In this document: piece by piece, positions 1-64,000 of the stretch
How positions within the stretch are numbered: the first letter of the stretch is position 1
How the letters are laid out: each line of letters opens with the position of its first letter
DNA from: Bacteroidota bacterium
Lineage (GTDB): Bacteria; Bacteroidota; Bacteroidia; B-17B0; Aurantibacillaceae
Assembly: GCA_020162035.1 (NCBI GenBank)
Contig: JAIUNM010000007.1
Location: 1-64,000 of the forward strand
DNA: 64,000 bases
Direction of reading: 5' to 3'
Notes under the pieces: generated by a model
What the model was told of the DNA's origin: nothing
Database searches by the model: none
What the model saw: the letters and a program-made list of their open reading frames with translations, nothing else
Made by a program: the position numbers and the translations under genes

Positions 1-140
1 CATTTATTTTAATTTATAAAGAAATTGTAAGTACAAGAATAGAAGCAAGAAAAAGAGAAAAGTGTTGGAAAAGCGGAATCGGAAAAGAAAAATTTAAGGC
101 AATGATTGTTGAAAGCGCGGGCCTGTCTACCGACAGGTAG
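1..140 (+). CDS. GIY-YIG endonuclease, 3' part only (window edge)
   Basis: Bases 3-140 read in frame as the last 45 residues of the protein encoded by the next copy (202-468), with two differences (Y to C in the KYWKSG stretch and L to F near the end), and finish at the same TAG. The start and the GIY-YIG motif lie outside the window. The stop codon is supplied by the 20-nt palindromic segment at 122-141. Whether this copy is intact upstream cannot be seen. Confidence 0.8.
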   Translation, partial: FILIYKEIVSTRIEARKREKCWKSGIGKEKFKAMIVESAGLSTDR

Positions 141-163
141 ATTCGAGTCCCGTCCAGTCCGCA
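117..163 (+). other. tRNA 3'-half look-alike (T arm + acceptor strand), copy 1
   Basis: GCGGG at 117-121 and TTCGAGT-CCCGT at 142-153 would form a perfect T arm (5-bp stem with a G-U end pair, 7-nt loop), followed by an acceptor-like strand CCAGTCC (154-160). The arm is split by a 20-nt segment at 122-141. No D arm, anticodon arm or 5' acceptor strand precedes it; the upstream bases are nuclease codons. It is therefore not a functional tRNA but a tRNA-derived tail. Confidence 0.7.
122..141. repeat. 20-nt palindromic insertion in the T-arm look-alike, copy 1
   Basis: The segment can form two mutually exclusive hairpins: CCTGTC with GACAGG, or TCTACC with GGTAGA. Removing exactly these 20 bases restores a 5-bp T stem and 7-nt T loop. 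It supplies the TAG that ends the nuclease ORF. Short palindromes of this general form (translated as PVGRQAG-like peptides) are, from memory, dispersed in many Bacteroidota genomes; no other copy was noticed in this window apart from its tandem partner. Confidence 0.75.
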
Positions 164-170
164 AAAAATT

Positions 171-198
171 AAGCCTTACAATTTTGTAAGGCTTTTTT
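171..198 (+). terminator. Intrinsic terminator after GIY-YIG copy 1
   Basis: A 10-bp stem AAGCCTTACA / TGTAAGGCTT with a 4-nt loop is followed by a T-run. It ends three bases before the ATG of the next GIY-YIG copy, so each repeat unit ends with its own terminator. Confidence 0.85.
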
Positions 199-201
199 AT
201 T

Positions 202-468
202 ATGTACACAGTTTACGCAATAACCAGTAAAAGCAGAAAATACATTTATGTTGGTTTAACTAGCGATTTGGAAAGAAGATTAAAACAACACAATAATGGA
301 TATGAAAAAACAACAAAACCTTATGCACCATTTATTTTAATTTATAAAGAAATTGTAAGTACAAGAATAGAAGCAAGAAAAAGAGAAAAGTATTGGAAAA
401 GCGGAATCGGAAAAGAAAAACTTAAGGCAATGATTGTTGAAAGCGCGGGCCTGTCTACCGACAGGTAG
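202..468 (+). CDS. Small GIY-YIG nuclease domain protein
   Basis: An 88-residue single-domain protein of the GIY-YIG endonuclease superfamily (UvrC/Endo3-type). The N-terminus shows the signature TVYAIT...YIYVGLT followed by LERRLKQHN, with the family's catalytic arginine in the ERR stretch; an EARKREKYWK helix follows. GIY-YIG enzymes cut DNA and many are mobile. The ORF ends in the tRNA-like tail: without the 20-nt insertion at 450-469 it would continue AGSSPVQSAKN, but the insertion ends it as GLSTDR. No promoter motif lies between the preceding terminator and the ATG. Biochemical activity is not established. Confidence 0.88.
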   Translation: MYTVYAITSKSRKYIYVGLTSDLERRLKQHNNGYEKTTKPYAPFILIYKEIVSTRIEARKREKYWKSGIGKEKLKAMIVESAGLSTDR

Positions 469-491
469 ATTCGAGTCCCGTCCAGTCCGCA
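445..491 (+). other. tRNA 3'-half look-alike, copy 2
   Basis: Identical to 117-163 at an offset of 328. GCGGG at 445-449 is separated from TTCGAGTCCCGT (470-481) by the 20-nt palindrome. No 5' half of a tRNA is present. Confidence 0.7.
450..469. repeat. 20-nt palindromic insertion, copy 2
   Basis: Same sequence as 122-141. It carries the TAG stop (466-468) of the GIY-YIG gene. Its presence in both copies means it was inserted before the tandem duplication or spread by conversion. Confidence 0.75.
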
Positions 492-498
492 AAAAATT

Positions 499-526
499 AA
501 GCCTTACAATTTTGCAAGGCTTTTTT
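499..526 (+). terminator. Intrinsic terminator after GIY-YIG copy 2
   Basis: The same hairpin as 171-198 but with a T-to-C change at 515 that puts one mismatch in the stem; the T-run follows. The 137 bases from here to the toxin gene hold no ORF that can be supported. Confidence 0.7.
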
Positions 527-663
527 GTTAAATAAATTTTCTAGTTGATGAAAATACCTATAATTGCGTTGCAAAAGCAGTTTTAAAACATTCTCGTTAC
601 GCTTTACTAAACAGAGATTGAGAAGTAGGCTTATCTTACAGAATAAAGATATAGTATATTGAA

Positions 664-957
664 TTATTTGTACTTTTTTTTAGGGTTACGATTGTTATGA
701 AAAACAGAAAAAATTATCACCGTTTTGATTTGTTCTTCTACAGAATAAATAATTGAAAAAGGAAAATTTTTAATAACTGCTTCATGAAAATTTTTGTATG
801 ATTTTTTATATAAATATGGTTTTTTGCGAATTAAAATTATTGTTTTTTCTGTTGTTTCAACGAATTTAATTGCAATTTCTTCACCTTTTTCGCTATAAAA
901 ATTTACAGATGTTTCGTACTCTTCTTGTGCTTTTGAATTTAAAATGTATTGGTACAT
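664..957 (-). CDS. RelE/ParE-family toxin
   Basis: A 97-residue protein with the layout of the RelE/ParE toxin superfamily: an N-terminal strand then a long helix (YILNSKAQEEYETSVNFY), a middle RKKPYLYKK stretch, and C-terminal strands FPFSIIYSVEE and VIIFSVFHNNRNPKK. RelE members are ribosome-dependent mRNA nucleases and ParE members poison gyrase; this sequence does not decide which. It starts one base after the stop of 959-1210, the usual antitoxin-then-toxin order. Confidence 0.8.
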   Translation of the reverse strand: MYQYILNSKAQEEYETSVNFYSEKGEEIAIKFVETTEKTIILIRKKPYLYKKSYKNFHEAVIKNFPFSIIYSVEEQIKTVIIFSVFHNNRNPKKKYK

Positions 958-958
958 A

Positions 959-1210
959 TTATCTATTAAATTTATTTTTTAATAGTTTTTGTATTCTTTT
1001 TTTACTTTCATTACCGCTAATCATTTTTGTTTTACCTGATTTATAGTCTTTATATCGTTGGTCGAGTTCAGCTTTAAAAACATTGCTATATGAAGATTCT
1101 ACTTCTAAATCTGCTTCTACTATTGTATAAAATGCCTTTATTTTTTTTGAGTCAACTTGATCTATATAATTATGTAATTTTTCTCTAATTATATTTACTG
1201 CTAATGTCAT
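959..1210 (-). CDS. Putative antitoxin of the RelE/ParE-type pair
   Basis: An 83-residue charged protein directly upstream of, and probably co-transcribed with, the toxin gene. The C-terminal half is lysine-rich and disordered-looking, as expected of a toxin-neutralising tail. The N-terminal IIREKLHNYIDQVDSKKIKAFYTIVE resembles short Bacteroidota addiction-module antitoxins that lack an obvious DNA-binding domain. The assignment rests on size and position more than on motif. Confidence 0.65.
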   Translation of the reverse strand: MTLAVNIIREKLHNYIDQVDSKKIKAFYTIVEADLEVESSYSNVFKAELDQRYKDYKSGKTKMISGNESKKRIQKLLKNKFNR

Positions 1211-1336
1211 AATGTTGTATTTAAAGGTTATTTCAAATTTACTAATTTTTATTTAGTTTAAATATTTTTAAAATATTGTAATGATTGCTCTGTAAATTTA
1301 TTTTGCTTTTGTCTGTTTTTAATTGCATTGTTTAAT

Positions 1337-2044
1337 TTACCAATTTATCTCAATAGTTTTTGTTTCATAAGGATATATTTTAATGGTATCTATTGTTTGT
1401 GTTACAACGCCCATTTTCTTTTTGTAAATTTTTAAAACATGTTTGCCAGCATTAGATTTCGTGGAATAATTAGAAATTACAACACTTGGATAAGGAAATC
1501 CGTTATCACCATAATAGCTCCAGCCGCTATATACCCCCCCCCCAAATGGATATGGCTGGCCCGGCACTTCATATTTTGGAGAAATTATACCAATTGCTAT
1601 ACTATCATTAGTTTGCGATGGGTTGAGTAAATTATTGAATTGCACTTTAAAAAAACAATCGTAAGTGCTGCTATTTAAAACTTTATTATTACTGTTTTCT
1701 AATTTAATTTCGCTATTTTCAGTTACGTTACAATTGTAATTATCACTTTTATCATAACTGTACTTAATCTTAGCTGCATATTGCACATTCTGATTCTTTT
1801 TTAGTTTTAGATTATCAAAAAAACATTGTCCATTGGCATCAGTTGTTGCATGGGCTATTTCTTTACATTGTGTACCCGCATTAAACAAGCCACCCTTGTA
1901 TTGGCTTTCTATAATTATTACTTCAGCATTTGTTATAGGCTCGCCCAAAGCATAGTTCCACGCAGTAATGCTAATATTACTTTTTTTACGGCAGGTGGTA
2001 AAAACTAATAATATTGCTACAAGTATTAAAATTTGTTTTTTCAT
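1337..2044 (-). CDS. Lipoprotein with a G10 tract
   Basis: A 235-residue predicted lipoprotein: short charged N-terminus, hydrophobic core and lipobox LVFTTC with lipidation at Cys18. The mature part (ITAWNYALGEPITNAEVIIIE...) resembles a carboxypeptidase-regulatory or Ig-like beta fold of the kind common in Bacteroidota surface lipoproteins. Codons for Gly168-170 form a run of ten G on the coding strand. Its start codon overlaps the stop of a possible 42-residue ORF by one base. Function unknown. Confidence 0.7.
   Translation of the reverse strand: MKKQILILVAILLVFTTCRKKSNISITAWNYALGEPITNAEVIIIESQYKGGLFNAGTQCKEIAHATTDANGQCFFDNLKLKKNQNVQYAAKIKYSYDKSDNYNCNVTENSEIKLENSNNKVLNSSTYDCFFKVQFNNLLNPSQTNDSIAIGIISPKYEVPGQPYPFGGGVYSGWSYYGDNGFPYPSVVISNYSTKSNAGKHVLKIYKKKMGVVTQTIDTIKIYPYETKTIEINW
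1534..1543. repeat. Homopolymer C10 (G10 on the coding strand)
   Basis: A run of ten C on the + strand inside the lipoprotein gene at 1337-2044. Runs this long of G/C stand out in DNA of about 30 percent GC and are prone to slipped-strand change, which would truncate the last third of the protein. Confidence 0.95.
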
Positions 2045-2172
2045 TACTGTAAAATAATTCTATCGGTTTGTTTGTAATCTTTATTAAAAACCCTGCTCCG
2101 CTGGATTTTGAGCGAATGCCTTGTGTGTTTGCTAATCCTGCGAATTTTATATAACTCATCATAAAATTTCAT
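2044..2172 (-). CDS. Possible small basic protein (42 aa)
   Basis: ATG at 2172 to TAA at 2046-2044 encodes 42 residues, lysine- and arginine-rich (IRRISKHTRHSLKIQRSRVFNK). The stop overlaps the ATG of the lipoprotein gene (TAATG), an arrangement typical of coupled translation. No homology is recognised and no promoter is seen. It could be a remnant of the gene upstream. Confidence 0.3.
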   Translation of the reverse strand: MKFYDELYKIRRISKHTRHSLKIQRSRVFNKDYKQTDRIILQ

Positions 2173-2220
2173 TTTATTGTTTTAATAAATATATAAAATT
2201 TAATAAAGGTTTGCAAATTC

Positions 2221-2439
2221 TTATTTTTTAAAACGAAGGTTTACAAATCCTTCGCAGCGAAGACTTGCGCCATCTTCTGTACCTACTTTAACAAAATCGT
2301 TGTTAAAACGCGTTTTATAATACCAATATTTTTTATGTCTCAGAGTTTCAACACTCTGAGCATTAAAATTTGAAGCAATTTGTAAAAAAACACATAACCA
2401 AATTACATATATAAGTTTATCTTTTAAAGGTAATTTCAT
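2221..2439 (-). CDS. Small secreted protein, possibly truncated
   Basis: A 72-residue protein with a signal peptide (KLIYVIWLCVFLQIASNFNAQ) and a mature part of about 44 residues. The mature part (ETLRHKKYWYYKTRFNNDFVKVG) looks like the beginning of a longer domain, so the gene may be a truncated copy. It overlaps the end of 2417-2944 by 23 bases in another frame. Function unknown. Confidence 0.5.
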   Translation of the reverse strand: MKLPLKDKLIYVIWLCVFLQIASNFNAQSVETLRHKKYWYYKTRFNNDFVKVGTEDGASLRCEGFVNLRFKK

Positions 2440-2944
2440 AAAATTTATTTTTTATTGTTTTGGTTAAAATCATCTTTTTGCCATATAAGCGTTTAATATG
2501 GTTAGTACCAAAAGATAAAAAATTTGTAAATAATGCTTTAGTAACACTACTGTCTTTAATTCGTCTTTCAGTAAAGTTCAGAGTTTCAAATTTGGAATTA
2601 AGAACATAGTTCAAACTAGTAATATCCCCAGGATTAAAAATACCAGGTTTTATGGGTGTTGAACTTACAAAAGCATTAGGGTCATCTTCCTCATTAAGGC
2701 GACCATTAATAAAATAGAAATGGAGTTCATGAAGATTAATAGGGTTAATAGAATCTTGGTAAATATTATTGGCGTTTACGCCATCAATCACAATATTTTC
2801 TATTTGCCATGAAGAATTTTCAGAAGTTGCGAGAATTCTTACCTTTGCTCTACTGAGAGAGATAGTAGGATCATCATCAAACTTTTTACACCCTAATAGC
2901 AGTAAACTATAAGCCAATGCACGTATTACAATATTATATTTCAT
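2417..2944 (-). CDS. Putative lipoprotein
   Basis: Start chosen at the internal ATG at 2944 (MKYNIVIRALAYS...), which puts the gene 4 bases after the fibre-like gene and gives a clean lipoprotein signal ending LLLLGC. The longer reading from 2971 would overlap that gene. About 175 residues; mature protein rich in Asp, Asn and Ser with no recognised domain. Probably co-transcribed with the fibre-like gene upstream. Confidence 0.65.
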   Translation of the reverse strand: MKYNIVIRALAYSLLLLGCKKFDDDPTISLSRAKVRILATSENSSWQIENIVIDGVNANNIYQDSINPINLHELHFYFINGRLNEEDDPNAFVSSTPIKPGIFNPGDITSLNYVLNSKFETLNFTERRIKDSSVTKALFTNFLSFGTNHIKRLYGKKMILTKTIKNKFYEITFKR

Positions 2945-2948
2945 AGTA

Positions 2949-4430
2949 TTATTTTTGTTTAATAGCATCAATCTCTTTTTGCATTTTCACCATTCGTATG
3001 GTCATTTCCTCAATTTTCTTTAGCAAAATTTTATTCATTTCTCCCAAATCAATGCCGTTTTCTAGAACTTCTTTTTCGCTTGGCACACCGGGTAAATGTT
3101 TATTGGTTAAATAATACTTTTCTTCATCATATAAATTAAGCAATTGATAATCTTTATCAAACACATAATCAGCCCAATCTACAACTCTTATAAAACAAGA
3201 CTTACCAACAATTTTGCCGTTTATTGTTAGCAGCGCATCTGTGTGCGGCCCACTTGTTTGAGTTTTATCGCCAATAATTGTTTTTCCATCACTTGCAACA
3301 TTAAATACTGTTAGCGAATTTGATTTATTACTAACAGATATTGCATTTTTATTTGGGTCGCTTAAAATTTTCACACCATCATCTGCCCACGCATCAATGG
3401 TTAAGCGTGCGCTTGGGTTATCGGTTCCAATGCCCACTTTATTATTATCGTGTAAAAATAATATGTTGTTATTGGCATTGGTGCTGCCATAAGGTTTCCA
3501 AAAATTTAAACCGCTGTTTGCTACTGCTGTGCCGCCTGTATATTCTACACCCCAATCGCCATTTGGGCTTGTTGGGCCATTAAACACAAACATTGGACCG
3601 CCGTAAGCATTATTTCCTTTACATCGTGTTAAGCCATTGCTAAATATAAATTGTAAAGGGTCGCCTGGGTTACTTGTAAAATTAGCTCCAAACCCAATTG
3701 AACCGCTGGGTTTATTAAATATGGTAGATACATTGTTTGATTTTAAAATAAAATCAACATTATTACACGTGCCAGCATAATTGCTGCCATTTACGGTTAA
3801 GTCCACATTATTTCCTCCCTCAAACCAAGGTATGGTATTTGGTAAGCAAGGCGTACTACCTATACCGTTTCCACCACCTGGGTTAGGGATGGTTTTTAAT
3901 AAATTACCTGCAGAGTCGGTATAAACTATAGCGTAACCTGTGCCTGCTAAATTACTTAGTTTTAAACTGCCTGTAATTTGTGTGTTGCCAGCCACATCTA
4001 ATTTATAGTTACTGTTGGGTGTTGTGCCTATGCCTAAATTTCCGTTTGGTAAATATTAATTAGTTCCTGTTTTACTTAATAATCCTAGTCCGTTATTTTC
4101 TATAAAATTTTTAATTGCGGTACCGCCTACTGGTGTTAATTTTCCATTCACATCTATTGTTAAAATTTTATAGTTGTTAGCACTTGCTAAACTATTAAAA
4201 ATAATGTCGCCATTGCTATCAAATGTAAAGCGGGTTGTATTATTGGTTTTAATTAATAATGGTATGCTGTTTGTTGTACCAATAAAATCGCCATTACTAG
4301 CGTTGTTGCCCGAAGGCTTCCAAGGCGGACCATTTTGCGCTATTATAAATGAGCCCATAAAGCTAAATAAAGCTATTACAGAGGTTTTTACCCAGTAGGG
4401 GGGGGTAATTGATGTTTTTGTTTGTTTCAT
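2949..4430 (-). pseudogene. Fibre-like surface protein gene interrupted by an in-frame TAA
   Basis: Two open segments, 4430-4056 and 4055-2949, are in the same frame and separated only by one TAA (4058-4056). Directly past the stop the frame reads YLPNGNLGIGTTPNSNYKLDV, a motif typical of Bacteroidota tail-fibre-like proteins. The second segment has no ATG of its own at that point (only GTG at 3995), so it is the rest of one gene. N-terminus: signal peptide, starting at ATG 4430. C-terminus: WADYVFDKDYQLLNLYDEEKY...HLPGVPSEKEV then a coiled coil, resembling the S74-like ends of such fibres. Without readthrough only 124 residues are made. Confidence 0.8.
4398..4405. repeat. Homopolymer G8 (C8 on the coding strand) in the signal peptide
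   Basis: Eight G on the + strand encode Thr9-Pro10-Pro11 of the fibre-like protein. Slippage here would shift frame within the first twelve codons and switch the gene off. Confidence 0.95.
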
Positions 4431-4603
4431 TGTATAAATGATTTTAATGAAATTGTATAACGAATTTAATGAAAATAAATTAAGATGCAAAATTTAAAAT
4501 AAACTCAGTTTCAAAAATTACAAGTATTGTAAATTTTATCTGATTACTTATTTCGAAATTATTTATTCTAAAAAATGTTGATTAAATATGTTCAAATAAA
4601 TAA

Positions 4604-4957
4604 CTAACTATGATAAACCCTTGAAAAAATTATTTTTCCATTTTTAATTTCTAAAACTTCACCAACCATTAAATCAGCTTCGCCTGGCGCTTGTCTTAAA
4701 TATTCAATAAAAACAAATTCGTTATTACAAACTATATTTTTATTTTCGTAATACAATTGTGGCAACCTTTCAAATGCACCTTGCCACCATTCTCTTAATT
4801 CATCATGCCCGCTAATAAATCCATTTGTTTGTGGTTTAGCAATTTTTAATTTAGGACTGTAATGTTGCGCGTTTATATCATATAAACTTAACAGTGCATT
4901 AATATTTTTTGTATTAAACGCATCAAGCCAATTGTTTGCAAGCTGTAATGTATCCAT
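4604..4957 (-). CDS. SnoaL-like / NTF2-fold protein
   Basis: Start chosen at ATG 4957 (MDTLQLANNWLDAFN), two bases past the rsgA stop; the longer reading would run back into rsgA. The 117-residue protein has the NTF2-like pattern: helix with NNWLDAFNTKNINALLSLYDINAQHYSP, then ISGHDELREWWQGAFERLPQL, then strands FVFIEYLRQAPGEADLMVGEVLEIKNGKI. SnoaL-like proteins include small isomerases, hydrolases and binding proteins; no substrate can be inferred. Likely transcribed with rsgA. Confidence 0.8.
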   Translation of the reverse strand: MDTLQLANNWLDAFNTKNINALLSLYDINAQHYSPKLKIAKPQTNGFISGHDELREWWQGAFERLPQLYYENKNIVCNNEFVFIEYLRQAPGEADLMVGEVLEIKNGKIIFSRVYHS

Positions 4958-4959
4958 AT

Positions 4960-5895
4960 TTAATTTATTTCCCATTCGTTCCAATCCATTTCTTCGCCAT
5001 TTAATATTTTCAAATAACTAATATATCTTTCCTCATTAATTTCTTTTTCGTTAACAGCTTTTATAACTCCACAACCAGGCTCAGTTTGATGTAAACAATT
5101 ATTAAATTTACAAGTATTCATAAGTTCTCTAATTTCGGGGAAGTAATGCCCAATTTCTTCCTTTTTCATTTCAACTAAGCCCAACTCTTTAACACCAGGG
5201 CTATCAATTATAAATCCACCAAATGACAAATTATGTAACTCTGCAAATGTTGTTGTATGAGTGCCTTTTAAATGCGTTAAGCTAATTTCGCCTGTTTTTA
5301 AATTTAAACTTGGCTCTATTCTGTTAATTAAAGTTGTTTTTCCAACGCCAGAATGGCCAGCAACTAAAGTTGTTTTATTTGATAATAATTTTTTTATTTC
5401 AATTAGCGATTCTTTATCATTAAAATTTGTTGTTATACATTGATAACCAATTTTAGTATAAATTTTTATTATTTGATTTTGATACGCTAATAAATCAGCT
5501 TCAAGTAAATCTGTTTTATTAAACACTAATACAATTGGGATTTGATAAGCTTCGGCAGTTATTAAAAACCGATCAATAAATCCTAAACTTGTTCGTGGTG
5601 CAACCATAGTGCAAACCAACATGGCTAAATCTAAATTACTAGCTAAAATATGCGCTTGTTTACTTAAATTTAACGATTTTCGAATAATATAATTTTTGCG
5701 TGGTAAAATTGTTTCTATAACAGGCGAGTCTGTATTTGTATTAACTTCTACTATATCTCCAACAGCAATTGGATTAGTTGTTTTTCGACCATCTAACCTT
5801 ATTTTACCTTTTAGCTTACACAAATAATTTTGCGAGTTAATTTTAACTAAATAATTACTACCAGTAGATTTTATTACAACTCCTTTTTGCAACAT
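4960..5895 (-). CDS. rsgA: Ribosome small-subunit-dependent GTPase RsgA
   Basis: A circularly permuted GTPase that helps late maturation of the 30S subunit. Residue numbers are from ATG 5895 (MLQKGVVIKSTG), preferred to 5913 because the OB-fold begins here. OB-fold about 1-65; G4 NKTD at 126-129; G1 GHSGVGKTTL at 180-189; G3 DSPG at 231-234, in the permuted order G4-G1-G3. A zinc knuckle C-x4-C-x-H-x5-C lies at 262-275. Length (311) is normal. Upstream of, and probably co-transcribed with, the SnoaL-like gene. Confidence 0.97.
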   Translation of the reverse strand: MLQKGVVIKSTGSNYLVKINSQNYLCKLKGKIRLDGRKTTNPIAVGDIVEVNTNTDSPVIETILPRKNYIIRKSLNLSKQAHILASNLDLAMLVCTMVAPRTSLGFIDRFLITAEAYQIPIVLVFNKTDLLEADLLAYQNQIIKIYTKIGYQCITTNFNDKESLIEIKKLLSNKTTLVAGHSGVGKTTLINRIEPSLNLKTGEISLTHLKGTHTTTFAELHNLSFGGFIIDSPGVKELGLVEMKKEEIGHYFPEIRELMNTCKFNNCLHQTEPGCGVIKAVNEKEINEERYISYLKILNGEEMDWNEWEIN

Positions 5896-5992
5896 TTTTA
5901 GCAAAGTTAACATTTTAACTATTTGCTAACAATTAACGTTTGTTATAACATTAAAATATTAAATTTAGCACGATTTAATAAAACACAAAATT

Positions 5993-7168
5993 ATGAAAGA
6001 AGTATACATCGTATCTGCCGTACGTACAGCAATGGGTTCGTTTGGTGGTACATTAGCAGGAATAAGCGCAACCAAATTAGGAGCAGAAGCTATTAAAGGT
6101 GCCTTAGCAAAAATAAATTTAGATGGTAAACTGGTTCAGGAAGTTTATATGGGTAGCGTTTTACAAGCAAACCTAGGGCAAGCACCAGCACGCCAAGCTG
6201 CAAAATTTGCTGGTTTACCTGATAGTGTAAACTGTACTACTGTAAATAAAGTTTGCGCAAGCGGTATGAAATCAATTGCTTTAGCAGCTCAAAGTATAAT
6301 GTTAGGCGATAACGATATTGTTGTGGCTGGTGGTATGGAAAACATGAGCTCAGCTCCGTTTTATAGCGATAGTACAAGATGGGGGGCTAAATATGGCAAC
6401 TCGCAATTAATTGATGGCTTAGCTAAAGATGGTTTAACAGATGTTTATGGAAATGTGCCAATGGGTAATTGTGCAGAGTTGTGTGCAAGCGAACATAAAT
6501 TTAGCAGAGAAGAGCAAGATAATTTTGCTATAGAATCTTACAAAAGAAGTGCGGCTGCTTGGAGTGCTGGTAAATTTAAAGATGAAGTTATTGGCATAAC
6601 CGTAAAAACTAAAAAAGGCGATGTTGTTTTTGCTGAAGATGAAGAATATAAAAATGTAAATTTTGAAAAAATACCAACTTTAAAACCTGTGTTTCAAAAA
6701 GACGGAACTGTGACAGCTGCAAATGCTAGTACAATGAATGATGGCGCAGCTGCATTAGTTTTAATGAGTAAAGAAAAAGCAGAAAGTTTAGGAATTAAAC
6801 CTATTGCAAAAATTAAAAGTTATGCCGATGCTGAACAAGCCCCAGAATGGTTTACAACTACACCAAGTTTAGCAGTGCCAAAAGCTGTTGAAAAAGCTGG
6901 TTTAAAAATGAATGATATTAATTATTATGAGTTAAACGAAGCATTTAGTGTTGTTGGTTTAGCAAATATTAAATTAATGAATTTAGATGCAAGTAAAGTT
7001 AATGTTAATGGCGGTGCGGTATCACTAGGGCACCCTTTAGGCGCAAGTGGCGCACGTGTAATTGTAACTTTAATTAACGTATTAAAACAAAACAATGCTA
7101 AATATGGTGCGGCTGGTATTTGTAATGGCGGCGGCGGCGCAAGCGCAATGGTAATTGAAAACGTTTAA
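5993..7168 (+). CDS. Acetyl-CoA C-acetyltransferase (thiolase)
   Basis: A 391-residue type II (biosynthetic-type) thiolase: condenses two acetyl-CoA to acetoacetyl-CoA or runs the reverse in fatty-acid and amino-acid breakdown. Nucleophile Cys88 in VNKVCASGMKS; His347 in GHPLGASGAR; second cysteine Cys377 in GICNGGGGAS. The NEAF motif is present as YELNEAFSV. Full family length. Single gene between a divergent rsgA and a strong terminator at 7192. It could serve polyhydroxyalkanoate, ketone body or degradation routes; context does not decide. Confidence 0.96.
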   Translation: MKEVYIVSAVRTAMGSFGGTLAGISATKLGAEAIKGALAKINLDGKLVQEVYMGSVLQANLGQAPARQAAKFAGLPDSVNCTTVNKVCASGMKSIALAAQSIMLGDNDIVVAGGMENMSSAPFYSDSTRWGAKYGNSQLIDGLAKDGLTDVYGNVPMGNCAELCASEHKFSREEQDNFAIESYKRSAAAWSAGKFKDEVIGITVKTKKGDVVFAEDEEYKNVNFEKIPTLKPVFQKDGTVTAANASTMNDGAAALVLMSKEKAESLGIKPIAKIKSYADAEQAPEWFTTTPSLAVPKAVEKAGLKMNDINYYELNEAFSVVGLANIKLMNLDASKVNVNGGAVSLGHPLGASGARVIVTLINVLKQNNAKYGAAGICNGGGGASAMVIENV

Positions 7169-7191
7169 GTTTAAACAATCAAATAATTTAA

Positions 7192-7224
7192 AAAGCTGTC
7201 TAATTAAACTAGACAGCTTTTTTT
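7192..7224. terminator. Bidirectional intrinsic terminator
   Basis: Stem AAAGCTGTCTA / TAGACAGCTTT with a 7-nt loop and a T-run on the + strand; the minus strand also has a T-run after the stem. It sits between the convergent thiolase and methyltransferase genes and can serve both. Confidence 0.92.
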
Positions 7225-7236
7225 ATTTTTGATTTA

Positions 7237-8004
7237 TTACTTTTCTTTCTTACATAAATAAATCATTTCACCTTTAGGTAAACGGTATTTATCTACTTCT
7301 TCGGGGCTTAATGTATTTACATAATCATCAACAATAACAGTAAAACCAGCTGCTTGTAATTTATCTTTATAATCTAAACCAAACAAGCGCAAATGGTCTT
7401 TTTGCCAAAAATGTAATTCTCTGTCGGCCTCGGTAACTATAGATTTATCTTCGTATGTTTTTTCGCGAGTTGTATCTAATGGTACTTGAAAAATACCCCA
7501 ACCACCAACGCTCATAATTCGATACAACTCTTTCATACAAACTTCTGCATTTTCAACATGTTCTAAAACATGATTGCAAAAAATAACATCAAAACTATTA
7601 TCTTCAAAAGGGGCTTTATGTAAATCAAAATGAATATCGGCTATTGGGCTGTTATAATCTCCAGTTGTATATTTTAAATTTTTTTGAGCTTTAAATAATT
7701 TATAAAAACATTGCTCGGGGGCAATGTGTAACATTTTATATGTTTTTGTAAAAAAATCTGTTTTGTTTTTTAAATACAACCATAATAAACGGTGTCTTTC
7801 TAACGATAAACTACCCGGACAAAGAACATTATCTCGTTTTGCTCTTCCTCCATAACCATAAGGTAAAAATTTACGGTATGTTTTTCCGCTTATAGGGTCT
7901 TGATATTTTTTACCATAATAAAGTATGGGTGCAATTTTGCTAAAAATTAAACTTAGCTTAATTAAAATTGGGCGGGGTATGGTGCGTAGTAAAAAATGAA
8001 ACAT
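7237..8004 (-). CDS. Class I SAM-dependent methyltransferase
   Basis: A 255-residue protein whose core (about residues 90-200) is a methyltransf_11-type Rossmann fold: YTTGDYNSPIADIHFDLHKAPFEDNSFDVIFCNHVLEHV and RIMSVGGWGIFQVPL. The N-terminal 80 residues carry a basic, partly hydrophobic segment and RKFLPYGYGGRAKRDNVLCPGSLSLERHRLLW, seen in glycan- or lipid-associated methyltransferases. Start lies one base from the acyltransferase stop, so it is the last gene of the operon 9561-7237. Substrate unknown; a cell-surface sugar is an inference from the neighbour. Confidence 0.85.
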   Translation of the reverse strand: MFHFLLRTIPRPILIKLSLIFSKIAPILYYGKKYQDPISGKTYRKFLPYGYGGRAKRDNVLCPGSLSLERHRLLWLYLKNKTDFFTKTYKMLHIAPEQCFYKLFKAQKNLKYTTGDYNSPIADIHFDLHKAPFEDNSFDVIFCNHVLEHVENAEVCMKELYRIMSVGGWGIFQVPLDTTREKTYEDKSIVTEADRELHFWQKDHLRLFGLDYKDKLQAAGFTVIVDDYVNTLSPEEVDKYRLPKGEMIYLCKKEK

Positions 8005-8005
8005 G

Positions 8006-9058
8006 TTATTCTTTTATTTTTTTATCTCTTAACTTTAAAATTGGTTTTTCAATTAAATTATAAAGTAAAAAGGCTGATGCAAATGTAAATATAAAATAAA
8101 GTAGTTTAGAATATGCCGGATTAAAATAATCAATTACAAAATAAAAAAAAGGATGAACTAAGTATAAAGCATAGGTTAACTTGCTTAAATTGGTAAAACA
8201 AAAAGTTAAACAAGTTTTAAATTTAATTCCCATCCAATCAATAGAGCTAAAAAATATTTTAGGGACAATTAAACTTATTAAAAAAGGCAAAATAATAAAA
8301 TGAGAAACTTTTAACACAGTAGAATTATTAAAATTTTCGGAAGCCCCTACTCTATTATTAATATAAAATAAATAGGCAATAATTAATCCACATGCTAAAC
8401 TACTTAACCAAAAGCTATTTAATTTTTTAAACAACTCAAAATAATTATTTTTTAAATACGCTAAAATTACACCCATAAATAAAGCATCAAACCTTAATAA
8501 AAATATGCCATTAATTGCAGAATATGTGCCGCCTTTAAATTGAACATAAATAAATCTTAAAATAATTTCAGCTAAAATAAACGCAATAAAAAATAACATT
8601 CCTGTTTTAAATTTTTTGCCATTTAATTTAAAAAACAACGTTAAAAACAAGGGTAAAAAAATATAAAACCACTCTTCAATAACTAAACTCCATGTTACAT
8701 CGTGAAATTGTATGCCATAAAAATTATTTTGAAGAAATAAAAAATAGTAAATAATATTAAATCCAACTGAATGGTCAATAAATAAAAACTTAAATAATAA
8801 TATAAAATAATAGGTTGGCAAAATCCTTAACCACCGTCTAATTAAAAAAGTTTTAATAGATTTTAATGAATTTTCTTTTTGAAGTTGTCTAATTAAAATA
8901 TCTCCAATTAAAAACCCACTTAAAACAAAAAATATTTCAACTCCAAATGCGCCCATTGTTGGCACAACCATTTTTTGTATTGTTATTCCACCATGTTGAA
9001 ATAAAACTAAAAAAATAGAAAATGTTCTAAGTATATCTAATCCTAAATTGCGTTGCAT
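8006..9058 (-). CDS. Acyltransferase family 3 membrane protein (OafA/YrhL type)
   Basis: A 350-residue multi-pass membrane protein (about ten hydrophobic helices) of the acyltransferase_3 family, which transfers acetyl or other acyl groups to surface polysaccharides, lipids or peptidoglycan. The N-terminal signature NLGLDILRTFSIFLVLFQHGG carries the conserved Arg and His; GAFGVEIFFVLSGFLIG and SLVIEEWFYIFLPL are typical family helices. It lacks the SGNH domain found in longer relatives. Middle gene of a three-gene operon. Confidence 0.92.
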   Translation of the reverse strand: MQRNLGLDILRTFSIFLVLFQHGGITIQKMVVPTMGAFGVEIFFVLSGFLIGDILIRQLQKENSLKSIKTFLIRRWLRILPTYYFILLFKFLFIDHSVGFNIIYYFLFLQNNFYGIQFHDVTWSLVIEEWFYIFLPLFLTLFFKLNGKKFKTGMLFFIAFILAEIILRFIYVQFKGGTYSAINGIFLLRFDALFMGVILAYLKNNYFELFKKLNSFWLSSLACGLIIAYLFYINNRVGASENFNNSTVLKVSHFIILPFLISLIVPKIFFSSIDWMGIKFKTCLTFCFTNLSKLTYALYLVHPFFYFVIDYFNPAYSKLLYFIFTFASAFLLYNLIEKPILKLRDKKIKE

Positions 9059-9069
9059 TTAATTTATTA

Positions 9070-9561
9070 CTACTCCATTAGTTCAACCATAGATTTTGCT
9101 ACATCAACATCTTCCCAATCAATAAATCCAACTTCTTGTAACTTTAATTGAAGTTTTGTGTCAAAAATATATGTTGTTGGAATGCTATAAACACCAACAG
9201 AATTAAATCCACTGTTTAGTTTTAAAAACGTAAAAGGATATTGCTTTTTTTCTTTCCAATTTTTAATTACTTCAAAGTCTTCGTCGCTAATACAAATAAT
9301 TTCAACGTTTTGTAACTGTGTATCTTTTATTTTTTTTAAAGTATTTAATTCATCAATACAATTAGGGCACCAACTTGCGCCAAAGCTTACTATTAATTTT
9401 TTACCTTTTAAATTTTTAAAAGCAACCTTATTTGTATCCAAATCATACAACTCAAGCGCGTCAAAATTAATAGATGGTGCTACATTAAATTTCTTATATA
9501 AATAAACTCCTAAAAGCAATACAATTGCAGTTAGCGCCATTACAATAACTTTTTTATTCAT
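9070..9561 (-). CDS. Membrane-anchored thioredoxin-like protein (TlpA/ResA type)
   Basis: A 163-residue protein with an N-terminal signal anchor (KVIVMALTAIVLLLGVYLY) and a periplasmic thioredoxin fold with active site SFGASWCPNCIDEL and a cis-Pro loop IPTTYIFD. TlpA-like proteins reduce or exchange disulfides on exported proteins. First gene of an operon with the acyltransferase (11-base gap) and methyltransferase. Confidence 0.9.
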   Translation of the reverse strand: MNKKVIVMALTAIVLLLGVYLYKKFNVAPSINFDALELYDLDTNKVAFKNLKGKKLIVSFGASWCPNCIDELNTLKKIKDTQLQNVEIICISDEDFEVIKNWKEKKQYPFTFLKLNSGFNSVGVYSIPTTYIFDTKLQLKLQEVGFIDWEDVDVAKSMVELME

Positions 9562-9623
9562 TTTTTAAACAACTGGCTTTTAATTAGTTTTTTTGGTCAA
9601 CATTAATCGTATAAAATTACAAA

Positions 9624-9631
9624 TACTTTTG
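9624..9631 (+). promoter_or_regulatory. Probable promoter -7 element TACTTTTG for mtgA
   Basis: Matches the Bacteroidota -7 consensus TAnnTTTG, 11 bases before the GTG start of mtgA. No well-spaced TTG -33 element is evident. Confidence 0.45.
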
Positions 9632-9642
9632 TATTTATTATT

Positions 9643-10404
9643 GTGCTTATCATTATTAAAATAGCTAAATGGCTGTTAAAGCTAATTATTTGGTTTTTCG
9701 GTATTTCTATTTTATCGGTTATACTTTTTAAATGGGTTCCTGTTCCTTTAACACCATTAATGATAATTAGATGCGTAGAACAAAAATGTGATAATAAAGA
9801 AATGACATTAAAACATGATTGGGTTAGTTTAGATGAAATATCTCCAAAACTACAATTAGCAGTAGTTTGTAGCGAAGATCAAAATTATTTAAAACACTTT
9901 GGCTTTGATTGGGGCGCAATAGAAAAAGCAATTAAAAACAACGAACAAGGCAAAAAAGTAAGAGGTGGAAGCACAATAAGTCAACAAACTGCAAAAAATG
10001 TTTTTTTATGGCCTGGTAGAAGTTACATAAGAAAAGCCTTTGAAGCTTATTTTACATTATTAATTGAAATTTGTTGGAGCAAAGAAAGAATAATGGAAGT
10101 TTATTTAAATAGTATTGAAATGGGCAATGGTGTTTATGGTGCTGAAGCTGCTTCAAAATTTTGGTTTAAAAAATCGGCAAATAAATTAAATAAAGATGAA
10201 AGTGCTGCAATTGCTGCTATTTTACCTAATCCTTTAAAATATGTAGCAAATCCTCCAAGCAATTATGTATCTAAAAGAAAAACATGGATAAAACAACAAA
10301 TGAGTTATTGGGGTAACCAATTAGATTACGATAAGTATAATGATGAAGATGAAAATGCGGTGTTAGAAAAAAATCAAAACAAAAAAACTAAAAACAAAAA
10401 GTGA
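9643..10404 (+). CDS. mtgA: Monofunctional peptidoglycan glycosyltransferase
   Basis: A 253-residue GT51 enzyme that polymerises lipid II into glycan strands at the inner membrane. One N-terminal transmembrane segment is followed by the glycosyltransferase domain with VCSEDQNYLKHFGFDW (catalytic Glu in the EDQ motif), KVRGGSTISQQTAKNVFLW, and SKERIMEVYLNSIEMGNGVYG. There is no transpeptidase domain. Start is GTG; no ATG is near. The end is lysine- and asparagine-rich. The next gene starts inside the stop (GTGA), implying translational coupling. Confidence 0.95.
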   Translation: MLIIIKIAKWLLKLIIWFFGISILSVILFKWVPVPLTPLMIIRCVEQKCDNKEMTLKHDWVSLDEISPKLQLAVVCSEDQNYLKHFGFDWGAIEKAIKNNEQGKKVRGGSTISQQTAKNVFLWPGRSYIRKAFEAYFTLLIEICWSKERIMEVYLNSIEMGNGVYGAEAASKFWFKKSANKLNKDESAAIAAILPNPLKYVANPPSNYVSKRKTWIKQQMSYWGNQLDYDKYNDEDENAVLEKNQNKKTKNKK

Positions 10405-11567
10405 AAAGAAATTACTTATTTATACTTATGCTTTTTACAGTTTTAAGCTGCGGTAACTCCGAGAGCGATGTAAAACGTTTAATTAAATACATAAAATTAA
10501 GTAAGGCAAGTTTAAATTTTAATTTAAATACATATCAAAAACATGTAGCCTTTCAGCTAGATACTTTATTTTATAAACTTAATAAACAAGGTGGATTTAA
10601 TGGCAGTATAATTGTTGGCAAAGCAGGAACAGTTTTGTATAAAAAACATTTTGGTATAAAAGATAAAATGGATAATTCTTTATTAAATGATAGTTCAATG
10701 TTTCAATTAGCATCGGTTAGTAAAGTAATTACCGCAACATCTGTTCTTATGCTTTACGAAAGAGGTCAAGTTGAATTAGACAAAGAAATTAATTTTTATT
10801 TAAAAGATTTTCCTTACGAAAACATTACCGTTAAAGAATTGTTAAATCACAGATCGGGATTACCAAACTATATTTATACAATGAATGATGCTATTGGCAT
10901 TCCTAATAATCAACTCAATAATCAAAAAATGTTTGACTTTTTAGTAACTAATAAACCAAAACCATATTTAAAACCAAACTATCGTTTTAATTACTGCAAT
11001 ACCAATTATGCGTTATTAGCCCTTTTAGTAGAAAAAATTAGTGGTAAACCGTTTAATGAATTTTTAAGAGATGAACTTTTTTTACCTCTAGGAATGAAAA
11101 ACACAAAAACTATTAAAGATATAGATTTTTCAAAAGATAATATTGCAAAGGCTTATGATTTAAAATGGAAAGATGTAGCCATGGATGCAAGTGATTATGT
11201 TTTGGGAGATAAAAGTGTGTACAGTACATGTTATGATTTGTTTTTGTTTAGCGAAGCATTATATCAAAATAAAATAATTACACCTCAAACACAAACAATG
11301 GCTTATTTACCGTATAGTAAAGAAAATAAAAAAAACAATTACGGTTATGGCTGGCGCATGAATGAGTTTAAAGATTCTATTAAAAAAGAAGTTTTTCATA
11401 ACGGTTGGTGGCATGGTTATAGAACCGCTTTTCATAGAAGATTACACGACACTTTAACCATTGTTGTTTTAAGCAATCAATTAAATAAAGCAGCTTACCA
11501 CACTTACAAAGTTTATCAAATTTTAGATCAAACTACCGGAGAAATTACTGAAGAATATGATGAATAA
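10401..11567 (+). CDS. Serine hydrolase lipoprotein (beta-lactamase/class C PBP fold)
   Basis: A 388-residue lipoprotein (signal ending TVLSC, lipidated at Cys17) of the beta-lactamase-related serine hydrolase family. SxxK is S105-V-S-K108 in QLASVSKVITA; the YxN motif is YCN in FNYCNTNY; the third motif is an HNG/HGY type near VFHNGWWHGY instead of KTG, as in esterase or D-aminopeptidase-like members. Starts with GTG overlapping the mtgA stop. Co-expression with mtgA suggests a role in cell-wall turnover, but the substrate is not predictable. Confidence 0.9.
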   Translation: MKRNYLFILMLFTVLSCGNSESDVKRLIKYIKLSKASLNFNLNTYQKHVAFQLDTLFYKLNKQGGFNGSIIVGKAGTVLYKKHFGIKDKMDNSLLNDSSMFQLASVSKVITATSVLMLYERGQVELDKEINFYLKDFPYENITVKELLNHRSGLPNYIYTMNDAIGIPNNQLNNQKMFDFLVTNKPKPYLKPNYRFNYCNTNYALLALLVEKISGKPFNEFLRDELFLPLGMKNTKTIKDIDFSKDNIAKAYDLKWKDVAMDASDYVLGDKSVYSTCYDLFLFSEALYQNKIITPQTQTMAYLPYSKENKKNNYGYGWRMNEFKDSIKKEVFHNGWWHGYRTAFHRRLHDTLTIVVLSNQLNKAAYHTYKVYQILDQTTGEITEEYDE

Positions 11568-11714
11568 TTATTTACGACCAGGACATTTTTTACAACGATC
11601 GCCCTTTTTGTAACTCTTACAACAATTTTTCTTTTTTTTACAACACTCTGCAAAAACAATAAACGGATTTTTGTTTTCAAAAAACAATTGCTTTTTAGGT
11701 GTTAAATTATCCAT
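11568..11714 (-). CDS. Small cysteine- and lysine-rich protein (48 aa)
   Basis: ATG 11714 to TAA 11570-11568 encodes 48 residues. Six of the last 25 are cysteines arranged as ECC..., NCC... and RCKKC (total six), interspersed with lysines (GDRCKKCPGRK). No signal peptide is seen, so it probably binds a metal in the cytoplasm or nucleic acid through its basic tail. It abuts the stop of the convergent serine hydrolase with no spacer. From memory, similar short Cys/Lys-rich hypothetical proteins occur in other Bacteroidota, which would make it a real gene; not verified. Confidence 0.6.
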   Translation of the reverse strand: MDNLTPKKQLFFENKNPFIVFAECCKKKKNCCKSYKKGDRCKKCPGRK

Positions 11715-11780
11715 AAAACAAAACTACTAAACCCATTAAATTTATAAATACCACAAATAGGGTATTTTTTATTTTATATG

Positions 11781-11788
11781 TAAATTTG
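11781..11788 (+). promoter_or_regulatory. Probable promoter -7 element TAAATTTG
   Basis: Exact match to TAnnTTTG only nine bases before the ATG (11798) of the DAHP synthase fusion, so the transcript would start at or within a few bases of the start codon (leaderless or nearly so). Confidence 0.6.
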
Positions 11789-11797
11789 TATCCTAAA

Positions 11798-12868
11798 ATG
11801 ACAATAGATCCTTTAAATAACTGGTTTTCGATAAATAATAAAATAAATTTAATTACTGGCCCTTGCGGTGCCGAAAGCTTTGAGCAATTATCTAAAACCA
11901 TTGAAGGTTTAATTGAAAATAAAATAACACCTTCATATTTTAGAGCAGGAGTTTGGAAACCACGCACACGACCAAACAGCTTTGAAGGAAAAGGAGAAGA
12001 AGCACTTAAATGGTTAGCTGATCTAAAACAAAAATATAATCAAAAAATAATTATTGAAGTTGCAAATGCTCAACATGCCGAGCTTGCTTTAAAATATAAT
12101 ATTGATGCGTTGTGGATAGGCGCTCGTACAACAGGTAACCCTTTTAGTGTTCAAGAAATTGCAGATGTTGTTAAAGGTAAAAATATTCCAATTCTTATAA
12201 AAAACCCAATTCATACTGATTTGCAACTTTGGCTTGGTGCAGTAGAAAGATTTTCTAATAATGGCGTAAAACAATTAGCTGCAATTCATAGAGGCTTTCA
12301 TGTATATGGAAAAACAAAATATCGTAATAAACCTTTTTGGAATATACCAATTGAGTTAAGAACTGTTTTACCTAATTTACCATTGTTTTGCGACCCAAGT
12401 CATATTTGTGGAAACACAGAATTAATCCCTCAGGTTGCCCAAAAAGCTCTTGACTTAGGTTTTGATGGTTTAATGCTTGAATCTCATTTTAATCCTTCAA
12501 TTGCTTTAAGTGATGCCAATCAACAATTAACACCACAACACTTACATAATTTAATTATTCGTAAAGTAAAAATTAATTTATCTGACGAAAAAAACACATT
12601 ACAAGAGTTAAGAAATCTAATAGATGAAATTGATGAAGATTTATTAAACTTATTAAAGAAAAGATTAAATACAATTAGTCAAATTGCTTCATATAAAAAA
12701 GATAATCAAATTGCAATTTTTCAATTAGAACGTTGGCAAGAAATTATTAGAACACGCGCTCAATTGGCTGATAAATTAGGCTTAAGCAGACAACATGTTG
12801 AAAAGATATGTCAATTATTGCATGAAGAAAGCATTAAACATCAAAATAATTTAATGAATAAAAATTAA
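11798..12868 (+). CDS. Bifunctional DAHP synthase / chorismate mutase
   Basis: A 356-residue fusion. Residues 1-255: type I beta-subfamily DAHP synthase, with LITGPCGAES, RAGVWKPRTRPNSFEG, IGARTTGNPFSVQEIA, ILIKNP and CDPSHICG; it joins phosphoenolpyruvate and erythrose 4-phosphate at the head of aromatic synthesis. Residues about 270-350: AroQ-type chorismate mutase (LRNLIDEIDEDLLNLLKKRLNTISQIASYKK), acting at the branch to Phe and Tyr. The DAHP domain lacks an obvious N-terminal regulatory extension, so the mutase domain may mediate feedback. ATG 11798 chosen over the upstream TTG. Confidence 0.94.
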   Translation: MTIDPLNNWFSINNKINLITGPCGAESFEQLSKTIEGLIENKITPSYFRAGVWKPRTRPNSFEGKGEEALKWLADLKQKYNQKIIIEVANAQHAELALKYNIDALWIGARTTGNPFSVQEIADVVKGKNIPILIKNPIHTDLQLWLGAVERFSNNGVKQLAAIHRGFHVYGKTKYRNKPFWNIPIELRTVLPNLPLFCDPSHICGNTELIPQVAQKALDLGFDGLMLESHFNPSIALSDANQQLTPQHLHNLIIRKVKINLSDEKNTLQELRNLIDEIDEDLLNLLKKRLNTISQIASYKKDNQIAIFQLERWQEIIRTRAQLADKLGLSRQHVEKICQLLHEESIKHQNNLMNKN

Positions 12869-12881
12869 TTGAATTTGTTTT

Positions 12882-13415
12882 TTAACTGTTTTTAAAAAAA
12901 CTAAAATTTACATTTCCGTACTTTTTAATCTTTTCAAAACCTATTAAAGTTTCTAAATGTGTATTTGCACCATGTTCAATTATTAACATTCCATTATTTT
13001 TTAATAACTGTTTAGAAAATACTATCTCATGTATTAAATTAATATTAACTAAATCGTATGGTGGATCAGCAAATATTAAATCAAATTGTTTTTTAGTTGA
13101 ATTTAAAAACGCAAACACATCTTGTTTAACAGCATTTATAGGTAGTTTTAATTCTACTGCAGTTCTATTTAAAAAATTAACACAAGCAAAATGTTTATCA
13201 ACAGCAACAATGTTATTGCACCCCCTTGAAGCAAATTCCAAACTTATGTGTCCGGTTCCTGTAAATAAATCTAATACCTCTACTTCATCAAAATAAATAA
13301 CATTTGTTAGTATATTAAACAACCCTTCTTTAGCAAAATCTGTTGTAGGCCTTACTGGTAAACCTTTAGGAATTTTTAATGTTTTACCTTTAAATTGTCC
13401 ACCAATAATTCTCAT
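12882..13415 (-). CDS. rsmD: 16S rRNA (guanine966-N2)-methyltransferase RsmD
   Basis: A 177-residue RsmD-family methyltransferase modifying G966 of 16S rRNA. It begins RIIGGQFKGKTLKIPKGLPVRPTTDF, a hallmark of the family; SAM site VLDLFTGTGHISLEFASRG; catalytic FADPPYDL. Nine bases downstream of a DUF3822 gene, the pairing usual in Bacteroidota. Confidence 0.96.
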   Translation of the reverse strand: MRIIGGQFKGKTLKIPKGLPVRPTTDFAKEGLFNILTNVIYFDEVEVLDLFTGTGHISLEFASRGCNNIVAVDKHFACVNFLNRTAVELKLPINAVKQDVFAFLNSTKKQFDLIFADPPYDLVNINLIHEIVFSKQLLKNNGMLIIEHGANTHLETLIGFEKIKKYGNVNFSFFKNS

Positions 13416-13424
13416 ATTAATTAA

Positions 13425-14228
13425 TTAATTTATTAATGAATAATATAAATGTTTAGATGTAAAGTAATTAGTGTTAAGATTTCCAATTTCTACATTTTTA
13501 ATATACTTTTTTAATTTTGACACTATACTTTCGTTTTTATCTATTTGCCCGCAAACACAAAATTTGCAAGTTAAAACATTCAAATTATATTGTTCAATAA
13601 TAAATAAAATATAGTAAAGTGCATCTTCATCATTATTAAATTTAAATAAATTATATAATTGTAATTTATTTTCTGTTTTTAAAACAACCTCCATTTGCGA
13701 TGCTGTAAAATTAATTAATGCATCAGTTTTGGTAAACTCAGTTTTGTTTAAAAACACATTTAATAAACCAAAAGCTGAACTACTAAATTTTATGTTTTTA
13801 ATGGTTTTTTCTAAATAATTTTTTACATCTAAATTTATAGCATACACAATTTTAAAATCATGTAAGGCATCTTCTCTTGTAACATAATTTGATGGAAATT
13901 GCGTAGTAAATTTTAATAAATTTTCACTCTCTTCCTTTGCGTAAATTACATTAGGAAGTATTACAAAATATTCTGTTAAAAAAAATGCTTCAGAGTTTAT
14001 GAAATTTTTATGCGCTAATAAATTTTCAAAAATATAGTCTAAATAAAATTGAAGAGGTTGCAAATTTGGCTTTGTTATTTCAATTTCAAAAAACTTAAAA
14101 ACTTTATCTGAATTAAAAACAACAACCACAATAAAATTTTCGTTAATTAATAATTTAAGTTGTAAGTTTTTTTGCTCAGTTATTTTTTCATCAACAAGCT
14201 TTACAATATTGTAGTTTGCATTAAACAT
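13425..14228 (-). CDS. DUF3822 family protein
   Basis: A 267-residue protein of the Bacteroidota-specific DUF3822 family. The family has an actin-like ATPase-type fold and sits next to rsmD. Seen here: FNSDKVFKFFEIEI and repeated strand-helix units, a CKFCVCGQIDKNESIVSKLKKYI stretch near the end, and no membrane segments. Function unknown; position suggests a role in rRNA modification or a linked step. A good -7 motif lies 8 bases upstream. Confidence 0.8.
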   Translation of the reverse strand: MFNANYNIVKLVDEKITEQKNLQLKLLINENFIVVVVFNSDKVFKFFEIEITKPNLQPLQFYLDYIFENLLAHKNFINSEAFFLTEYFVILPNVIYAKEESENLLKFTTQFPSNYVTREDALHDFKIVYAINLDVKNYLEKTIKNIKFSSSAFGLLNVFLNKTEFTKTDALINFTASQMEVVLKTENKLQLYNLFKFNNDEDALYYILFIIEQYNLNVLTCKFCVCGQIDKNESIVSKLKKYIKNVEIGNLNTNYFTSKHLYYSLIN

Positions 14229-14235
14229 TATTGCA

Positions 14236-14243
14236 CAAATTTA
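14236..14243 (-). promoter_or_regulatory. Probable promoter -7 element for the DUF3822-rsmD operon
   Basis: Reads TAAATTTG on the minus strand, 7 bases before the ATG at 14228. Confidence 0.5.
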
Positions 14244-14378
14244 ATTAAATTTTTATTTATTAAAAGATTATTTTATGTTGATTTTCAGCAACTTACATAT
14301 AACATAAATTAAATTTAAAACCAATATTAAACCTTAATTAAATATTTATATCAAAGCATTAAACCAAAAACAAAAAAA

Positions 14379-15311
14379 ATGAAAAATATAAAATTAAGTC
14401 TTGCAATTATTTTAATATCAGGAATTGCAATTACCTCTTGTAAAAAAAGAGATACAAAAAAAGAAGAAGAAAGAGATACAGAACAAGCAACAGTAAGTGA
14501 TAATAACACCGCTGAAAATATTTCGAGTGATGTTGATGTAATGGGAAGCCAAGTTTCTGAAAACGGAAATGTAACAACTTTTAGATCATCGTCAACAGAT
14601 TTATTAATAGCAGCTTCGTGTGCAACTGTAACTTCTGCTTTTAATGGAACAGCAATAACTACAGCAACTGTTGATTTTGGTTCATCTTGTGTTGGAAAAG
14701 ATGGGCGTACGCGTTCAGGTAAATTGTTTTACGATTTTACAGGTTCAACATCTAATGCTAAATTTTACAGAAACCCAGGCTTTAAAATGGTTGTAACTTC
14801 ACAAAATTATTTAGTTGACGGAAATTCTGTTAGTATTACAAAAACAGTTACAAACACAACACCCGTAAGTATTGGTACAGGAACTAACCCTGGCACAAAT
14901 TTAACATGGCAAATAACTGGTAATGTTACTATTGTTAAAGCTAATAACGAAGGTACAATTACAAGAAGTTGTAACAGAACTAAAACTTTATTAAACACAA
15001 ACGATGCAAATGTTTACAAAGGTCAATTTTTAGCAATTGATTGGACAAAAGCAATTATACAATTAAATGGAACCGCAAATGGAACTAATGCAAAAGGTGA
15101 AAACTTTTCAGTTACAGCAACAAATTTAGTTAGAGATTTTAATTGCGCGCCTGATCCTTTACGCCCTCACCGTCATCCTTTTATTTCAGGTACTTTACAA
15201 TATACTCCAGGTAACAGACCAACAAGATATGTTGATTTTGGAAATGGCGCTTGCGATTTTGGAGCAATTGTAACTATAGAAGGTCAACAATTTAGCATTT
15301 CATTAAACTAA
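14379..15311 (+). CDS. Lipoprotein of unknown function
   Basis: A 310-residue predicted lipoprotein (SGIAITSCKKRD, lipidated Cys near residue 21) with a charged linker of Lys/Glu/Asp then a beta-rich, Thr/Asn-rich domain. Recurring short stretches such as GTAITTATVDFGSSCVGKDGRTRSG and RSCNRTKT, plus four or more cysteines (SCATV, SSCVG, RSCNR, FNCAPD, GACDFG) suggest a disulfide-bonded surface domain. Stand-alone gene ended by a strong terminator at 15358. Confidence 0.75.
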   Translation: MKNIKLSLAIILISGIAITSCKKRDTKKEEERDTEQATVSDNNTAENISSDVDVMGSQVSENGNVTTFRSSSTDLLIAASCATVTSAFNGTAITTATVDFGSSCVGKDGRTRSGKLFYDFTGSTSNAKFYRNPGFKMVVTSQNYLVDGNSVSITKTVTNTTPVSIGTGTNPGTNLTWQITGNVTIVKANNEGTITRSCNRTKTLLNTNDANVYKGQFLAIDWTKAIIQLNGTANGTNAKGENFSVTATNLVRDFNCAPDPLRPHRHPFISGTLQYTPGNRPTRYVDFGNGACDFGAIVTIEGQQFSISLN

Positions 15312-15357
15312 TTGTTTTTAAACTAGCTAAAAGCAAAGCGTTATTTTTATTAATTTT

Positions 15358-15390
15358 AAACCACTCAAAAAATATTGAGTGGTTTTTTTT
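15358..15390 (+). terminator. Intrinsic terminator abutting the helicase start codon
   Basis: Stem AAACCACTCAA / TTGAGTGGTTT, 6-nt loop, eight T in a row. The last T is directly followed by the ATG (15391) of the helicase gene. It ends the lipoprotein transcript. Confidence 0.92.
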
Positions 15391-16812
15391 ATGGATGATT
15401 CTCAACAAAAAATTAAAAAATTAGAAAATACCATAATTCTAAACCTACCTTTTACACCCAACCGAGATCAAGAAATTGCAATTAAAAAACTAAGTAAGTT
15501 TGTTTTTAATTCCTATCAAAATAGTGTATTTATTTTAAAAGGTTATGCAGGAACAGGAAAAACAAATATAATTTCTGGTCTTACAAAATCAATTAAAAGT
15601 GTTGGTTGGAAAACTGTACTATTAGCTCCAACTGGTCGTGCAGCAAAAGTAATTAGCAATTACTCTAAACAAAAAGCATTTACAATTCACAAAAAAATAT
15701 TTGATTATTCGTTAGAAAGTACCGAAAACAATTTTTCAACCCTATCAGAAAACACGCATACAAACACATTATTTATTGTTGATGAAGCAAGTATGATTAA
15801 CAATGAAATTGGCTTTGAGGCAAAAACAAATATTTTAGAAAGCTTATTTGAATTTGTGTTTAGTGGCACAAATTGTAAATTAATTTTAGTTGGCGATAAC
15901 GCTCAATTACCTCCAGTTGGTAGTAATTTTAGTCCTGCATTAAGTCCTGAGTATTTAAAATTAAATTTTAATTTAAACATATTTTTTTGCGAATTAAAAC
16001 AAGTTGCACGTCAAAAAGAGGATAGTGGAATTTTATATAATGCAACAAAACTTAGAGTTAATTTACTTGAACAAAATTTTGAAATGCCAAAATTTGAAAC
16101 TTCAACTGATTTTATAAGATTAAGTGGCGAAGATTTAGAAGATACACTTAACACTTGTATAAATAATTTTGGAGAAGAAAACATTATCATAATTACCAGA
16201 AGTAATAAACGAGCGGTTCAATTTAATCAAACCTATCGCAACAGAATTAAATATCTTGAAAACGAAATTAACACCGGAGATAAAATAATGATTGTAAAAA
16301 ACAATTATTTTTGGTTACCAAAAACCAATACGGAAACAAATTTTATTGCCAATGGAGATATTGCCGAAATAACAAAAATTAAAACAAAAACAAATTTATA
16401 TGGGTTTGATTTTTGCGATTGTGAAATTAAACTAATTGATTATGAATTACCTCCATTAGAAGTTAAATTGCTGTTATCTACACTATACACAGATCAAGCA
16501 AGCCTTTCGGCTGAACAACAAAATATTTTATATGAAAATGTAATTGCCGATGTTGCAAATGAAACTAACAAGTACATAAAATTTCAATACTTAAAAAATA
16601 GTTCGTTTTATAATGCATTGCAAGTAAAATTAGCCTATGCTGTAACCTGTCATAAATCGCAAGGTGGGCAATGGCCTGTTGTTTTTATTGACCAAGGTTA
16701 TTTAACTAAAGAAAATTTAAATAGTGAATATATAAGATGGTTGTACACAGCAATAACAAGAGCAACAGAAAGAGTATATTTAATTAATTTTAATGAAGAT
16801 TTTTTTAGTTGA
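15391..16812 (+). CDS. RecD-like superfamily 1 DNA helicase
   Basis: A 473-residue SF1B helicase (AAA_30 plus UvrD_C_2). N-terminal FTPNRDQEIAIKKLSKFV (Q motif), Walker A LKGYAGTGKTN, motif Ia LLAPTGRAAKVI, Walker B LFIVDEASM, motif III LVGDNAQLPPVG, C-terminal TCHKSQGGQW and RWLYTAITRA. Such short RecD2-type helicases unwind 5'-3'; the cellular role in Bacteroidota is unclear. ATG 15391 was chosen over an upstream GTG that lies within the terminator hairpin. There is no room for a conventional leader between hairpin and start. Confidence 0.92.
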   Translation: MDDSQQKIKKLENTIILNLPFTPNRDQEIAIKKLSKFVFNSYQNSVFILKGYAGTGKTNIISGLTKSIKSVGWKTVLLAPTGRAAKVISNYSKQKAFTIHKKIFDYSLESTENNFSTLSENTHTNTLFIVDEASMINNEIGFEAKTNILESLFEFVFSGTNCKLILVGDNAQLPPVGSNFSPALSPEYLKLNFNLNIFFCELKQVARQKEDSGILYNATKLRVNLLEQNFEMPKFETSTDFIRLSGEDLEDTLNTCINNFGEENIIIITRSNKRAVQFNQTYRNRIKYLENEINTGDKIMIVKNNYFWLPKTNTETNFIANGDIAEITKIKTKTNLYGFDFCDCEIKLIDYELPPLEVKLLLSTLYTDQASLSAEQQNILYENVIADVANETNKYIKFQYLKNSSFYNALQVKLAYAVTCHKSQGGQWPVVFIDQGYLTKENLNSEYIRWLYTAITRATERVYLINFNEDFFS

Positions 16813-16925
16813 TATTATTTCATGTTAACAAATAAAAAAAACTAAACTAATTTAGACAAGAATCTGTTTTTTAACCTTTAATTAATTGTGAATTAAATAA
16901 TTTTTATTAATTTAGTAGGATATAA

Positions 16926-17864
16926 ATGTTTAATACATTAACTAAAATAGTTATACTTATTTTAATTTTTCCTGTCTTTTACTTTGGTCAAAATTTTTCT
17001 AGGCCAGGAGATTGGAAAAAATATAGAAAAGAAGTATTTATAAGTACTGGTGCAGCTTCTTTTTTGGGTGATTTAGGTGGGAGAAATAGAACGGGTACAG
17101 ATTTTAGCCCTGTTGATTTAGATTTTAACCAAATCCGTACTGCTTTTGGCGCAGGTTTCAGATATAAATTTCAAAGATGGTTAGCCGGAACTGTTAAATT
17201 TAATTACTTAAGATTAAAGGGAGATGACGCTGCAACAACTGAAATTTATAGAAATAATAGAAATTTAAATTTTAAAACTAACTTATTTGAATTAGGAGGC
17301 CGAATAGAAATAGGCTACAACAGTTCAAAAGCAGGTAACCGTTATGGAATTAAAAAAACACTTTCAAGAAGGATGAAAGCTAATGACCATGCTTTTTTTG
17401 GATTTGTTGGTGTTTCTGCATTTTACTTCAATCCAAAAGCTAAAGATGGCACTAAACTACAACCTTTACATACCGAAGGACAAGGACTACCTGGTGGTCC
17501 AAAAAATTATAGCAATTACTCCGTTGCAATTCCATTTGGTGTTTATTACAAATTAGTATTGCAAAAACAATGGAGTGTTGGTATAGAGTTTGCGTGGCGT
17601 AAAACATTTACAGATTATATTGACGATGTTAGTAAAACTTATTACGACCCAGTTTTATTAGCCGCTGCTTATGGTCCCACTTCAGTAAAATATGCCGATC
17701 CAAGTCTTGGCACAATAGCAGGTGCTACAGCGCCAGATGCTTCAGGAAACGGAGCGCAAAGAGGTGATAAAAACTTAGATTCGTACATGAGTATAGAATT
17801 AACAGTTGGTTATATTTTTAAACAAAAACGCCGTTCAAAAGCGAGATTAAGAAGTAAATTCTAA
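16926..17864 (+). CDS. DUF6089-type outer-membrane beta-barrel protein
   Basis: A 312-residue exported protein: signal peptide (IVILILIFPVFYFGQ), then KKYRKEVFISTGAASFLGDLGGRNR, a start typical of the DUF6089 family. Alternating aromatic strands (FGAGFRYKFQRWLAGTVKFNYL, GGRIEIGYN, FGFVGVSAFYFNPKA, WSVGIEFAWRKTFTDYIDDV) indicate a beta-barrel. It ends in a basic tail. Function unknown. Preceded by about 110 bases without a recognisable promoter. Confidence 0.85.
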   Translation: MFNTLTKIVILILIFPVFYFGQNFSRPGDWKKYRKEVFISTGAASFLGDLGGRNRTGTDFSPVDLDFNQIRTAFGAGFRYKFQRWLAGTVKFNYLRLKGDDAATTEIYRNNRNLNFKTNLFELGGRIEIGYNSSKAGNRYGIKKTLSRRMKANDHAFFGFVGVSAFYFNPKAKDGTKLQPLHTEGQGLPGGPKNYSNYSVAIPFGVYYKLVLQKQWSVGIEFAWRKTFTDYIDDVSKTYYDPVLLAAAYGPTSVKYADPSLGTIAGATAPDASGNGAQRGDKNLDSYMSIELTVGYIFKQKRRSKARLRSKF

Positions 17865-17918
17865 TTAAAAAATTTATTGTTTTTTATTAAATCATTGCTA
17901 CCTTCATCTAACTAAATT

Positions 17919-18635
17919 ATGAGTGGCAACACATTTGAATTTAAAAAATTTTCGATTAAGCAAGATAAATGTACAATGAAGGTAAATACCGATGCAGTAC
18001 TTTTAGGGGCTTGGGTTAATCCAATAAACGAAAAAAACATTTTAGATATTGGTACAGGAACTGGCGTAATTGCTTTAATGTTAGCCCAAAAATCTAATGC
18101 AAATATTATCGCAATTGATATTGATAATAATAGTATTGAGCAAGCAAAAGAAAATGTTTTAAATTGTTCATTTGCAAAAAACACACAAACAATACATACA
18201 AGTTTCCAAAATTTTGCGGCATCTACTAATCTAAAGTTCGATTTAATTGTAAGCAACCCACCCTATTATCCTAATTCGGTTAAAATAAATAATCAACCAA
18301 GAAGTTTAGCAAGACATGCAGAAACTTTACCTTTTGAAGAACTAATTTTTGGCATAACAAAAATTTTAAGTTTTGAAGGAAAATTTTGTTTGATTTTACC
18401 AAAACAAGAAGCAGAATTGTTTGTAACTGTAGCGAAACAACATAATTTATTTTTAACAAAATTGCTTAGAGTTAGAACAAAACCAGAAGCAGATACAGAA
18501 AAAAGACATTTAATGCAATTTGAATTTAAAGAAAATGGTTATTTTGAATCTACTTTAATAATTGAAAATGCAAAACATTTTGATTATACCGAAGAATATA
18601 AAAACCTAACAAAAGATTATTACCTTAACTTTTAG
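17919..18635 (+). CDS. trmN6: tRNA1(Val) (adenine37-N6)-methyltransferase
   Basis: A 238-residue class I methyltransferase of the YfiC/TrmN6 family. N-terminal FKKFSIKQDKCTMKVNTDAVLLGAWV (family signature), SAM site ILDIGTGTGVIALMLAQ, catalytic IVSNPPYYPNS. Installs m6A37 in tRNA-Val in Enterobacteria; the Bacteroidota orthologue is assumed to act likewise. The 3' end overlaps the convergent FAD oxidoreductase by 11 bases. Confidence 0.93.
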   Translation: MSGNTFEFKKFSIKQDKCTMKVNTDAVLLGAWVNPINEKNILDIGTGTGVIALMLAQKSNANIIAIDIDNNSIEQAKENVLNCSFAKNTQTIHTSFQNFAASTNLKFDLIVSNPPYYPNSVKINNQPRSLARHAETLPFEELIFGITKILSFEGKFCLILPKQEAELFVTVAKQHNLFLTKLLRVRTKPEADTEKRHLMQFEFKENGYFESTLIIENAKHFDYTEEYKNLTKDYYLNF

Positions 18636-19758
18636 AAATCAACTGAGCTGCTTTTAAACCAACAACACTTCCAATTGCAACTCCCATTCCTCCCATTCTT
18701 ACTGCAGCTAAAACATTATTATTTACAAATTCAATAATTGGTTTTTTTTCTTTACCAACACCCATAATACCACACCATCTGTGTTCAATTTCAAAACTTG
18801 TTTTAGGTAAAATTGTTTCTTTTAAAAACAATTCTAATTTTTTTTGAATTTTTAAATTTAGTTCAAATTTATCTGTAGATTCAGTTTCAAAATCTAAATT
18901 TCGAGCTCCACCCAACAACACTCTGTTATCTATATTTCTAAAATAATAATAGCCTTTATCAAAATGAAAAGCACCTTTTAATTTTAAATTATTTATTGGT
19001 TTTGTAATCAACACCTGAGCTCTTGCAGGTTTAACATCAAATTTATTTAATAAATAACTTGCAAACCCATTTACAGCAACAACACATTTTAAACAATTAA
19101 AATCGCCAATACTTGTTTTTAATTGTACTGCATTTTTAGTTGAACAAATATTTAATACATCTACATTATTTAAAATTTCAACACCTAAACTTCTTACCAA
19201 ATTAAGCATTTGATTCATCATTAAAGCAGTATCTAATTGTCCTTCGTGTTTATTTTTTATAGCGCCATAAATTTTATCTTTTACAAAATTAGAACTGCTT
19301 TTAAAAGTGTCTTTTAAACCAATAGTTTCATCTATAGATTTGTTTAAATATTTAATTTTGTCTAAATTAGTTTCATAATCGTATTTAGACGAAAACCATT
19401 CCGTTCCTCCATAACCTTTATAAGCAATATTTTTTTCTCCTAAATTTTGTTTTAATAACTGCAAACCATCCCAACGCATTTTAACAGTTTCAAATACTGT
19501 TTTCTCATTGCTATTATTTAAATCATCTATTAGTTCGCTTACACTCCCAAAACAAGCAAACCCAGCGTTTTTGGTGCTTGCTCCATGAGGTAGAAACCCT
19601 TTTTCTAAAATTAAAACTTTACATTTTTTATTATTTTTCTTTAAGTTATATGCTGTATTTAAACCTACAATTCCACTCCCAATAACAATAAAATCGAATT
19701 TATTAAAATAATGTTTTAATTCCCAATAACTGTAATTAACAGAGCTTAACATTTTCAT
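18625..19758 (-). CDS. FAD-dependent oxidoreductase (DAO family)
   Basis: A 377-residue flavoprotein of the glycine/D-amino-acid oxidase family. FAD site FIVIGSGIVGLNTAYNLKK at about residues 23-41; GASTKNAGFACFGSVSEL is the usual second region; C-terminal HRWCGIMGVGKEKKPIIE and VRMGGMGVAIGSVVG complete the FAD pocket. Substrate not predictable. A single gene with its own upstream region shared with the repeat protein. Confidence 0.9.
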   Translation of the reverse strand: MKMLSSVNYSYWELKHYFNKFDFIVIGSGIVGLNTAYNLKKNNKKCKVLILEKGFLPHGASTKNAGFACFGSVSELIDDLNNSNEKTVFETVKMRWDGLQLLKQNLGEKNIAYKGYGGTEWFSSKYDYETNLDKIKYLNKSIDETIGLKDTFKSSSNFVKDKIYGAIKNKHEGQLDTALMMNQMLNLVRSLGVEILNNVDVLNICSTKNAVQLKTSIGDFNCLKCVVAVNGFASYLLNKFDVKPARAQVLITKPINNLKLKGAFHFDKGYYYFRNIDNRVLLGGARNLDFETESTDKFELNLKIQKKLELFLKETILPKTSFEIEHRWCGIMGVGKEKKPIIEFVNNNVLAAVRMGGMGVAIGSVVGLKAAQLISKS

Positions 19759-19819
19759 AACAAATTTGGTATTTTTATTGTAAATTTAAGACTTAATTTA
19801 ATTGTTCAAATTTAAGATA

Positions 19820-22429
19820 ATGAGATTTAAAAAAGCAATATTACTCCTTTTTATAATTGGATTTAATGTGCATTTATTTTCTCAAGATAAAACTGTAAGA
19901 TTTGAAACAAAAATTGAAAAAGACGGAAAAGGCACTGGTAGCGCAAATGTTAACGTACTTCAAAATGGTAAACCATTTAAAACAGTTGTAACTGGAGATG
20001 ATGGTAAACTCCGTTTAGACTTACCATATGGATACAATTATCAAATAACAGTTTCTAAACCACAACTTTGTTCTAAAAAATTCGAAATCTCGACTATTGG
20101 AATTCCTGAAGATGCGAGAGAAATGGGTTTTAAAGTAGATGGTATTAGTTTATTTGAATTGCAAAAAGGTATTGATTATTCGGTACTAAACCAAACATTA
20201 CTAAAAGTTAATTATAATGCTGGTTCTCAAAATATGGATTACGATGAGGCTTATTTTAATCAAATCCAAGGAGCATTAGCACAATTAAAAGAATTAGAAA
20301 GAGCTGCCATTCAAAATGCAAAAAATAAAGAAGCAAGTTATCAAACTGCGATAAAAAATGGAGATAAACAATTTCAAAAAAAGGAATGGCAAGCTGCATT
20401 AGCAAGTTATCAAGAAGCCTCTAACATTAAGCCTGAAGAAAGTTTTCCTAAGGATCAAATAAATAACATTAATAAACTAATTGCTGAAGCAGATGCGAAG
20501 GCAAAAGCAGATGCAGATGCAAAAGCCAAGGCAGAAGCTGAACGATTAGCAAAAGAAAAAGCAGAGGCTGAAGCAAAAGCCAAGGCAGAAGCTGAACGAT
20601 TAGCAAAAGAAAAAGCAGAGGCTGAAGCAAAAGCCAAAGCAGAAGCTGAACGATTAGCAAAAGAAAAAGCGGATGCTGAAGCAAAAGCCAAAGCAGAAGC
20701 TGAACGATTAGCGAAAGAAAAAGCGGATGCAGATGCAAAAGCCAAGGCAGAAGCTGAACGATTAGCAAAAGAAAAAGCAGAGGCTGAAGCAAAAGCCAAG
20801 GCAGAAGCTGAACGATTAGCAAAAGAAAAAGCAGAGGCTGAAGCAAAAGCCAAGGCAGAAGCTGAACGATTAGCAAAAGAAAAAGCGGATGCTGAAGCGA
20901 AAGCTAAAGCAGAAGCTGAACGATTAGCAAAAGAAAAAGCGGATGCTGAAGCGAAAGCCAAGGCTGAAGCTGAACGATTAGCAAAAGAAAAAGCAGAGGC
21001 TGATGCGAAAGCCAAAGCAGAAGCTGAACGATTAGCAAAAGAAAAAGCAGATGCAGATGCAAAAGCCAAGGCTGAAGCTGAAAAATTAGCAAAAGAAAAA
21101 GCAGATGCAGATGCAAAAGCCAAAGCAGAAGCTGAACGATTAGCGAAAGAAAAATCGGATGCTGAAGCAAAAGCCAAAGCAGAAGCTGAACGATTAGCGA
21201 AAGAAAAAGCAGATGCAGATGCAAAAGCCAAAGCAGAAAAATTAGCAAAAGAAAAAGCGGATGCTGAAGCGAAAGCCAAAGCAGAAGCTGAAAAATTAGC
21301 AAAAGAAAAAGCGGATGCTGAAGCGAAAGCCAAAGCAGAAGCTGAAAAATTAGCAAAAGAAAAAGCAGATGCAGATGCGAAAGCCAAAGCAGAAGCTGAA
21401 AAATTAGCAAAAGAAAAAGCAGATGCTGAAGCGAAAGCCAAGGCTGAAGCTGAAAAATTAGCAAAAGAAAAAGCAGATGCTGAAGCAAAAGCCAAAGCTG
21501 AAGCTGAAAAATTAGCAAAAGAAAAAGCAGATGCAGATGCGAAAGCCAAAGCTGAAGCTGAACGATTAGCGAAAGAAAAAGCAGATGCAGATGCGAAAGC
21601 CAAAGCAGAAGCTGAAAAATTAGCAAAAGAAAAAGCAGATGCAGATGCGAAAGCCAAAGCTGAAGCAGATAAACTAGCGAAAGAAAAAGCTAATGCTGAT
21701 GCAAAAGCTAAAGCAGAATTTGATGCTCAAGAAAAAAAGAAACAAGAAGAACTTGAACTTAAAAAGAAAGCGGCAGAAGAACGAAGGAAATTAGAAGAAA
21801 TTGAAAACAAATACAAAGACGCTATTACAAAAGCAGATAGCTATTTTAACAAACGTGATTGGACAAATTCAAAAGCAGAGTACAATGAGGCTTTAATAAT
21901 TAAACCGAACGACCAATACGCCACAAGTAAATTAAAAGAAATTGAAAAAAACTTGAAAAATGTTGTTAAACAAGGCGAAATTAAAGACAATACTAAAGGA
22001 ACAATATTACCAACATTGGGTGCTATAAGTACTGACGAAAAATACAAAACTGCAATAAAAAATGCTGATGAACAATTTAAACTAAAAAGTTATGTTAATG
22101 CTAAAAAATATTACGAAGAGGCTCTAACTCACAAAGGTGGAGATGCTTACGCTAAAAATAAATTAATTGAATGTGAGAAATTTATTAATTCCGATCAAAA
22201 CCAAAATGGTGTAAGTGATAGAATTGCTAAACTTTTAGCAAAATATCCACAAGGTATAACAGAAGAAACTATAAACGGCCAAGGCGTGGTAATTATACAA
22301 CGTGTTGTGGTAAAAGATCAAATGGCTTGGGTTTATCAAAAAAAGATATTTAATTGGGGAGGAATTACTTTTTTTAGAGATGAAACAGTAATTACTGAAA
22401 GCACTTATGAACTAGAAACCCAACCGTAA
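19820..22429 (+). CDS. Exported protein with a long A/K/E helical repeat and TPR-like units
   Basis: An 869-residue protein (ATG 19820 preferred to TTG 19802) with a signal peptide (ILLLFIIGFNVHLFSQ). Order: N-terminal domain with a carboxypeptidase-regulatory-like fold (about 17-120), a TPR-like helix pair (YQTAIKNGDKQFQKKEW), about 22 copies of an 18-residue unit AEAERLAKEKADAEAKAK (about 240-635), two more TPR-like units (YKDAITKADSYFNKRDW; YKTAIKNADEQFKLKSY) and a C-terminal domain (IFNWGGITFFRDETVITES). The repeat should form a long rigid charged helix spanning the periplasm or linking envelope complexes. Followed after 6 bases by a methyltransferase gene. Confidence 0.85.
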   Translation: MRFKKAILLLFIIGFNVHLFSQDKTVRFETKIEKDGKGTGSANVNVLQNGKPFKTVVTGDDGKLRLDLPYGYNYQITVSKPQLCSKKFEISTIGIPEDAREMGFKVDGISLFELQKGIDYSVLNQTLLKVNYNAGSQNMDYDEAYFNQIQGALAQLKELERAAIQNAKNKEASYQTAIKNGDKQFQKKEWQAALASYQEASNIKPEESFPKDQINNINKLIAEADAKAKADADAKAKAEAERLAKEKAEAEAKAKAEAERLAKEKAEAEAKAKAEAERLAKEKADAEAKAKAEAERLAKEKADADAKAKAEAERLAKEKAEAEAKAKAEAERLAKEKAEAEAKAKAEAERLAKEKADAEAKAKAEAERLAKEKADAEAKAKAEAERLAKEKAEADAKAKAEAERLAKEKADADAKAKAEAEKLAKEKADADAKAKAEAERLAKEKSDAEAKAKAEAERLAKEKADADAKAKAEKLAKEKADAEAKAKAEAEKLAKEKADAEAKAKAEAEKLAKEKADADAKAKAEAEKLAKEKADAEAKAKAEAEKLAKEKADAEAKAKAEAEKLAKEKADADAKAKAEAERLAKEKADADAKAKAEAEKLAKEKADADAKAKAEADKLAKEKANADAKAKAEFDAQEKKKQEELELKKKAAEERRKLEEIENKYKDAITKADSYFNKRDWTNSKAEYNEALIIKPNDQYATSKLKEIEKNLKNVVKQGEIKDNTKGTILPTLGAISTDEKYKTAIKNADEQFKLKSYVNAKKYYEEALTHKGGDAYAKNKLIECEKFINSDQNQNGVSDRIAKLLAKYPQGITEETINGQGVVIIQRVVVKDQMAWVYQKKIFNWGGITFFRDETVITESTYELETQP
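20531..21716. repeat. About 22 tandem 54-bp units encoding an 18-residue helical repeat
   Basis: Counted by the LAKEK core, which occurs 22 times. The R/K preceding LAKEK and the EAE/DAE/DAD variants fall into blocks, which suggests expansion by multi-unit duplication. One unit (about 21236) lacks two residues (6 bp), keeping frame. Both strands stay open in several frames across it. Confidence 0.95.
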
Positions 22430-22435
22430 CCTAAC

Positions 22436-23407
22436 ATGCACACAGAAACGAAAGAAAATATTTTTGAAGGAATTTTTTGCACAGTTTGTAATAACAAAAC
22501 CGAATCTAATTTTAAAGTTTTATACTCTAAGCCAACTTTTTCAGTAACTACTTGTAACAATTGTGGTCATGTTTTTATTCCACATTACTTTAGAAAAAAA
22601 ATTACTTATACACAATACAAAAATAGCGATGTAACAAAAGCTATTAGACAAGGAAATAATTGGGTAAAAGTTCAACGCCATAAACTACGTTTTCAATTTA
22701 TCAAAAAATATATTAAAAAAGGTAAACTATTTGATTTAGGTGCAGGTTGGGGGCATTTTATGTTAGCAGCTAAAGAATTAGGTTACGATATTTACGGTGT
22801 TGAAATTGCAGAGCAACCTTATCTGTATTGTAAAAACGATTTAAATTTACCGGTTGACCATATTGATTTTTTTGAATTGGATACAACAAAACATCAATTT
22901 GATTTAATAACCATGTGGGATGTTTTAGAACACATTGATAATGCTGATGTTTTTTTACAAAAATGCAATGCTCTTACCACTATGGGAGGGTATCTTTTTT
23001 TACAAGTACCACAAATAGATAGTTACTTTGCAAAAAAGTACAAAGACGATTGGAAAATGATGGGCTTAGACCATGTAAATTATTTTAGTAAAAAAACAAT
23101 TACACAAATTTTAGAACGTAATGGTTATGAAGTTGTTAAAATAAAATCATCGTTTGAAATTAAATTATTTTTAATGTACACTTTACTTCCCTTAATAAAA
23201 AAAATAAAAGGGAAACAAAAAAAATCTGTAAATGAAGTAAGCGCTCAAATTAACGCTGCTGAACGACAAAATTATTTTAATAAATTCACATCTAAACCTA
23301 TGTGGCAACTTAAATTATTTGTGTTTTTTCACAATATTTTATATAATTTATTATCTTTTTTTAATATTGGAGAAGAAATGATGGTTGCTGCAAAAAAAAT
23401 TAAGTAA
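22436..23407 (+). CDS. SAM-dependent methyltransferase with N-terminal zinc-binding motif
   Basis: A 323-residue protein. The first 50 residues hold two CxxC pairs (CTVCNNKTES...TTCNNCGHVF), typical of the zinc-ribbon N-terminus of sugar C-methyltransferase-like enzymes. The Rossmann core follows: KLFDLGAGWGHFMLAAKELGYDIYGVEIAEQ, then ITMWDVLEHIDNADVFLQKC and GGYLFLQVPQIDSYFAKK. The C-terminus is basic with hydrophobic segments that may touch the membrane. Probably acts on a surface glycan or its nucleotide sugar; inferred from the family only. Confidence 0.85.
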   Translation: MHTETKENIFEGIFCTVCNNKTESNFKVLYSKPTFSVTTCNNCGHVFIPHYFRKKITYTQYKNSDVTKAIRQGNNWVKVQRHKLRFQFIKKYIKKGKLFDLGAGWGHFMLAAKELGYDIYGVEIAEQPYLYCKNDLNLPVDHIDFFELDTTKHQFDLITMWDVLEHIDNADVFLQKCNALTTMGGYLFLQVPQIDSYFAKKYKDDWKMMGLDHVNYFSKKTITQILERNGYEVVKIKSSFEIKLFLMYTLLPLIKKIKGKQKKSVNEVSAQINAAERQNYFNKFTSKPMWQLKLFVFFHNILYNLLSFFNIGEEMMVAAKKIK

Positions 23408-23447
23408 ATTGGCATAAAAATTGATTAACTAAATAAAAACAAATAAC

Positions 23448-23840
23448 ATGAAAAAAATACTTTTAATTTTATTAGCAGTTTTAGGGATTAATGCTGTTGG
23501 ATTTTCTAAAATAAAAAAATTACCTACAGAATTTTACTCAGTTAGATGGTTATCTTCTAATGAAGAAAATGATGCGACACTTGATTACATGGTTTTTAGA
23601 AGAGAAGGAAGTAAAGAGTTTCCTATGTCTCGTTTTAGAGCAAGTTATCAATTTGGAACAGATGGTTCATGCAAATGGTTAAAATTAGAGCCAAATGATT
23701 TACAAAATATTGTAAATGGAAAATTTGAGTTTAGTAAACGAAAACAAACAATTAAAATTTACGACGATAAAGGAGTTTTAGTTCAAACATTTAAATTGAT
23801 TGGTGTAGAAAAAGATGTTTTAAAACTAAAGAGTTTATAA
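23448..23840 (+). CDS. Small exported protein, unknown
   Basis: A 130-residue protein with a signal peptide (ILLILLAVLGINAVGFSK). The mature domain (YSVRWLSSNEENDATLDYMVFRREGSKEFPMSRFRASYQF...) is beta-rich with a C-terminal IKIYDDKGVLVQTFKLIGVEKDVLKL, resembling lipocalin-like or DUF4488-type small domains. No function recognised. Its terminator lies inside the convergent thioesterase gene. Confidence 0.65.
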   Translation: MKKILLILLAVLGINAVGFSKIKKLPTEFYSVRWLSSNEENDATLDYMVFRREGSKEFPMSRFRASYQFGTDGSCKWLKLEPNDLQNIVNGKFEFSKRKQTIKIYDDKGVLVQTFKLIGVEKDVLKLKSL

Positions 23841-24257
23841 TTCTAAACTTTTATTTTCAAACTTGTTTAAAAGTTCCAACCATAACGTTGGAACTTTTTT
23901 ACTTTCATTCTTTTCATAATCCATTGCAACTAATATTCCTATACAATTTGCTGCAATTGTAGTTTTGTTTTTAACTAAACAATTTTCGATGGTTACACTT
24001 TTATTTCCAACTTTTATAACTCTAGAAAAACATTGTAAACTATCGGTTAAAAATATTGGCACTATATAATCTAACTCAGTTCTTGCAATTACAAAACCAT
24101 TTTTATTCCAATTAATATGCTCGTTAAAAACTGTATTAAAATAATCAACTCTTGCTAATTCAATATAGTTTAAATAACAAGCATTATTTACATGATTTAG
24201 TCTATCAATATCGCTAAACCTAATTTGTATATTAATTTGATGATTAAAGCCTTCCAT
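23835..24257 (-). CDS. Acyl-CoA thioesterase (4HBT hot-dog fold)
   Basis: A 140-residue single hot-dog domain. IRFSDIDRLNHVNNACYLNYIELARVDYF is the 4-hydroxybenzoyl-CoA thioesterase signature with the catalytic Asp in the SDID stretch. Hydrolyses acyl-CoA thioesters; substrate not predictable. Its ATG overlaps the ybaB stop by one base (TAATG). The final codons overlap the convergent 23448-23840 gene by 6 bases. Confidence 0.9.
   Translation of the reverse strand: MEGFNHQINIQIRFSDIDRLNHVNNACYLNYIELARVDYFNTVFNEHINWNKNGFVIARTELDYIVPIFLTDSLQCFSRVIKVGNKSVTIENCLVKNKTTIAANCIGILVAMDYEKNESKKVPTLWLELLNKFENKSLEL
23869..23900 (+). terminator. Intrinsic terminator embedded in the thioesterase coding sequence
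   Basis: Stem AAGTTCCAAC / GTTGGAACTT with a 6-nt loop and a T6 run. It is 30 bases past the stop of the rightward gene 23448-23840 and wholly inside the antisense thioesterase ORF (codons for KKVPTLWLEL). Confidence 0.8.
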
Positions 24258-24565
24258 TAAAACAAACCAGGTAACATGCTCCCAGCTACAGCTTTCATTT
24301 CGTTTTCGTTTATTGAATTTGCTTTTTCTAAAGCTTTATTTAATGTAACCAGTAGCTGTTCTGTTAATTCAGAATTATCGCTATGTTGTAATGCAGGGGC
24401 AATATAAATTTCTTTAATTAATCTATTACCCGTAATTTTTATTTTAATATCTCCACCTGCTCCATCAACTTCTAAAACTGTATTATCTAATTTTATTTTA
24501 ATTTCTTCGGCTTTAGCTTTCATTTCATTAAGCTTGCCCATCATATCTCCTAATTTTCCAAACAT
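24257..24565 (-). CDS. ybaB: YbaB/EbfC family nucleoid-associated protein
   Basis: A 102-residue protein: MFGKLGDMMGKLNEMKAKAEEIKIKLDNTVLEVDGAGGDIKIKITGN is the standard YbaB/EbfC start (long helix, then strands), ending in a helix and GSMLPGLF. These dimers bind DNA and affect nucleoid structure. Ten bases after the DUF5686 gene and coupled to the thioesterase. Gene not beside recR/dnaX, unlike many other bacteria. Confidence 0.95.
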   Translation of the reverse strand: MFGKLGDMMGKLNEMKAKAEEIKIKLDNTVLEVDGAGGDIKIKITGNRLIKEIYIAPALQHSDNSELTEQLLVTLNKALEKANSINENEMKAVAGSMLPGLF

Positions 24566-24575
24566 ATTTATTTTT

Positions 24576-27038
24576 TTATAATGCTAACTGAAATCCAAAT
24601 TTAACACCAATATTAGCAGCAGCATTTTGGCGCAAATAAGTATTTCTAAAAAACACATCAACTCTAAAAACTTTAAAAATATTTTCAATGCCTACACTAC
24701 TTTCAACATAAGGTCCTTTATTTAAACTATGTAAACTATTAGGGAAAATTAAAGTGGCTCTATTTTGATCATTTACTGTTCCAATTACAGCTTTTACTGA
24801 AATTACTTCGCGCCATTTTAATTTTCTTAGCAAAGGTATTTTATTTAAAAATAACCCTTCGAAGTGATGAAATAACCCTAGTGACGCGTATTGGTCACTT
24901 GCAAATTCATAATAATTCATCATATTAAATGCCATTTCATCATATATATAGGTTTCGTTACCACCATGTAATTGCATTAAAACATAAGGCACATTGCCCC
25001 AAATTTTACCTGCTTCTAAAATATAATCTGTATATCCTAAAATTGGTGTAATTCTAATTCTATCACTAATATTTACAACAAGTTTTTGATAATCGTACTC
25101 AGCTTTAAAAGCATTAGGTAAAGATTTTGCATAGTTTAATTGAAAAATTGGATTTCTTGTTCCAAGAGAAATTCTTGTAAAACCTTGTCCAACAAATTTT
25201 TCTTTAAATGCAAAGCGAGTGTTTATTCTAACTTCTGTATTAATAATATTTTCTTTAGGTCCTATTGATCCATCTCGTTTATAATCTAAATACTGATTAG
25301 AACCTAGAGGTGTGTATCTGCTTCCTGCTAAAGTAATACGAGTGTTTAAACCTTGAAACCATTCTCTATCATAATAAGCTTCGGTTTTATCTACACGCGT
25401 TAAATTTGTTAATGGATTTGTTCTAAATAAAGATGCTAAGGCATTATCTTGCGAAAAACCATTTGTGCTTTGTCCTAATATTTCATAATCGCTTTTGTAG
25501 TTCATACCTACAATTTGCCTTATAGGTTTTTTAGTTACAAAACTTTTAAATCCTAAAGAATATTTCCAACGCTCATCTAAAGTTCCGTATGCAACATACC
25601 CATTTAACTCGTACCATTTACTAAACATTTCGCTGGTTCGTCCGCCAAATCTTACACGTAAGCCTTCTACTTTATTATATGAAATTAAATTTGAATATGG
25701 CCCTATTTCGAAGTTATTAAACTTTTTATAACCTGCAACTAAAACATAAAACACATCAACCCATGTTTTATAAACAGGTAAGGATTGAATAGTATCAATC
25801 ATTTTAAAAATTTTCTTTTCTCTTTGGGTTAAACTATCGTGTCTATTTTCTGTCCAAAATTCGTCAGATTTTTTAAGAGCTTCTTCGTCAACTACTATTT
25901 TATCGCCAAACTCATAAAACTTATCATCTTTAGGTTGATTTAATTTTATCTTTTTATAAGAAGTTGTTTTTCTGCCATAAAATCCAATTGCTTTTTTTGT
26001 TGGAGCAAAATCAATTACTAATCTATCTTTACTTAACATCCAAGTGCTATCTGTATAAGTAAATTCTTGTATAACATTTGCACTATTTATAAAATTTAAG
26101 TTTGCATCTTTTGGTAAACTCATTTCTAATCGTTTAACTCCCCATGTAGTATCAGCAATCCAAATATTTCCGGTAAAACTTAGCTCTTGTACACGTTTAG
26201 GTTTAAAACGAATGTGATAAATGTATTGGTTGTTTTCAAAAGCACTATCTTCTAAATAATATTTATAATAAAACAAACCATTATCGCTAATTGGGCTAGG
26301 TAATTGTTTTCCAAAAACTAAAATATTATTATCGTACACATTAATGTTTTGATACATATCGCCCAAAACTTGCGATACGCTTGAGTTTTCCATTCCTGTA
26401 ACTTTGCTTGCTACAATTACTTCTTTTTTACGTGTTGGATTTTTTTTATAATAAAACTGTGATAAATTTTCGATTATAAAAAAAGGAAGAGATGGTTTTT
26501 CGCCGCTATTTACACTATCTACATTATCAAACACAAACGAAATTGGTTTAAAAATTTTCTTTTCGCGCATTTCTTTAGGTATGCGAGTTAAATCAAACTC
26601 TAGTTTATTGTAGGTTTCATATTCGTATGCAGTAATGTTATTTCGATTATTTTTTTCTTTTTGTTTAACTGTATTTCTTATTATTCGATGAGCAGGATTA
26701 TCACCGGCAAGTACAACAACTTCGTCAAGCACATTGTTACCTTCATTATCCATAGGGAAATTAATTTCTTGATCTGTTGCATTTTTGTTTATACCCTTTG
26801 CTAATCGTTTAAAACCAACAAATGTTGCAATAATAGAATCGGTTAATTTAGTGCATTTAATACTATAATTTCCATCAAAATCTGTTTGAGCAATTTGATT
26901 AGTTCCTTTAATTACAACAGGTACAAATGGCATAGGTTCTTTATTACCTAATTCAAATACTTTACCATGTATTGTATATTGTGATTTTAATATAAATACA
27001 TTTAAAAGGAGTATAAAAACGATAAGTTTTTTTACCAT
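24576..27038 (-). CDS. DUF5686 outer-membrane protein with carboxypeptidase-like regulatory domain
   Basis: An 820-residue exported protein. Signal peptide (LIVFILLLNVFILKSQ); residues about 18-105 form a CarboxypepD_reg-like domain (YTIHGKVFELGNKEPMPFVPVVIKG); then the DUF5686 region, ending in many amphipathic strands and a terminal VKFGFQLAL consistent with a C-terminal beta-barrel. TonB-linked relatives share the first domain, but no plug domain is seen here. Function unknown; conserved across Bacteroidota. Confidence 0.88.
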   Translation of the reverse strand: MVKKLIVFILLLNVFILKSQYTIHGKVFELGNKEPMPFVPVVIKGTNQIAQTDFDGNYSIKCTKLTDSIIATFVGFKRLAKGINKNATDQEINFPMDNEGNNVLDEVVVLAGDNPAHRIIRNTVKQKEKNNRNNITAYEYETYNKLEFDLTRIPKEMREKKIFKPISFVFDNVDSVNSGEKPSLPFFIIENLSQFYYKKNPTRKKEVIVASKVTGMENSSVSQVLGDMYQNINVYDNNILVFGKQLPSPISDNGLFYYKYYLEDSAFENNQYIYHIRFKPKRVQELSFTGNIWIADTTWGVKRLEMSLPKDANLNFINSANVIQEFTYTDSTWMLSKDRLVIDFAPTKKAIGFYGRKTTSYKKIKLNQPKDDKFYEFGDKIVVDEEALKKSDEFWTENRHDSLTQREKKIFKMIDTIQSLPVYKTWVDVFYVLVAGYKKFNNFEIGPYSNLISYNKVEGLRVRFGGRTSEMFSKWYELNGYVAYGTLDERWKYSLGFKSFVTKKPIRQIVGMNYKSDYEILGQSTNGFSQDNALASLFRTNPLTNLTRVDKTEAYYDREWFQGLNTRITLAGSRYTPLGSNQYLDYKRDGSIGPKENIINTEVRINTRFAFKEKFVGQGFTRISLGTRNPIFQLNYAKSLPNAFKAEYDYQKLVVNISDRIRITPILGYTDYILEAGKIWGNVPYVLMQLHGGNETYIYDEMAFNMMNYYEFASDQYASLGLFHHFEGLFLNKIPLLRKLKWREVISVKAVIGTVNDQNRATLIFPNSLHSLNKGPYVESSVGIENIFKVFRVDVFFRNTYLRQNAAANIGVKFGFQLAL

Positions 27039-27103
27039 AATGTTTAAAAATACAAAAAAGGTTTCATTTTTTAAAACAAACTAACTGTATTATTTATGAA
27101 TTT

Positions 27104-28330
27104 TTATTTAAGTAATTCATTAATTAAAGCTTCGTTTTCTTGTTTAAAATTATCAAACTCGATACCTGTTGCAGGGCCATTAAAACCAGTGTGAATTTTA
27201 ACTACTTGGTGTTGTTTGTTTAAAAACAACAATGTGGGAAAAGAAGAAATTTTATTTAATGCATTTAATGTTTCGCTTGCTTTATCTTTCCCCGAAAGTT
27301 GGGTAATTAATATATCATATTCAATATTAAATCTATTTTTTAGTCGAATAACTTGTTGTTGAGCTTTTTTAAAATCTGTTGTTTTTTCAAATGCTAAAGC
27401 AATAATTTCTAAACCTTGTAAATTATATTTTTGGTAAATCTCTGCAAGATACGCTGATTCATCCATACAATTAGGACACCAACTACCCATTACTTGAACC
27501 AAAACTGGTTTATTTTTATATTTTTCATCTTTAATGCTTACATTTTTTTCATTTAAATTTTTAAATGTAAAATCTATAATTGAGTTTTTATCTTTTAAAA
27601 AAGTAATTTCATTTGCATTTTTTAATTGAAATTTTTTATTTTCAATTGCAATCCAATTGGTTTGAAAATGTGACCCACTATAAAATTTTCCTGTAATTTT
27701 TGAGTTAGTTAAAATTCCTGTAAACAAATACGCATGGCTTCCATCAAAACACGACAAAAATAGTTGGTTGTCAACATTAACCCCATCTAAATATCTATAA
27801 TCACCAGTTTCGGTTAAAAAAGTGCCTTCAATAAAATTTGTTTGTTCAACATGTTTAAATAAACCTATTGCTTTACTACTGTCATTTGTATTTGGAGAAA
27901 AAGTTGTTTCCCATCGCCCTTCAAAAATTGATTTTGTTGGTTGCATATTAACTAAAAATCTTTGATTACTTGGATAAGCGTAAAATGGTATTTTTTTAGC
28001 TGATGTTCTATAATTGTTTATCCAAAATCCTTTAATTGTATCGCCATTAATTTTACATTTAAACTCTGTATCAAAAACAGGCATTTTAAAATTTAAAGAA
28101 TCTCCTTTAAACTTTACTTCATCAACTACAATTTTTTCTTGTCCATTTTTTATAACAATTTTAATTTTTGATTTATTTTTTATTAAATCAAAATTAAAAG
28201 GTAATTCAATGCTCTCTTTTTCATTTAAAACTAAAATACCTCTATATTGACCAGATTTTATTGAAGTTTTTGCCAAAACATTTGCTGAATTAAGAATGAA
28301 TAAAACAATTAAAAAATAATTTTTAAACAT
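27104..28330 (-). CDS. TlpA-family thioredoxin-like protein with N-terminal beta domain
   Basis: A 408-residue exported protein (signal FLIVLFILNSANVLAK). The first 260 residues are a beta-rich domain (GQYRGILVLNEKESIELPFNFDL; GRWETTFSPN; GKFYSGSHFQTNW) of unknown role. The last 140 are a thioredoxin fold with LVQVMGSWCPNCMDES (CPNC active site, about residue 285) and FPTLLFLNKQHQ (cis-Pro). Likely a periplasmic disulfide reductase. Starts 4 bases after the SPOR-domain gene stop, so part of the long leftward operon. Confidence 0.9.
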   Translation of the reverse strand: MFKNYFLIVLFILNSANVLAKTSIKSGQYRGILVLNEKESIELPFNFDLIKNKSKIKIVIKNGQEKIVVDEVKFKGDSLNFKMPVFDTEFKCKINGDTIKGFWINNYRTSAKKIPFYAYPSNQRFLVNMQPTKSIFEGRWETTFSPNTNDSSKAIGLFKHVEQTNFIEGTFLTETGDYRYLDGVNVDNQLFLSCFDGSHAYLFTGILTNSKITGKFYSGSHFQTNWIAIENKKFQLKNANEITFLKDKNSIIDFTFKNLNEKNVSIKDEKYKNKPVLVQVMGSWCPNCMDESAYLAEIYQKYNLQGLEIIALAFEKTTDFKKAQQQVIRLKNRFNIEYDILITQLSGKDKASETLNALNKISSFPTLLFLNKQHQVVKIHTGFNGPATGIEFDNFKQENEALINELLK

Positions 28331-28334
28331 TAAT

Positions 28335-30794
28335 TTACTTTAATAATTCCATTGCTTCTTGTAAAGAGATAATTTCTCCTTTAAAAGTAGGGATTACAAA
28401 TGCACCGCTAAACCCTTGTGTTTGTAATTGTTTTAGGGATTTATCTGCTTCGTCAAAATTATTGTAATTACCTGTAGTAAATCTTATGCCGCCAGTGTTT
28501 GTACCTTGTTTAACTACATCTTTAATGTCTTTAACTTGAGCATCCATTAGTTTTTCGGCTGTTGGTGTTTTAGTAATTGCTAATTGAATTTTAAATATTA
28601 CTAATTTTTTATCTACCGAACTAAAGAATTTGTCTTCACTTAAATCTTCTTTAAACGATTTATCAACCTTAGCTTTTGTTGAACTTAATAACACACGTTT
28701 GCCATCTTTATATGCTGTAACAAAAGCATCGCTATAACCTTGAATTACTAAATCGGCACGAACAGCCGCTGCCTCTTCAATTGTTTTGTAGCCTTTGGTT
28801 ACATATTTATAAAACTTGTCGCCTGCTTTTAATTCAATAATGCCTGTACTTGTATTAAATACTTTAGTTGAAATTTGATTTTTAAATGCCCCTAATTGTA
28901 CGCGATAAAACACATCAGACTTACTAAACCCAGCTTCTTCCGTTTCTTCAGATTGATTGTTATTTGAATTAGTATTGTTTGAGTTAGTGTTTGTATTATT
29001 ATTTGAGTTAGTGTTATTGTTTGTATTTGTATTTGTATTATTGTTATTGTTATTGTTATTGTTATTGTTATTGTTATTGTTATTTAAATTAGTAGAATTA
29101 GTTTGATTAGCCAACAACAATTCGTTTTCATCTTTTAAAAGTGTTTCAGCTTCATCATCAGTTAATTTAATTACTTCTTTACCCACTATTTTAGAAACAG
29201 TAGCTTCTTTTACACCATCTTTTCTAAATTCATCGCGTCGTTTAATTGCACTTTTTACTTTTTTGTATGAACCAGCAGTGTAAACTACTGTTGTTCCATC
29301 AGCTAAAGTTGTTGTATTAACATCGCCAATACTTAGTAAGTAAGCTAATTCATCACTTGGAATATTGCCTTGATACCTTTTTAACTCAACAGTATATTTT
29401 GTTTTAAATTCAGTAGGTAACTCAACACTTTTTGTATTAATTGCATAAATGTTTTCAACTATTTCTATTGTTTTATCTACTCCAGTACTATCATTCATGT
29501 ATTGGTCGTACCATTTTTGCCAATAGCTATCATTTCTTGCAACGCCACGTTTATCAACAGTCATACCAGCAGGTGTATCTAATTCATAATCTAAATGGTT
29601 TGGAACACCATCTTTATCATCATCTAAAGGGCAGCCTTTTGCATCAACTTTTACTCCAGCATCTGTTCCTAAACAATCATCATTAAAATCAGAAACACTG
29701 TCTTTATCTGCATCCCATTTATCATACGCTAACCAAAATGCATCGTTAAGAGTGTCGATTTTTTGTTTAGAACGATTTTTTGTTTTTGCAATTAAATCAT
29801 ATTGTAAAGATACTGAGGTGTAAGTAAAATTATCTTTAAATTTTGTTCCAATTCTGTTTCCAACACTTTTGTTTGTTAATCCATCAATATAATCTGTTGT
29901 TGTAAAAAAGTATTGGAAATTTAATTTTAAATCTACTCGTTCAGTTACTTTCATTACAAAACCTGCACCAATAGGCATAGCCCAAGCACGTTCTTGATAT
30001 TTGCCAAAACCATCAACATTACGTTCTCTAACATCTGTTTCATAAACATAATCACGTTTTACGTCTACGGCATTTTGAGCTCCAGCACTTCCTTCGGCCA
30101 TATTTTTAATGCTTCCATCGCTCCAATAATAATAATAATTTCCGTTTTTGTCTTTTAAGTCTGTTTTACTTAAAAATTCAAAACCAGTAATTCCTAAACT
30201 TAAATATGGTCTAACTCTATGTTTATCTGAAATAAAATTACCAAAATCGTACATTAAATTTAAACCACCAGCTCTAATTTCTGATTGAAAATTTTCATTA
30301 CGAGTTGGACCATACTCATTTGCACCTAATTTGCCAAAAATTACATTAAAGTTTAATTGTAAATAGCGCGTTAAACGTTGAGAAATAGCTAAATCAAATG
30401 CCGGGCGAGATGTAAATGGGTTTTGAAAATGTTTTGAATATACATCTCCATAAAAGCCTAACCTGCCTGCTCCTAGAGAAATTTTTGGTTTCATTTTTTG
30501 ATCGGCATTTTCTGCAGTATCTGTTAAAAACTTGTTATTGTATTCATTTTCATCAAAAGCAGAACGAGAAAGAGGGTCTGCTTCAACTGTTTGAGTGGGA
30601 ATAACTTGAGGGTTTAAAATACCAAATAACGAGTCGCCAATTGTTAAAGGCCCTTTATTAATTTCGGGTTCTTTTTCATTAATGTAGTATTGAAACAACT
30701 CCTCTGGAGTCATTTTATTTAAAGCAGCAGTATCTACTTGCGAAAATGCTTTTGTAGAGAATAGTAAGATGAAAACAATAATTATTTTTCGCAT
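28335..30794 (-). CDS. Outer-membrane barrel protein with Asn-repeat linker and SPOR-like domains
   Basis: An 819-residue exported protein (signal IIIVFILLFSTKAFSQ). Order: short linker; beta-barrel-like region (about 100-340, e.g. RPYLSLGITGFEF, VDLKLNFQYFF); thrombospondin-3-like calcium repeats (DADKDSVSDFNDDCLGTDAG, DDKDGVPNHLDYEL, about 360-405); a domain ending at the Asn-run; an Asn/Thr/Ser linker (about 560-615); and two SPOR-like units (FYRVQLGAFKNQIS; VIFKIQLAITK). SPOR domains bind denuded peptidoglycan, so the protein may tie the outer membrane to the wall. The OmpA-type anchor is absent. Confidence 0.85.
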   Translation of the reverse strand: MRKIIIVFILLFSTKAFSQVDTAALNKMTPEELFQYYINEKEPEINKGPLTIGDSLFGILNPQVIPTQTVEADPLSRSAFDENEYNNKFLTDTAENADQKMKPKISLGAGRLGFYGDVYSKHFQNPFTSRPAFDLAISQRLTRYLQLNFNVIFGKLGANEYGPTRNENFQSEIRAGGLNLMYDFGNFISDKHRVRPYLSLGITGFEFLSKTDLKDKNGNYYYYWSDGSIKNMAEGSAGAQNAVDVKRDYVYETDVRERNVDGFGKYQERAWAMPIGAGFVMKVTERVDLKLNFQYFFTTTDYIDGLTNKSVGNRIGTKFKDNFTYTSVSLQYDLIAKTKNRSKQKIDTLNDAFWLAYDKWDADKDSVSDFNDDCLGTDAGVKVDAKGCPLDDDKDGVPNHLDYELDTPAGMTVDKRGVARNDSYWQKWYDQYMNDSTGVDKTIEIVENIYAINTKSVELPTEFKTKYTVELKRYQGNIPSDELAYLLSIGDVNTTTLADGTTVVYTAGSYKKVKSAIKRRDEFRKDGVKEATVSKIVGKEVIKLTDDEAETLLKDENELLLANQTNSTNLNNNNNNNNNNNNNNNNTNTNTNNNTNSNNNTNTNSNNTNSNNNQSEETEEAGFSKSDVFYRVQLGAFKNQISTKVFNTSTGIIELKAGDKFYKYVTKGYKTIEEAAAVRADLVIQGYSDAFVTAYKDGKRVLLSSTKAKVDKSFKEDLSEDKFFSSVDKKLVIFKIQLAITKTPTAEKLMDAQVKDIKDVVKQGTNTGGIRFTTGNYNNFDEADKSLKQLQTQGFSGAFVIPTFKGEIISLQEAMELLK
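29037..29095. repeat. AAC/AAT hexanucleotide microsatellite (poly-Asn)
   Basis: On the + strand a TTATTG-type hexamer is repeated about nine times, encoding alternate AAC and AAT asparagine codons on the minus strand. Length change in 3- or 6-base steps keeps frame and would only alter linker length. Confidence 0.9.
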
Positions 30795-30840
30795 AGTTCG
30801 AAACTAGGTAAAGATAATTATTATTAATTAATTTAAAAAA

Positions 30841-32286
30841 TTATTTAAACCACTTTTGGCTGGTTAACATTAAGCCCTCTTGAACTGTAATTCTTTTACC
30901 AGAATTGTATGCCACAACAAAAGCTGATTTTACGCCTTTATTCATTGTATTTTCACGTTTATCGCGAGCAGCCTTATATTCGTTAAAGTTTCCTATCATA
31001 AATTTAGAAAAGCCACCTTGCATTTCGCTACTTATTTTATCGCTAATATTAAACATATTTGCTAAAGTTGAAGCAGAAACACCACTATTAGAAAAAGCCC
31101 CAATTTGTACTCTAAAATCTACACTTGCTGTTGAATTATTGATTTTTGCAACTGGTTCAGTAGAGGTATTTGTAGGTTCAGTTACAGGAGTAGAAGTTGT
31201 AGGCGTTGATGTAACTATGTTGGTATTTGAGTTATTTGTTTCTGTAGTTTTATCTGGAGAAACATTATTATTTGCAACTGTTTCGGTATTAGTTTTGGCA
31301 GGTTCAATTGCTTTAACTTCTGTAGTTGGTGTGGTAGTTGCAATGGTTTGGTTAGATGTATTTCCAGCAAACACAATACTTTCTGGCGTTGCTAAAAACT
31401 TTTTGCTTTGATTTTCTTCTAAGTACGCATATTCCCCATTTAACGGTAATGTTGCTGGATTGTTAGATGTGATAGCATAAGATATAGTTAGTAATTCTTT
31501 TTCGGGAACATTTACCCAAACAAATTTTATTTTTTCATCGGCTGTTGTAAATGATGCCCCATCTGTATTTATTGATTTTGCAGTATATCCAGCAGGTAAA
31601 TCATCACTGTATCTTCCAAAGCCTTTAGTATTTCCTTTGTTAATTTTTAAATTTACAATTTGCTCATTATCTGTAGTTCCTTTTGTAATTGTTCTTTCAA
31701 TCGAAATTTTAGCATTTGGTTCTAAATTAGATGCAGGGCTTGCAGCACCACTTGTTGTATTTTGAACTGCAGCAACAGTTTGTGTTGGTTCAGGCGATGT
31801 ACTTCGTGTTTCACTTGTATTAGTTGGAGTTGTGCTTGTTGTATTTGCTACTGCACCATCACCAATCATTATTTCAACTGGTGTCATTTCAACTACTTGT
31901 TTTGCACTTCCTTCTACATACGAATATTTTGCTGCCATTGTTTTTGCTCCACTTGCACTTGCAGCAACTACTAAATTAAATTTTACCACTAATTGCTCAC
32001 CACTAGGCAAACTACTCCAAACCCATTTTGCTATACCATCCATACCAGTATAACTTGAGCCTGCATTATCAATTTCTGTTACAGTAATGCCTTCTGGTAA
32101 ATCCATTTGTAATTTAGCAAAACCAGCAGAATTTCCTTTATTAACTTTTAACTCCACTGCAACCGTTTGTCCTGGTTTTATTGAGGTTGGAAAGTTATTA
32201 GTAATACCTACATTACCATCGCCAATGAAAAAACTATACAAAAAAACAGTTATTACATTGCATATAATTAAAATGTTATTTATCAT
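30841..32286 (-). CDS. Exported SPOR-domain protein with duplicated beta domains
   Basis: A 481-residue protein with an N-terminal hydrophobic segment (ILIICNVITVFLYSFFIG). Two related beta domains follow, at about 22-145 and 195-310: compare KPGQTVAVELKVNKGNSAGFAKLQMDLPEG with DNEQIVNLKINKGNTKGFGRYSDDLPAG. Each is followed by a Thr/Asn/Pro/Ala linker, then a C-terminal SPOR-like domain (VDFRVQIGAFSNSGVS...VKSAFVVAYNSGKRI). First gene of the leftward operon; shares the FRVQ(I/L)GAF motif with 28335-30794. Probably an envelope protein binding peptidoglycan. Confidence 0.82.
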   Translation of the reverse strand: MINNILIICNVITVFLYSFFIGDGNVGITNNFPTSIKPGQTVAVELKVNKGNSAGFAKLQMDLPEGITVTEIDNAGSSYTGMDGIAKWVWSSLPSGEQLVVKFNLVVAASASGAKTMAAKYSYVEGSAKQVVEMTPVEIMIGDGAVANTTSTTPTNTSETRSTSPEPTQTVAAVQNTTSGAASPASNLEPNAKISIERTITKGTTDNEQIVNLKINKGNTKGFGRYSDDLPAGYTAKSINTDGASFTTADEKIKFVWVNVPEKELLTISYAITSNNPATLPLNGEYAYLEENQSKKFLATPESIVFAGNTSNQTIATTTPTTEVKAIEPAKTNTETVANNNVSPDKTTETNNSNTNIVTSTPTTSTPVTEPTNTSTEPVAKINNSTASVDFRVQIGAFSNSGVSASTLANMFNISDKISSEMQGGFSKFMIGNFNEYKAARDKRENTMNKGVKSAFVVAYNSGKRITVQEGLMLTSQKWFK

Positions 32287-32411
32287 GTGGGCTAAGATAG
32301 TTTAACTAAAAACTGATAATTAACTGCAAAACAGACAATTAATAACAACCCTTTGTTAATTTAGAAATTTTAGATTTTTATTATCCTTAAAAAAATAACG
32401 AAATTTGTAAA

Positions 32412-32741
32412 ATGACAGATATAAACATTCATTTAATTAACCCTGATAATACAATAACTACATTAACAGCGCCAACAGACATGGGCTTAAGTTTAATGGA
32501 ATTTTTAAAAGCAAATGAATATGATATTTTAGCCACTTGTGGGGGCATGGCTTTGTGTGCTACTTGCCATGTTCAAGTAGTTGAAGGGTATGAAATTTTA
32601 AATGAAATTGGAGATGAAGAATACGCAATGTTAGATACATTACCAAATATTACTTCAACATCAAGATTATCTTGCCAATTAAAACTTAACAGTAATTTAA
32701 ATAATGTGAAAATAAAAATTATGGGCGATGGTTTAAACTAG
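32412..32741 (+). CDS. 2Fe-2S ferredoxin (adrenodoxin type)
   Basis: A 109-residue ferredoxin. Cluster ligands Cys43, Cys49, Cys52 (CGGMALCATC) and Cys88 (RLSCQL) give C-x5-C-x2-C-x35-C, the vertebrate/ISC adrenodoxin-type pattern. Carries one electron between redox partners; partner unknown. Single gene between divergent and convergent neighbours; convergent with LhgO with a 5-base gap. Confidence 0.95.
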   Translation: MTDINIHLINPDNTITTLTAPTDMGLSLMEFLKANEYDILATCGGMALCATCHVQVVEGYEILNEIGDEEYAMLDTLPNITSTSRLSCQLKLNSNLNNVKIKIMGDGLN

Positions 32742-32746
32742 CTCCA

Positions 32747-33964
32747 TTATTTTAAATTAAAATAATCTATTGCCATGTTTGCAATTTCGCCACCATAGGC
32801 TAAACTTGCTGTAGCTGCTGGGCTAGGACTATTAATTACATGTAAAGCATTGCCATTTTTTTCAATTTTAAAATCATCTAACATTTCGCCATCTGGCCCT
32901 AAAGCCATAGCTCTAATTCCACAACGCGCTTCTACAATATCGTCCATTTGTAAATCGGGAATTAACTTGCGTAAGCGTTTTAAAAAATAAGTTTTACTAA
33001 ATGCGCCTCTGTATTCATCTAAACCAAAACGCCAATGTTTGGCAAAAAATTTCCAAGTACCTTTATAGCCAAAAGCCTCGGCAGTATCTTTTAAACTAAA
33101 AGCGGTTTTAGAGTAACCTTCTCTATCAAAAACAAAAACTGCGTTTGGCCCACATTCTACACCTCCTTTTATCATTCTAGTAAAATGTACGCCTAAAAAT
33201 GGAAATTTTGGATTAGGTACAGGGTAAATTAAATGTTTTACTTTGCTTAAGCCTTTATCTGTTAAATCAAAGTAATCTCCTCTAAAGCCAACAATTGCGC
33301 TATCAGTATTTGCACCTTCTTTTTTTGTAATTCTATCAGCTTGTAAACCGCTTGTTGTAATAATATATTTAGCGTAAAACTGGCTTTTTGCTGTAATAAC
33401 TTTAGTGCCGTTTGCGTCTTTTTCAAAACCAACAACTTTTTGGCTTGTTAAAACTTTGCTGCCAGAATTGCTATTGTTAATTAAATTTGCATACATTTTT
33501 GCAACATCTCCATAATCTATAATGCCTGTACAACCAACTCTAATTCCAGCAATACCTGTACAATGTGGTTCAATTTCTTTAATTTGAGTAGGTGTAATTA
33601 ATTCAATATCTTCTACTCCATTTGCAATGCCATTGTTATAAACTTTATGCATGTGAGGCAATTCACTTTCATCGGTTGCAACTACAATTTTTCCACAAAT
33701 ATCGTGAGGTACTTTATATTGTTTAGCAAATTCAACTAATTCTCTTCTTCCTTTTACACAATTAATAGCTTTGTATGAACCTGGTTTATAATACAAACCA
33801 CTATGTATAACCCCACTGTTATGCGAAGTTTGATGCATAGCTACTTCTTTTTCTTTTTCAAGCACAAGTATTTTATGGTTTGGTAATTGTAGAGTTAACT
33901 TGTATGCAGTGGCTAAACCAACAATGCCTCCACCAACTATTATTACATCGAAATTTTGTTCCAT
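32747..33964 (-). CDS. lhgO: L-2-hydroxyglutarate oxidase
   Basis: A 405-residue FAD enzyme. N-terminal DVIIVGGGIVGLATAYKL (FAD binding), KEKEVAMHQTSHNSGVIHSGLYYKPGSYKA (hallmark of LhgO), and C-terminal IVEARCGIRAMALGPDGEMLDDF and NSPSPAATASLAYG. Oxidises L-2-hydroxyglutarate, a side product of central metabolism, to 2-oxoglutarate, feeding the quinone pool. Length normal. Confidence 0.95.
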   Translation of the reverse strand: MEQNFDVIIVGGGIVGLATAYKLTLQLPNHKILVLEKEKEVAMHQTSHNSGVIHSGLYYKPGSYKAINCVKGRRELVEFAKQYKVPHDICGKIVVATDESELPHMHKVYNNGIANGVEDIELITPTQIKEIEPHCTGIAGIRVGCTGIIDYGDVAKMYANLINNSNSGSKVLTSQKVVGFEKDANGTKVITAKSQFYAKYIITTSGLQADRITKKEGANTDSAIVGFRGDYFDLTDKGLSKVKHLIYPVPNPKFPFLGVHFTRMIKGGVECGPNAVFVFDREGYSKTAFSLKDTAEAFGYKGTWKFFAKHWRFGLDEYRGAFSKTYFLKRLRKLIPDLQMDDIVEARCGIRAMALGPDGEMLDDFKIEKNGNALHVINSPSPAATASLAYGGEIANMAIDYFNLK

Positions 33965-34081
33965 TTTAAACTGTAAAATTATTAATTTAATCTAATGTAG
34001 GTAAGCTAATTTTAAATGTTTTTAAATGATTGTTTCTTGAAAAATAATTAAATTTAGTCCACCTTAAATACTAAAAAACTT

Positions 34082-34687
34082 ATGAAAATAATTTGTATTG
34101 GACGAAATTATGCTGAACATGCTAAAGAAATGAAGGCTGAGCTACCTAAAGAGCCCGTTTTTTTTATGAAACCCGAAACAGCATTGTTAAAAGATGAAGA
34201 TTTTTATTTACCTGAATTTACAAAAGATTTACACCACGAAATAGAACTGGTATTAAAAATATGTAAAGTTGGAAAAAACATTCAAGCTCAATTTGCCGAT
34301 AAATATTATAACGAAATTGGTTTAGGAATAGATTTTACTGCCAGAGATTTACAAAGTAATTGTAAAAGCAAAGGTTTGCCTTGGGAAATAGCTAAAGCAT
34401 TTGATAATAGCGCGCCAATTGGTGGATTTATTGATAAATCGAAATTAGAACAAAATAATATTGCATTTGAGTTAAAAATTAACGGCATATCAAAACAAAT
34501 TGGAAACAGTAAAGATTTAATTTTTTCTTTTAATAACATTATAGCTTACGTATCGCAATTTATTACTTTAAAAGTAGGCGATTTAATATATACAGGTACA
34601 CCAGAAGGGGTAGGACCAGTTAAAATTGGTGATGTTTTAGAAGGCTATATAAATAACGATAAACATTTACATTTAAACATAAAATAA
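34082..34687 (+). CDS. Fumarylacetoacetate hydrolase family protein
   Basis: A 201-residue FAH-fold enzyme of the short FAHD1 type. KIICIGRNYAEHAKEM is the usual start; metal ligands in HHEIELVLKI; GIDFTARDLQ, KAFDNSAPIG and YTGTPEGVGPVKIGD complete the fold. Members include acylpyruvate hydrolases, oxaloacetate decarboxylases and fumarylpyruvate hydrolases. It is too short to be fumarylacetoacetase itself, so the hmgA pathway's last step is not shown by this gene. First of three rightward genes. Confidence 0.92.
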   Translation: MKIICIGRNYAEHAKEMKAELPKEPVFFMKPETALLKDEDFYLPEFTKDLHHEIELVLKICKVGKNIQAQFADKYYNEIGLGIDFTARDLQSNCKSKGLPWEIAKAFDNSAPIGGFIDKSKLEQNNIAFELKINGISKQIGNSKDLIFSFNNIIAYVSQFITLKVGDLIYTGTPEGVGPVKIGDVLEGYINNDKHLHLNIK

Positions 34688-34707
34688 TTTTTTGTAATTT
34701 TAATGTA

Positions 34708-35421
34708 ATGAAAAATCTTTTTGCCTTACTTATGCTTATAGCGTTAACATATAGTTGTGCTAAAAAGAAAATTCCTGAACCCGAAAAATTATTAGGTTTA
34801 GATTATTATCCAACTAACATAGGTAAATTTGTTGAGTATGAAGTTGATAGTACTGTTTATACAGATTTACCTGTAACTGTAAAAACTTATAATTATAGAA
34901 TTAAAGAAATTTTAACCGAACAATTTATAGATAATGAAGGTAAACCAGCTTTAAAACTTGAAAGGTATATTAAATTTAAAAGTACAACAAAACCATACGA
35001 CAGCATACCCTATGTAATTAAAGAAGTGTGGATGATAAATGCTACAAATAAGAATGTACAAGTTAACGAAAGAGATTTAAGATTTACTAAATTAATTTTC
35101 CCCGTTGAATTAAATGCAACGTGGAATGGCAACGCCTTAAATAATATAGGAGAACAATTATATACATACAATTATTTTGATAAAACTGAAACAATAAATA
35201 ATATTAATCTCGAAAAAACACTTTTAGTTACTGAACAAGATCAAAAAAATTTAATTGAACTTCATTTTTCTACTGAAAAGTATGCTAAAAATATAGGCTT
35301 GGTAGAAAGAACAATAAAACACGTTTATTCAAACAATGTAGTTCCTAATGTACCAATTGAAAACAGAATTGAAACAGGAATTATTTACAATCAAAAAATA
35401 ATAGCATATGGTCAACAATAA
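34708..35421 (+). CDS. Lipoprotein, unknown
   Basis: A 237-residue lipoprotein (LLMLIALTYSCAKKK, lipidated Cys). The mature protein (LLGLDYYPTNIGKFVEYEVDSTVY...) is a beta-rich domain common in Bacteroidota lipoproteins that begin LDYYP-x-x-x-G-x-x-x-x-Y-x-V. It overlaps the peptidase gene by 14 bases in another frame. No function assigned. Confidence 0.75.
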   Translation: MKNLFALLMLIALTYSCAKKKIPEPEKLLGLDYYPTNIGKFVEYEVDSTVYTDLPVTVKTYNYRIKEILTEQFIDNEGKPALKLERYIKFKSTTKPYDSIPYVIKEVWMINATNKNVQVNERDLRFTKLIFPVELNATWNGNALNNIGEQLYTYNYFDKTETINNINLEKTLLVTEQDQKNLIELHFSTEKYAKNIGLVERTIKHVYSNNVVPNVPIENRIETGIIYNQKIIAYGQQ

Positions 35422-37045
35422 AAAAATACTCGTAATTGTATTATCATTTATTTTTACGTCAATTAGTTTTTCACAAGTAAAGTTTTGGGTAAAATTTAAA
35501 AATAAAACAGGCACGCCTTATACAACTGTAAACCCATCGGCTTACCTAAGTACAAAAGCTATAAACCGTAGAACAACTTATAACATTGCAATAGATCAAT
35601 TAGATTTACCTGTAAACCCAAGCTATGTTAGCCTAGTTGATGCAATAAGTAATGTTACCATTTTATATGTTAGTAAATGGCTAAACGCTTGTGTTATATC
35701 TATACCTAACACAACACCATTAACCGCTATTAACGCGTTACCTTTTGTGCAAAGTAGTACACAGGCCAACCGTTATAAAATAGATTTAATTAAAGTTGAT
35801 GAAAGTTTTAGCACAACAAACTATAATTTAGAAAAATTAAATGTAGCTGGTTATAATTATGGTGGTGCATTACATCAAACCAAACAATTAAATTTAGATT
35901 GTTTGCATAACCAAGGTTACAGAGGTCAAAACATGACCATTGCAGTATTAGATGCTGGTTTTAAAGATGTAAACACTAACCCAGTTTTTGACAGTATTAG
36001 AAATAGAGGTGGGATTTTAGGCACACAAGATTTTGTTACTGGCGGCACAAGTGTATATGAAGATGATACTCATGGTGCAATGGCATTTTCGTGTATGGCA
36101 GCTTTAAAACCCGGATTTATAATTGGTACTGCACCTTTAGCAAATTATTATTTATTTAGAACTGAAGATGTAAGTACCGAAACCATTAGCGAAGAGTACA
36201 ATTGGATAAGAGCTGCAGAATATGCAGATAGCGCTGGAGTTGATGTTATTTCAACTTCATTAGGCTACACAACTTTTGATAACCCTGCACAAAGCCATAA
36301 CATGAGTCAACTAGATGGTAAAACAGCACCTATGAGTATAGCTGCAAATATAGCTGCAAGAAAAGGAATTTTAGTTGTAAATTCTGCCGGTAATGGGAAT
36401 GGAAGTAGCTGGCCAAAAATAAGTGTGCCTGCAGATGCTGATAGCATTTGTACTGTTGGCGCAATAGATAGTTTAAGTAATGTAACTAGTTTTAGCTCAA
36501 TTGGCCCAACAAGTGATGGAAGAATTAAACCTGATTTATGTGCAAGAGGTGGAAATGCTTGGGTTGCAACTACCACAGGTGGAGTAATGCCGGCAAATGG
36601 CACATCATTTAGTTGCCCTATTTTAGCAGGTGCCATGGCTTGTTTTTGGCAAGCACATAAAACATACAATAACATAAAAGTAATTGATACTTTAAAAACA
36701 AATGCAACATTTAGCGCAACTCCAAATAACAGTATTGGCTGGGGAGTGCCAAATTTATGTGTTATACCTGCAATTAACCCTCCGGTTGGTATTCAAAAAT
36801 TTGCTAAAGAAAATTTACCTCAACTAACAGTATGGCCTAACCCTGCAAAAGATTTTATTACGATGAATTGCAGTGATGAAATTAAAACAGTCCAAATAAT
36901 AAATTTAATAGGTCAAATTGAATTGTTTGAAACAATAAATTCTACAACAACTACACTTAACTTTAAAAAATTAAATTCAGGAACATATTTTATTAAAATA
37001 AATACTAATAAAAATACTTTAGTTAGAAAAATTATTGTAGAGTAA
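35408..37045 (+). CDS. Secreted subtilisin-like (S8) peptidase with T9SS type A sorting domain
   Basis: A 545-residue protease. Signal peptide (IVLSFIFTSISFSQ); propeptide region about 20-150; S8 domain with Asp in TIAVLDAGF, His in DDTHGAMAFSC, oxyanion Asn in VNSAGNGNG and Ser in NGTSFSCPILAGAMACF. The last 75 residues (LTVWPNPAKDFITM...GTYFIKINTNKNTLVRKIIV) are a type A T9SS sorting domain, so the protein should cross the outer membrane by type IX secretion and be attached or released. Last gene of the 34082 operon. Confidence 0.93.
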   Translation: MVNNKKILVIVLSFIFTSISFSQVKFWVKFKNKTGTPYTTVNPSAYLSTKAINRRTTYNIAIDQLDLPVNPSYVSLVDAISNVTILYVSKWLNACVISIPNTTPLTAINALPFVQSSTQANRYKIDLIKVDESFSTTNYNLEKLNVAGYNYGGALHQTKQLNLDCLHNQGYRGQNMTIAVLDAGFKDVNTNPVFDSIRNRGGILGTQDFVTGGTSVYEDDTHGAMAFSCMAALKPGFIIGTAPLANYYLFRTEDVSTETISEEYNWIRAAEYADSAGVDVISTSLGYTTFDNPAQSHNMSQLDGKTAPMSIAANIAARKGILVVNSAGNGNGSSWPKISVPADADSICTVGAIDSLSNVTSFSSIGPTSDGRIKPDLCARGGNAWVATTTGGVMPANGTSFSCPILAGAMACFWQAHKTYNNIKVIDTLKTNATFSATPNNSIGWGVPNLCVIPAINPPVGIQKFAKENLPQLTVWPNPAKDFITMNCSDEIKTVQIINLIGQIELFETINSTTTTLNFKKLNSGTYFIKINTNKNTLVRKIIVE

Positions 37046-37051
37046 AAAAAA

Positions 37052-38077
37052 TTACTTTAAAAAATATGGCGGGGTAACTAAAAGTTTACCAAAAATATAA
37101 TATTGCGCAATAGCAAATTGTTTATCGCCTTCAAATACTAAATAAAAACGATCAGGGTCGAAACTAAATTTATTTAATGTATCGCTTTTTAAATGGTTTG
37201 GAGCTTCTTTTCTGTAAAATTTATAAACATTTGTTTTAAAAGGACGTTCATCTATAGTAATTGAAGCAAAAGGTTTATTCATTAATAACGAATCTTGAAA
37301 CTTTTTACTGTAACTACTTATTAAACCTTCGTAACTTAAATTTTGAAAATAGGCTAAGTATTGTTTTAAATTAGCTTCTGTTGCGTTTAATGGCTTGCCT
37401 TGAATCGAATTTAATTTAAAATTTTTAGTGTCAATAACATCAATAACAAAACTAGAATCTTTATTAGCCAAATACTCTACTTTAATTTGTTTAATTTGAT
37501 TAGGAGTTAAAGTAATTACTTGCTGACTTCGCCATTCGTTTTCTTTACAAATGTAACGTGGTTTTAAATAACCTTTAAATCCTGGTAAATGACAAATGTA
37601 AGGTGTTTTAAAATTTTCACCATTTTCAATATCAGTTAACAACATGTATGAACCCTCGTAATCTTGAGTTTCGTGGCCAATATAATATTGTTTAATAAGT
37701 TCGTTGCTTGTGTTATAAATTTCAACTTTAAATGATAAGCCAGCCAATAATTTTACAGTTTCTTCTTGTGCCGATTTAGGAACAGGCATTTTTACATCTA
37801 TATTTTTTATAATTTCGAGTAAATTTAAAATAGCATCTGACCTACACTTAAATTTGTTGTTTACAAACCAGCCATCTTTAGTTCTTAAAATATTTGAAGA
37901 ATTTCCTTCTTTATCTGCAATAAAAATTTTACCAATGCTTGCTGTATCTTTTACTGCAAACTTTCTATCTTCCATATCATCTGTGGTAGATGGTTTAGCC
38001 TTAGTTCTGTATAAATAAAAAGCTAATAAAGATAAAGCAACTAAAACAGAAATTAAAATTAGAGATGAACGTTTCAT
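37052..38077 (-). CDS. DUF4340 domain protein
   Basis: A 341-residue protein with an N-terminal transmembrane segment (ISVLVALSLLAFYLY) and an extracytoplasmic region of repeated beta units, the DUF4340 family. Typical motif: SIGKIFIADKEGNSSNILRTKDGWFVNNKFKCRSDAI. Elsewhere this family is near gliding or ABC-transporter (gldG-like) genes; here it follows the PorP-like gene by 4 bases and is probably in its operon. Function unknown. Confidence 0.85.
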   Translation of the reverse strand: MKRSSLILISVLVALSLLAFYLYRTKAKPSTTDDMEDRKFAVKDTASIGKIFIADKEGNSSNILRTKDGWFVNNKFKCRSDAILNLLEIIKNIDVKMPVPKSAQEETVKLLAGLSFKVEIYNTSNELIKQYYIGHETQDYEGSYMLLTDIENGENFKTPYICHLPGFKGYLKPRYICKENEWRSQQVITLTPNQIKQIKVEYLANKDSSFVIDVIDTKNFKLNSIQGKPLNATEANLKQYLAYFQNLSYEGLISSYSKKFQDSLLMNKPFASITIDERPFKTNVYKFYRKEAPNHLKSDTLNKFSFDPDRFYLVFEGDKQFAIAQYYIFGKLLVTPPYFLK

Positions 38078-38081
38078 TTAA

Positions 38082-39137
38082 TTACTTAAATTCTCTTCGG
38101 GCATCAAATAACGAACTTGCCAATTTATTGTATCTAATTCCAATTTCAAAACCTCCACGGTAACGTGAAACCGTTCTGTAATTAGACACATTAAAATCGT
38201 AAGAAGCGGTAAAAGATAAATCATCCATATCGTAAGTTAATTGAGGAATAAAAGCATCTTTTGTTCTATAATATAAACCAAAACCAATTGCATTTTGAGT
38301 TTTTTGTCCGGTTGTTTTAGTTCCTGTACTCATACGATATTTAACAACCGAGCCAACTATCATTTGGTATGCTTTTGCTTGCATGTGCGCAACTAAAACA
38401 GGTACAATTGTAAACTTTGTGTCTTCAAAATCGTGCACAGCATTTATCATTATAGTATGTCGCATTGGCATACGGTAATTAGAACCTGGCATAAAATCTT
38501 GCACAGCTCTGTTTAAATGAAATAAACCATACGAAAACTTAAGAGAAGTAACATCATCATGGTCTTGGTCTGTTTTTACTTTACTCCATTCGTAAGCCAT
38601 ACCAAAGTTTATATCAGTTGTTGTAAATTGTCTGAAGTTTTTTTCGCCATTTAAAGCAGCATTATCTTCTAAATAATTTCCATTAAATTGCGATGCAAAT
38701 CTTAAATTATTATAGTTTGCGCTACCATTATCTACACCACCAGATATACCAGCACTTAAAACGCCTTTTTTACCAACTTTAATAATACCACTAATGTGTA
38801 ACAACACATTGTTTTTGGTAATATTTGCACTACCGGCTCTATCATATGCCCATGTAAAACCTAAGCCTAAGAAAGATTTACGATGACGCGATTTAAACAA
38901 TCCACCATCTACCGAAACAACACCAGTATTAAAAGCGGCACCAAAAGAATTTCCCATTGACGTCCATTGATTTCTGTAATTAATTATTGCGCGCGTGTAT
39001 CCATTAAAAAAACCAGTGTTTGCAGGGCTCATTAATAATGGCGTTTCATTTACTTGTGAAAAATGAATATCTTGAGCATTAGCATTAGTTAAAAACAAAA
39101 TGCAAAACAAAAAGATATTTAAAAGTTTATTTTTCAT
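38082..39137 (-). CDS. PorP/SprF family type IX secretion-associated outer-membrane protein
   Basis: A 351-residue protein from ATG 39137 (MKNKLLNIFLFCILF), chosen because the signal peptide starts there; 39152 is also possible. After the signal (FLTNANAQ) the mature start DIHFSQVNETPLLMSPANTGFFNG is the PorP/SprF hallmark. Multiple beta-strands follow (FLGLGFTWAYDRAGSANITKN, AIGFGLYYRTKDAFIPQL). SprF-type proteins help surface delivery of the adjacent large T9SS substrate. Here that partner is 39169-42018, 31 bases upstream. Confidence 0.93.
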   Translation of the reverse strand: MKNKLLNIFLFCILFLTNANAQDIHFSQVNETPLLMSPANTGFFNGYTRAIINYRNQWTSMGNSFGAAFNTGVVSVDGGLFKSRHRKSFLGLGFTWAYDRAGSANITKNNVLLHISGIIKVGKKGVLSAGISGGVDNGSANYNNLRFASQFNGNYLEDNAALNGEKNFRQFTTTDINFGMAYEWSKVKTDQDHDDVTSLKFSYGLFHLNRAVQDFMPGSNYRMPMRHTIMINAVHDFEDTKFTIVPVLVAHMQAKAYQMIVGSVVKYRMSTGTKTTGQKTQNAIGFGLYYRTKDAFIPQLTYDMDDLSFTASYDFNVSNYRTVSRYRGGFEIGIRYNKLASSLFDARREFK

Positions 39138-39168
39138 ATGAGTTAATTTCATGTAATTGCTTTTAATT

Positions 39169-42018
39169 TTATCTTATTAATGTTACGTTACCTTTAGCCA
39201 TTTTAGCTTCGTTAGCTGCATTGGTGTAATTTACAACATAGGCATAAACTCCACTTTGTGCTTCTTTTCCGCCAAACATACCATTCCAACCTTGTTTAGG
39301 GTCGGTAGATCGAAATACTTCTTGCCCCCATCGGTTATAAATTCTTAAATCGTAATTAGATGTAAATTCAGAACTGCCTAAAGGTCTAAACTCATCGTTA
39401 ACATTATCGCCATTTGGAGAAAAAGCATTTGGAATATTTGCTGCTTCGCCATACTGGCTTAAATCTGTTAATTTATTTGTAAATACGGCAATAATTTCTT
39501 CGCCTAAACTTGTTACTGAAAAATTTACAGAATCAGCAATGCTATTATTTACTTGTGGATTATTTTTAAATTCCCAGTGATGGAAAGCATAATCTGTAGA
39601 AGTAGGTATTGCTTTAATTGGTAAGTTAGTTCCGTAAATAGAGTTTGACCATTTGTAATTAGGTAGAATTAATGAATTTAATCTTACTACTCCTGCACCT
39701 TCTGGCTCAACATCAACCGAAACAGCAAAAGGACCTAATTGTGGGCCATAAATTGTTGTACATGTACCTACTGAAGAAAAACCGTAACCTTTAACATAAT
39801 CACAACGTTTTTGAAGTATGCGTTTAAAAGCAACCATGTTTGAATCCCATGCATCCATAATAGTAGCAAATTCTCCTGGCGTTGGTGTGCTAGCAGGGTC
39901 TTCATGATACTTCATTTCTTTGCTGTAAAGATTATAGATATAATCGTAATGTTTCATTATTTCAGTACAACTTAATGGTCCGTTTAATAAATCTTGATAA
40001 CGATTTAAATATTCTAATTTAAATGATGGTACACGACGTAATAAATTATCAAAAATATTACCATGACCATTAGATTTTTGAGGTAAAATATTAATAGTTG
40101 GTGTTAATGGCACATGTGGTAAACAAATATTCATAAATGGATTAACATAAGCAACTGGATTTGCAGTAACAGTTGTATAATTAAATACAGTTGGTACATT
40201 CCATAAATAATAATGCCATTTGTTACCGTATTGACCAACATTTTGAGCACCTTTAGCAAAAGCAACATTATATGTCCAAATATTGTTATTAATACAATAG
40301 CTATTTAAAATCATATAATCTAACATGCTTTTTTTATCAATTCTATTCATTAAAGCATAATAGCCATTGCTTGCTGTTGGATTTAAATTAGACATAGTAC
40401 CATTAACACCCATAGTATAAGTGCTTGCCCAATTGTTCATAAAACTACTTGTAGAACCATCTATGTATGGGTAACTAATAGAACCTTCAATACTACTATT
40501 TACAAAATTTAAATCTAAACTATCTAACGATTGTTTGTAATAATAATTTTCGTAATATTTATCATAAATTTCGGTTAAATTATAAACGCCTGTATAAGTA
40601 CCATTTGTCATTGCAACAACTGGTTTAATGTGCAACGGGCTAACATTTAAATTATTTTTAGCCGCTAAGGATTGTACAAATACATCTCTAATTCCGGTAC
40701 CTTCAGGTGTTGCACTTGGGCCACTATTAGGATAAGAGTGGCTTTCAACATCGCCACCTTTTAAATGTAAGGTAGGAAAACTACTTCTATTACTTGTACC
40801 TAAACCAGCAACATTAAAAATTTTACCTTGCCACTCGCAACCCATTCCTCTTCTATCATCAATGGTAATATAATACCCTTTTTGTTTGGTTTTCCATGGT
40901 TCATTAATTGGTCGACTAATTACACCATAGGCATCAACCCATTGATTTTTGTTATCAAAATATTCAACGTGTACTGTGCCTGTTGGTGGCGGAGGAACTG
41001 CACCATTTGATGGGAAAAATGATGTTGCCTCTAAAGAGCTCATAGTTACGGCAATTAAACCAAATTGTGGATTAAAAGCGTTATGTTCATTATCTTGAAA
41101 ATAGGTGTTGGTTTCGCAAAAACTTGGTAAGTATTGGTCTTGTAAACATTCGCTAAGCACAATTGGATTTGTTCCTGTATATTGTGCTCTTGGATAGGTT
41201 ACAGCACGAATGTTTGTAGTATTTGGATTTAAAAATATCGGACTGTTTGTACCAGTATATACTGGCGATGTTGTTTGATTTGGAAATTGGCTTGTTCCAT
41301 TTTCGTAGCGCACTTCAAAACATTGCCCTGTAGAATCTGCAATTAACCCACCTACAAGTATTTGAACTTCTCCGGCATTGCCAACTAAACCAAATTGAGT
41401 GTTAGGAGTAACACTAAAAACTGGAGTAGGCATATAATCCTTATAACTCAATGTGTTTGTAGGGTTAGCCAACATAAATGTATTTGCAGTACTAACACGC
41501 CATAAATGAAAGCCCATTTGGCTATATGAACCTAGTTCGCGAATACGTGTATGCCCATAAGAAGTACGTTTTATAGCAATAGAATCTCTAATTGTACCAT
41601 CTAAATGTGTAAGAATTAACCATTCAGATTTACATTGAGTAATATCAAAATTGGCATGATGTTCTGGGCCGCCTAACGTTGTTAGGGTTTTATTTTTACC
41701 ATCTAACCAAATTACCCCAAAACCATTAACAGCAAGGGTAAACGTATTAGGGAATTTCCATTTAAATAAATTTGTTTTATCATCACTTAAACCCCAATTA
41801 GCTAAATTAAGTGTTTGTGTGTGTACATTTAAAAGTTCTACCCAATCTCCGGCTTTTCCATAGCCATCAATATAAGTGCCATCGTTAGATACACAATACT
41901 CATTAACTACAACGCCTCTATTAGTAAAAGGCTGAGCTATTATTTTACTATTAAAGCAAAATGCGCAGAACAAAACCAAATAAAATAACTTGGTAAAAAA
42001 AACTTTCTTTTTTTCCAT
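39169..42018 (-). CDS. Large T9SS substrate: lamin-tail domain, CotH domain, type B sorting domain
   Basis: A 949-residue exported protein (ATG 42018, signal YLVLFCAFCFNSKIIAQ). Residues about 30-135: lamin-tail-like domain (VNEYCVSNDGTYIDGYGKAGDWVELLN; LANWGLSDDKTNLFKW). About 345-730: CotH kinase-like region (HVEYFDNKNQW; TLHLKGGDVESHSYPN; YTGVYNLTEIYDKYY; NRIDKKSMLDYMILNSY). Last 80: gliding-motility type B sorting domain (IPNAFSPNGDNVNDEFRP; LRIYNRWGQEVFRS; GWNGMFGG). Probably a large surface protein. Paired with the PorP-like gene. Confidence 0.88.
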   Translation of the reverse strand: MEKKKVFFTKLFYLVLFCAFCFNSKIIAQPFTNRGVVVNEYCVSNDGTYIDGYGKAGDWVELLNVHTQTLNLANWGLSDDKTNLFKWKFPNTFTLAVNGFGVIWLDGKNKTLTTLGGPEHHANFDITQCKSEWLILTHLDGTIRDSIAIKRTSYGHTRIRELGSYSQMGFHLWRVSTANTFMLANPTNTLSYKDYMPTPVFSVTPNTQFGLVGNAGEVQILVGGLIADSTGQCFEVRYENGTSQFPNQTTSPVYTGTNSPIFLNPNTTNIRAVTYPRAQYTGTNPIVLSECLQDQYLPSFCETNTYFQDNEHNAFNPQFGLIAVTMSSLEATSFFPSNGAVPPPPTGTVHVEYFDNKNQWVDAYGVISRPINEPWKTKQKGYYITIDDRRGMGCEWQGKIFNVAGLGTSNRSSFPTLHLKGGDVESHSYPNSGPSATPEGTGIRDVFVQSLAAKNNLNVSPLHIKPVVAMTNGTYTGVYNLTEIYDKYYENYYYKQSLDSLDLNFVNSSIEGSISYPYIDGSTSSFMNNWASTYTMGVNGTMSNLNPTASNGYYALMNRIDKKSMLDYMILNSYCINNNIWTYNVAFAKGAQNVGQYGNKWHYYLWNVPTVFNYTTVTANPVAYVNPFMNICLPHVPLTPTINILPQKSNGHGNIFDNLLRRVPSFKLEYLNRYQDLLNGPLSCTEIMKHYDYIYNLYSKEMKYHEDPASTPTPGEFATIMDAWDSNMVAFKRILQKRCDYVKGYGFSSVGTCTTIYGPQLGPFAVSVDVEPEGAGVVRLNSLILPNYKWSNSIYGTNLPIKAIPTSTDYAFHHWEFKNNPQVNNSIADSVNFSVTSLGEEIIAVFTNKLTDLSQYGEAANIPNAFSPNGDNVNDEFRPLGSSEFTSNYDLRIYNRWGQEVFRSTDPKQGWNGMFGGKEAQSGVYAYVVNYTNAANEAKMAKGNVTLIR

Positions 42019-42117
42019 AACCATTATAACTCGTAAAAATACAAAAAACATTGCTAATTTTTTAAAAAAACTGCTTTTTTGTTAAATTAAAATTGTTAAT
42101 CAAAGGTTTTAAAATCT

Positions 42118-42125
42118 TAAATTTG
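42118..42125 (+). promoter_or_regulatory. Probable promoter -7 element TAAATTTG
   Basis: Lies 16 bases before the ATG of the amidophosphoribosyltransferase gene, with a TTG 22 bases upstream at 42093-42095. Confidence 0.55.
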
Positions 42126-42141
42126 TTGCTCATCTTTTTTT

Positions 42142-44040
42142 ATGAGCGATAACATACATCATGAATGCGGCGTAGTTTTAATTAGATTATTAAAACCTGT
42201 TGAATTTTATAAGCAAAAATATGGCTCTGCAAGGTACGGCATTCATAAACTTTACCAAATTATGGAGAAGATGATTAACCGCGGGCAAGATGGCGCAGGT
42301 ATTGCTACTATTAAGCTAGATGCTGAGCCTGGAAGTAATTATATTGATAGGCTAAGGAGTATAGAAAGCAAAGCTACACAAGATATTTTTGGCCAAATAA
42401 ATCAACTTTTTGTTAATGCACAAAGAAATAACCCAAACGAATACAAAGACGCTAAATGGCAAAAAAATAATATTCCATTTTTGGGCGATTTGTTAATGGG
42501 ACATTTAAGGTACGGCACTTATGGTAAAAACAGCATTCATAGTTGCCACCCATTTAGGCGACAAAATAACTGGATGAGCAGAAATTTAGTAGTTGCAGGT
42601 AATTTTAATTTAACTAATGTTGATGAGTTATTTGGACATTTAGTTGAATTAGGTCAACATCCTACTGAAATGGCTGATACAGTAACTGTATTAGAAAAAA
42701 TTGGTCATTTTTTAGATAAAGAAAATGATAAATTATTTAAACAATTTAAAGAATTAAATGATAAAAATTATGAGATAAGCAAGCTCATTCAGAAAAACAT
42801 TGATATTGCTAGCATATTAAAAGAAAGTAGTAAACGTTGGGATGGTGGTTATGTTATGGCAGGAATGATTGGTCATGGCGATGCATTTGTGTTACGCGAC
42901 CCAAATGGTATAAGACCTGCATACTATTATAAAGATGAAGAGATTATAGTTATTGCAAGTGAACGACCTGTTATACAAACTGTTTTAAACGTTGAGTTTG
43001 ATAAAATAAATGAACTTACACCAGGCCATGCTGCCATAATTAAAAAAGATGGATCGTTTAATGAAGTAGAAATAATACCAGCCGAAGAAAAAATGAGTTG
43101 TAGTTTTGAACGTATTTATTTTAGCAGAGGTAATGATGCTGAAATTTATACTGAACGAAATGCTTTAGGAAGAAATTTAACTAATGTGGTATTAAAAAGT
43201 ATTAATTACGATTTAAAAAACACAGTATTTAGTTATATACCAAACACGGCCGAAATCGCATTTGGCGGATTAGTTGAAGGCATTGATGATTACAATAATG
43301 ATTTAAAAACTAAACAACTCATAAATTCTAAAAACTTAAGTGAAACGGAAATTAAAGATATTTTATCTGTTCATCCGCGCATACATAAAGTTGTTTTAAA
43401 AGATGCTAAACAACGAACATTTATAACTAACGATGAAAGCAGAGACAGTTTAGTTAATTTGGTTTATGATATAACTTATGGAACTGTTAAAAAGCAACAG
43501 GATAAGTTAGTAGTTTTAGATGATAGTATTGTTAGAGGAACCACTTTAAAGCAAAGCATATTACAAATTTTAGATAGGTTGCAAGCTAAAAAAATAATTG
43601 TTGTAAGTTCAGCCCCGCAAATACGTTATCCAGATTGTTATGGAATAGACATGGCTATTCTTGGAAAATTTATAGCATTTGAAGCTGCAATTACTTTGTT
43701 AAAAGATAATGGCAAACAATCTTTTTTAACCGATTTATACGAGCGTACTAAAGTAGAAATTGAGAAACCTAAAGAAGAACAAGTTAATATGGTAAAAGAA
43801 ATTTATGCTTTATTTAGTGCAGAAGAAATTTCGAAAAAAATTGCAGAATTACTTAAGCCTAAAAATTTAAAAGCAGAGTTAGAAATAATTTACCAAAGCA
43901 TTGAAGGATTACACAATTCATGTCCTAAAAATAAAGGCGATTGGTATTTTACTGGCAACTACCCTACTCCTGGTGGAAATAAAGTTGTAAACAAATCGTT
44001 TATTAATTTTATGGAAGGCAAAAATGTAAGAGCTTATTAA
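42142..44040 (+). CDS. Amidophosphoribosyltransferase-like protein, long form
   Basis: A 632-residue protein combining a class II (Ntn) glutamine amidotransferase domain and a phosphoribosyltransferase domain, as in PurF, which makes phosphoribosylamine in purine synthesis. Likely nucleophile Cys9 after an 8-residue propeptide (NIHHECGVV). Signatures: NRGQDGAGIAT, GHLRYGTYG, SCHPF, RDPNGIRPAYYY and the PRPP loop VVLDDSIVRGTT. Canonical PurF is about 470-510 residues; the extra length is in insertions within the amidotransferase domain and a C-terminal extension (LYERTKVEIEKPKEE...). It may be a paralogue of a separate standard PurF. Confidence 0.85.
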   Translation: MSDNIHHECGVVLIRLLKPVEFYKQKYGSARYGIHKLYQIMEKMINRGQDGAGIATIKLDAEPGSNYIDRLRSIESKATQDIFGQINQLFVNAQRNNPNEYKDAKWQKNNIPFLGDLLMGHLRYGTYGKNSIHSCHPFRRQNNWMSRNLVVAGNFNLTNVDELFGHLVELGQHPTEMADTVTVLEKIGHFLDKENDKLFKQFKELNDKNYEISKLIQKNIDIASILKESSKRWDGGYVMAGMIGHGDAFVLRDPNGIRPAYYYKDEEIIVIASERPVIQTVLNVEFDKINELTPGHAAIIKKDGSFNEVEIIPAEEKMSCSFERIYFSRGNDAEIYTERNALGRNLTNVVLKSINYDLKNTVFSYIPNTAEIAFGGLVEGIDDYNNDLKTKQLINSKNLSETEIKDILSVHPRIHKVVLKDAKQRTFITNDESRDSLVNLVYDITYGTVKKQQDKLVVLDDSIVRGTTLKQSILQILDRLQAKKIIVVSSAPQIRYPDCYGIDMAILGKFIAFEAAITLLKDNGKQSFLTDLYERTKVEIEKPKEEQVNMVKEIYALFSAEEISKKIAELLKPKNLKAELEIIYQSIEGLHNSCPKNKGDWYFTGNYPTPGGNKVVNKSFINFMEGKNVRAY

Positions 44041-44453
44041 GTATTAAACTTAATTGCGTCTTGTTTCATTCTATTAATCATACTAACTAAACCATTAGCA
44101 CGGGTTGGACTTAAATGCTCCATTAAACCAATTGTTTTCATAAAATTAAGTTCAGCATTTATAATAGCTTTTGGAGGCTGATTACTTAACACTCTAACCA
44201 TTAATGCAACAATTCCTTTTGTTATAATTGCATCACTATCTGCGGTATAAATTAATTTACCATTTTCAAAATCGGTATGTAACCATACTTTACTTTGGCA
44301 ACCTTTAATTAAATTATTTTCAGTTTTATATTCAGGTTTTATTATTGGTAAATTTTTTCCTAAATCTATAATGTGTTCGTACTTACCCTCCCAATCATCT
44401 CCAAACAATTCAAATTCTTCAATAATTTCATTTTCTATTTCATTTATAGTCAT
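44037..44453 (-). CDS. sufE: Cysteine desulfurase accessory protein SufE
   Basis: A 138-residue SufE. ATG 44453 chosen over TTG 44465. WEGKYEHIIDLGKNLP is the usual start; active-site Cys in LIKGCQSKVWL; SDAIITKGIVALMVRVLS completes the fold. SufE takes sulfur from SufS and passes it to SufBCD. Last gene of the suf operon; overlaps the convergent gene by 4 bases. Confidence 0.95.
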   Translation of the reverse strand: MTINEIENEIIEEFELFGDDWEGKYEHIIDLGKNLPIIKPEYKTENNLIKGCQSKVWLHTDFENGKLIYTADSDAIITKGIVALMVRVLSNQPPKAIINAELNFMKTIGLMEHLSPTRANGLVSMINRMKQDAIKFNT

Positions 44454-44473
44454 ACCCAAAATCAATAAATAAA

Positions 44474-45691
44474 TTAACTAAGCATTAGTATTACTTTTTT
44501 TAATTTTTCGATAAAAAAATCAATTTCTTGTTTAGTATTATAAACGGCAAAACTAACACGCACGGTACCTGGTATTTGTAAAAATTGCATTAATGGTTGT
44601 GTGCAATGATGTCCGGTTCTAACAGCTATTCCATATTTATCAAGCAAAGTGCCAACATCAAAAGGATGATTGTTTTTTATATTAAATGAAATTACACCTG
44701 CTTTTACATTACTAACTCCATATAAAACAACTTCAGGAAGTTCTAATAATTTATTTTGTATATAATTAATCAACTCTAATTCGTGCTTATAAATGTTTTC
44801 TATTTTAATTTCATTTATAAAATTTACTGCAGCTCCAAAACCAATAACTCCAGATATATTTGGTGTACCAGGTTCAAAACGAAGAGCCCCTTCTGCATAA
44901 ATGGTTTCGTTGAATGTTACAGATTTAATAGTTCCACCACCAGTTTTTGAAATTGGTAAATTATTTAACCAATACTCATTCATATACAATATTCCTACTC
45001 CCGTTGGGCCATACATTTTATGTGCACTACATACAAAAAAATCAACTTCTAATTTTTGTAAATCTATTTGCATGTGTGGTGCAGATTGTGCGCCATCTAA
45101 CACAATTACTAAATTGTGTTTTTTTGCAATTTTAATAATTTTTTCAATATTCGAAATTACGCCTAATGTATTGCTTACATGAGCTATAGAAATAATTTTT
45201 GTTTTTTTTGTAATTAAAGTTTCAAATTTTTCTAAATCTAATTCTTGATTTGAATTAAGTGGTATTACTTTTAAATGTCCATTATTTTCTTGAGCCCATA
45301 ATTGCCAAGGTAAAATGTTTGAGTGGTGTTCGTATTGACTTAATATAATTTCATCACCTTCAGTTAAAATAGATTTTGATAAACCTTGAGCAATTAAATT
45401 TATACTTTCGGTAGTACCACTTGTAAAAATAAGTTGTTGGGCATTTGAAACATTAAAAAAATGAGCAATTGTTGTTCGAGAATTTTCGTAAAGCTCTGAT
45501 GCAATCCTGCTTAAAGTATGCACTCCCCTATGAATATTTGCATTACTATGAGTATAATAATTGTTAATTGCATTTATTACACTTAGTGGCTTTTGTACCG
45601 TAGCTCCGTTATCAAAATAAATTAATGTATTAGCATTAATTTTTTGATTTAAAATTGGAAATTGATTTCTAATATTTAAAACATCAATCAA
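44474..45691 (-). CDS. sufS: Cysteine desulfurase SufS
   Basis: A 405-residue PLP enzyme of the SufS/CsdA group. PLP lysine in CSAHKMYGPTGVG; substrate loop Cys in RTGHHCTQPLM; FTSGTTESINLIAQGL and LDGAQSAPHM bind PLP. Mobilises sulfur from cysteine for Fe-S assembly. Starts at the base following the sufD stop. Confidence 0.96.
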   Translation of the reverse strand: MIDVLNIRNQFPILNQKINANTLIYFDNGATVQKPLSVINAINNYYTHSNANIHRGVHTLSRIASELYENSRTTIAHFFNVSNAQQLIFTSGTTESINLIAQGLSKSILTEGDEIILSQYEHHSNILPWQLWAQENNGHLKVIPLNSNQELDLEKFETLITKKTKIISIAHVSNTLGVISNIEKIIKIAKKHNLVIVLDGAQSAPHMQIDLQKLEVDFFVCSAHKMYGPTGVGILYMNEYWLNNLPISKTGGGTIKSVTFNETIYAEGALRFEPGTPNISGVIGFGAAVNFINEIKIENIYKHELELINYIQNKLLELPEVVLYGVSNVKAGVISFNIKNNHPFDVGTLLDKYGIAVRTGHHCTQPLMQFLQIPGTVRVSFAVYNTKQEIDFFIEKLKKVILMLS

Positions 45692-46963
45692 TTAAAGTAA
45701 ATTTAATTTAGTTTGAATTAATTCTTTTAAACTTTCAACTTGAATTTTTTCAATAACTTCTCCAGCAAAAGCATTTAGTAATAATTTTTTTGCACTTTCT
45801 TTTCCAATTCCTCTTGCATGTAAATAAAACATAGCATCATCTTCTATTTTACCTGTTGATGTTCCGTGAGAACATTTAACATCGTCGGCATAAATTTCTA
45901 ATTGTGGCTTTGTGTTAATCGTTGCATCATCGCTTAGCAATATATTTTTACTACTTTGATATGCATTTGTTTTTTGAGCATCTTTTCTAACAAAAATTTT
46001 ACCATTAAAAACGCCAGTACTTTTTCCGTCAATAATTCCTTTATACAATTCGTTACTTTGACAGTATGGAAATTGGTGGTCCACCAAGGTGTGATTATCT
46101 ACAATTTGATTTCCATTAATTTTAAATAATCCATTTAAATTTGCCTCGCAATTACTGTTGGCTAACACAACATTATGGTTATTTCTAACCAACTGCCCGC
46201 TTAATGTTATTGTTGTATTTGTATAATTTGCATTTTTACTAACTTCAATTTGATTTGTGTAAACTCCATAACCGTTAGTGTTTTCATCTTGTATTGTGTA
46301 ACAATCTAATTTAGAGTTATTTGCTAAATATTTTTCACTTACAAAATTTGTAAAACATTTAGAGTTGCCAATGTTAATGTAATGTTCTATAATTGTTGCT
46401 TCAGAATTTTCTTCTAACTCAATAATATTTCTAGGATTAACAATACATTCAGAAGTTGAATTATTTACATAAATAATTTGGATTGGGAATTGTAAAGTTT
46501 CATTTTTAGTAATTTTTAAATGAAAACCTTCATTTGCAAACAAAGTATTAAAAGCAATTAGTGCGTCACTTTCTACATTAGCAATTTTAGTAATTTTTGT
46601 TTTGCCGTTATCATCTAAATTGCTAAGCGAATTTATATGTATTCCTTTTAAAATTATTTTATCACTTAAGCTTTGGGAGTATTTTCCATTAACAACAACT
46701 AAGGTTAATGCATCTGGTAATTTATATTCTTTTAAATTATTTACTTCTCCAAATTTTTGTTCAATAGTTTTAAATTCTTTTTTTAAAATTGAATCAATAT
46801 TACAGTATTTATAATCTTCATTTTTATGAGTTGGAAAACCATTTTTTTCAATAAAAATTAAAGCTTTAGAAATTACATTGTCATTAATAAAATTTATCTT
46901 GTTAGCAGAGCTTGTAATTTTATCAATAATTAATTGAGCAGTATTTGTTTTTTCAGCAATCAT
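45692..46963 (-). CDS. sufD: Fe-S assembly protein SufD
   Basis: A 423-residue SufD, start at ATG 46963 (MIAEKTNTAQ), one base past the sufC stop, rather than the TTG at 46981. C-terminal HTLVDHQFPYCQSNELYKGIIDGKSTGVFNGKIFV and LEIYADDVKCSHGTSTGKIEDDAMFYL are family signatures shared with SufB. Pairs with SufB and SufC as the cluster scaffold. Confidence 0.95.
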   Translation of the reverse strand: MIAEKTNTAQLIIDKITSSANKINFINDNVISKALIFIEKNGFPTHKNEDYKYCNIDSILKKEFKTIEQKFGEVNNLKEYKLPDALTLVVVNGKYSQSLSDKIILKGIHINSLSNLDDNGKTKITKIANVESDALIAFNTLFANEGFHLKITKNETLQFPIQIIYVNNSTSECIVNPRNIIELEENSEATIIEHYINIGNSKCFTNFVSEKYLANNSKLDCYTIQDENTNGYGVYTNQIEVSKNANYTNTTITLSGQLVRNNHNVVLANSNCEANLNGLFKINGNQIVDNHTLVDHQFPYCQSNELYKGIIDGKSTGVFNGKIFVRKDAQKTNAYQSSKNILLSDDATINTKPQLEIYADDVKCSHGTSTGKIEDDAMFYLHARGIGKESAKKLLLNAFAGEVIEKIQVESLKELIQTKLNLL

Positions 46964-46964
46964 T

Positions 46965-47723
46965 TTATTCAGAAAGTTCAAATTGTTTTTTTATTTCATC
47001 GTACCCTTTTTCTTCTAATTCTAAAGCTAATTCTTTACCACCACTTTTTACAATTTTACCTTTATATAAAATATGCACAAAATCAGGCACAATATAATCT
47101 AATAATCTTTGGTAATGTGTAATTACAATGTATGCATTGTCTTTATTTTTTAATGTATTTACACCATTTGCAACAATTTTTAAGGCATCAATATCTAAAC
47201 CAGAATCTGTTTCATCTAAAATAGCTAATTTAGGTTCAAGCATTGCCATTTGAAAAATTTCATTTCTCTTTTTTTCACCACCACTAAAACCTTCATTTAC
47301 ACTACGGTTAGCTAACTTACCATCTAACTCTACTAGTTTTTGTTTTTCTTTAACTAATGCTAAAAAATCTTTTGCCGCAATGTCTTCTTTTCCGTGGTAA
47401 TTTCTTATTTCATTTAAAGCGGTTTTTAAAAAATTAATATTGCTTACACCGGGTATTTCTACTGGGTATTGAAATGCTAAAAACAAACCCTCTCTGGCTC
47501 TGTCTTCGGCTTCCATTTCTAATAAGTTTTTTCCATTAAAAATAACTTCACCGTCTGTTACTTCATAATCTTGTCTTCCGGCTAAAACACTAGATAAAGT
47601 AGATTTTCCAGATCCATTAGGGCCCATTATAGCATGCACTTCGCCTGCTTTTATTTCTAAATTAATTCCACGCAAAATTTCTTTTCCTTCTATGCTTGCG
47701 TGTAAGTTTTTTATGCTTATCAT
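46965..47723 (-). CDS. sufC: Fe-S assembly ATPase SufC
   Basis: A 252-residue ABC-type ATPase. Walker A IMGPNGSGKST, Q-loop FLAFQYPVEIPG, signature GFSGGEKKRNE, Walker B LAILDETDSGLD, H-loop VITHYQRLL. Drives SufBCD conformational change during cluster assembly. Soluble; no membrane domain. Confidence 0.97.
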   Translation of the reverse strand: MISIKNLHASIEGKEILRGINLEIKAGEVHAIMGPNGSGKSTLSSVLAGRQDYEVTDGEVIFNGKNLLEMEAEDRAREGLFLAFQYPVEIPGVSNINFLKTALNEIRNYHGKEDIAAKDFLALVKEKQKLVELDGKLANRSVNEGFSGGEKKRNEIFQMAMLEPKLAILDETDSGLDIDALKIVANGVNTLKNKDNAYIVITHYQRLLDYIVPDFVHILYKGKIVKSGGKELALELEEKGYDEIKKQFELSE

Positions 47724-47754
47724 TTTAATAAATTTATTTTTTAATAATTTTTAT

Positions 47755-49209
47755 TTACCCTACACTTCCTTCTAAACTAATTGCCAATAATTTTTGTGCT
47801 TCTACAGCAAATTCCATTGGTAATTTATTTAATACTTCTTTGCAATAACCATTTACAATTAAAGCAATTGCTTTTTCATTATCTATTCCACGTTGCTTAC
47901 AATAAAATAATTGATCTTCGCCAATTTTACTTGTTGTAGCCTCATGTTCAACAACAGCACTTTTATCTTTAATTTCGATATATGGAAAAGTATGTGCGCC
48001 ACATTTATCACCCATTAATAAACTATCACATTGGCTAAAGTTGCGTGCATTTGTAGCTCCTTTGCGCATTTGTACTAAACCACGGTAACTGTTGTTGCTA
48101 TAGCCAGCACTTATTCCTTTTGAAATTATTGTACTACGCGAATTTTTACCAATATGAATCATTTTTGTTCCAGTATCGGCTTCTTGTTTATTGTTTGTAA
48201 CAGCAACAGAATAAAATTCGCCTACCGAGTTATTTCCTTTTAATATTACAGATGGATATTTCCAAGTAATTGCCGATCCTGTTTCTACTTGGGTCCAGCT
48301 AATTTTTGAATTATCCTCTATACATATTCCGCGCTTAGTTACAAAATTATAAATACCTCCTTTGCCATCTTTATCGCCAGGGTACCAGTTTTGAACAGTA
48401 CTGTATTTTACTTCGGCATTTTTATGTGCAACAATTTCAACAACCGCTGCGTGTAACTGGTTTTCATCGCGTTGTGGAGCAGTACAACCTTCTAAATAAC
48501 TTACATAGCTGTCTTCATCTGCTACAATTAATGTGCGTTCAAACTGACCAGTACCACTAGAATTTATTCGAAAATACGTTGAAAGTTCCATTGGACAACG
48601 TACCCCTTTTGGTATATAACAAAAAGACCCATCGCTAAACACCGCTGAATTTAATGCTGCAAAATAATTATCAGTGTGTGGAACAACAAGACCCATGTAT
48701 TTTTTTATAAGTTCAGGATGTTCTTGAATGGCTTCGCTAAACGAACAAAAAATTATTCCCTTTTCTGCAAGTGTTTCTCTAAACGTAGTTTTAACTGAAA
48801 CACTATCAAACACCGCATCTACAGCTATGTTACTTTGCACACCACTTAAACGCTTTTGCTCTTCTAAAGAGATGCCAAGTTTTTCGAAAGTTTTTAATAA
48901 TTCAGGGTCAACTTCGTCTAAACTTTTTAACTCAGGTTTTTTCTTTGGGGCAGAGTAATATGATACAGCTTGATAATCAATTTTAGGGTATGGAAAATTT
49001 GCCCATTCTTTTGGTTCATTTAATGTTAACCAAAAACGAAATGCTTTTAATCTATACTCTAACATCCAGTCAGGTTCATTCTTTTTTTTAGAAAGGGCAG
49101 TAACAACTGCTTCGTTAAGCCCTGGAGCAAATGTTTCTGTTTCAATATCTGTAATAAAACCCCACTCGTAATCTTTATTAATATGTTCTTGTAGAACTTC
49201 GTTACTCAT
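47755..49209 (-). CDS. sufB: Fe-S assembly scaffold SufB
   Basis: A 484-residue Suf[18 protein letters not shown] and [41 protein letters not shown] are hallmark regions; the conserved core [14 protein letters not shown] and [37 protein letters not shown] carry the cluster-building Cys and His. Length is standard. Confidence 0.97.
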
Positions 49210-49238
49210 AATTTTTTAAATTAAGTTTCATTTAAAAT

Positions 49239-49565
49239 TTATACAGAAAAAGATTCGCCACAGCCACACGTTCTATTAGCATTTGGATTATTAAATACAA
49301 ATCCTTTGCCATTTAAGCCTCCAGTATATTCCAATTCTGTGCCAACTAAGTATAAAAAACTTTTTCTATCAACTACAATTTTAATTCCTTTATCTTCAAA
49401 TTCTTGATCGCCTTCTTTTTTTATTGTATCAAACTCCAGTTTATACGATAGCCCCGAACATCCACCACCCTCAACTCCTACTCTTATAAAAGCGTTTTCA
49501 GGATGGTTTTCATTTTTCATTAATGCAAGTGCGTGATTTTTGGCATTTTCACTTACTGTAATCAT
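49239..49565 (-). CDS. sufA: SufA/IscA-type Fe-S carrier (HesB family)
   Basis: A 108-residue A-type carrier. The three conserved cysteines are in EGGGCSGLSYKLEF and RTCGCGESFSV. Receives and delivers assembled clusters. First gene of the suf operon, 60 bases from a good -7/-33 promoter. Confidence 0.93.
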   Translation of the reverse strand: MITVSENAKNHALALMKNENHPENAFIRVGVEGGGCSGLSYKLEFDTIKKEGDQEFEDKGIKIVVDRKSFLYLVGTELEYTGGLNGKGFVFNNPNANRTCGCGESFSV

Positions 49566-49601
49566 AACTAATTGTTTATTAAATATTTATAACTTAATCT
49601 T

Positions 49602-49620
49602 AATTAGATTAATTCTAATT
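49602..49620. promoter_or_regulatory. Inverted repeat at the predicted suf transcription start
   Basis: AATTAGA-N5-TCTAATT (7-bp half-sites) lies just inside the predicted transcription start of the leftward suf operon and 37 bases before the sufA ATG. The TTAGATTAATTCTAA core resembles a degenerate 7-1-7 Fur-type or Rrf2-type operator. Regulator not in this window. Confidence 0.5.
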
Positions 49621-49626
49621 TTAATG

Positions 49627-49658
49627 CAAATATACCCTTTTTATGGTATAAAAGGCAA
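49627..49658 (-). promoter_or_regulatory. Probable suf operon promoter
   Basis: On the minus strand TTG (49658-49656), 21 bases, then TATATTTG (49634-49627): a full match to the Bacteroidota TTG-N19/21-TAnnTTTG pattern. Confidence 0.7.
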
Positions 49659-49815
49659 ATAATTAACATTTTGTTTAATTTGTTCATTTTCATCTCACAC
49701 TCTAATATTTAATTTCTGTTTAAACTAATTTATTTTATTAACAATTGTTTGCGAATAAACAGAATGCAATCTAAAATCTAAACTAATAGTATTGCTTTAT
49801 CTTTATTTTTTAAAA

Positions 49816-50625
49816 ATGAAGCGACTTACTGTTCTTATATTATTGTTTATAGTTCAATTAAAATTTATTGGACAAAACTCTGACTCTTTATACATATATT
49901 ATTACGAAACAAAACCATTTGCATACAAAGAAGGAGATGTTTATAAAGGAATTGAGTTTGATATTTTAAATGAATATTTAACTTGGTTAAAAACAAATAA
50001 AAAAATAGACTTACAACTTTCTTATAAAGGTTATTCCAATTTTACAGACTTTTATAGCGATTTTAAATCCTCTAAAAAAAATATAATTGGGGTTGGCTCT
50101 GTTGCAAATACTGCTGAAAGAAAAAAAGAAATTGATTTTACAGAAGGCTATATGAAAAATTTAGCCTTTTGTGTAACTAATGGAAATGCGCCTGATATTA
50201 AAACCAAATCAAAAGATGAAATAATAAAAGTTTTAGGTGCCATGACAGCTTTAACGCTTACAAATACTATTTTAGAAAGTCATTGTAAAGATTTAAAAAA
50301 ACAGTTTATAACAGATTTAAAAATTAAATACATTTCATCATGCAGTGATTTGCTTACCGAAATAGCAAAAAGTGTTTTAAACTTTGGTTATGTTGATGCG
50401 GTTGAATTTTGGTTTTATCTAAAAGCTAACCCAGGAAAATTTTTAAAAATGCAAAGGATATTAAGTCAGTCAAAAGATCAATTGGCACACATAATTCCAA
50501 AAGGCAGCAAACATAAAGCTTTATATACAGAGTTTTTCACAACTTTTAAAACCTCAAAAAACTACCGAGTAATTCTCGAAAAATATGTTGGTGGGTATAT
50601 GGCTCAAAACCTTGCTATTAATTAA
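49816..50625 (+). CDS. Periplasmic substrate-binding-like protein (SBP family 3)
   Basis: A 269-residue exported protein (ATG 49816; signal LTVLILLFIVQLKFIGQ). The mature part matches solute-binding family 3: YYYETKPFAYKEGDVYKGIEFDILNEYLTWL, GVGSVANTAERKKEIDFTEGYMKNLAFCV, and a second lobe ending AHIIPKGSKHKALYTEF. Such proteins bind polar amino acids or act as sensors; no ABC transporter gene is nearby, so ligand and partner are open. Confidence 0.82.
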   Translation: MKRLTVLILLFIVQLKFIGQNSDSLYIYYYETKPFAYKEGDVYKGIEFDILNEYLTWLKTNKKIDLQLSYKGYSNFTDFYSDFKSSKKNIIGVGSVANTAERKKEIDFTEGYMKNLAFCVTNGNAPDIKTKSKDEIIKVLGAMTALTLTNTILESHCKDLKKQFITDLKIKYISSCSDLLTEIAKSVLNFGYVDAVEFWFYLKANPGKFLKMQRILSQSKDQLAHIIPKGSKHKALYTEFFTTFKTSKNYRVILEKYVGGYMAQNLAIN

Positions 50626-50675
50626 AAAATAGCAATTTAAGTGCATAAGCATATCTTTTATTGTAATTAAGTTTT

Positions 50676-50683
50676 TAAATTTG
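50676..50683 (+). promoter_or_regulatory. Probable promoter -7 element TAAATTTG
   Basis: Exact TAnnTTTG match 23 bases before the DUF3109 gene; no good -33 TTG at standard spacing. Confidence 0.5.
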
Positions 50684-50706
50684 TAAATAATCCTATTATT
50701 AAATTA

Positions 50707-51282
50707 ATGTTAGCTGTAGAAAACACGCTTATTAGTGAAAGCATTCTTGAAAAAAAATTTGTATGCGATTTAAACGCTTGCAAAGGCGAATGTTGTGTAG
50801 CTGGAGATAGTGGGGCGCCTTTAGAAAAAGACGAATTACCAATATTAGATTCTATTTTAGAAAAAGTAAAGCCTTATATGGTAAAAAATGGCGTTAAAGC
50901 AATAGAAAAACATGGTGCTTATGTTATTGATGGTGATGGCGATTACACTACCACTTTAGTTAGCGAAGGTGCTGAATGTGCATTTGTTTTTTTTGACGAA
51001 AACAAAATTGCAAAATGCGCAATAGAACAAGCTTATAGAGAGGGTAAAATAAATTGGCAAAAACCAATAAGTTGTCATTTATATCCTATTAGAATTAGTA
51101 AACTTAAAAATTTTACTGCACTAAACTACCATTATTGGAAAATTTGTAAACCTGCTTGCGATTGTGGAAATAAATTAGATGTACCAGTTTATAAATTTTT
51201 AAAAGAACCCTTAATTAGAAAATTTGGCGAAAAGTGGTATAAAACACTTGTGCAAAGTGCAGAAATTTATTTAAAAAAATAA
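50707..51282 (+). CDS. DUF3109 family cysteine-rich protein
   Basis: A 191-residue protein of the DUF3109 family. Typical features: EKKFVCDLNACKGECCVAGDSGAPLEKDELPIL, ECAFVFFDENKIAKCAIEQAYREG, PISCHLYPIRI and KICKPACDCG. The eight-plus cysteines resemble Fe-S or zinc binding sites (YkgJ-like). Function unknown. First of a rightward run; next gene starts 2 bases after the stop. Confidence 0.88.
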   Translation: MLAVENTLISESILEKKFVCDLNACKGECCVAGDSGAPLEKDELPILDSILEKVKPYMVKNGVKAIEKHGAYVIDGDGDYTTTLVSEGAECAFVFFDENKIAKCAIEQAYREGKINWQKPISCHLYPIRISKLKNFTALNYHYWKICKPACDCGNKLDVPVYKFLKEPLIRKFGEKWYKTLVQSAEIYLKK

Positions 51283-51284
51283 AA

Positions 51285-52217
51285 ATGGAAAAAATATTAA
51301 TAACTGGCAGCAATGGTTTATTAGGGCAAAAATTAGTTTATAAGTTAAAAGATAAATTAAAAAACAATTTAATTGCTACCGCACGTGGCGAAAATAGATT
51401 AGTAAATAAAGAAGGGTATATATATGAATCTTTAGACATAACAAATTTAAAAAATGTTGAAAGCATTTTTGAAAAACATATGCCTGAAGTAGTTATTAAT
51501 ACTGCTGCAATGACAAACGTTGATGCTTGTGAAACCGATAAAGAAAATTGTTGGAAATTAAATGTTAATGCAGTTAAAAACCAAATAGATACCTTAATAA
51601 AACTTAAAACAATTAATAAAAACTACAATCCACATTTTATACATTTAAGTACAGATTTTATTTTTGATGGAACAAAAGGCCCGTTAGACGAAGAAGCTAT
51701 TCCAAACCCTTTAAGTTATTATGCCGAAAGTAAATTAGCCGCAGAAAAATTAGTACAACAAAGCAATTTAAATTGGGCAATTGCAAGAACAGTTTTGGTA
51801 TATGGTATTGTAGATAATATGAGTAGAAGCAACATTGTATTATGGGTAAAGCAAAATTTAGAACAAGGTAAAACTATTAATGTTGTTGATGACCAATTTA
51901 GAACTCCTACTTTAGCCGAAGATTTAGCCGATGGGTGTATTTTAATTGCTGAAAAAAAAGCTAAAGGAATTTACAACATTAGCGGAAAAGATTTTTATAG
52001 CATTTTAGAATTAGCACACATAGTTGCAGATTATTATAAATTAGATAAAAATTTAATTAAACCCAGTAAAAGTGCTGACATTAAACAGCCTGCCAAACGT
52101 CCACCAATTACAGGTTTTATAATTGATAAAGCAATTAAAGAATTAGGCTATAATCCGCATTCTTTTGTTGAGGGAATACAATTACTTGAAAAACAAATTA
52201 GCAATATTAATCCTTAG
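51285..52217 (+). CDS. RmlD-like NAD(P)-dependent sugar reductase (SDR)
   Basis: A 310-residue extended SDR of the dTDP-4-dehydrorhamnose reductase type. N-terminal LITGSNGLLGQKLV, AAMTNVDACETDKENCWKLNVNAV, STDFIFDGTKGPLDEEAIPNPLSYYAESKLAAEKLV with the YxxxK catalytic pair, and ARTVLVYG. No rml gene is nearby, so it may act on another nucleotide sugar. Followed by a flippase gene. Confidence 0.88.
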   Translation: MEKILITGSNGLLGQKLVYKLKDKLKNNLIATARGENRLVNKEGYIYESLDITNLKNVESIFEKHMPEVVINTAAMTNVDACETDKENCWKLNVNAVKNQIDTLIKLKTINKNYNPHFIHLSTDFIFDGTKGPLDEEAIPNPLSYYAESKLAAEKLVQQSNLNWAIARTVLVYGIVDNMSRSNIVLWVKQNLEQGKTINVVDDQFRTPTLAEDLADGCILIAEKKAKGIYNISGKDFYSILELAHIVADYYKLDKNLIKPSKSADIKQPAKRPPITGFIIDKAIKELGYNPHSFVEGIQLLEKQISNINP

Positions 52218-52292
52218 TTTACAATTTTGAGTTAATATCTTTAATTAATAAGTTAAGAGTAATAAATACTATTCAATTATCTTTATAAGATA

Positions 52293-53777
52293 GTGTCAAA
52301 TCCATTAAAAAAATTAGCAGGGCAAACGGTTGTTTATGGTATTGGTAGTATTTTACCAAGAATTATAAATTATTTATTTTCATTAGCCCTTACCTATATT
52401 TTTAAAACACCTTCTGATTTAGCTTCAAATACTGAATTTTATGCTTATATAAGTTTTGTAAATATTATTTTTACATATGGTTTTGAAACAGCTTTTTTTA
52501 ATTTCTCAAATAAACTAAACGATAAAGAAAAAGTTTATTCTACCGCATTAATTTCCTTATTGACAAGTTCTTTGGTTTTTACCCTAGTAACTATTTTATT
52601 TAAAAACAACTTAGCTAATGTTATTGGTTACCCAAATAATAGCGAGTATGTTACTTGGTGCATATTAATTGTAGCCACCGATACTTTAATGGCTTTACCA
52701 TTTGCTAAATACAGATTAAACAACCAAGCCAAAAAATTTGCAGGGCTTAAACTATTAAATGTTTTTATTTATTTATTAGTATCTAGTTTTTATTTAGTTT
52801 TTTGTAAAAATGCATTCGAAAATAATGAAAATAATTTTTTAAGCACATTATACAACCCTATTATTGGTGTTGGATATGCCTTTTTAGCACAATTAATTGC
52901 AAATTTAATTTGTATAATTTTTATGTATAAAAGTTTTATAATTAATTATGTATTTGATTTTAATGTTTGGAAGCAACTAATTAATTATAGCTGGCCTTTA
53001 TTAATTTTGGGCTTGGCAGGTATGACTAACGAAACATTTGACAGAATTATTATTAAAAAATTATTACCAACTGATGTAGGACAAACAGAACTTGGTATTT
53101 ACGGGGCATGTTATAAAATATCTATTTTAATGACAATTTTTATACAAGCATTTAAATATGCCGCCGAACCATTTTTCTTTAACACCTCTAACGATAAAAA
53201 CTCAAAACAACTTAATGCAGTTGTAATGAAATACTTTGTGATATTTTGTTTATTCTTATTTTTAGTAACAATGATGAATATTGATATTGTTATAAAGATG
53301 ATATCCGAACAATATAGAGTTGGTGTTGGTGTTGCGCCTATATTATTAATGGCAAATTTATGTTTAGGTATATTTTTAAATTTATCTATTTGGTATAAAC
53401 TAACAAATCAAACAAAATTTGGAGCTGTTATAACTATTATTGGGGCAATAATTACACTTGTAATTAATTTTATTTTTGTTCCTAAATACAGTTATATGGC
53501 AAGTGCTTGGGCAACATTAATTTCTTATGCTAGTATGATGGTGTTGTCATACTATCTTGGCAAAAAGTATTATCCAATAAAATATAATTTACGTTCTATT
53601 TTTTTGTTTTTTGGTTTAGCTTTATTATTATATTTTATTTCGTTTTTATGGAACGATTTACAACCCAAAATGCTTAAATTAATTTTAAATAATTTATTAG
53701 TATTATTTTATTTATTTACATTTTACAAATTAGAATTTAAAAATTTACTAAAATTAAAAAAAAATGTTATCAGTTAA
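52293..53777 (+). CDS. Polysaccharide flippase (Wzx/MATE-like)
   Basis: A 494-residue membrane protein with about 12-14 hydrophobic helices. The start [30 protein letters not shown] is typical of Bacteroidota oligosaccharide flippases of the MOP superfamily. GTG start (52293). Moves lipid-linked glycans across the inner membrane. The end overlaps dut by 14 bases. Confidence 0.9.
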
Positions 53778-54201
53778 AGTTATAAATAAAGGAAAACACG
53801 CTTTACCTAAGTACGAAACAAACTTATCGGCAGGATTAGATTTAAAAGCTAATTTAGATGAAACCATTATTTTAAAACCACTTCAAAGACAACTTATATC
53901 TACAGGTTTATTCATTGAACTTCCTTCAGGTTTTGAAGCACAAATAAGACCAAGAAGTGGGCTAGCTTATAAATACGGCGTTACTGTATTAAACTCGCCA
54001 GGCACAATAGATGCTGATTACAGAGGTGAAATAAAAGTTTTATTAGTTAATTTAAGCGATTCAAATTTTGAAATAAATGATGGCGAAAGAATTGCTCAAA
54101 TGGTTATTGCAAAACACGAACAAATTATATGGAGCGAAGAAGATTCTCTAAGTCAAACCTCACGAGGCGAAGGAGGTTTTGGAAGCACAGGAAAAAAATA
54201 A
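53764..54201 (+). CDS. dut: Deoxyuridine 5'-triphosphate nucleotidohydrolase
   Basis: A 145-residue trimeric dUTPase: hydrolyses dUTP to dUMP, keeping uracil out of DNA. Motif 1 SAGLDLKA, motif 2 [12 protein letters not shown], motif 3 [11 protein letters not shown] with catalytic Asp, motif 4 GERIAQMVI, motif 5 [10 protein letters not shown]. Overlaps the flippase stop by 14 bases. Confidence 0.97.
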
Positions 54202-54207
54202 AAAATA

Positions 54208-55143
54208 TTAAAGTTTAATATTATCTAACATATTTTTTACTAATTTTTCTAAATTGTAATTTTCTTTCCAGCCCCATTGTTCGCGAGCTTCAGAATCGTT
54301 AATGCTTTTTGGCCAACTATCTGCAATGGCTTGTCTAAAATCTGGCTGGTAATCAATTTTAAAATCAGGGATATGTTTTTTTATTTCATTTGCTATTTCA
54401 GCAGGCGTAAAACTTAATCCGCTTAAATTATAACTTCCTCTAATTTTTATTTTTTCATTTGGTGCATGCATAAGTTCAATAGTTGCTCTAATTGCATCTT
54501 CCATATGCATCATTGGTAAAGCTGTGTTTTCACTTAAAAAACAAGTGTATTGTTTTTTCTTTAAGGCCTCATGAAAAATATGCACTGCATAATCTGTTGT
54601 TCCTCCTCCAGGAGCACTTTTCCACCCTATTAAACCAGGATATCTAATACTTCTTACATCTACACCAAATTTTTTAAAATACCATTCGCACCAACGTTCA
54701 CCTGCTTGTTTACTAATACCGTATATGGTACTTGGTTCCATAACTGTATATTGTGGTGTATTTACACTGGGTGTTGTTGGTCCAAATACAGCAATACTAC
54801 TTGGCCAATAAATTTTAGAAATGTGTTTTTCTTTAGCTAAATCTAAAACATAAAACAAACTTTCCATGTTCAATTTCCAGGCAAACATTGGGTTTTGTTC
54901 TCCTGTTGCAGAAAGCAAAGCTGCTAAATGGTAAACTTGTGTAATGTTATGTTTTTTTACAATTTTAAATAATGCATCTTTATCTAAGGCATCTAACTGC
55001 TCATACGGGTTTAATTTAAATACGCTATCTTGCTTTAAATCGCTAGGAATTACATTTTCATTCCCATAAATTTTTGATAAATTTTCGGTTAATTCTAAAC
55101 CTATTTGACCACCTGCCCCAATTATTAAAATTTTATCTTTCAT
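54208..55143 (-). CDS. L-threonine dehydrogenase-like SDR
   Basis: A 311-residue extended SDR resembling the short-chain L-threonine 3-dehydrogenases of Bacteroidota. ILIIGAGGQIGLELTENL binds NAD; YHLAALLSATGEQNPMFAWKLN and PSSIAVFGPTTP contact substrate; STIYGISKQAGERW carries the YxxxK pair; IRYPGLIGWKSAPGGGTTDYAVHIFHEAL is a family mark. Converts threonine to 2-amino-3-ketobutyrate. Confidence 0.9.
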   Translation of the reverse strand: MKDKILIIGAGGQIGLELTENLSKIYGNENVIPSDLKQDSVFKLNPYEQLDALDKDALFKIVKKHNITQVYHLAALLSATGEQNPMFAWKLNMESLFYVLDLAKEKHISKIYWPSSIAVFGPTTPSVNTPQYTVMEPSTIYGISKQAGERWCEWYFKKFGVDVRSIRYPGLIGWKSAPGGGTTDYAVHIFHEALKKKQYTCFLSENTALPMMHMEDAIRATIELMHAPNEKIKIRGSYNLSGLSFTPAEIANEIKKHIPDFKIDYQPDFRQAIADSWPKSINDSEAREQWGWKENYNLEKLVKNMLDNIKL

Positions 55144-55178
55144 AAAAGCAAAATAAACTAGTATTTATTTAAATTTTG

Positions 55179-55186
55179 TACCTTTG
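55179..55186 (+). promoter_or_regulatory. Probable promoter -7 element TACCTTTG
   Basis: Matches TAnnTTTG; implies a leader of about 90 bases before trhO. The region from 55144 to 55282 holds no ORF of note. Confidence 0.5.
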
Positions 55187-55282
55187 CAAACGTAACATTT
55201 TATTTGAAGATTTAAAAACGATTTAATCATTTTATATCTTTAAAAAACAGCAAATAGCGTATAACCTGCAATTATAACTATT

Positions 55283-56347
55283 ATGGCAAATTTATCGAAC
55301 AGAATAGACAAAAAAATTCTTAAGCAACGCTTAAAAGACGAGATAATTTCTCGTAAAACAATTTCATTTTACAGATACGTTAAAATAGAAAATCCAGATG
55401 ATTTAAGAAACGAACTTTTTATTAAATGGACAGAACTTAATTGTTTTGGACGTGTTTATATTGCAAACGAAGGCATAAATGCGCAAATGAGTGTGCCAAC
55501 TGAAAATTGGGAAACTTTTGTTAACGAATTGTATAAATACACTATATTTTTAGATGTACCTTTTAAAATTGCAGTTGACGGAAATGGAAAAAGTTTTTAC
55601 AAACTTATTATTAAAGTAAAAACAAAAATAGTTGCAGATGGTATAACCGACTCTAACTTTGATGCAAGTAACACAGGAAAATATTTAAATGCAATAGAGT
55701 TTAATAACGCAATAAGCGATAAAAATACAATTGTAATTGATATGCGTAACCATTATGAAAGCGAGGTTGGTAAATTTGAAAATGCTTTTTGTCCGGATGC
55801 AGATACATTTAGAGAAGAGTTACCAATTGTAGTGGAACATTTAAAAGGTAAAGAAGATAAAAAAGTAATTATGTATTGCACAGGAGGTATTAGATGCGAA
55901 AAAGCAAGTGCATACTTAAAACATAAAGGATTTAAAGATGTTGGCCATTTAAAAGGAGGAATAATTCAATATGCCAAAGAGGTTAAAGAACAAAACTTAG
56001 AAAGTAAATTTAAAGGTATAAATTTTGTGTTTGACGAAAGAATTGGAGAACGAATTACTAACGATGTTATAAGTAATTGTCACCAATGTGGAAACCCCTG
56101 TGATTCGCATACAAATTGTAAAAATGATGATTGTCATTTATTATTTATACAATGCGAAAAATGCTCTGAAAAAATGCAAGGTTGCTGTACCCCTGAATGT
56201 ATGAATATTGCTAGCTTACCTATTGAAGAACAACGTTTATTAAGAAAAGGTAGGGTAAAAAATGGGCCTGAATGTTTAGCTGTATATAAAAGTAGATTAA
56301 GACCAAACCTAGCGGAAATAATCAAAAAAAATAATTTATCTTTATAA
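55283..56347 (+). CDS. trhO: tRNA uridine 34 hydroxylase TrhO (rhodanese family)
   Basis: A 354-residue YceA/TrhO protein: oxygen-dependent hydroxylation of U34 in tRNA. N-terminal acylphosphatase-like domain (about 25-120, GRVYIANEGINAQMSVP); rhodanese domain 130-240 with VIDMRNHYESEVG and active-site Cys199 in MYCTGGIRCEKASAYL; C-terminal cysteine-rich region (CHQCGNPCDSHTNC, CEKCSEKMQGCC) probably binding zinc. Family length. First gene of a three-gene rightward run. Confidence 0.95.
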   Translation: MANLSNRIDKKILKQRLKDEIISRKTISFYRYVKIENPDDLRNELFIKWTELNCFGRVYIANEGINAQMSVPTENWETFVNELYKYTIFLDVPFKIAVDGNGKSFYKLIIKVKTKIVADGITDSNFDASNTGKYLNAIEFNNAISDKNTIVIDMRNHYESEVGKFENAFCPDADTFREELPIVVEHLKGKEDKKVIMYCTGGIRCEKASAYLKHKGFKDVGHLKGGIIQYAKEVKEQNLESKFKGINFVFDERIGERITNDVISNCHQCGNPCDSHTNCKNDDCHLLFIQCEKCSEKMQGCCTPECMNIASLPIEEQRLLRKGRVKNGPECLAVYKSRLRPNLAEIIKKNNLSL

Positions 56348-56362
56348 CTAAAAATAATATAA

Positions 56363-56899
56363 ATGAAAAAAATAATTACAGCATGTTTAATATTAACGCT
56401 TTCTGTGTTAAGTTTATCATGCAAAAAAACAAAAGAAACAGTTGATGAGTTAACTGAGTTTGATTTAAATTACACAACTAATTTAACTGTACCATCACAC
56501 ACACTTGCTACAAATGTACCTGTAGATTTTACCACGCCAGATATTTCTACTAATAGCAGTACTAAATTTTCTGAAAATAAAACAACAGCAGATTTAGTTA
56601 GCGAAATTAAACTTACAAAATTTAATATTTCTGTTGCTACTGGAAATTTAGATTTCTTAAAATCATTGTCAATTTATATTAAAACTAATAATGGAGAGAC
56701 TTTAATAGGCACTAAAACCAATATCCCTACAGGCGTTAATCAAACTCTATTAGATTTAGCTGATGTTAATATAAAATCTTATATTGTTGAACCATCAATG
56801 AAATTTAGAGTAACTGTTACAATTGATGCAAGCACAGTTAATGGTCAAAACTTAAAAATGGATCAAACTGTACATGTTAAAGCAACTTTAATAAAATAA
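56363..56899 (+). CDS. Lipoprotein, unknown
   Basis: A 178-residue lipoprotein with signal LTLSVLSLSCKK (lipidated Cys). The mature part is Thr/Ser/Asn-rich and beta (FNISVATGNLDFLKSLSIYIKTNNGETLIG). It lies between trhO (15-base gap) and hmgA (3-base gap), so it is probably co-transcribed. No function recognised. Confidence 0.75.
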   Translation: MKKIITACLILTLSVLSLSCKKTKETVDELTEFDLNYTTNLTVPSHTLATNVPVDFTTPDISTNSSTKFSENKTTADLVSEIKLTKFNISVATGNLDFLKSLSIYIKTNNGETLIGTKTNIPTGVNQTLLDLADVNIKSYIVEPSMKFRVTVTIDASTVNGQNLKMDQTVHVKATLIK

Positions 56900-56902
56900 T
56901 TT

Positions 56903-58060
56903 ATGCCTATATACCATAAGCTTGGAAATTTTCCACAAAAAAGACATACTATTTTTCAAACAAAAGAAGGAAAACACCATTACGAACAACTTTTTGGTAC
57001 CGAAGGTTTTAGTGGACATTCATCATTACTTTATCATCTGCATAGGCCAACACAAGTAAAAGATGTAATAAAGAGTTATTCTGTGCAGCCCAAAATTGCA
57101 ATAGAAAAAAACATAAAATCGTTATTGTTAAAAGGCTTTGAAGTTAAACCAACTACAGATTTTTTAGAAAGCAGAAAAACAATGTTGGTAAATAGCGATT
57201 GCGCAATAGGTTTAGCTGCACCAACTGAAAGCTTAACCAATTACTTTTATAAAAATGCCGATGCTGATGAATTAATTTTTGTGCATAAAGGAAAAGGAAA
57301 ATTAAGAACCTTTATGGGCAACATATCATTTGAGTATGGCGATTATTTAATAATTCCAAGAGGTATGATTTACCAAATAGAATTTGAATCAAAAGATAAT
57401 CGTTTATTTTTTGTAGAATCGTTTGCTCCATTTTATACTCCAAAACGTTATAAAAGCTCATCTGGTCAATTATTAGAACACTCACCATTTTGCGAAAGAG
57501 ATTTAAAATTACCAACTGAAATAGAAACATTTGATCAAAAAGGAGACTTTATAGTAAAAATAAAAAAAGAAGGGATGATACATGAACTAGTTTATGCTAC
57601 ACATCCTTTTGATGTTGTTGGTTGGGATGGTTATAATTTTCCATACGGTTTTAGTATTCATAATTTTGAACCTATAACTGGTAGAGTTCATCAACCACCT
57701 CCCGTACATCAAACATTTGAAACTTCTACATTTGTAGTTTGTTCATTTGTTCCGCGTTTATACGATTATCATCCTCTTTCTATACCTGCTCCATACAACC
57801 ACAGTAATATTGATAGCGATGAAGTTCTTTATTATGTTGATGGTGATTTTATGAGTAGAAATAATATTGAGCAAGGACATATTACCCTTCACCCTAAAGG
57901 TATTCCGCACGGCCCTGCACCAGGAGCAATGGAAAGAAGTATTGGTCAAAAAGAAACACAAGAATTAGCTGTAATGGTTGATACTTTTAAGCCTTTAAAA
58001 GTAACTGAAGATGCCATGCAAATTGATGATGGTAAATATTATAAAAGTTGGGTTGAGTAA
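56903..58060 (+). CDS. hmgA: Homogentisate 1,2-dioxygenase
   Basis: A 385-residue cupin Fe(II) dioxygenase that opens the homogentisate ring in Tyr/Phe breakdown. IYHKLGNFPQKRHTIF opens the protein; metal-site region HNFEPITGRVHQPPPVHQTFE and YNHSNIDSDEVLYYVDG carry the conserved His/Glu; HPKGIPHGPAPGAME ends the fold. Slightly shorter than the human enzyme (445) as usual for Bacteroidota. Neither hppD nor maleylacetoacetate isomerase is in the window. Confidence 0.93.
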   Translation: MPIYHKLGNFPQKRHTIFQTKEGKHHYEQLFGTEGFSGHSSLLYHLHRPTQVKDVIKSYSVQPKIAIEKNIKSLLLKGFEVKPTTDFLESRKTMLVNSDCAIGLAAPTESLTNYFYKNADADELIFVHKGKGKLRTFMGNISFEYGDYLIIPRGMIYQIEFESKDNRLFFVESFAPFYTPKRYKSSSGQLLEHSPFCERDLKLPTEIETFDQKGDFIVKIKKEGMIHELVYATHPFDVVGWDGYNFPYGFSIHNFEPITGRVHQPPPVHQTFETSTFVVCSFVPRLYDYHPLSIPAPYNHSNIDSDEVLYYVDGDFMSRNNIEQGHITLHPKGIPHGPAPGAMERSIGQKETQELAVMVDTFKPLKVTEDAMQIDDGKYYKSWVE

Positions 58061-58806
58061 AATTTAACCCACTTCTTATTTCCTAAATTTGTAAATTGAT
58101 ATAGTGAGTTTTTATTTTTTACTGTTGTTTTAAGTCCTAAGTTTTTAAAATTAGTTTTATCAATATTAAAAGTAATTTGTGATTTTTCTGAATCTAAATT
58201 AAACCCTATTTTTTCGAAACTTTTATTGTCTCCTAACATATTATCCGTATAGGTCATTATATGCGCTGCATTTTTATTTTTTACAAAATAATTAATTAAT
58301 TTACTTAAGCCTCCAGTTACAGTAATTCCACTTTTGCAACAATATCTTATTAATTCAAAAGATCTTTCATTTTCATTTAAACAATTTAGTTTACGACCTT
58401 TAGAAAAACCCGCAACAGCAACTAGCTCATTGTTATAATGTAATCCATAATAATTGCCATAATTAAAACTGTTTAATAAATGGTACTTAGTTAAAAAAGA
58501 ATTCGCTTCATCTTTTTTTACACTTTTACACAAACAATTTCGAGCATAAATTGTTTTGTTTAACCTTAATTTAGATTTTAATATTGAAATGCATTTTTGA
58601 GGTTGATTAATAATATCATGTAGCGCAAAATATAAATCTATTTGTGTGTCACAATATTGATTTCTATCAAAAATAATTTTTACAGTAAGCAGTAAATTTT
58701 TATTGCCGCAAATAATTATGTTATTTGATTTTTGAGAACATAAAATACCTGCATGTTTAATTTGATTTAAAAAAACAGGTAAATTTAACTCTACTTCATT
58801 AAGCAT
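58039..58806 (-). CDS. GNAT-like acyltransferase-fold protein
   Basis: A 255-residue protein (ATG 58806 chosen; the longer reading overlaps the aminotransferase by 44 bases rather than 8). The middle has a GNAT-type pattern: YYGLHYNNELVAVAGFSKGRKL, FELIRYCCKSGITVTGGLSKLINYFVKNKN, HIMTYTDNMLGDNKSFEKIGF. Similar sequences occur in phage and defence contexts (Mom-like or plain N-acyltransferases). It overlaps hmgA at the other end by 22 bases (convergent). The substrate may be the sugar or amino compound of the adjacent aminotransferase; inference only. Confidence 0.6.
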   Translation of the reverse strand: MLNEVELNLPVFLNQIKHAGILCSQKSNNIIICGNKNLLLTVKIIFDRNQYCDTQIDLYFALHDIINQPQKCISILKSKLRLNKTIYARNCLCKSVKKDEANSFLTKYHLLNSFNYGNYYGLHYNNELVAVAGFSKGRKLNCLNENERSFELIRYCCKSGITVTGGLSKLINYFVKNKNAAHIMTYTDNMLGDNKSFEKIGFNLDSEKSQITFNIDKTNFKNLGLKTTVKNKNSLYQFTNLGNKKWVKFYSTQLL

Positions 58807-60007
58807 TAACTGGTTTGTTAGCTTTAACAATACAATCTGCAATTTTATTTGCTAATGTATTTACTTCAGCTTCTGTCCAAGTACATCTAATGCCAAATGA
58901 TATTAAACGCCCAACAACTTCTTGTGTTTTTGGTAAATGTAAATTTTTATAATCTTGTGGAGCACCTAAAACTTGTATTGCTAATTTACTTGCTGTTTGC
59001 ATGTTTTTAATATGCTCCCATTGGTTAATAAAATGGTACATATTTGTAAACCAATAATTAAAACCACTAACACCCGCTTTATTAAATTCATCAACAACTT
59101 TTTTTGCGATTTCTGTATTAGGTAACATTATGTTTAAAAAAGTTCCACTATCACCATTTTCATCTCCAAGCTTAGCAAATGAAACGCCTTCAACCTTCGA
59201 TAATATTGATTGTAACGCTTTTTTATGTTTTAAGTTAGATGCTTTAATTTGAGGCACTTTTCTTGTTTGTGCTGCACCTACAGCTGCATGCAACTCACTA
59301 ATTCTATAATTAAATCCTATAATTGGATGATTTTCCATCCCTCTATTATTACCAACATGATCGTGACCATGATCGCAATAACTATCTGCTAATAAATATG
59401 TTTTTTCATCGTTAGTAACAAAAATTCCTCCTTCTCCTGCAGTAGCAATTTTAAAGAAATCAAAACTATAAGCACCAGCTTTTCCAAACAAGCCAGTAAA
59501 TGTTCCTTTGTAGCTTGCGGCAAATGCTTGCCCTGCATCTTCAACTAAAATTAATTTATGCTCATTTACTACTTTTAAAATTTCATCCATATTTGCATTT
59601 CCGCCACACATATGAACTAAACAAACAGCCTTAGTTTTAGTTGTAATTGCATTTTTAATACCTGTTGCGCTTAAACATAGCGTTTCGTCAATTTCAGCAA
59701 AAACGGGTAACGCACCTAACATTAACACAGCTTCAATTGTAGCAATATATGTAAACGGCGGACAAATAACCTCATCGCCAGCGCCAATTCCGCTAGCAGC
59801 TAAAGCAGCTAATATTGCAGCCGAACCATTACTAACAGCCAATGCATACTTTGCGCCATTAATTTTCTTAACTTCATTTTCAAAATCTTTAGCTTTCCAA
59901 ATGTTGTTACGTTGAGCATCATGGTTATATCTAAACATAATACCCGTGCTTAACACATCTTCAATTTCTTTGCGCTCTTCGGCGCCAAATAATTCTGTAC
60001 CTGGCAT
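58799..60007 (-). CDS. DegT/DnrJ/EryC1/StrS-family aminotransferase
   Basis: A 402-residue PLP enzyme of the sugar aminotransferase family. ALAVSNGSAAILAALAASGIGAGDEVICPPFTYIATIEAVL binds PLP; VEDAGQAFAASYKG carries the ring-contact Asp; the PLP lysine is in FDFFKIATAGEGG; FNYRISELHAAVGAAQ ends the core. Makes amino sugars or related surface or secondary products. Overlaps the acyltransferase-like gene by 8 bases, an arrangement expected for aminate-then-acylate pairs. Confidence 0.9.
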   Translation of the reverse strand: MPGTELFGAEERKEIEDVLSTGIMFRYNHDAQRNNIWKAKDFENEVKKINGAKYALAVSNGSAAILAALAASGIGAGDEVICPPFTYIATIEAVLMLGALPVFAEIDETLCLSATGIKNAITTKTKAVCLVHMCGGNANMDEILKVVNEHKLILVEDAGQAFAASYKGTFTGLFGKAGAYSFDFFKIATAGEGGIFVTNDEKTYLLADSYCDHGHDHVGNNRGMENHPIIGFNYRISELHAAVGAAQTRKVPQIKASNLKHKKALQSILSKVEGVSFAKLGDENGDSGTFLNIMLPNTEIAKKVVDEFNKAGVSGFNYWFTNMYHFINQWEHIKNMQTASKLAIQVLGAPQDYKNLHLPKTQEVVGRLISFGIRCTWTEAEVNTLANKIADCIVKANKPVNA

Positions 60008-60045
60008 AAAATTAATTTTTTATAAAATTACACATTATCACTAAT

Positions 60046-60507
60046 TCAATTTGCAAAAAAACCCGATTGTTCAAAATTTTCGATGATTCCAAAATTTACC
60101 GAAGACATTTTATTGTTTTGAAAATAACAATCTAAGCCCGCTTCATCAAAACTTAATCTTTTTTCGCCCCATGGGTGAGACTCAGTTTCGCTAAGATTAT
60201 AGCCATTAAATTTCATTAATTGTATTAATTCTTTTTCGTTAAATGTAAACAGTTTAACATCAAATAATAAAGTTTCTTTACTATCTAACTCCACACTATT
60301 AAATTTTTTCGAGTTTAAAACGTCAAAAAATAAAGAATAGCCATCATCCCAATAATGATATGCAATTGAAGAAGTGTTTAATATATCATCGGAAAGGTTT
60401 TGAATTTCTTGAGGTTCACCTAATTGTTTTTTAACTTCATCAATAGATGAGCCGAAATTTATTGTATTTAAACCAGCTAATAAACGTATAATAGGGACTT
60501 TAAACAT
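60046..60507 (-). CDS. Hypothetical protein (153 aa)
   Basis: No signal peptide or membrane segment. Starts with GLNTINFGSSIDEVKKQLGEPQEIQN, which resembles the first strand-helix of SmpA/OmlA-like or BamE-like small domains; the rest is strand-rich (YHYWDDGYSLFFDVLNSKKFNSVELDSKE). Similar proteins are sometimes immunity proteins, but no toxin is adjacent. Stand-alone leftward gene. Confidence 0.65.
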   Translation of the reverse strand: MFKVPIIRLLAGLNTINFGSSIDEVKKQLGEPQEIQNLSDDILNTSSIAYHYWDDGYSLFFDVLNSKKFNSVELDSKETLLFDVKLFTFNEKELIQLMKFNGYNLSETESHPWGEKRLSFDEAGLDCYFQNNKMSSVNFGIIENFEQSGFFAN

Positions 60508-60578
60508 AGTTTTGATTATTCAAATCTAAAAGATATCGGCAATTAAACAAAAAAATAAAAAAACTTTTAAAAAATGTT

Positions 60579-60608
60579 TTGTGAATGAAAAAATAGATAC
60601 TATATTTG
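60579..60608 (+). promoter_or_regulatory. Promoter of the tRNA-Lys gene
   Basis: TTG at 60579-60581, 19 bases, then TATATTTG at 60601-60608: a textbook Bacteroidota promoter. It precedes the tRNA by about 78 bases. Confidence 0.75.
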
Positions 60609-60686
60609 CAACCCGATTTAGAAATAAATAGGGAACCGCATACGAAATGTTTCTTTTTAGAAACGATTTTTACAAGTGGGTGTGAT

Positions 60687-60759
60687 GATTCCGTAGCTCA
60701 GCAGGTAGAGCATTACACTTTTAATGTAAGGGTCCTGGGTTCGAATCCCAGCGGGATCA
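60687..60759 (+). tRNA. tRNA-Lys (anticodon TTT)
   Basis: 73 bases fold as a full cloverleaf. Acceptor GATTCCG pairs with CGGGATC, D-arm TAGCTCAGCAGGTAGAGCA, anticodon loop CTTTTAA, T-arm TTCGAATCC. The gene does not encode CCA. Anticodon TTT specifies lysine. Confidence 0.97.
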
Positions 60760-60760
60760 C

Positions 60761-60792
60761 AAAAGCCTCCAAAAAATTTGGAGGCTTTTTTT
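60761..60792 (+). terminator. Intrinsic terminator after tRNA-Lys
   Basis: 13-bp stem AAAAGCCTCCAAA / TTTGGAGGCTTTT with a 3-nt loop and a T7 run, starting two bases past the tRNA end. Confidence 0.93.
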
Positions 60793-60851
60793 ATTATTGA
60801 TTAATTAATTAGTTAATTTTATACTTAAACATATTAACTTTATTACAATAA

Positions 60852-61979
60852 ATGATTGTAAATAACCTATTAAATAAAGCTTCTAATTTTGACTTCTTAA
60901 CTATCGAAGAAGGAATTTTTTTATATGAAAATGCGCCAACATCAGAATTAATGTTTGTTGCTAATGAACTGCGTAAAATTCAAAAAAATAATTCGCAAAA
61001 AGTTACTTGGCAAATTGATAGAAATTTAAACACTACAAATGTTTGTATTGCCAATTGTAAATTTTGTAATTTTTATCGCATTCCTGGCCATGCAGAATCT
61101 TACATTACAGATATACCAACTTACATAAAAAAAATTGAAGAAACAATTAAATATGGCGGAGACCAACTCCTTTTACAAGGCGGGCACCACCCCGATTTAG
61201 GTTTAAGTTTTTATGTTAACTTATTTAAAGAAATAAAAAAACTTTTTCCTCAAATTAAATTACACTCACTTGGTCCACCCGAAATTGCACACATTACAAA
61301 GCTCGAAAAAAGTACACACACCGAAGTATTAAAAGCATTAGTTGATGCTGGCCTAGATAGTTTACCTGGTGCAGGTGCAGAAATTTTGAATGATAGGGTG
61401 CGAAGATTAATTAGTAAAGGAAAATGTACCGGACGCGAATGGCTAGATGTAATGCGTGCTGCACATCAATTAAATATTACAACAAGTGCAACAATGATGT
61501 TTGGACACGTTGAAACAATTTTTGAACGTTTTGAACATCTGGCATTGTTACGCCAAGTGCAAAGCGAAAAACCAGAAAATGCCAAAGGCTTTTTAGCTTT
61601 TATTCCATGGCCGTTTCAAGATGATGGCACATTGCTTAAACGTGTTAAAGGAATTAATAATAACGTAAGTGCAGATGAATACATAAGAATGTTAGCACTA
61701 TCTCGCATAATGTTACCAAACATCATTAACATTCAAGCAAGTTGGTTAACCGTTGGTAAAGAAACTGCTCAAATTTGTTTACATGCAGGCGCAAACGATT
61801 TTGGAAGTATAATGATTGAAGAAAATGTAGTTAGTGCGGCTGGTGCGCCACATAGGTTTACCTATAAAACAATACAAGATGCTATAAAAGAAGCTGGGTT
61901 TGAACCACAATTACGTAACCAACAATACCAAGAAAGAATTTTACCAAATACAATTGTAGAACAAGTTATAAATTATTAG
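60852..61979 (+). CDS. mqnC: Cyclic dehypoxanthinyl futalosine synthase-type radical SAM enzyme
   Basis: A 375-residue radical SAM protein. Cluster ligands Cys65, Cys69, Cys72 in NVCIANCKFCNFYR; LLLQGGHHPDLGL, SLPGAGAEILNDRVR and TTSATMMFGHVE are MqnC-type motifs. MqnC cyclises dehypoxanthine futalosine in the futalosine route to menaquinone. The paralogue MqnE shares the fold; the motif set favours MqnC. Depends on Fe-S supply such as the suf operon. Other mqn genes are not in the window. Confidence 0.88.
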   Translation: MIVNNLLNKASNFDFLTIEEGIFLYENAPTSELMFVANELRKIQKNNSQKVTWQIDRNLNTTNVCIANCKFCNFYRIPGHAESYITDIPTYIKKIEETIKYGGDQLLLQGGHHPDLGLSFYVNLFKEIKKLFPQIKLHSLGPPEIAHITKLEKSTHTEVLKALVDAGLDSLPGAGAEILNDRVRRLISKGKCTGREWLDVMRAAHQLNITTSATMMFGHVETIFERFEHLALLRQVQSEKPENAKGFLAFIPWPFQDDGTLLKRVKGINNNVSADEYIRMLALSRIMLPNIINIQASWLTVGKETAQICLHAGANDFGSIMIEENVVSAAGAPHRFTYKTIQDAIKEAGFEPQLRNQQYQERILPNTIVEQVINY

Positions 61980-61997
61980 TCGAAAATATTTTATTTT

Positions 61998-62183
61998 TTA
62001 ATCAATTTTTAATAATTCAAAAGGTTCTATATTTAACGCTTGGGCAATGTGATAAATATTAGTTATGCTTGTATTTATTTCTCCTCTTTCAATTCTACCA
62101 ATTTGATTTATTCTGATATTTGATTCATAAGATAACTGAGTTTGAGTTATTTTTTGGGAAGATCTCATTTTTTTAATCTTCAA
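61998..62183 (-). CDS. Small XRE-type helix-turn-helix regulator
   Basis: A 61-residue Cro/C1-type HTH. The fold covers nearly the whole protein: IKKMRSSQKITQTQLSYESNIRINQIGRIERGEINTSITNIYHIAQALNIEPFELL. No ATG precedes the first helix except an internal one at 62168; the frame stays open upstream to a TAA near the palindrome at 62254, so start may be TTG 62183 or an unusual codon further up. Divergent from the 62303 cluster, so likely to control it. Confidence 0.75.
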   Translation of the reverse strand: MKIKKMRSSQKITQTQLSYESNIRINQIGRIERGEINTSITNIYHIAQALNIEPFELLKID

Positions 62184-62253
62184 TCCAACTTGTTTAATAA
62201 ATATTTCTTCTTTACGATAACTAATTCCGCAAAAATTATAAAACCAAAAAAAA

Positions 62254-62279
62254 TAAATAACCCAAATTTGGGTTATTTA
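62254..62279. promoter_or_regulatory. Perfect 26-bp palindrome, likely operator
   Basis: Half-site TAAATAACCCAAA and its exact reverse complement, no spacer, centred between 62266 and 62267. It sits between the HTH gene and the rightward cluster, 24 bases before the first ATG. A T8 run follows on the minus strand, so a terminator reading is possible, but nothing is known to be transcribed leftward into it. Confidence 0.7.
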
Positions 62280-62302
62280 GAATTAAATTTTATTTTTACT
62301 TA

Positions 62303-62776
62303 ATGAAAACAATAATTACAATAATTGCGATGATATTCGGGATGAATAGCTTTGCACAAGGAGAAAAAAAAATTTACGAAGTTTCACCTCAACCATTTGA
62401 GATTGGAGTTGGTTGTAAAGTAAACGGTCCTTTTTGGAATTCAGATCAAACATGCGTAGCATACCATGTTAATTGTAGTAGCTTGGCAAGTTTTGTTACT
62501 GTTACAAATTGTGGCACATGTTGCCAAATAAATTGGACAGTTTTCGAAAGAAATGTCCCTTCTAATATAGATAATCCTATACAAATAATGGTTGAAGAAG
62601 GTACTCAATTAACACAAGACGAGCTAGACCAATTGAATCAAATGAAAACATTTTTTCAAATGGATGTAACTCAAGAGAAAAAATTTGAAGATTCTGAGAA
62701 AATTATTATTTATAAACCAGGTAAATATACAATTGACCACTCAAAAATGAAATTAACAATAAATAGAACTAATTGA
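62303..62776 (+). CDS. Secreted six-cysteine protein
   Basis: A 157-residue exported protein (signal MKTIITIIAMIFGMNSFAQ). The mature N-terminal half holds six cysteines: GVGC, QTC, HVNC, TNC and CC in CGTCC, enough for three disulfides. The second half is Gln/Asp/Glu/Lys-rich with a helix (QLTQDELDQLNQMKTFFQMD) and terminal strands. No family recognised. First gene of a cluster with two thioredoxin-fold proteins. Confidence 0.75.
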   Translation: MKTIITIIAMIFGMNSFAQGEKKIYEVSPQPFEIGVGCKVNGPFWNSDQTCVAYHVNCSSLASFVTVTNCGTCCQINWTVFERNVPSNIDNPIQIMVEEGTQLTQDELDQLNQMKTFFQMDVTQEKKFEDSEKIIIYKPGKYTIDHSKMKLTINRTN

Positions 62777-63342
62777 AAAAATTCCTTTTAATACTATTAA
62801 TCTTATCCACTATTTTAAACCTTGCGCTTTTTTGTATTCAAAAGAGGCGCGAGGTTTATAGAATTAATACATTAAATAATGAATATTTAATTAATAACAA
62901 AAACTTAATACAAGAGAGCAAAACATTTTTTAACTCTAATAATTTATATACAAATTTTAATTACATCATATTTTTTGACACCTTAAATTTTTTCAATAAC
63001 ATTAAAAAAATTCAATTTTTAGACTCTCTTGCATTTAAAAATAAAAACTTGAATTTTTTAATATGCTCAAGTTATAAAATTGATTTTATGGTTAATTATT
63101 TTAAAAAATATAATTTATCGTTTTCCAATTTAAAATTTATTTCTCATCAAAATTCACTACACTCTGCGATTTCAAATGAACTTTTTTTAAATCATAAAGT
63201 TTATGGGACTGATGCAATTATTGACAAAAGTGGGAAATTAATTTACGAAAGTTATTCAAATAAAAAAAACAATAGAGCTAAACTAATTAATGTTATCGAT
63301 TCATTGAATAAACAATGCGAAATAAAATTACCAATACAATAA
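62773..63342 (+). CDS. Membrane-anchored thioredoxin-fold protein without active-site cysteines
   Basis: A 189-residue protein; TTG start (62773) overlaps the previous stop by 4 bases, so it is coupled. N-terminal transmembrane helix (ILLILSTILNLALFCI), then strands and helices in thioredoxin order: NYIIFFDTLNFF in the place of the active-site strand (no CxxC), NLNFLICSSY, LFLNHKVYGTDAIIDKSGKLIYES (cis-Pro region, no Pro). It seems a degenerate TlpA-like domain that may bind rather than oxidise. Confidence in the fold is moderate. Confidence 0.65.
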   Translation: MKKFLLILLILSTILNLALFCIQKRREVYRINTLNNEYLINNKNLIQESKTFFNSNNLYTNFNYIIFFDTLNFFNNIKKIQFLDSLAFKNKNLNFLICSSYKIDFMVNYFKKYNLSFSNLKFISHQNSLHSAISNELFLNHKVYGTDAIIDKSGKLIYESYSNKKNNRAKLINVIDSLNKQCEIKLPIQ

Positions 63343-63863
63343 TAATAATTCTATTAACTTTTTCAGTTTATTTAAATTATAAATTAGTTAAAAACGAACT
63401 TAGTTATTATAGTTGGAAAAAATCTGTAAATGCTGCTTACTCTAATTTATCAATAAACACATCCAAATTATCAGAAGCAATAAAGATTTTACCTCTCACT
63501 AAAAAATCTAAATTTATTTATTTAAGTACATGGGAAACATTTTGTAAGCCTTGCATTAAAGAAATTCCGTTATTAGATTCAATTTTATCTGAAGCTAAAT
63601 TACCAATCTCATGTTTCTTTCTTTCAGATATGACCAATGATACAACAATAAAAAAGAAATTAAAAATAAACAACTTTCAATTTCTGTATAATCAAAACAA
63701 ATTAATTTCAGCTATACATAATAAATTTAATATTAAAACAAAAACATATCCATTAAATTTACTTATAGATACAAATCTTAATGTTTATTACTTCTCAAGT
63801 GTTGGAATAAACAACAACGAAAAAAATAAAATAATAAACACAATTAAAAGCATTAACTATTAA
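63315..63863 (+). CDS. Membrane-anchored TlpA-like thioredoxin
   Basis: A 182-residue protein with an N-terminal membrane anchor (NTIIIILLTFSVYLNYKLV) and a periplasmic thioredoxin fold: KFIYLSTWETFCKPCIKEIPLLDSI holds the CKPC active site; TYPLNLLIDTNLNVYY contains the cis-Pro. Overlaps the preceding gene by 28 bases. Likely redox partner for the six-cysteine protein. Confidence 0.82.
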   Translation: MRNKITNTIIIILLTFSVYLNYKLVKNELSYYSWKKSVNAAYSNLSINTSKLSEAIKILPLTKKSKFIYLSTWETFCKPCIKEIPLLDSILSEAKLPISCFFLSDMTNDTTIKKKLKINNFQFLYNQNKLISAIHNKFNIKTKTYPLNLLIDTNLNVYYFSSVGINNNEKNKIINTIKSINY

Positions 63864-63895
63864 TTAAATTGAATTCATTTTAAATACAAATTGTT

Positions 63896-63903
63896 TATAT
63901 TTG
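63896..63903 (+). promoter_or_regulatory. Probable promoter -7 element TATATTTG
   Basis: Exact TAnnTTTG match five bases before the ATG at 63909, so the last gene of the window may have its own, nearly leaderless transcript. Confidence 0.45.
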
Positions 63904-63908
63904 TTTAA

Positions 63909-64000
63909 ATGAAATTCATTAAATTTTTAATTACTTTTTTTATTTTATTATCCTCTTTAAACATTAAATCTCAAACAAAAGACACCATTTATTTAATGAA
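63909..64000 (+). CDS. Exported protein, 5' end only (window edge)
   Basis: ATG 63909 opens a frame that runs off the window; 30 codons are visible. Begins with a signal peptide (KFLITFFILLSSLNIKSQ) followed by TKDTIYLM, a start common to Bacteroidota exported proteins. The family cannot be named from this much. Confidence 0.7.
   Translation, partial: MKFIKFLITFFILLSSLNIKSQTKDTIYLM

Follow-up and report, generated by a model that had tools for sequence, protein, structure and literature searches.

Does a compact run of genes for an exported, cysteine-rich protein and two membrane-anchored thioredoxin-like proteins form a dedicated folding line for one secreted product? The question is raised by the last 2 kb of the window, the whole stretch of 64,000 nucleotides analyzed here (contig C7:1-64000 of a 3.17-Mb genome), for which a preliminary description had proposed such a line. 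The block of about 1.9 kb contains four small genes, a divergently transcribed HTH gene and then g1, g2, and g3. As that description reported, the last three overlap: the stop codon of g1 and the TTG start of g2 share 4 bp, while g2 and g3 share 28 bp, which suggests translational coupling at this locus. The order it gave, with the CKPC protein ahead of the thioredoxin that lacks the motif, has to be corrected; the exported protein (g1) is followed by the CxxC-less protein (g2) and then by the CKPC protein (g3).

A discrete accessory cassette inserted between mqnC and g4

The four genes make up a discrete inserted accessory cassette (61987..63885, both ends approximate). On its left, and outside it, lies the plus-strand gene for a 375-residue radical-SAM-type protein (60852..61979), which by eye we take to be mqnC. 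On its right, also outside, lies g4 (63909..64000, plus strand, running on to 64559), which encodes an exported core protein of 216 residues and is found in 31 of the 40 genomes of the genus. Gap lengths were counted in the 20 of these 31 genomes for which the analyzed stretch includes mqnC as well. There mqnC, 82-92% identical to the copy in the studied genome, adjoins g4 with a gap of 17-192 bp in 19 relatives and of 794 bp in the remaining one, G015. The corresponding gap in the studied genome is 1,929 bp, and the HTH-g1-g2-g3 insert occurs here alone in comparison with the 20. Against the empty site of the nearest relative, G036 (92% identity in mqnC, 84% in g4), homology ends right after the mqnC stop codon and restarts at TATATTTG, the promoter that g4 has just upstream and that is kept in empty sites. 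Base composition differs as well, with 23.2% G+C in the cassette versus 33.3% in mqnC and 32.4% in g4 (flanking genes, 31-33%); by gene, the values are 30.4% for g1, 20.5% for g2, and 21.1% for g3. Terminal repeats, a transposase, or a tRNA were not found at the cassette ends. The nearest tRNA gene, tRNA-Lys (ttt), is at 60687-60760, before mqnC.

The exported protein encoded from 63909, which the preliminary description had counted as a member, is thus a conserved neighbor with a promoter of its own. Transporter, peptidase, or immunity genes of the unit were to be sought beyond position 64000; what lies there is the rest of g4 and an M43 metalloprotease gene, both excluded as members because they are core genes that adjoin mqnC in relatives. 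The metalloprotease (L004, 4562-6673; window position 64562 onward) has a PKD domain as well as a type IX secretion tail, and is a neighbor kept in many relatives. Within the cassette itself no transporter, peptidase, or immunity gene was found; any immunity function would have to come from g2 or g3. The 794 bp gap in G015 carries the remnant of an Eco47II-type restriction enzyme (L126, 756-1100), so the mqnC-g4 site takes other cargo and seems to be an insertion hotspot.

The three encoded proteins

The first gene, g1 (62303..62776, plus strand), encodes a protein of 157 residues with a signal peptide, MKTIITIIAMIFGMNSFAQ, judged by eye. It is the exported six-cysteine protein of the preliminary description. 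The cysteines, at positions 38, 51, 58, 70, 73, and 74, all lie within 60 residues of the mature N terminus, and the C-terminal half is free of Cys and includes a KxGxY motif. No family name fits, as had been stated: searches of Pfam, curated family models, and PADLOC returned no family match. Used by itself as the query, g1 found no match in 60 relatives; its peptide pattern occurs nowhere in 85,000 GTDB species; its own genome has no paralogue; and no relatives were detected in GTDB contigs, plasmids, phages, or viral contigs, the phages having been searched with the G026 relative only. No convincing further g1 appeared among 395 genomes of the class and 87 of the order. Weak matches in G269, G452, L062, and L042 were dismissed as chance similarities to long TPR proteins, LuxR regions, or out-of-frame stretches, and DNA matches at C18 and C5 are not homologous loci.

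Relatives of g1 are therefore limited to two genomes, G026, where the protein has two repeats, and G027, where only a remnant is present. A profile built from g1 and the G026 repeats identifies the G027 relative with an E-value of 3.1e-6. Conversely, a profile made only from the relatives in these two other genomes, searched against 538 ORFs from 90 kb of the studied genome, has g1 as its sole significant match (E = 2.5e-7; the next is at 0.18), and the gene arrangement is for this reason not a chance reading. When aligned by eye, g1 and both G026 repeats have in common the pattern C-x(10-12)-C-x6-C-x(13-18)-C, which falls on Cys 38-51-58-74 of g1 and on 46-57-64-78 and 188-199-206-225 of the G026 protein. 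The structure model of g1, beta-rich, has a pLDDT of 40 and is unreliable, and the protein resembles no known toxin. It is a rare exported protein family without a name.

The second gene, g2 (62773..63342, plus strand, TTG start), encodes a protein with an N-terminal membrane anchor and a thioredoxin fold. Its AlphaFold2 model (pLDDT 75) matches the TlpA/ResA-type structures 2m72, 2l5o, and 4nmu in Foldseek with probability 1.00, at modest TM-scores of 0.41-0.44 by query. By alignment, the protein has neither the catalytic CxxC nor the cis-Pro. It had been described as cysteine-less, which holds for the CxxC motif but not for the protein as a whole, since Cys21, Cys98, and Cys182 are present, and one of these lies in the anchor helix. 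A g2-like protein encoded beside a CKPC gene in G010 has likewise lost both CxxC and cis-Pro. As both proteins are without catalytic features, a non-redox role is likely for them, judging from their sequences. A tree of the CxxC-less proteins has long branches, and neither supports nor contradicts a single origin.

The third gene, g3 (63315..63863, plus strand), encodes the membrane-anchored TlpA/ResA-like protein with CKPC that had been predicted here. The CxxC opens the first helix of the thioredoxin fold and a cis-Pro loop is present; CxPC and YP are kept in all four members of the g3 family. Among ResA models, the best match is PRK03147, with an E-value of 5.9e-7 and 29.5 bits against a cut-off of 170; Pfam AhpC-TSA scores 13.2 against a cut-off of 26, and the protein stays far below every curated family cut-off. 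Relatives by sequence in the PDB are 4k9z, the ResA structure 4nmu, and 1jfu. The close family (E <= 1e-12) is represented in four of the 40 genomes of the genus, namely the studied genome, G026, G027, and G010. Proteins of the TlpA/ResA type frequently act as reductants, and the fold of g3 does not in itself imply that g1 is oxidized. A separate locus in Psychroserpens (L042, 3644-6783) has four genes, almost in tandem, for TlpA-like CxxC proteins that are similar in size.

Recurrence of the cassette and a candidate operator

The cassette recurs in three other genomes, in altered form each time. The G026 locus, reached through g2, has a divergent HTH gene, then a gene for an exported two-repeat g1 relative of 321 residues, then the CKPC gene, and no CxxC-less partner. 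The G027 cassette, which also has no such partner, contains a 5'-truncated g1 remnant without signal peptide, genes for an EcoRV-type endonuclease and a D12-class (Dam-like) methylase, and an intact gene for a CLPC lipoprotein of the g3 family; the restriction-modification pair lies between the g1-like remnant and the gene for the TlpA-like lipoprotein (L024, 10122-13106). In G010, the CxxC-less and CKPC genes stand in tandem, both with open frames, and there is no g1. The four cassettes have different neighbors and occupy unrelated sites; an NtrC-type regulator gene lies next to the G026 cassette, and in G027 this gene is followed by other genes. The best reading is that a cassette of the HTH-g1-g2-g3 kind moves between genomic sites in the genus and diverges fast. 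A crude filter for Cys-rich exported proteins, applied to the neighbors of 80 TlpA-like loci, returned only the G026 locus as alike; another locus, L055, in which ABC genes intervene between the TlpA-like gene and that for the exported protein, and which was therefore spotted by eye, is discussed below.

These comparisons bear directly on the idea of a dedicated folding line. Its compact layout and the recurring association of g1 with a TlpA-like protein stand, but a fixed three-part set does not. Gene order is conserved to the extent that g1, intact or as a remnant, again accompanies a TlpA-like gene in G026 and G027, and that the CxxC-less/CKPC tandem returns in G010; the full trio is not repeated. 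Separate occurrence of the genes in relatives, named in the preliminary description as evidence that would count against its proposal, is in part what we find, with the pair lacking g1 in G010 and the CxxC-less partner missing from G026 and G027. The case for an obligate folding line loses strength, since in two of the four genomes the thioredoxin genes are kept although g1 is absent or broken. That g3-type genes outlive g1 in G010 and G027 is the strongest counter-evidence to maturation of g1 by g3.

The local HTH switch of the preliminary description corresponds to a minus-strand gene (61998..62183), divergent from g1, for a 61-residue Cro/C1-type regulator (Pfam HTH_3, E = 5.9e-10). A larger, likewise divergent HTH gene holds the corresponding place in G026. 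The 61-residue protein resembles the controller proteins of restriction-modification systems (PADLOC Control_protein, E = 3.7e-11); among PADLOC defense models, HTH proteins alone are matched, and g1, g2, and g3 have no match. Between the HTH gene and g1 lies a perfect palindrome of 26 bp, TAAATAACCCAAATTTGGGTTATTTA (62254..62279). It is the sole perfect palindrome of at least 18 bp in the 64 kb, none of 5000 shuffles of the intergenic region matches it, and the genome has no second copy within 1 mismatch. The -7 box of Bacteroidota is TAnnTTTG, and because the palindrome center, CAAATTTG, closely resembles it, we infer a repressor site over the g1 promoter. The palindrome is therefore a plausible candidate operator for the HTH protein. 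A resemblance to a minus-strand terminator was noted; this reading is less likely, as no gene ends there in that direction.

Proposed function and comparison with known systems

The cassette most likely makes a disulfide-bonded exported effector together with its own folding helpers. Exported by its signal peptide, g1 would acquire two or three disulfides as it folds in the envelope, and the membrane-anchored g3 protein would most likely form, shuffle, or proofread these. The g2 protein, a relative of g3 minus the catalytic residues, would most likely hold g1 or g3 without redox chemistry. Repression of the cassette is probably exerted by the HTH protein at the unique palindrome, whose position overlaps the region of the g1 promoter. 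We take g1 most likely to be a bacteriocin-like effector used in competition, not a housekeeping protein. This view of g1 derives by analogy from the operons of PedC and BdbA, considered below, and from restriction-modification company, that is, the EcoRV-type pair in the G027 cassette and the Eco47II remnant between mqnC and g4 in G015; mobility and rapid divergence join this company in suggesting an antagonistic role. We put the probability of the explanation as a whole (mobile cassette, competitive effector g1, redox helper g3, holder g2, and HTH repression) at roughly 0.4.

Three other explanations deserve consideration. The g1 product could be a disulfide-stabilized surface or extracellular protein, such as an adhesin, a binding protein, or an envelope-stress factor, carried as strain-specific cargo with g3 and g2 as folding helpers and with no part in antagonism. 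Export of g1, the beta-rich character of its weak model, the double-repeat form in G026, which suits a binding protein, and the lack of a visible immunity gene are all consistent with this; conflict cargo, however, better fits a protein that is tiny, rare, fast-diverging, and found in restriction-modification company, and no surface-anchor or adhesin domain is recognized in g1, which leaves a surface role somewhat unlikely. Alternatively, the thioredoxin-like proteins may act on their own, in thiol repair or reduction or in protecting the carrier from g1, and travel as a protection or neighbor pair rather than fold g1. The G010 pair without g1, the intact CLPC gene that accompanies a damaged g1 in G027, and the reductant activity frequent among TlpA/ResA relatives would all be expected in that case. 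The overlaps of g1 with g2 and of g2 with g3, the g1 relative that precedes the CKPC gene in G026, and the combination of an exported Cys-rich protein with a CxxC protein, which is the usual make-up of a maturation pair, argue against it, and we regard it as unlikely.

It is improbable that the genes are merely chance neighbors, in other words unrelated accessory genes that an insertion hotspot has collected, g2 being a duplicate of g3 in decay. The mqnC-g4 site did also receive a restriction-enzyme gene in G015, g2 lacks catalytic residues, and g1 of G027 is a remnant; against this, g1 and a TlpA-like gene occur together at different sites in three genomes, the CxxC-less/CKPC pair appears again in G010 with both frames open, and overlapping genes point to one unit. 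The mobile effector cassette with helpers remains our preferred reading. A doubtful extension of it is that it represents a new class of mobile antagonism cassette in Bacteroidia, with a signal-peptide effector of 4-6 Cys, a dedicated TlpA-like enzyme that matures it, a pseudo-thioredoxin for holding or self-protection, and an HTH protein on a unique palindromic operator. If so, the principle of a disulfide enzyme dedicated to one secreted effector, known from bacteriocins of Gram-positive bacteria, would extend to mobile cassettes in Bacteroidia, and a thioredoxin devoid of catalytic residues would join as a possible chaperone or protection factor that works without redox chemistry. Because nature provides four versions, which differ in the presence of g1 and of the non-catalytic partner, the roles lend themselves to direct tests.

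Our literature search found no relevant paper on such an arrangement in Bacteroidetes. Several known systems show partial likeness. As in small Cro/C1 HTH regulators and restriction-modification controllers, the 61-residue HTH protein matches Control_protein and has a palindrome upstream; what sets it apart from the latter is that the window encodes neither a restriction enzyme nor a methylase next to it. With anchored thioredoxins of the TlpA/ResA/DsbE type, g3 shares the N-terminal anchor, CxxC, cis-Pro, and the match to the ResA model, but it is very divergent, accessory, and not a cytochrome c maturation gene, and g2 is without CxxC and cis-Pro. L055, in an uncultured Chlorobi (CAMZKV010000017.1, 1257-4339), looks like a bacteriocin cluster, with an exported protein that ends in a Cys-rich bacteriocin-like stretch (ACVGYAWSACMDDPGCRAICLATFPACW...). 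It resembles the cassette in its divergent HTH gene, its exported Cys-rich product (8 Cys), and its short anchored CKPC TlpA protein, and differs in having an ABC exporter; its Cys-rich product, moreover, showed no detectable relationship to g1 in sequence.

The closest comparison is with the bacteriocin operons that include PedC (pediocin PA-1), BdbA (sublancin 168), or BlpGst, the latter two cited for other bacteriocins in a study in which co-expression of PedC made recombinant pediocin more potent, with an inhibitory concentration of 0.4 uM instead of 1.2 uM (PMC4919988). These operons encode a short peptide, a dedicated ABC exporter, and an immunity protein in Gram-positive hosts, whereas the cassette encodes a 157-residue g1 protein with a signal peptide and neither exporter nor immunity gene; its CxxC protein, moreover, is TlpA/ResA-like and accompanied by a partner without catalytic residues. 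What they have in common is a small exported Cys-containing product encoded together with an exported thioredoxin-fold CxxC protein, represented in the overlapping run by g1, a putative bacteriocin, and g3. The cassette is analogous to the PedC/BdbA bacteriocin operons and does not belong to that group.
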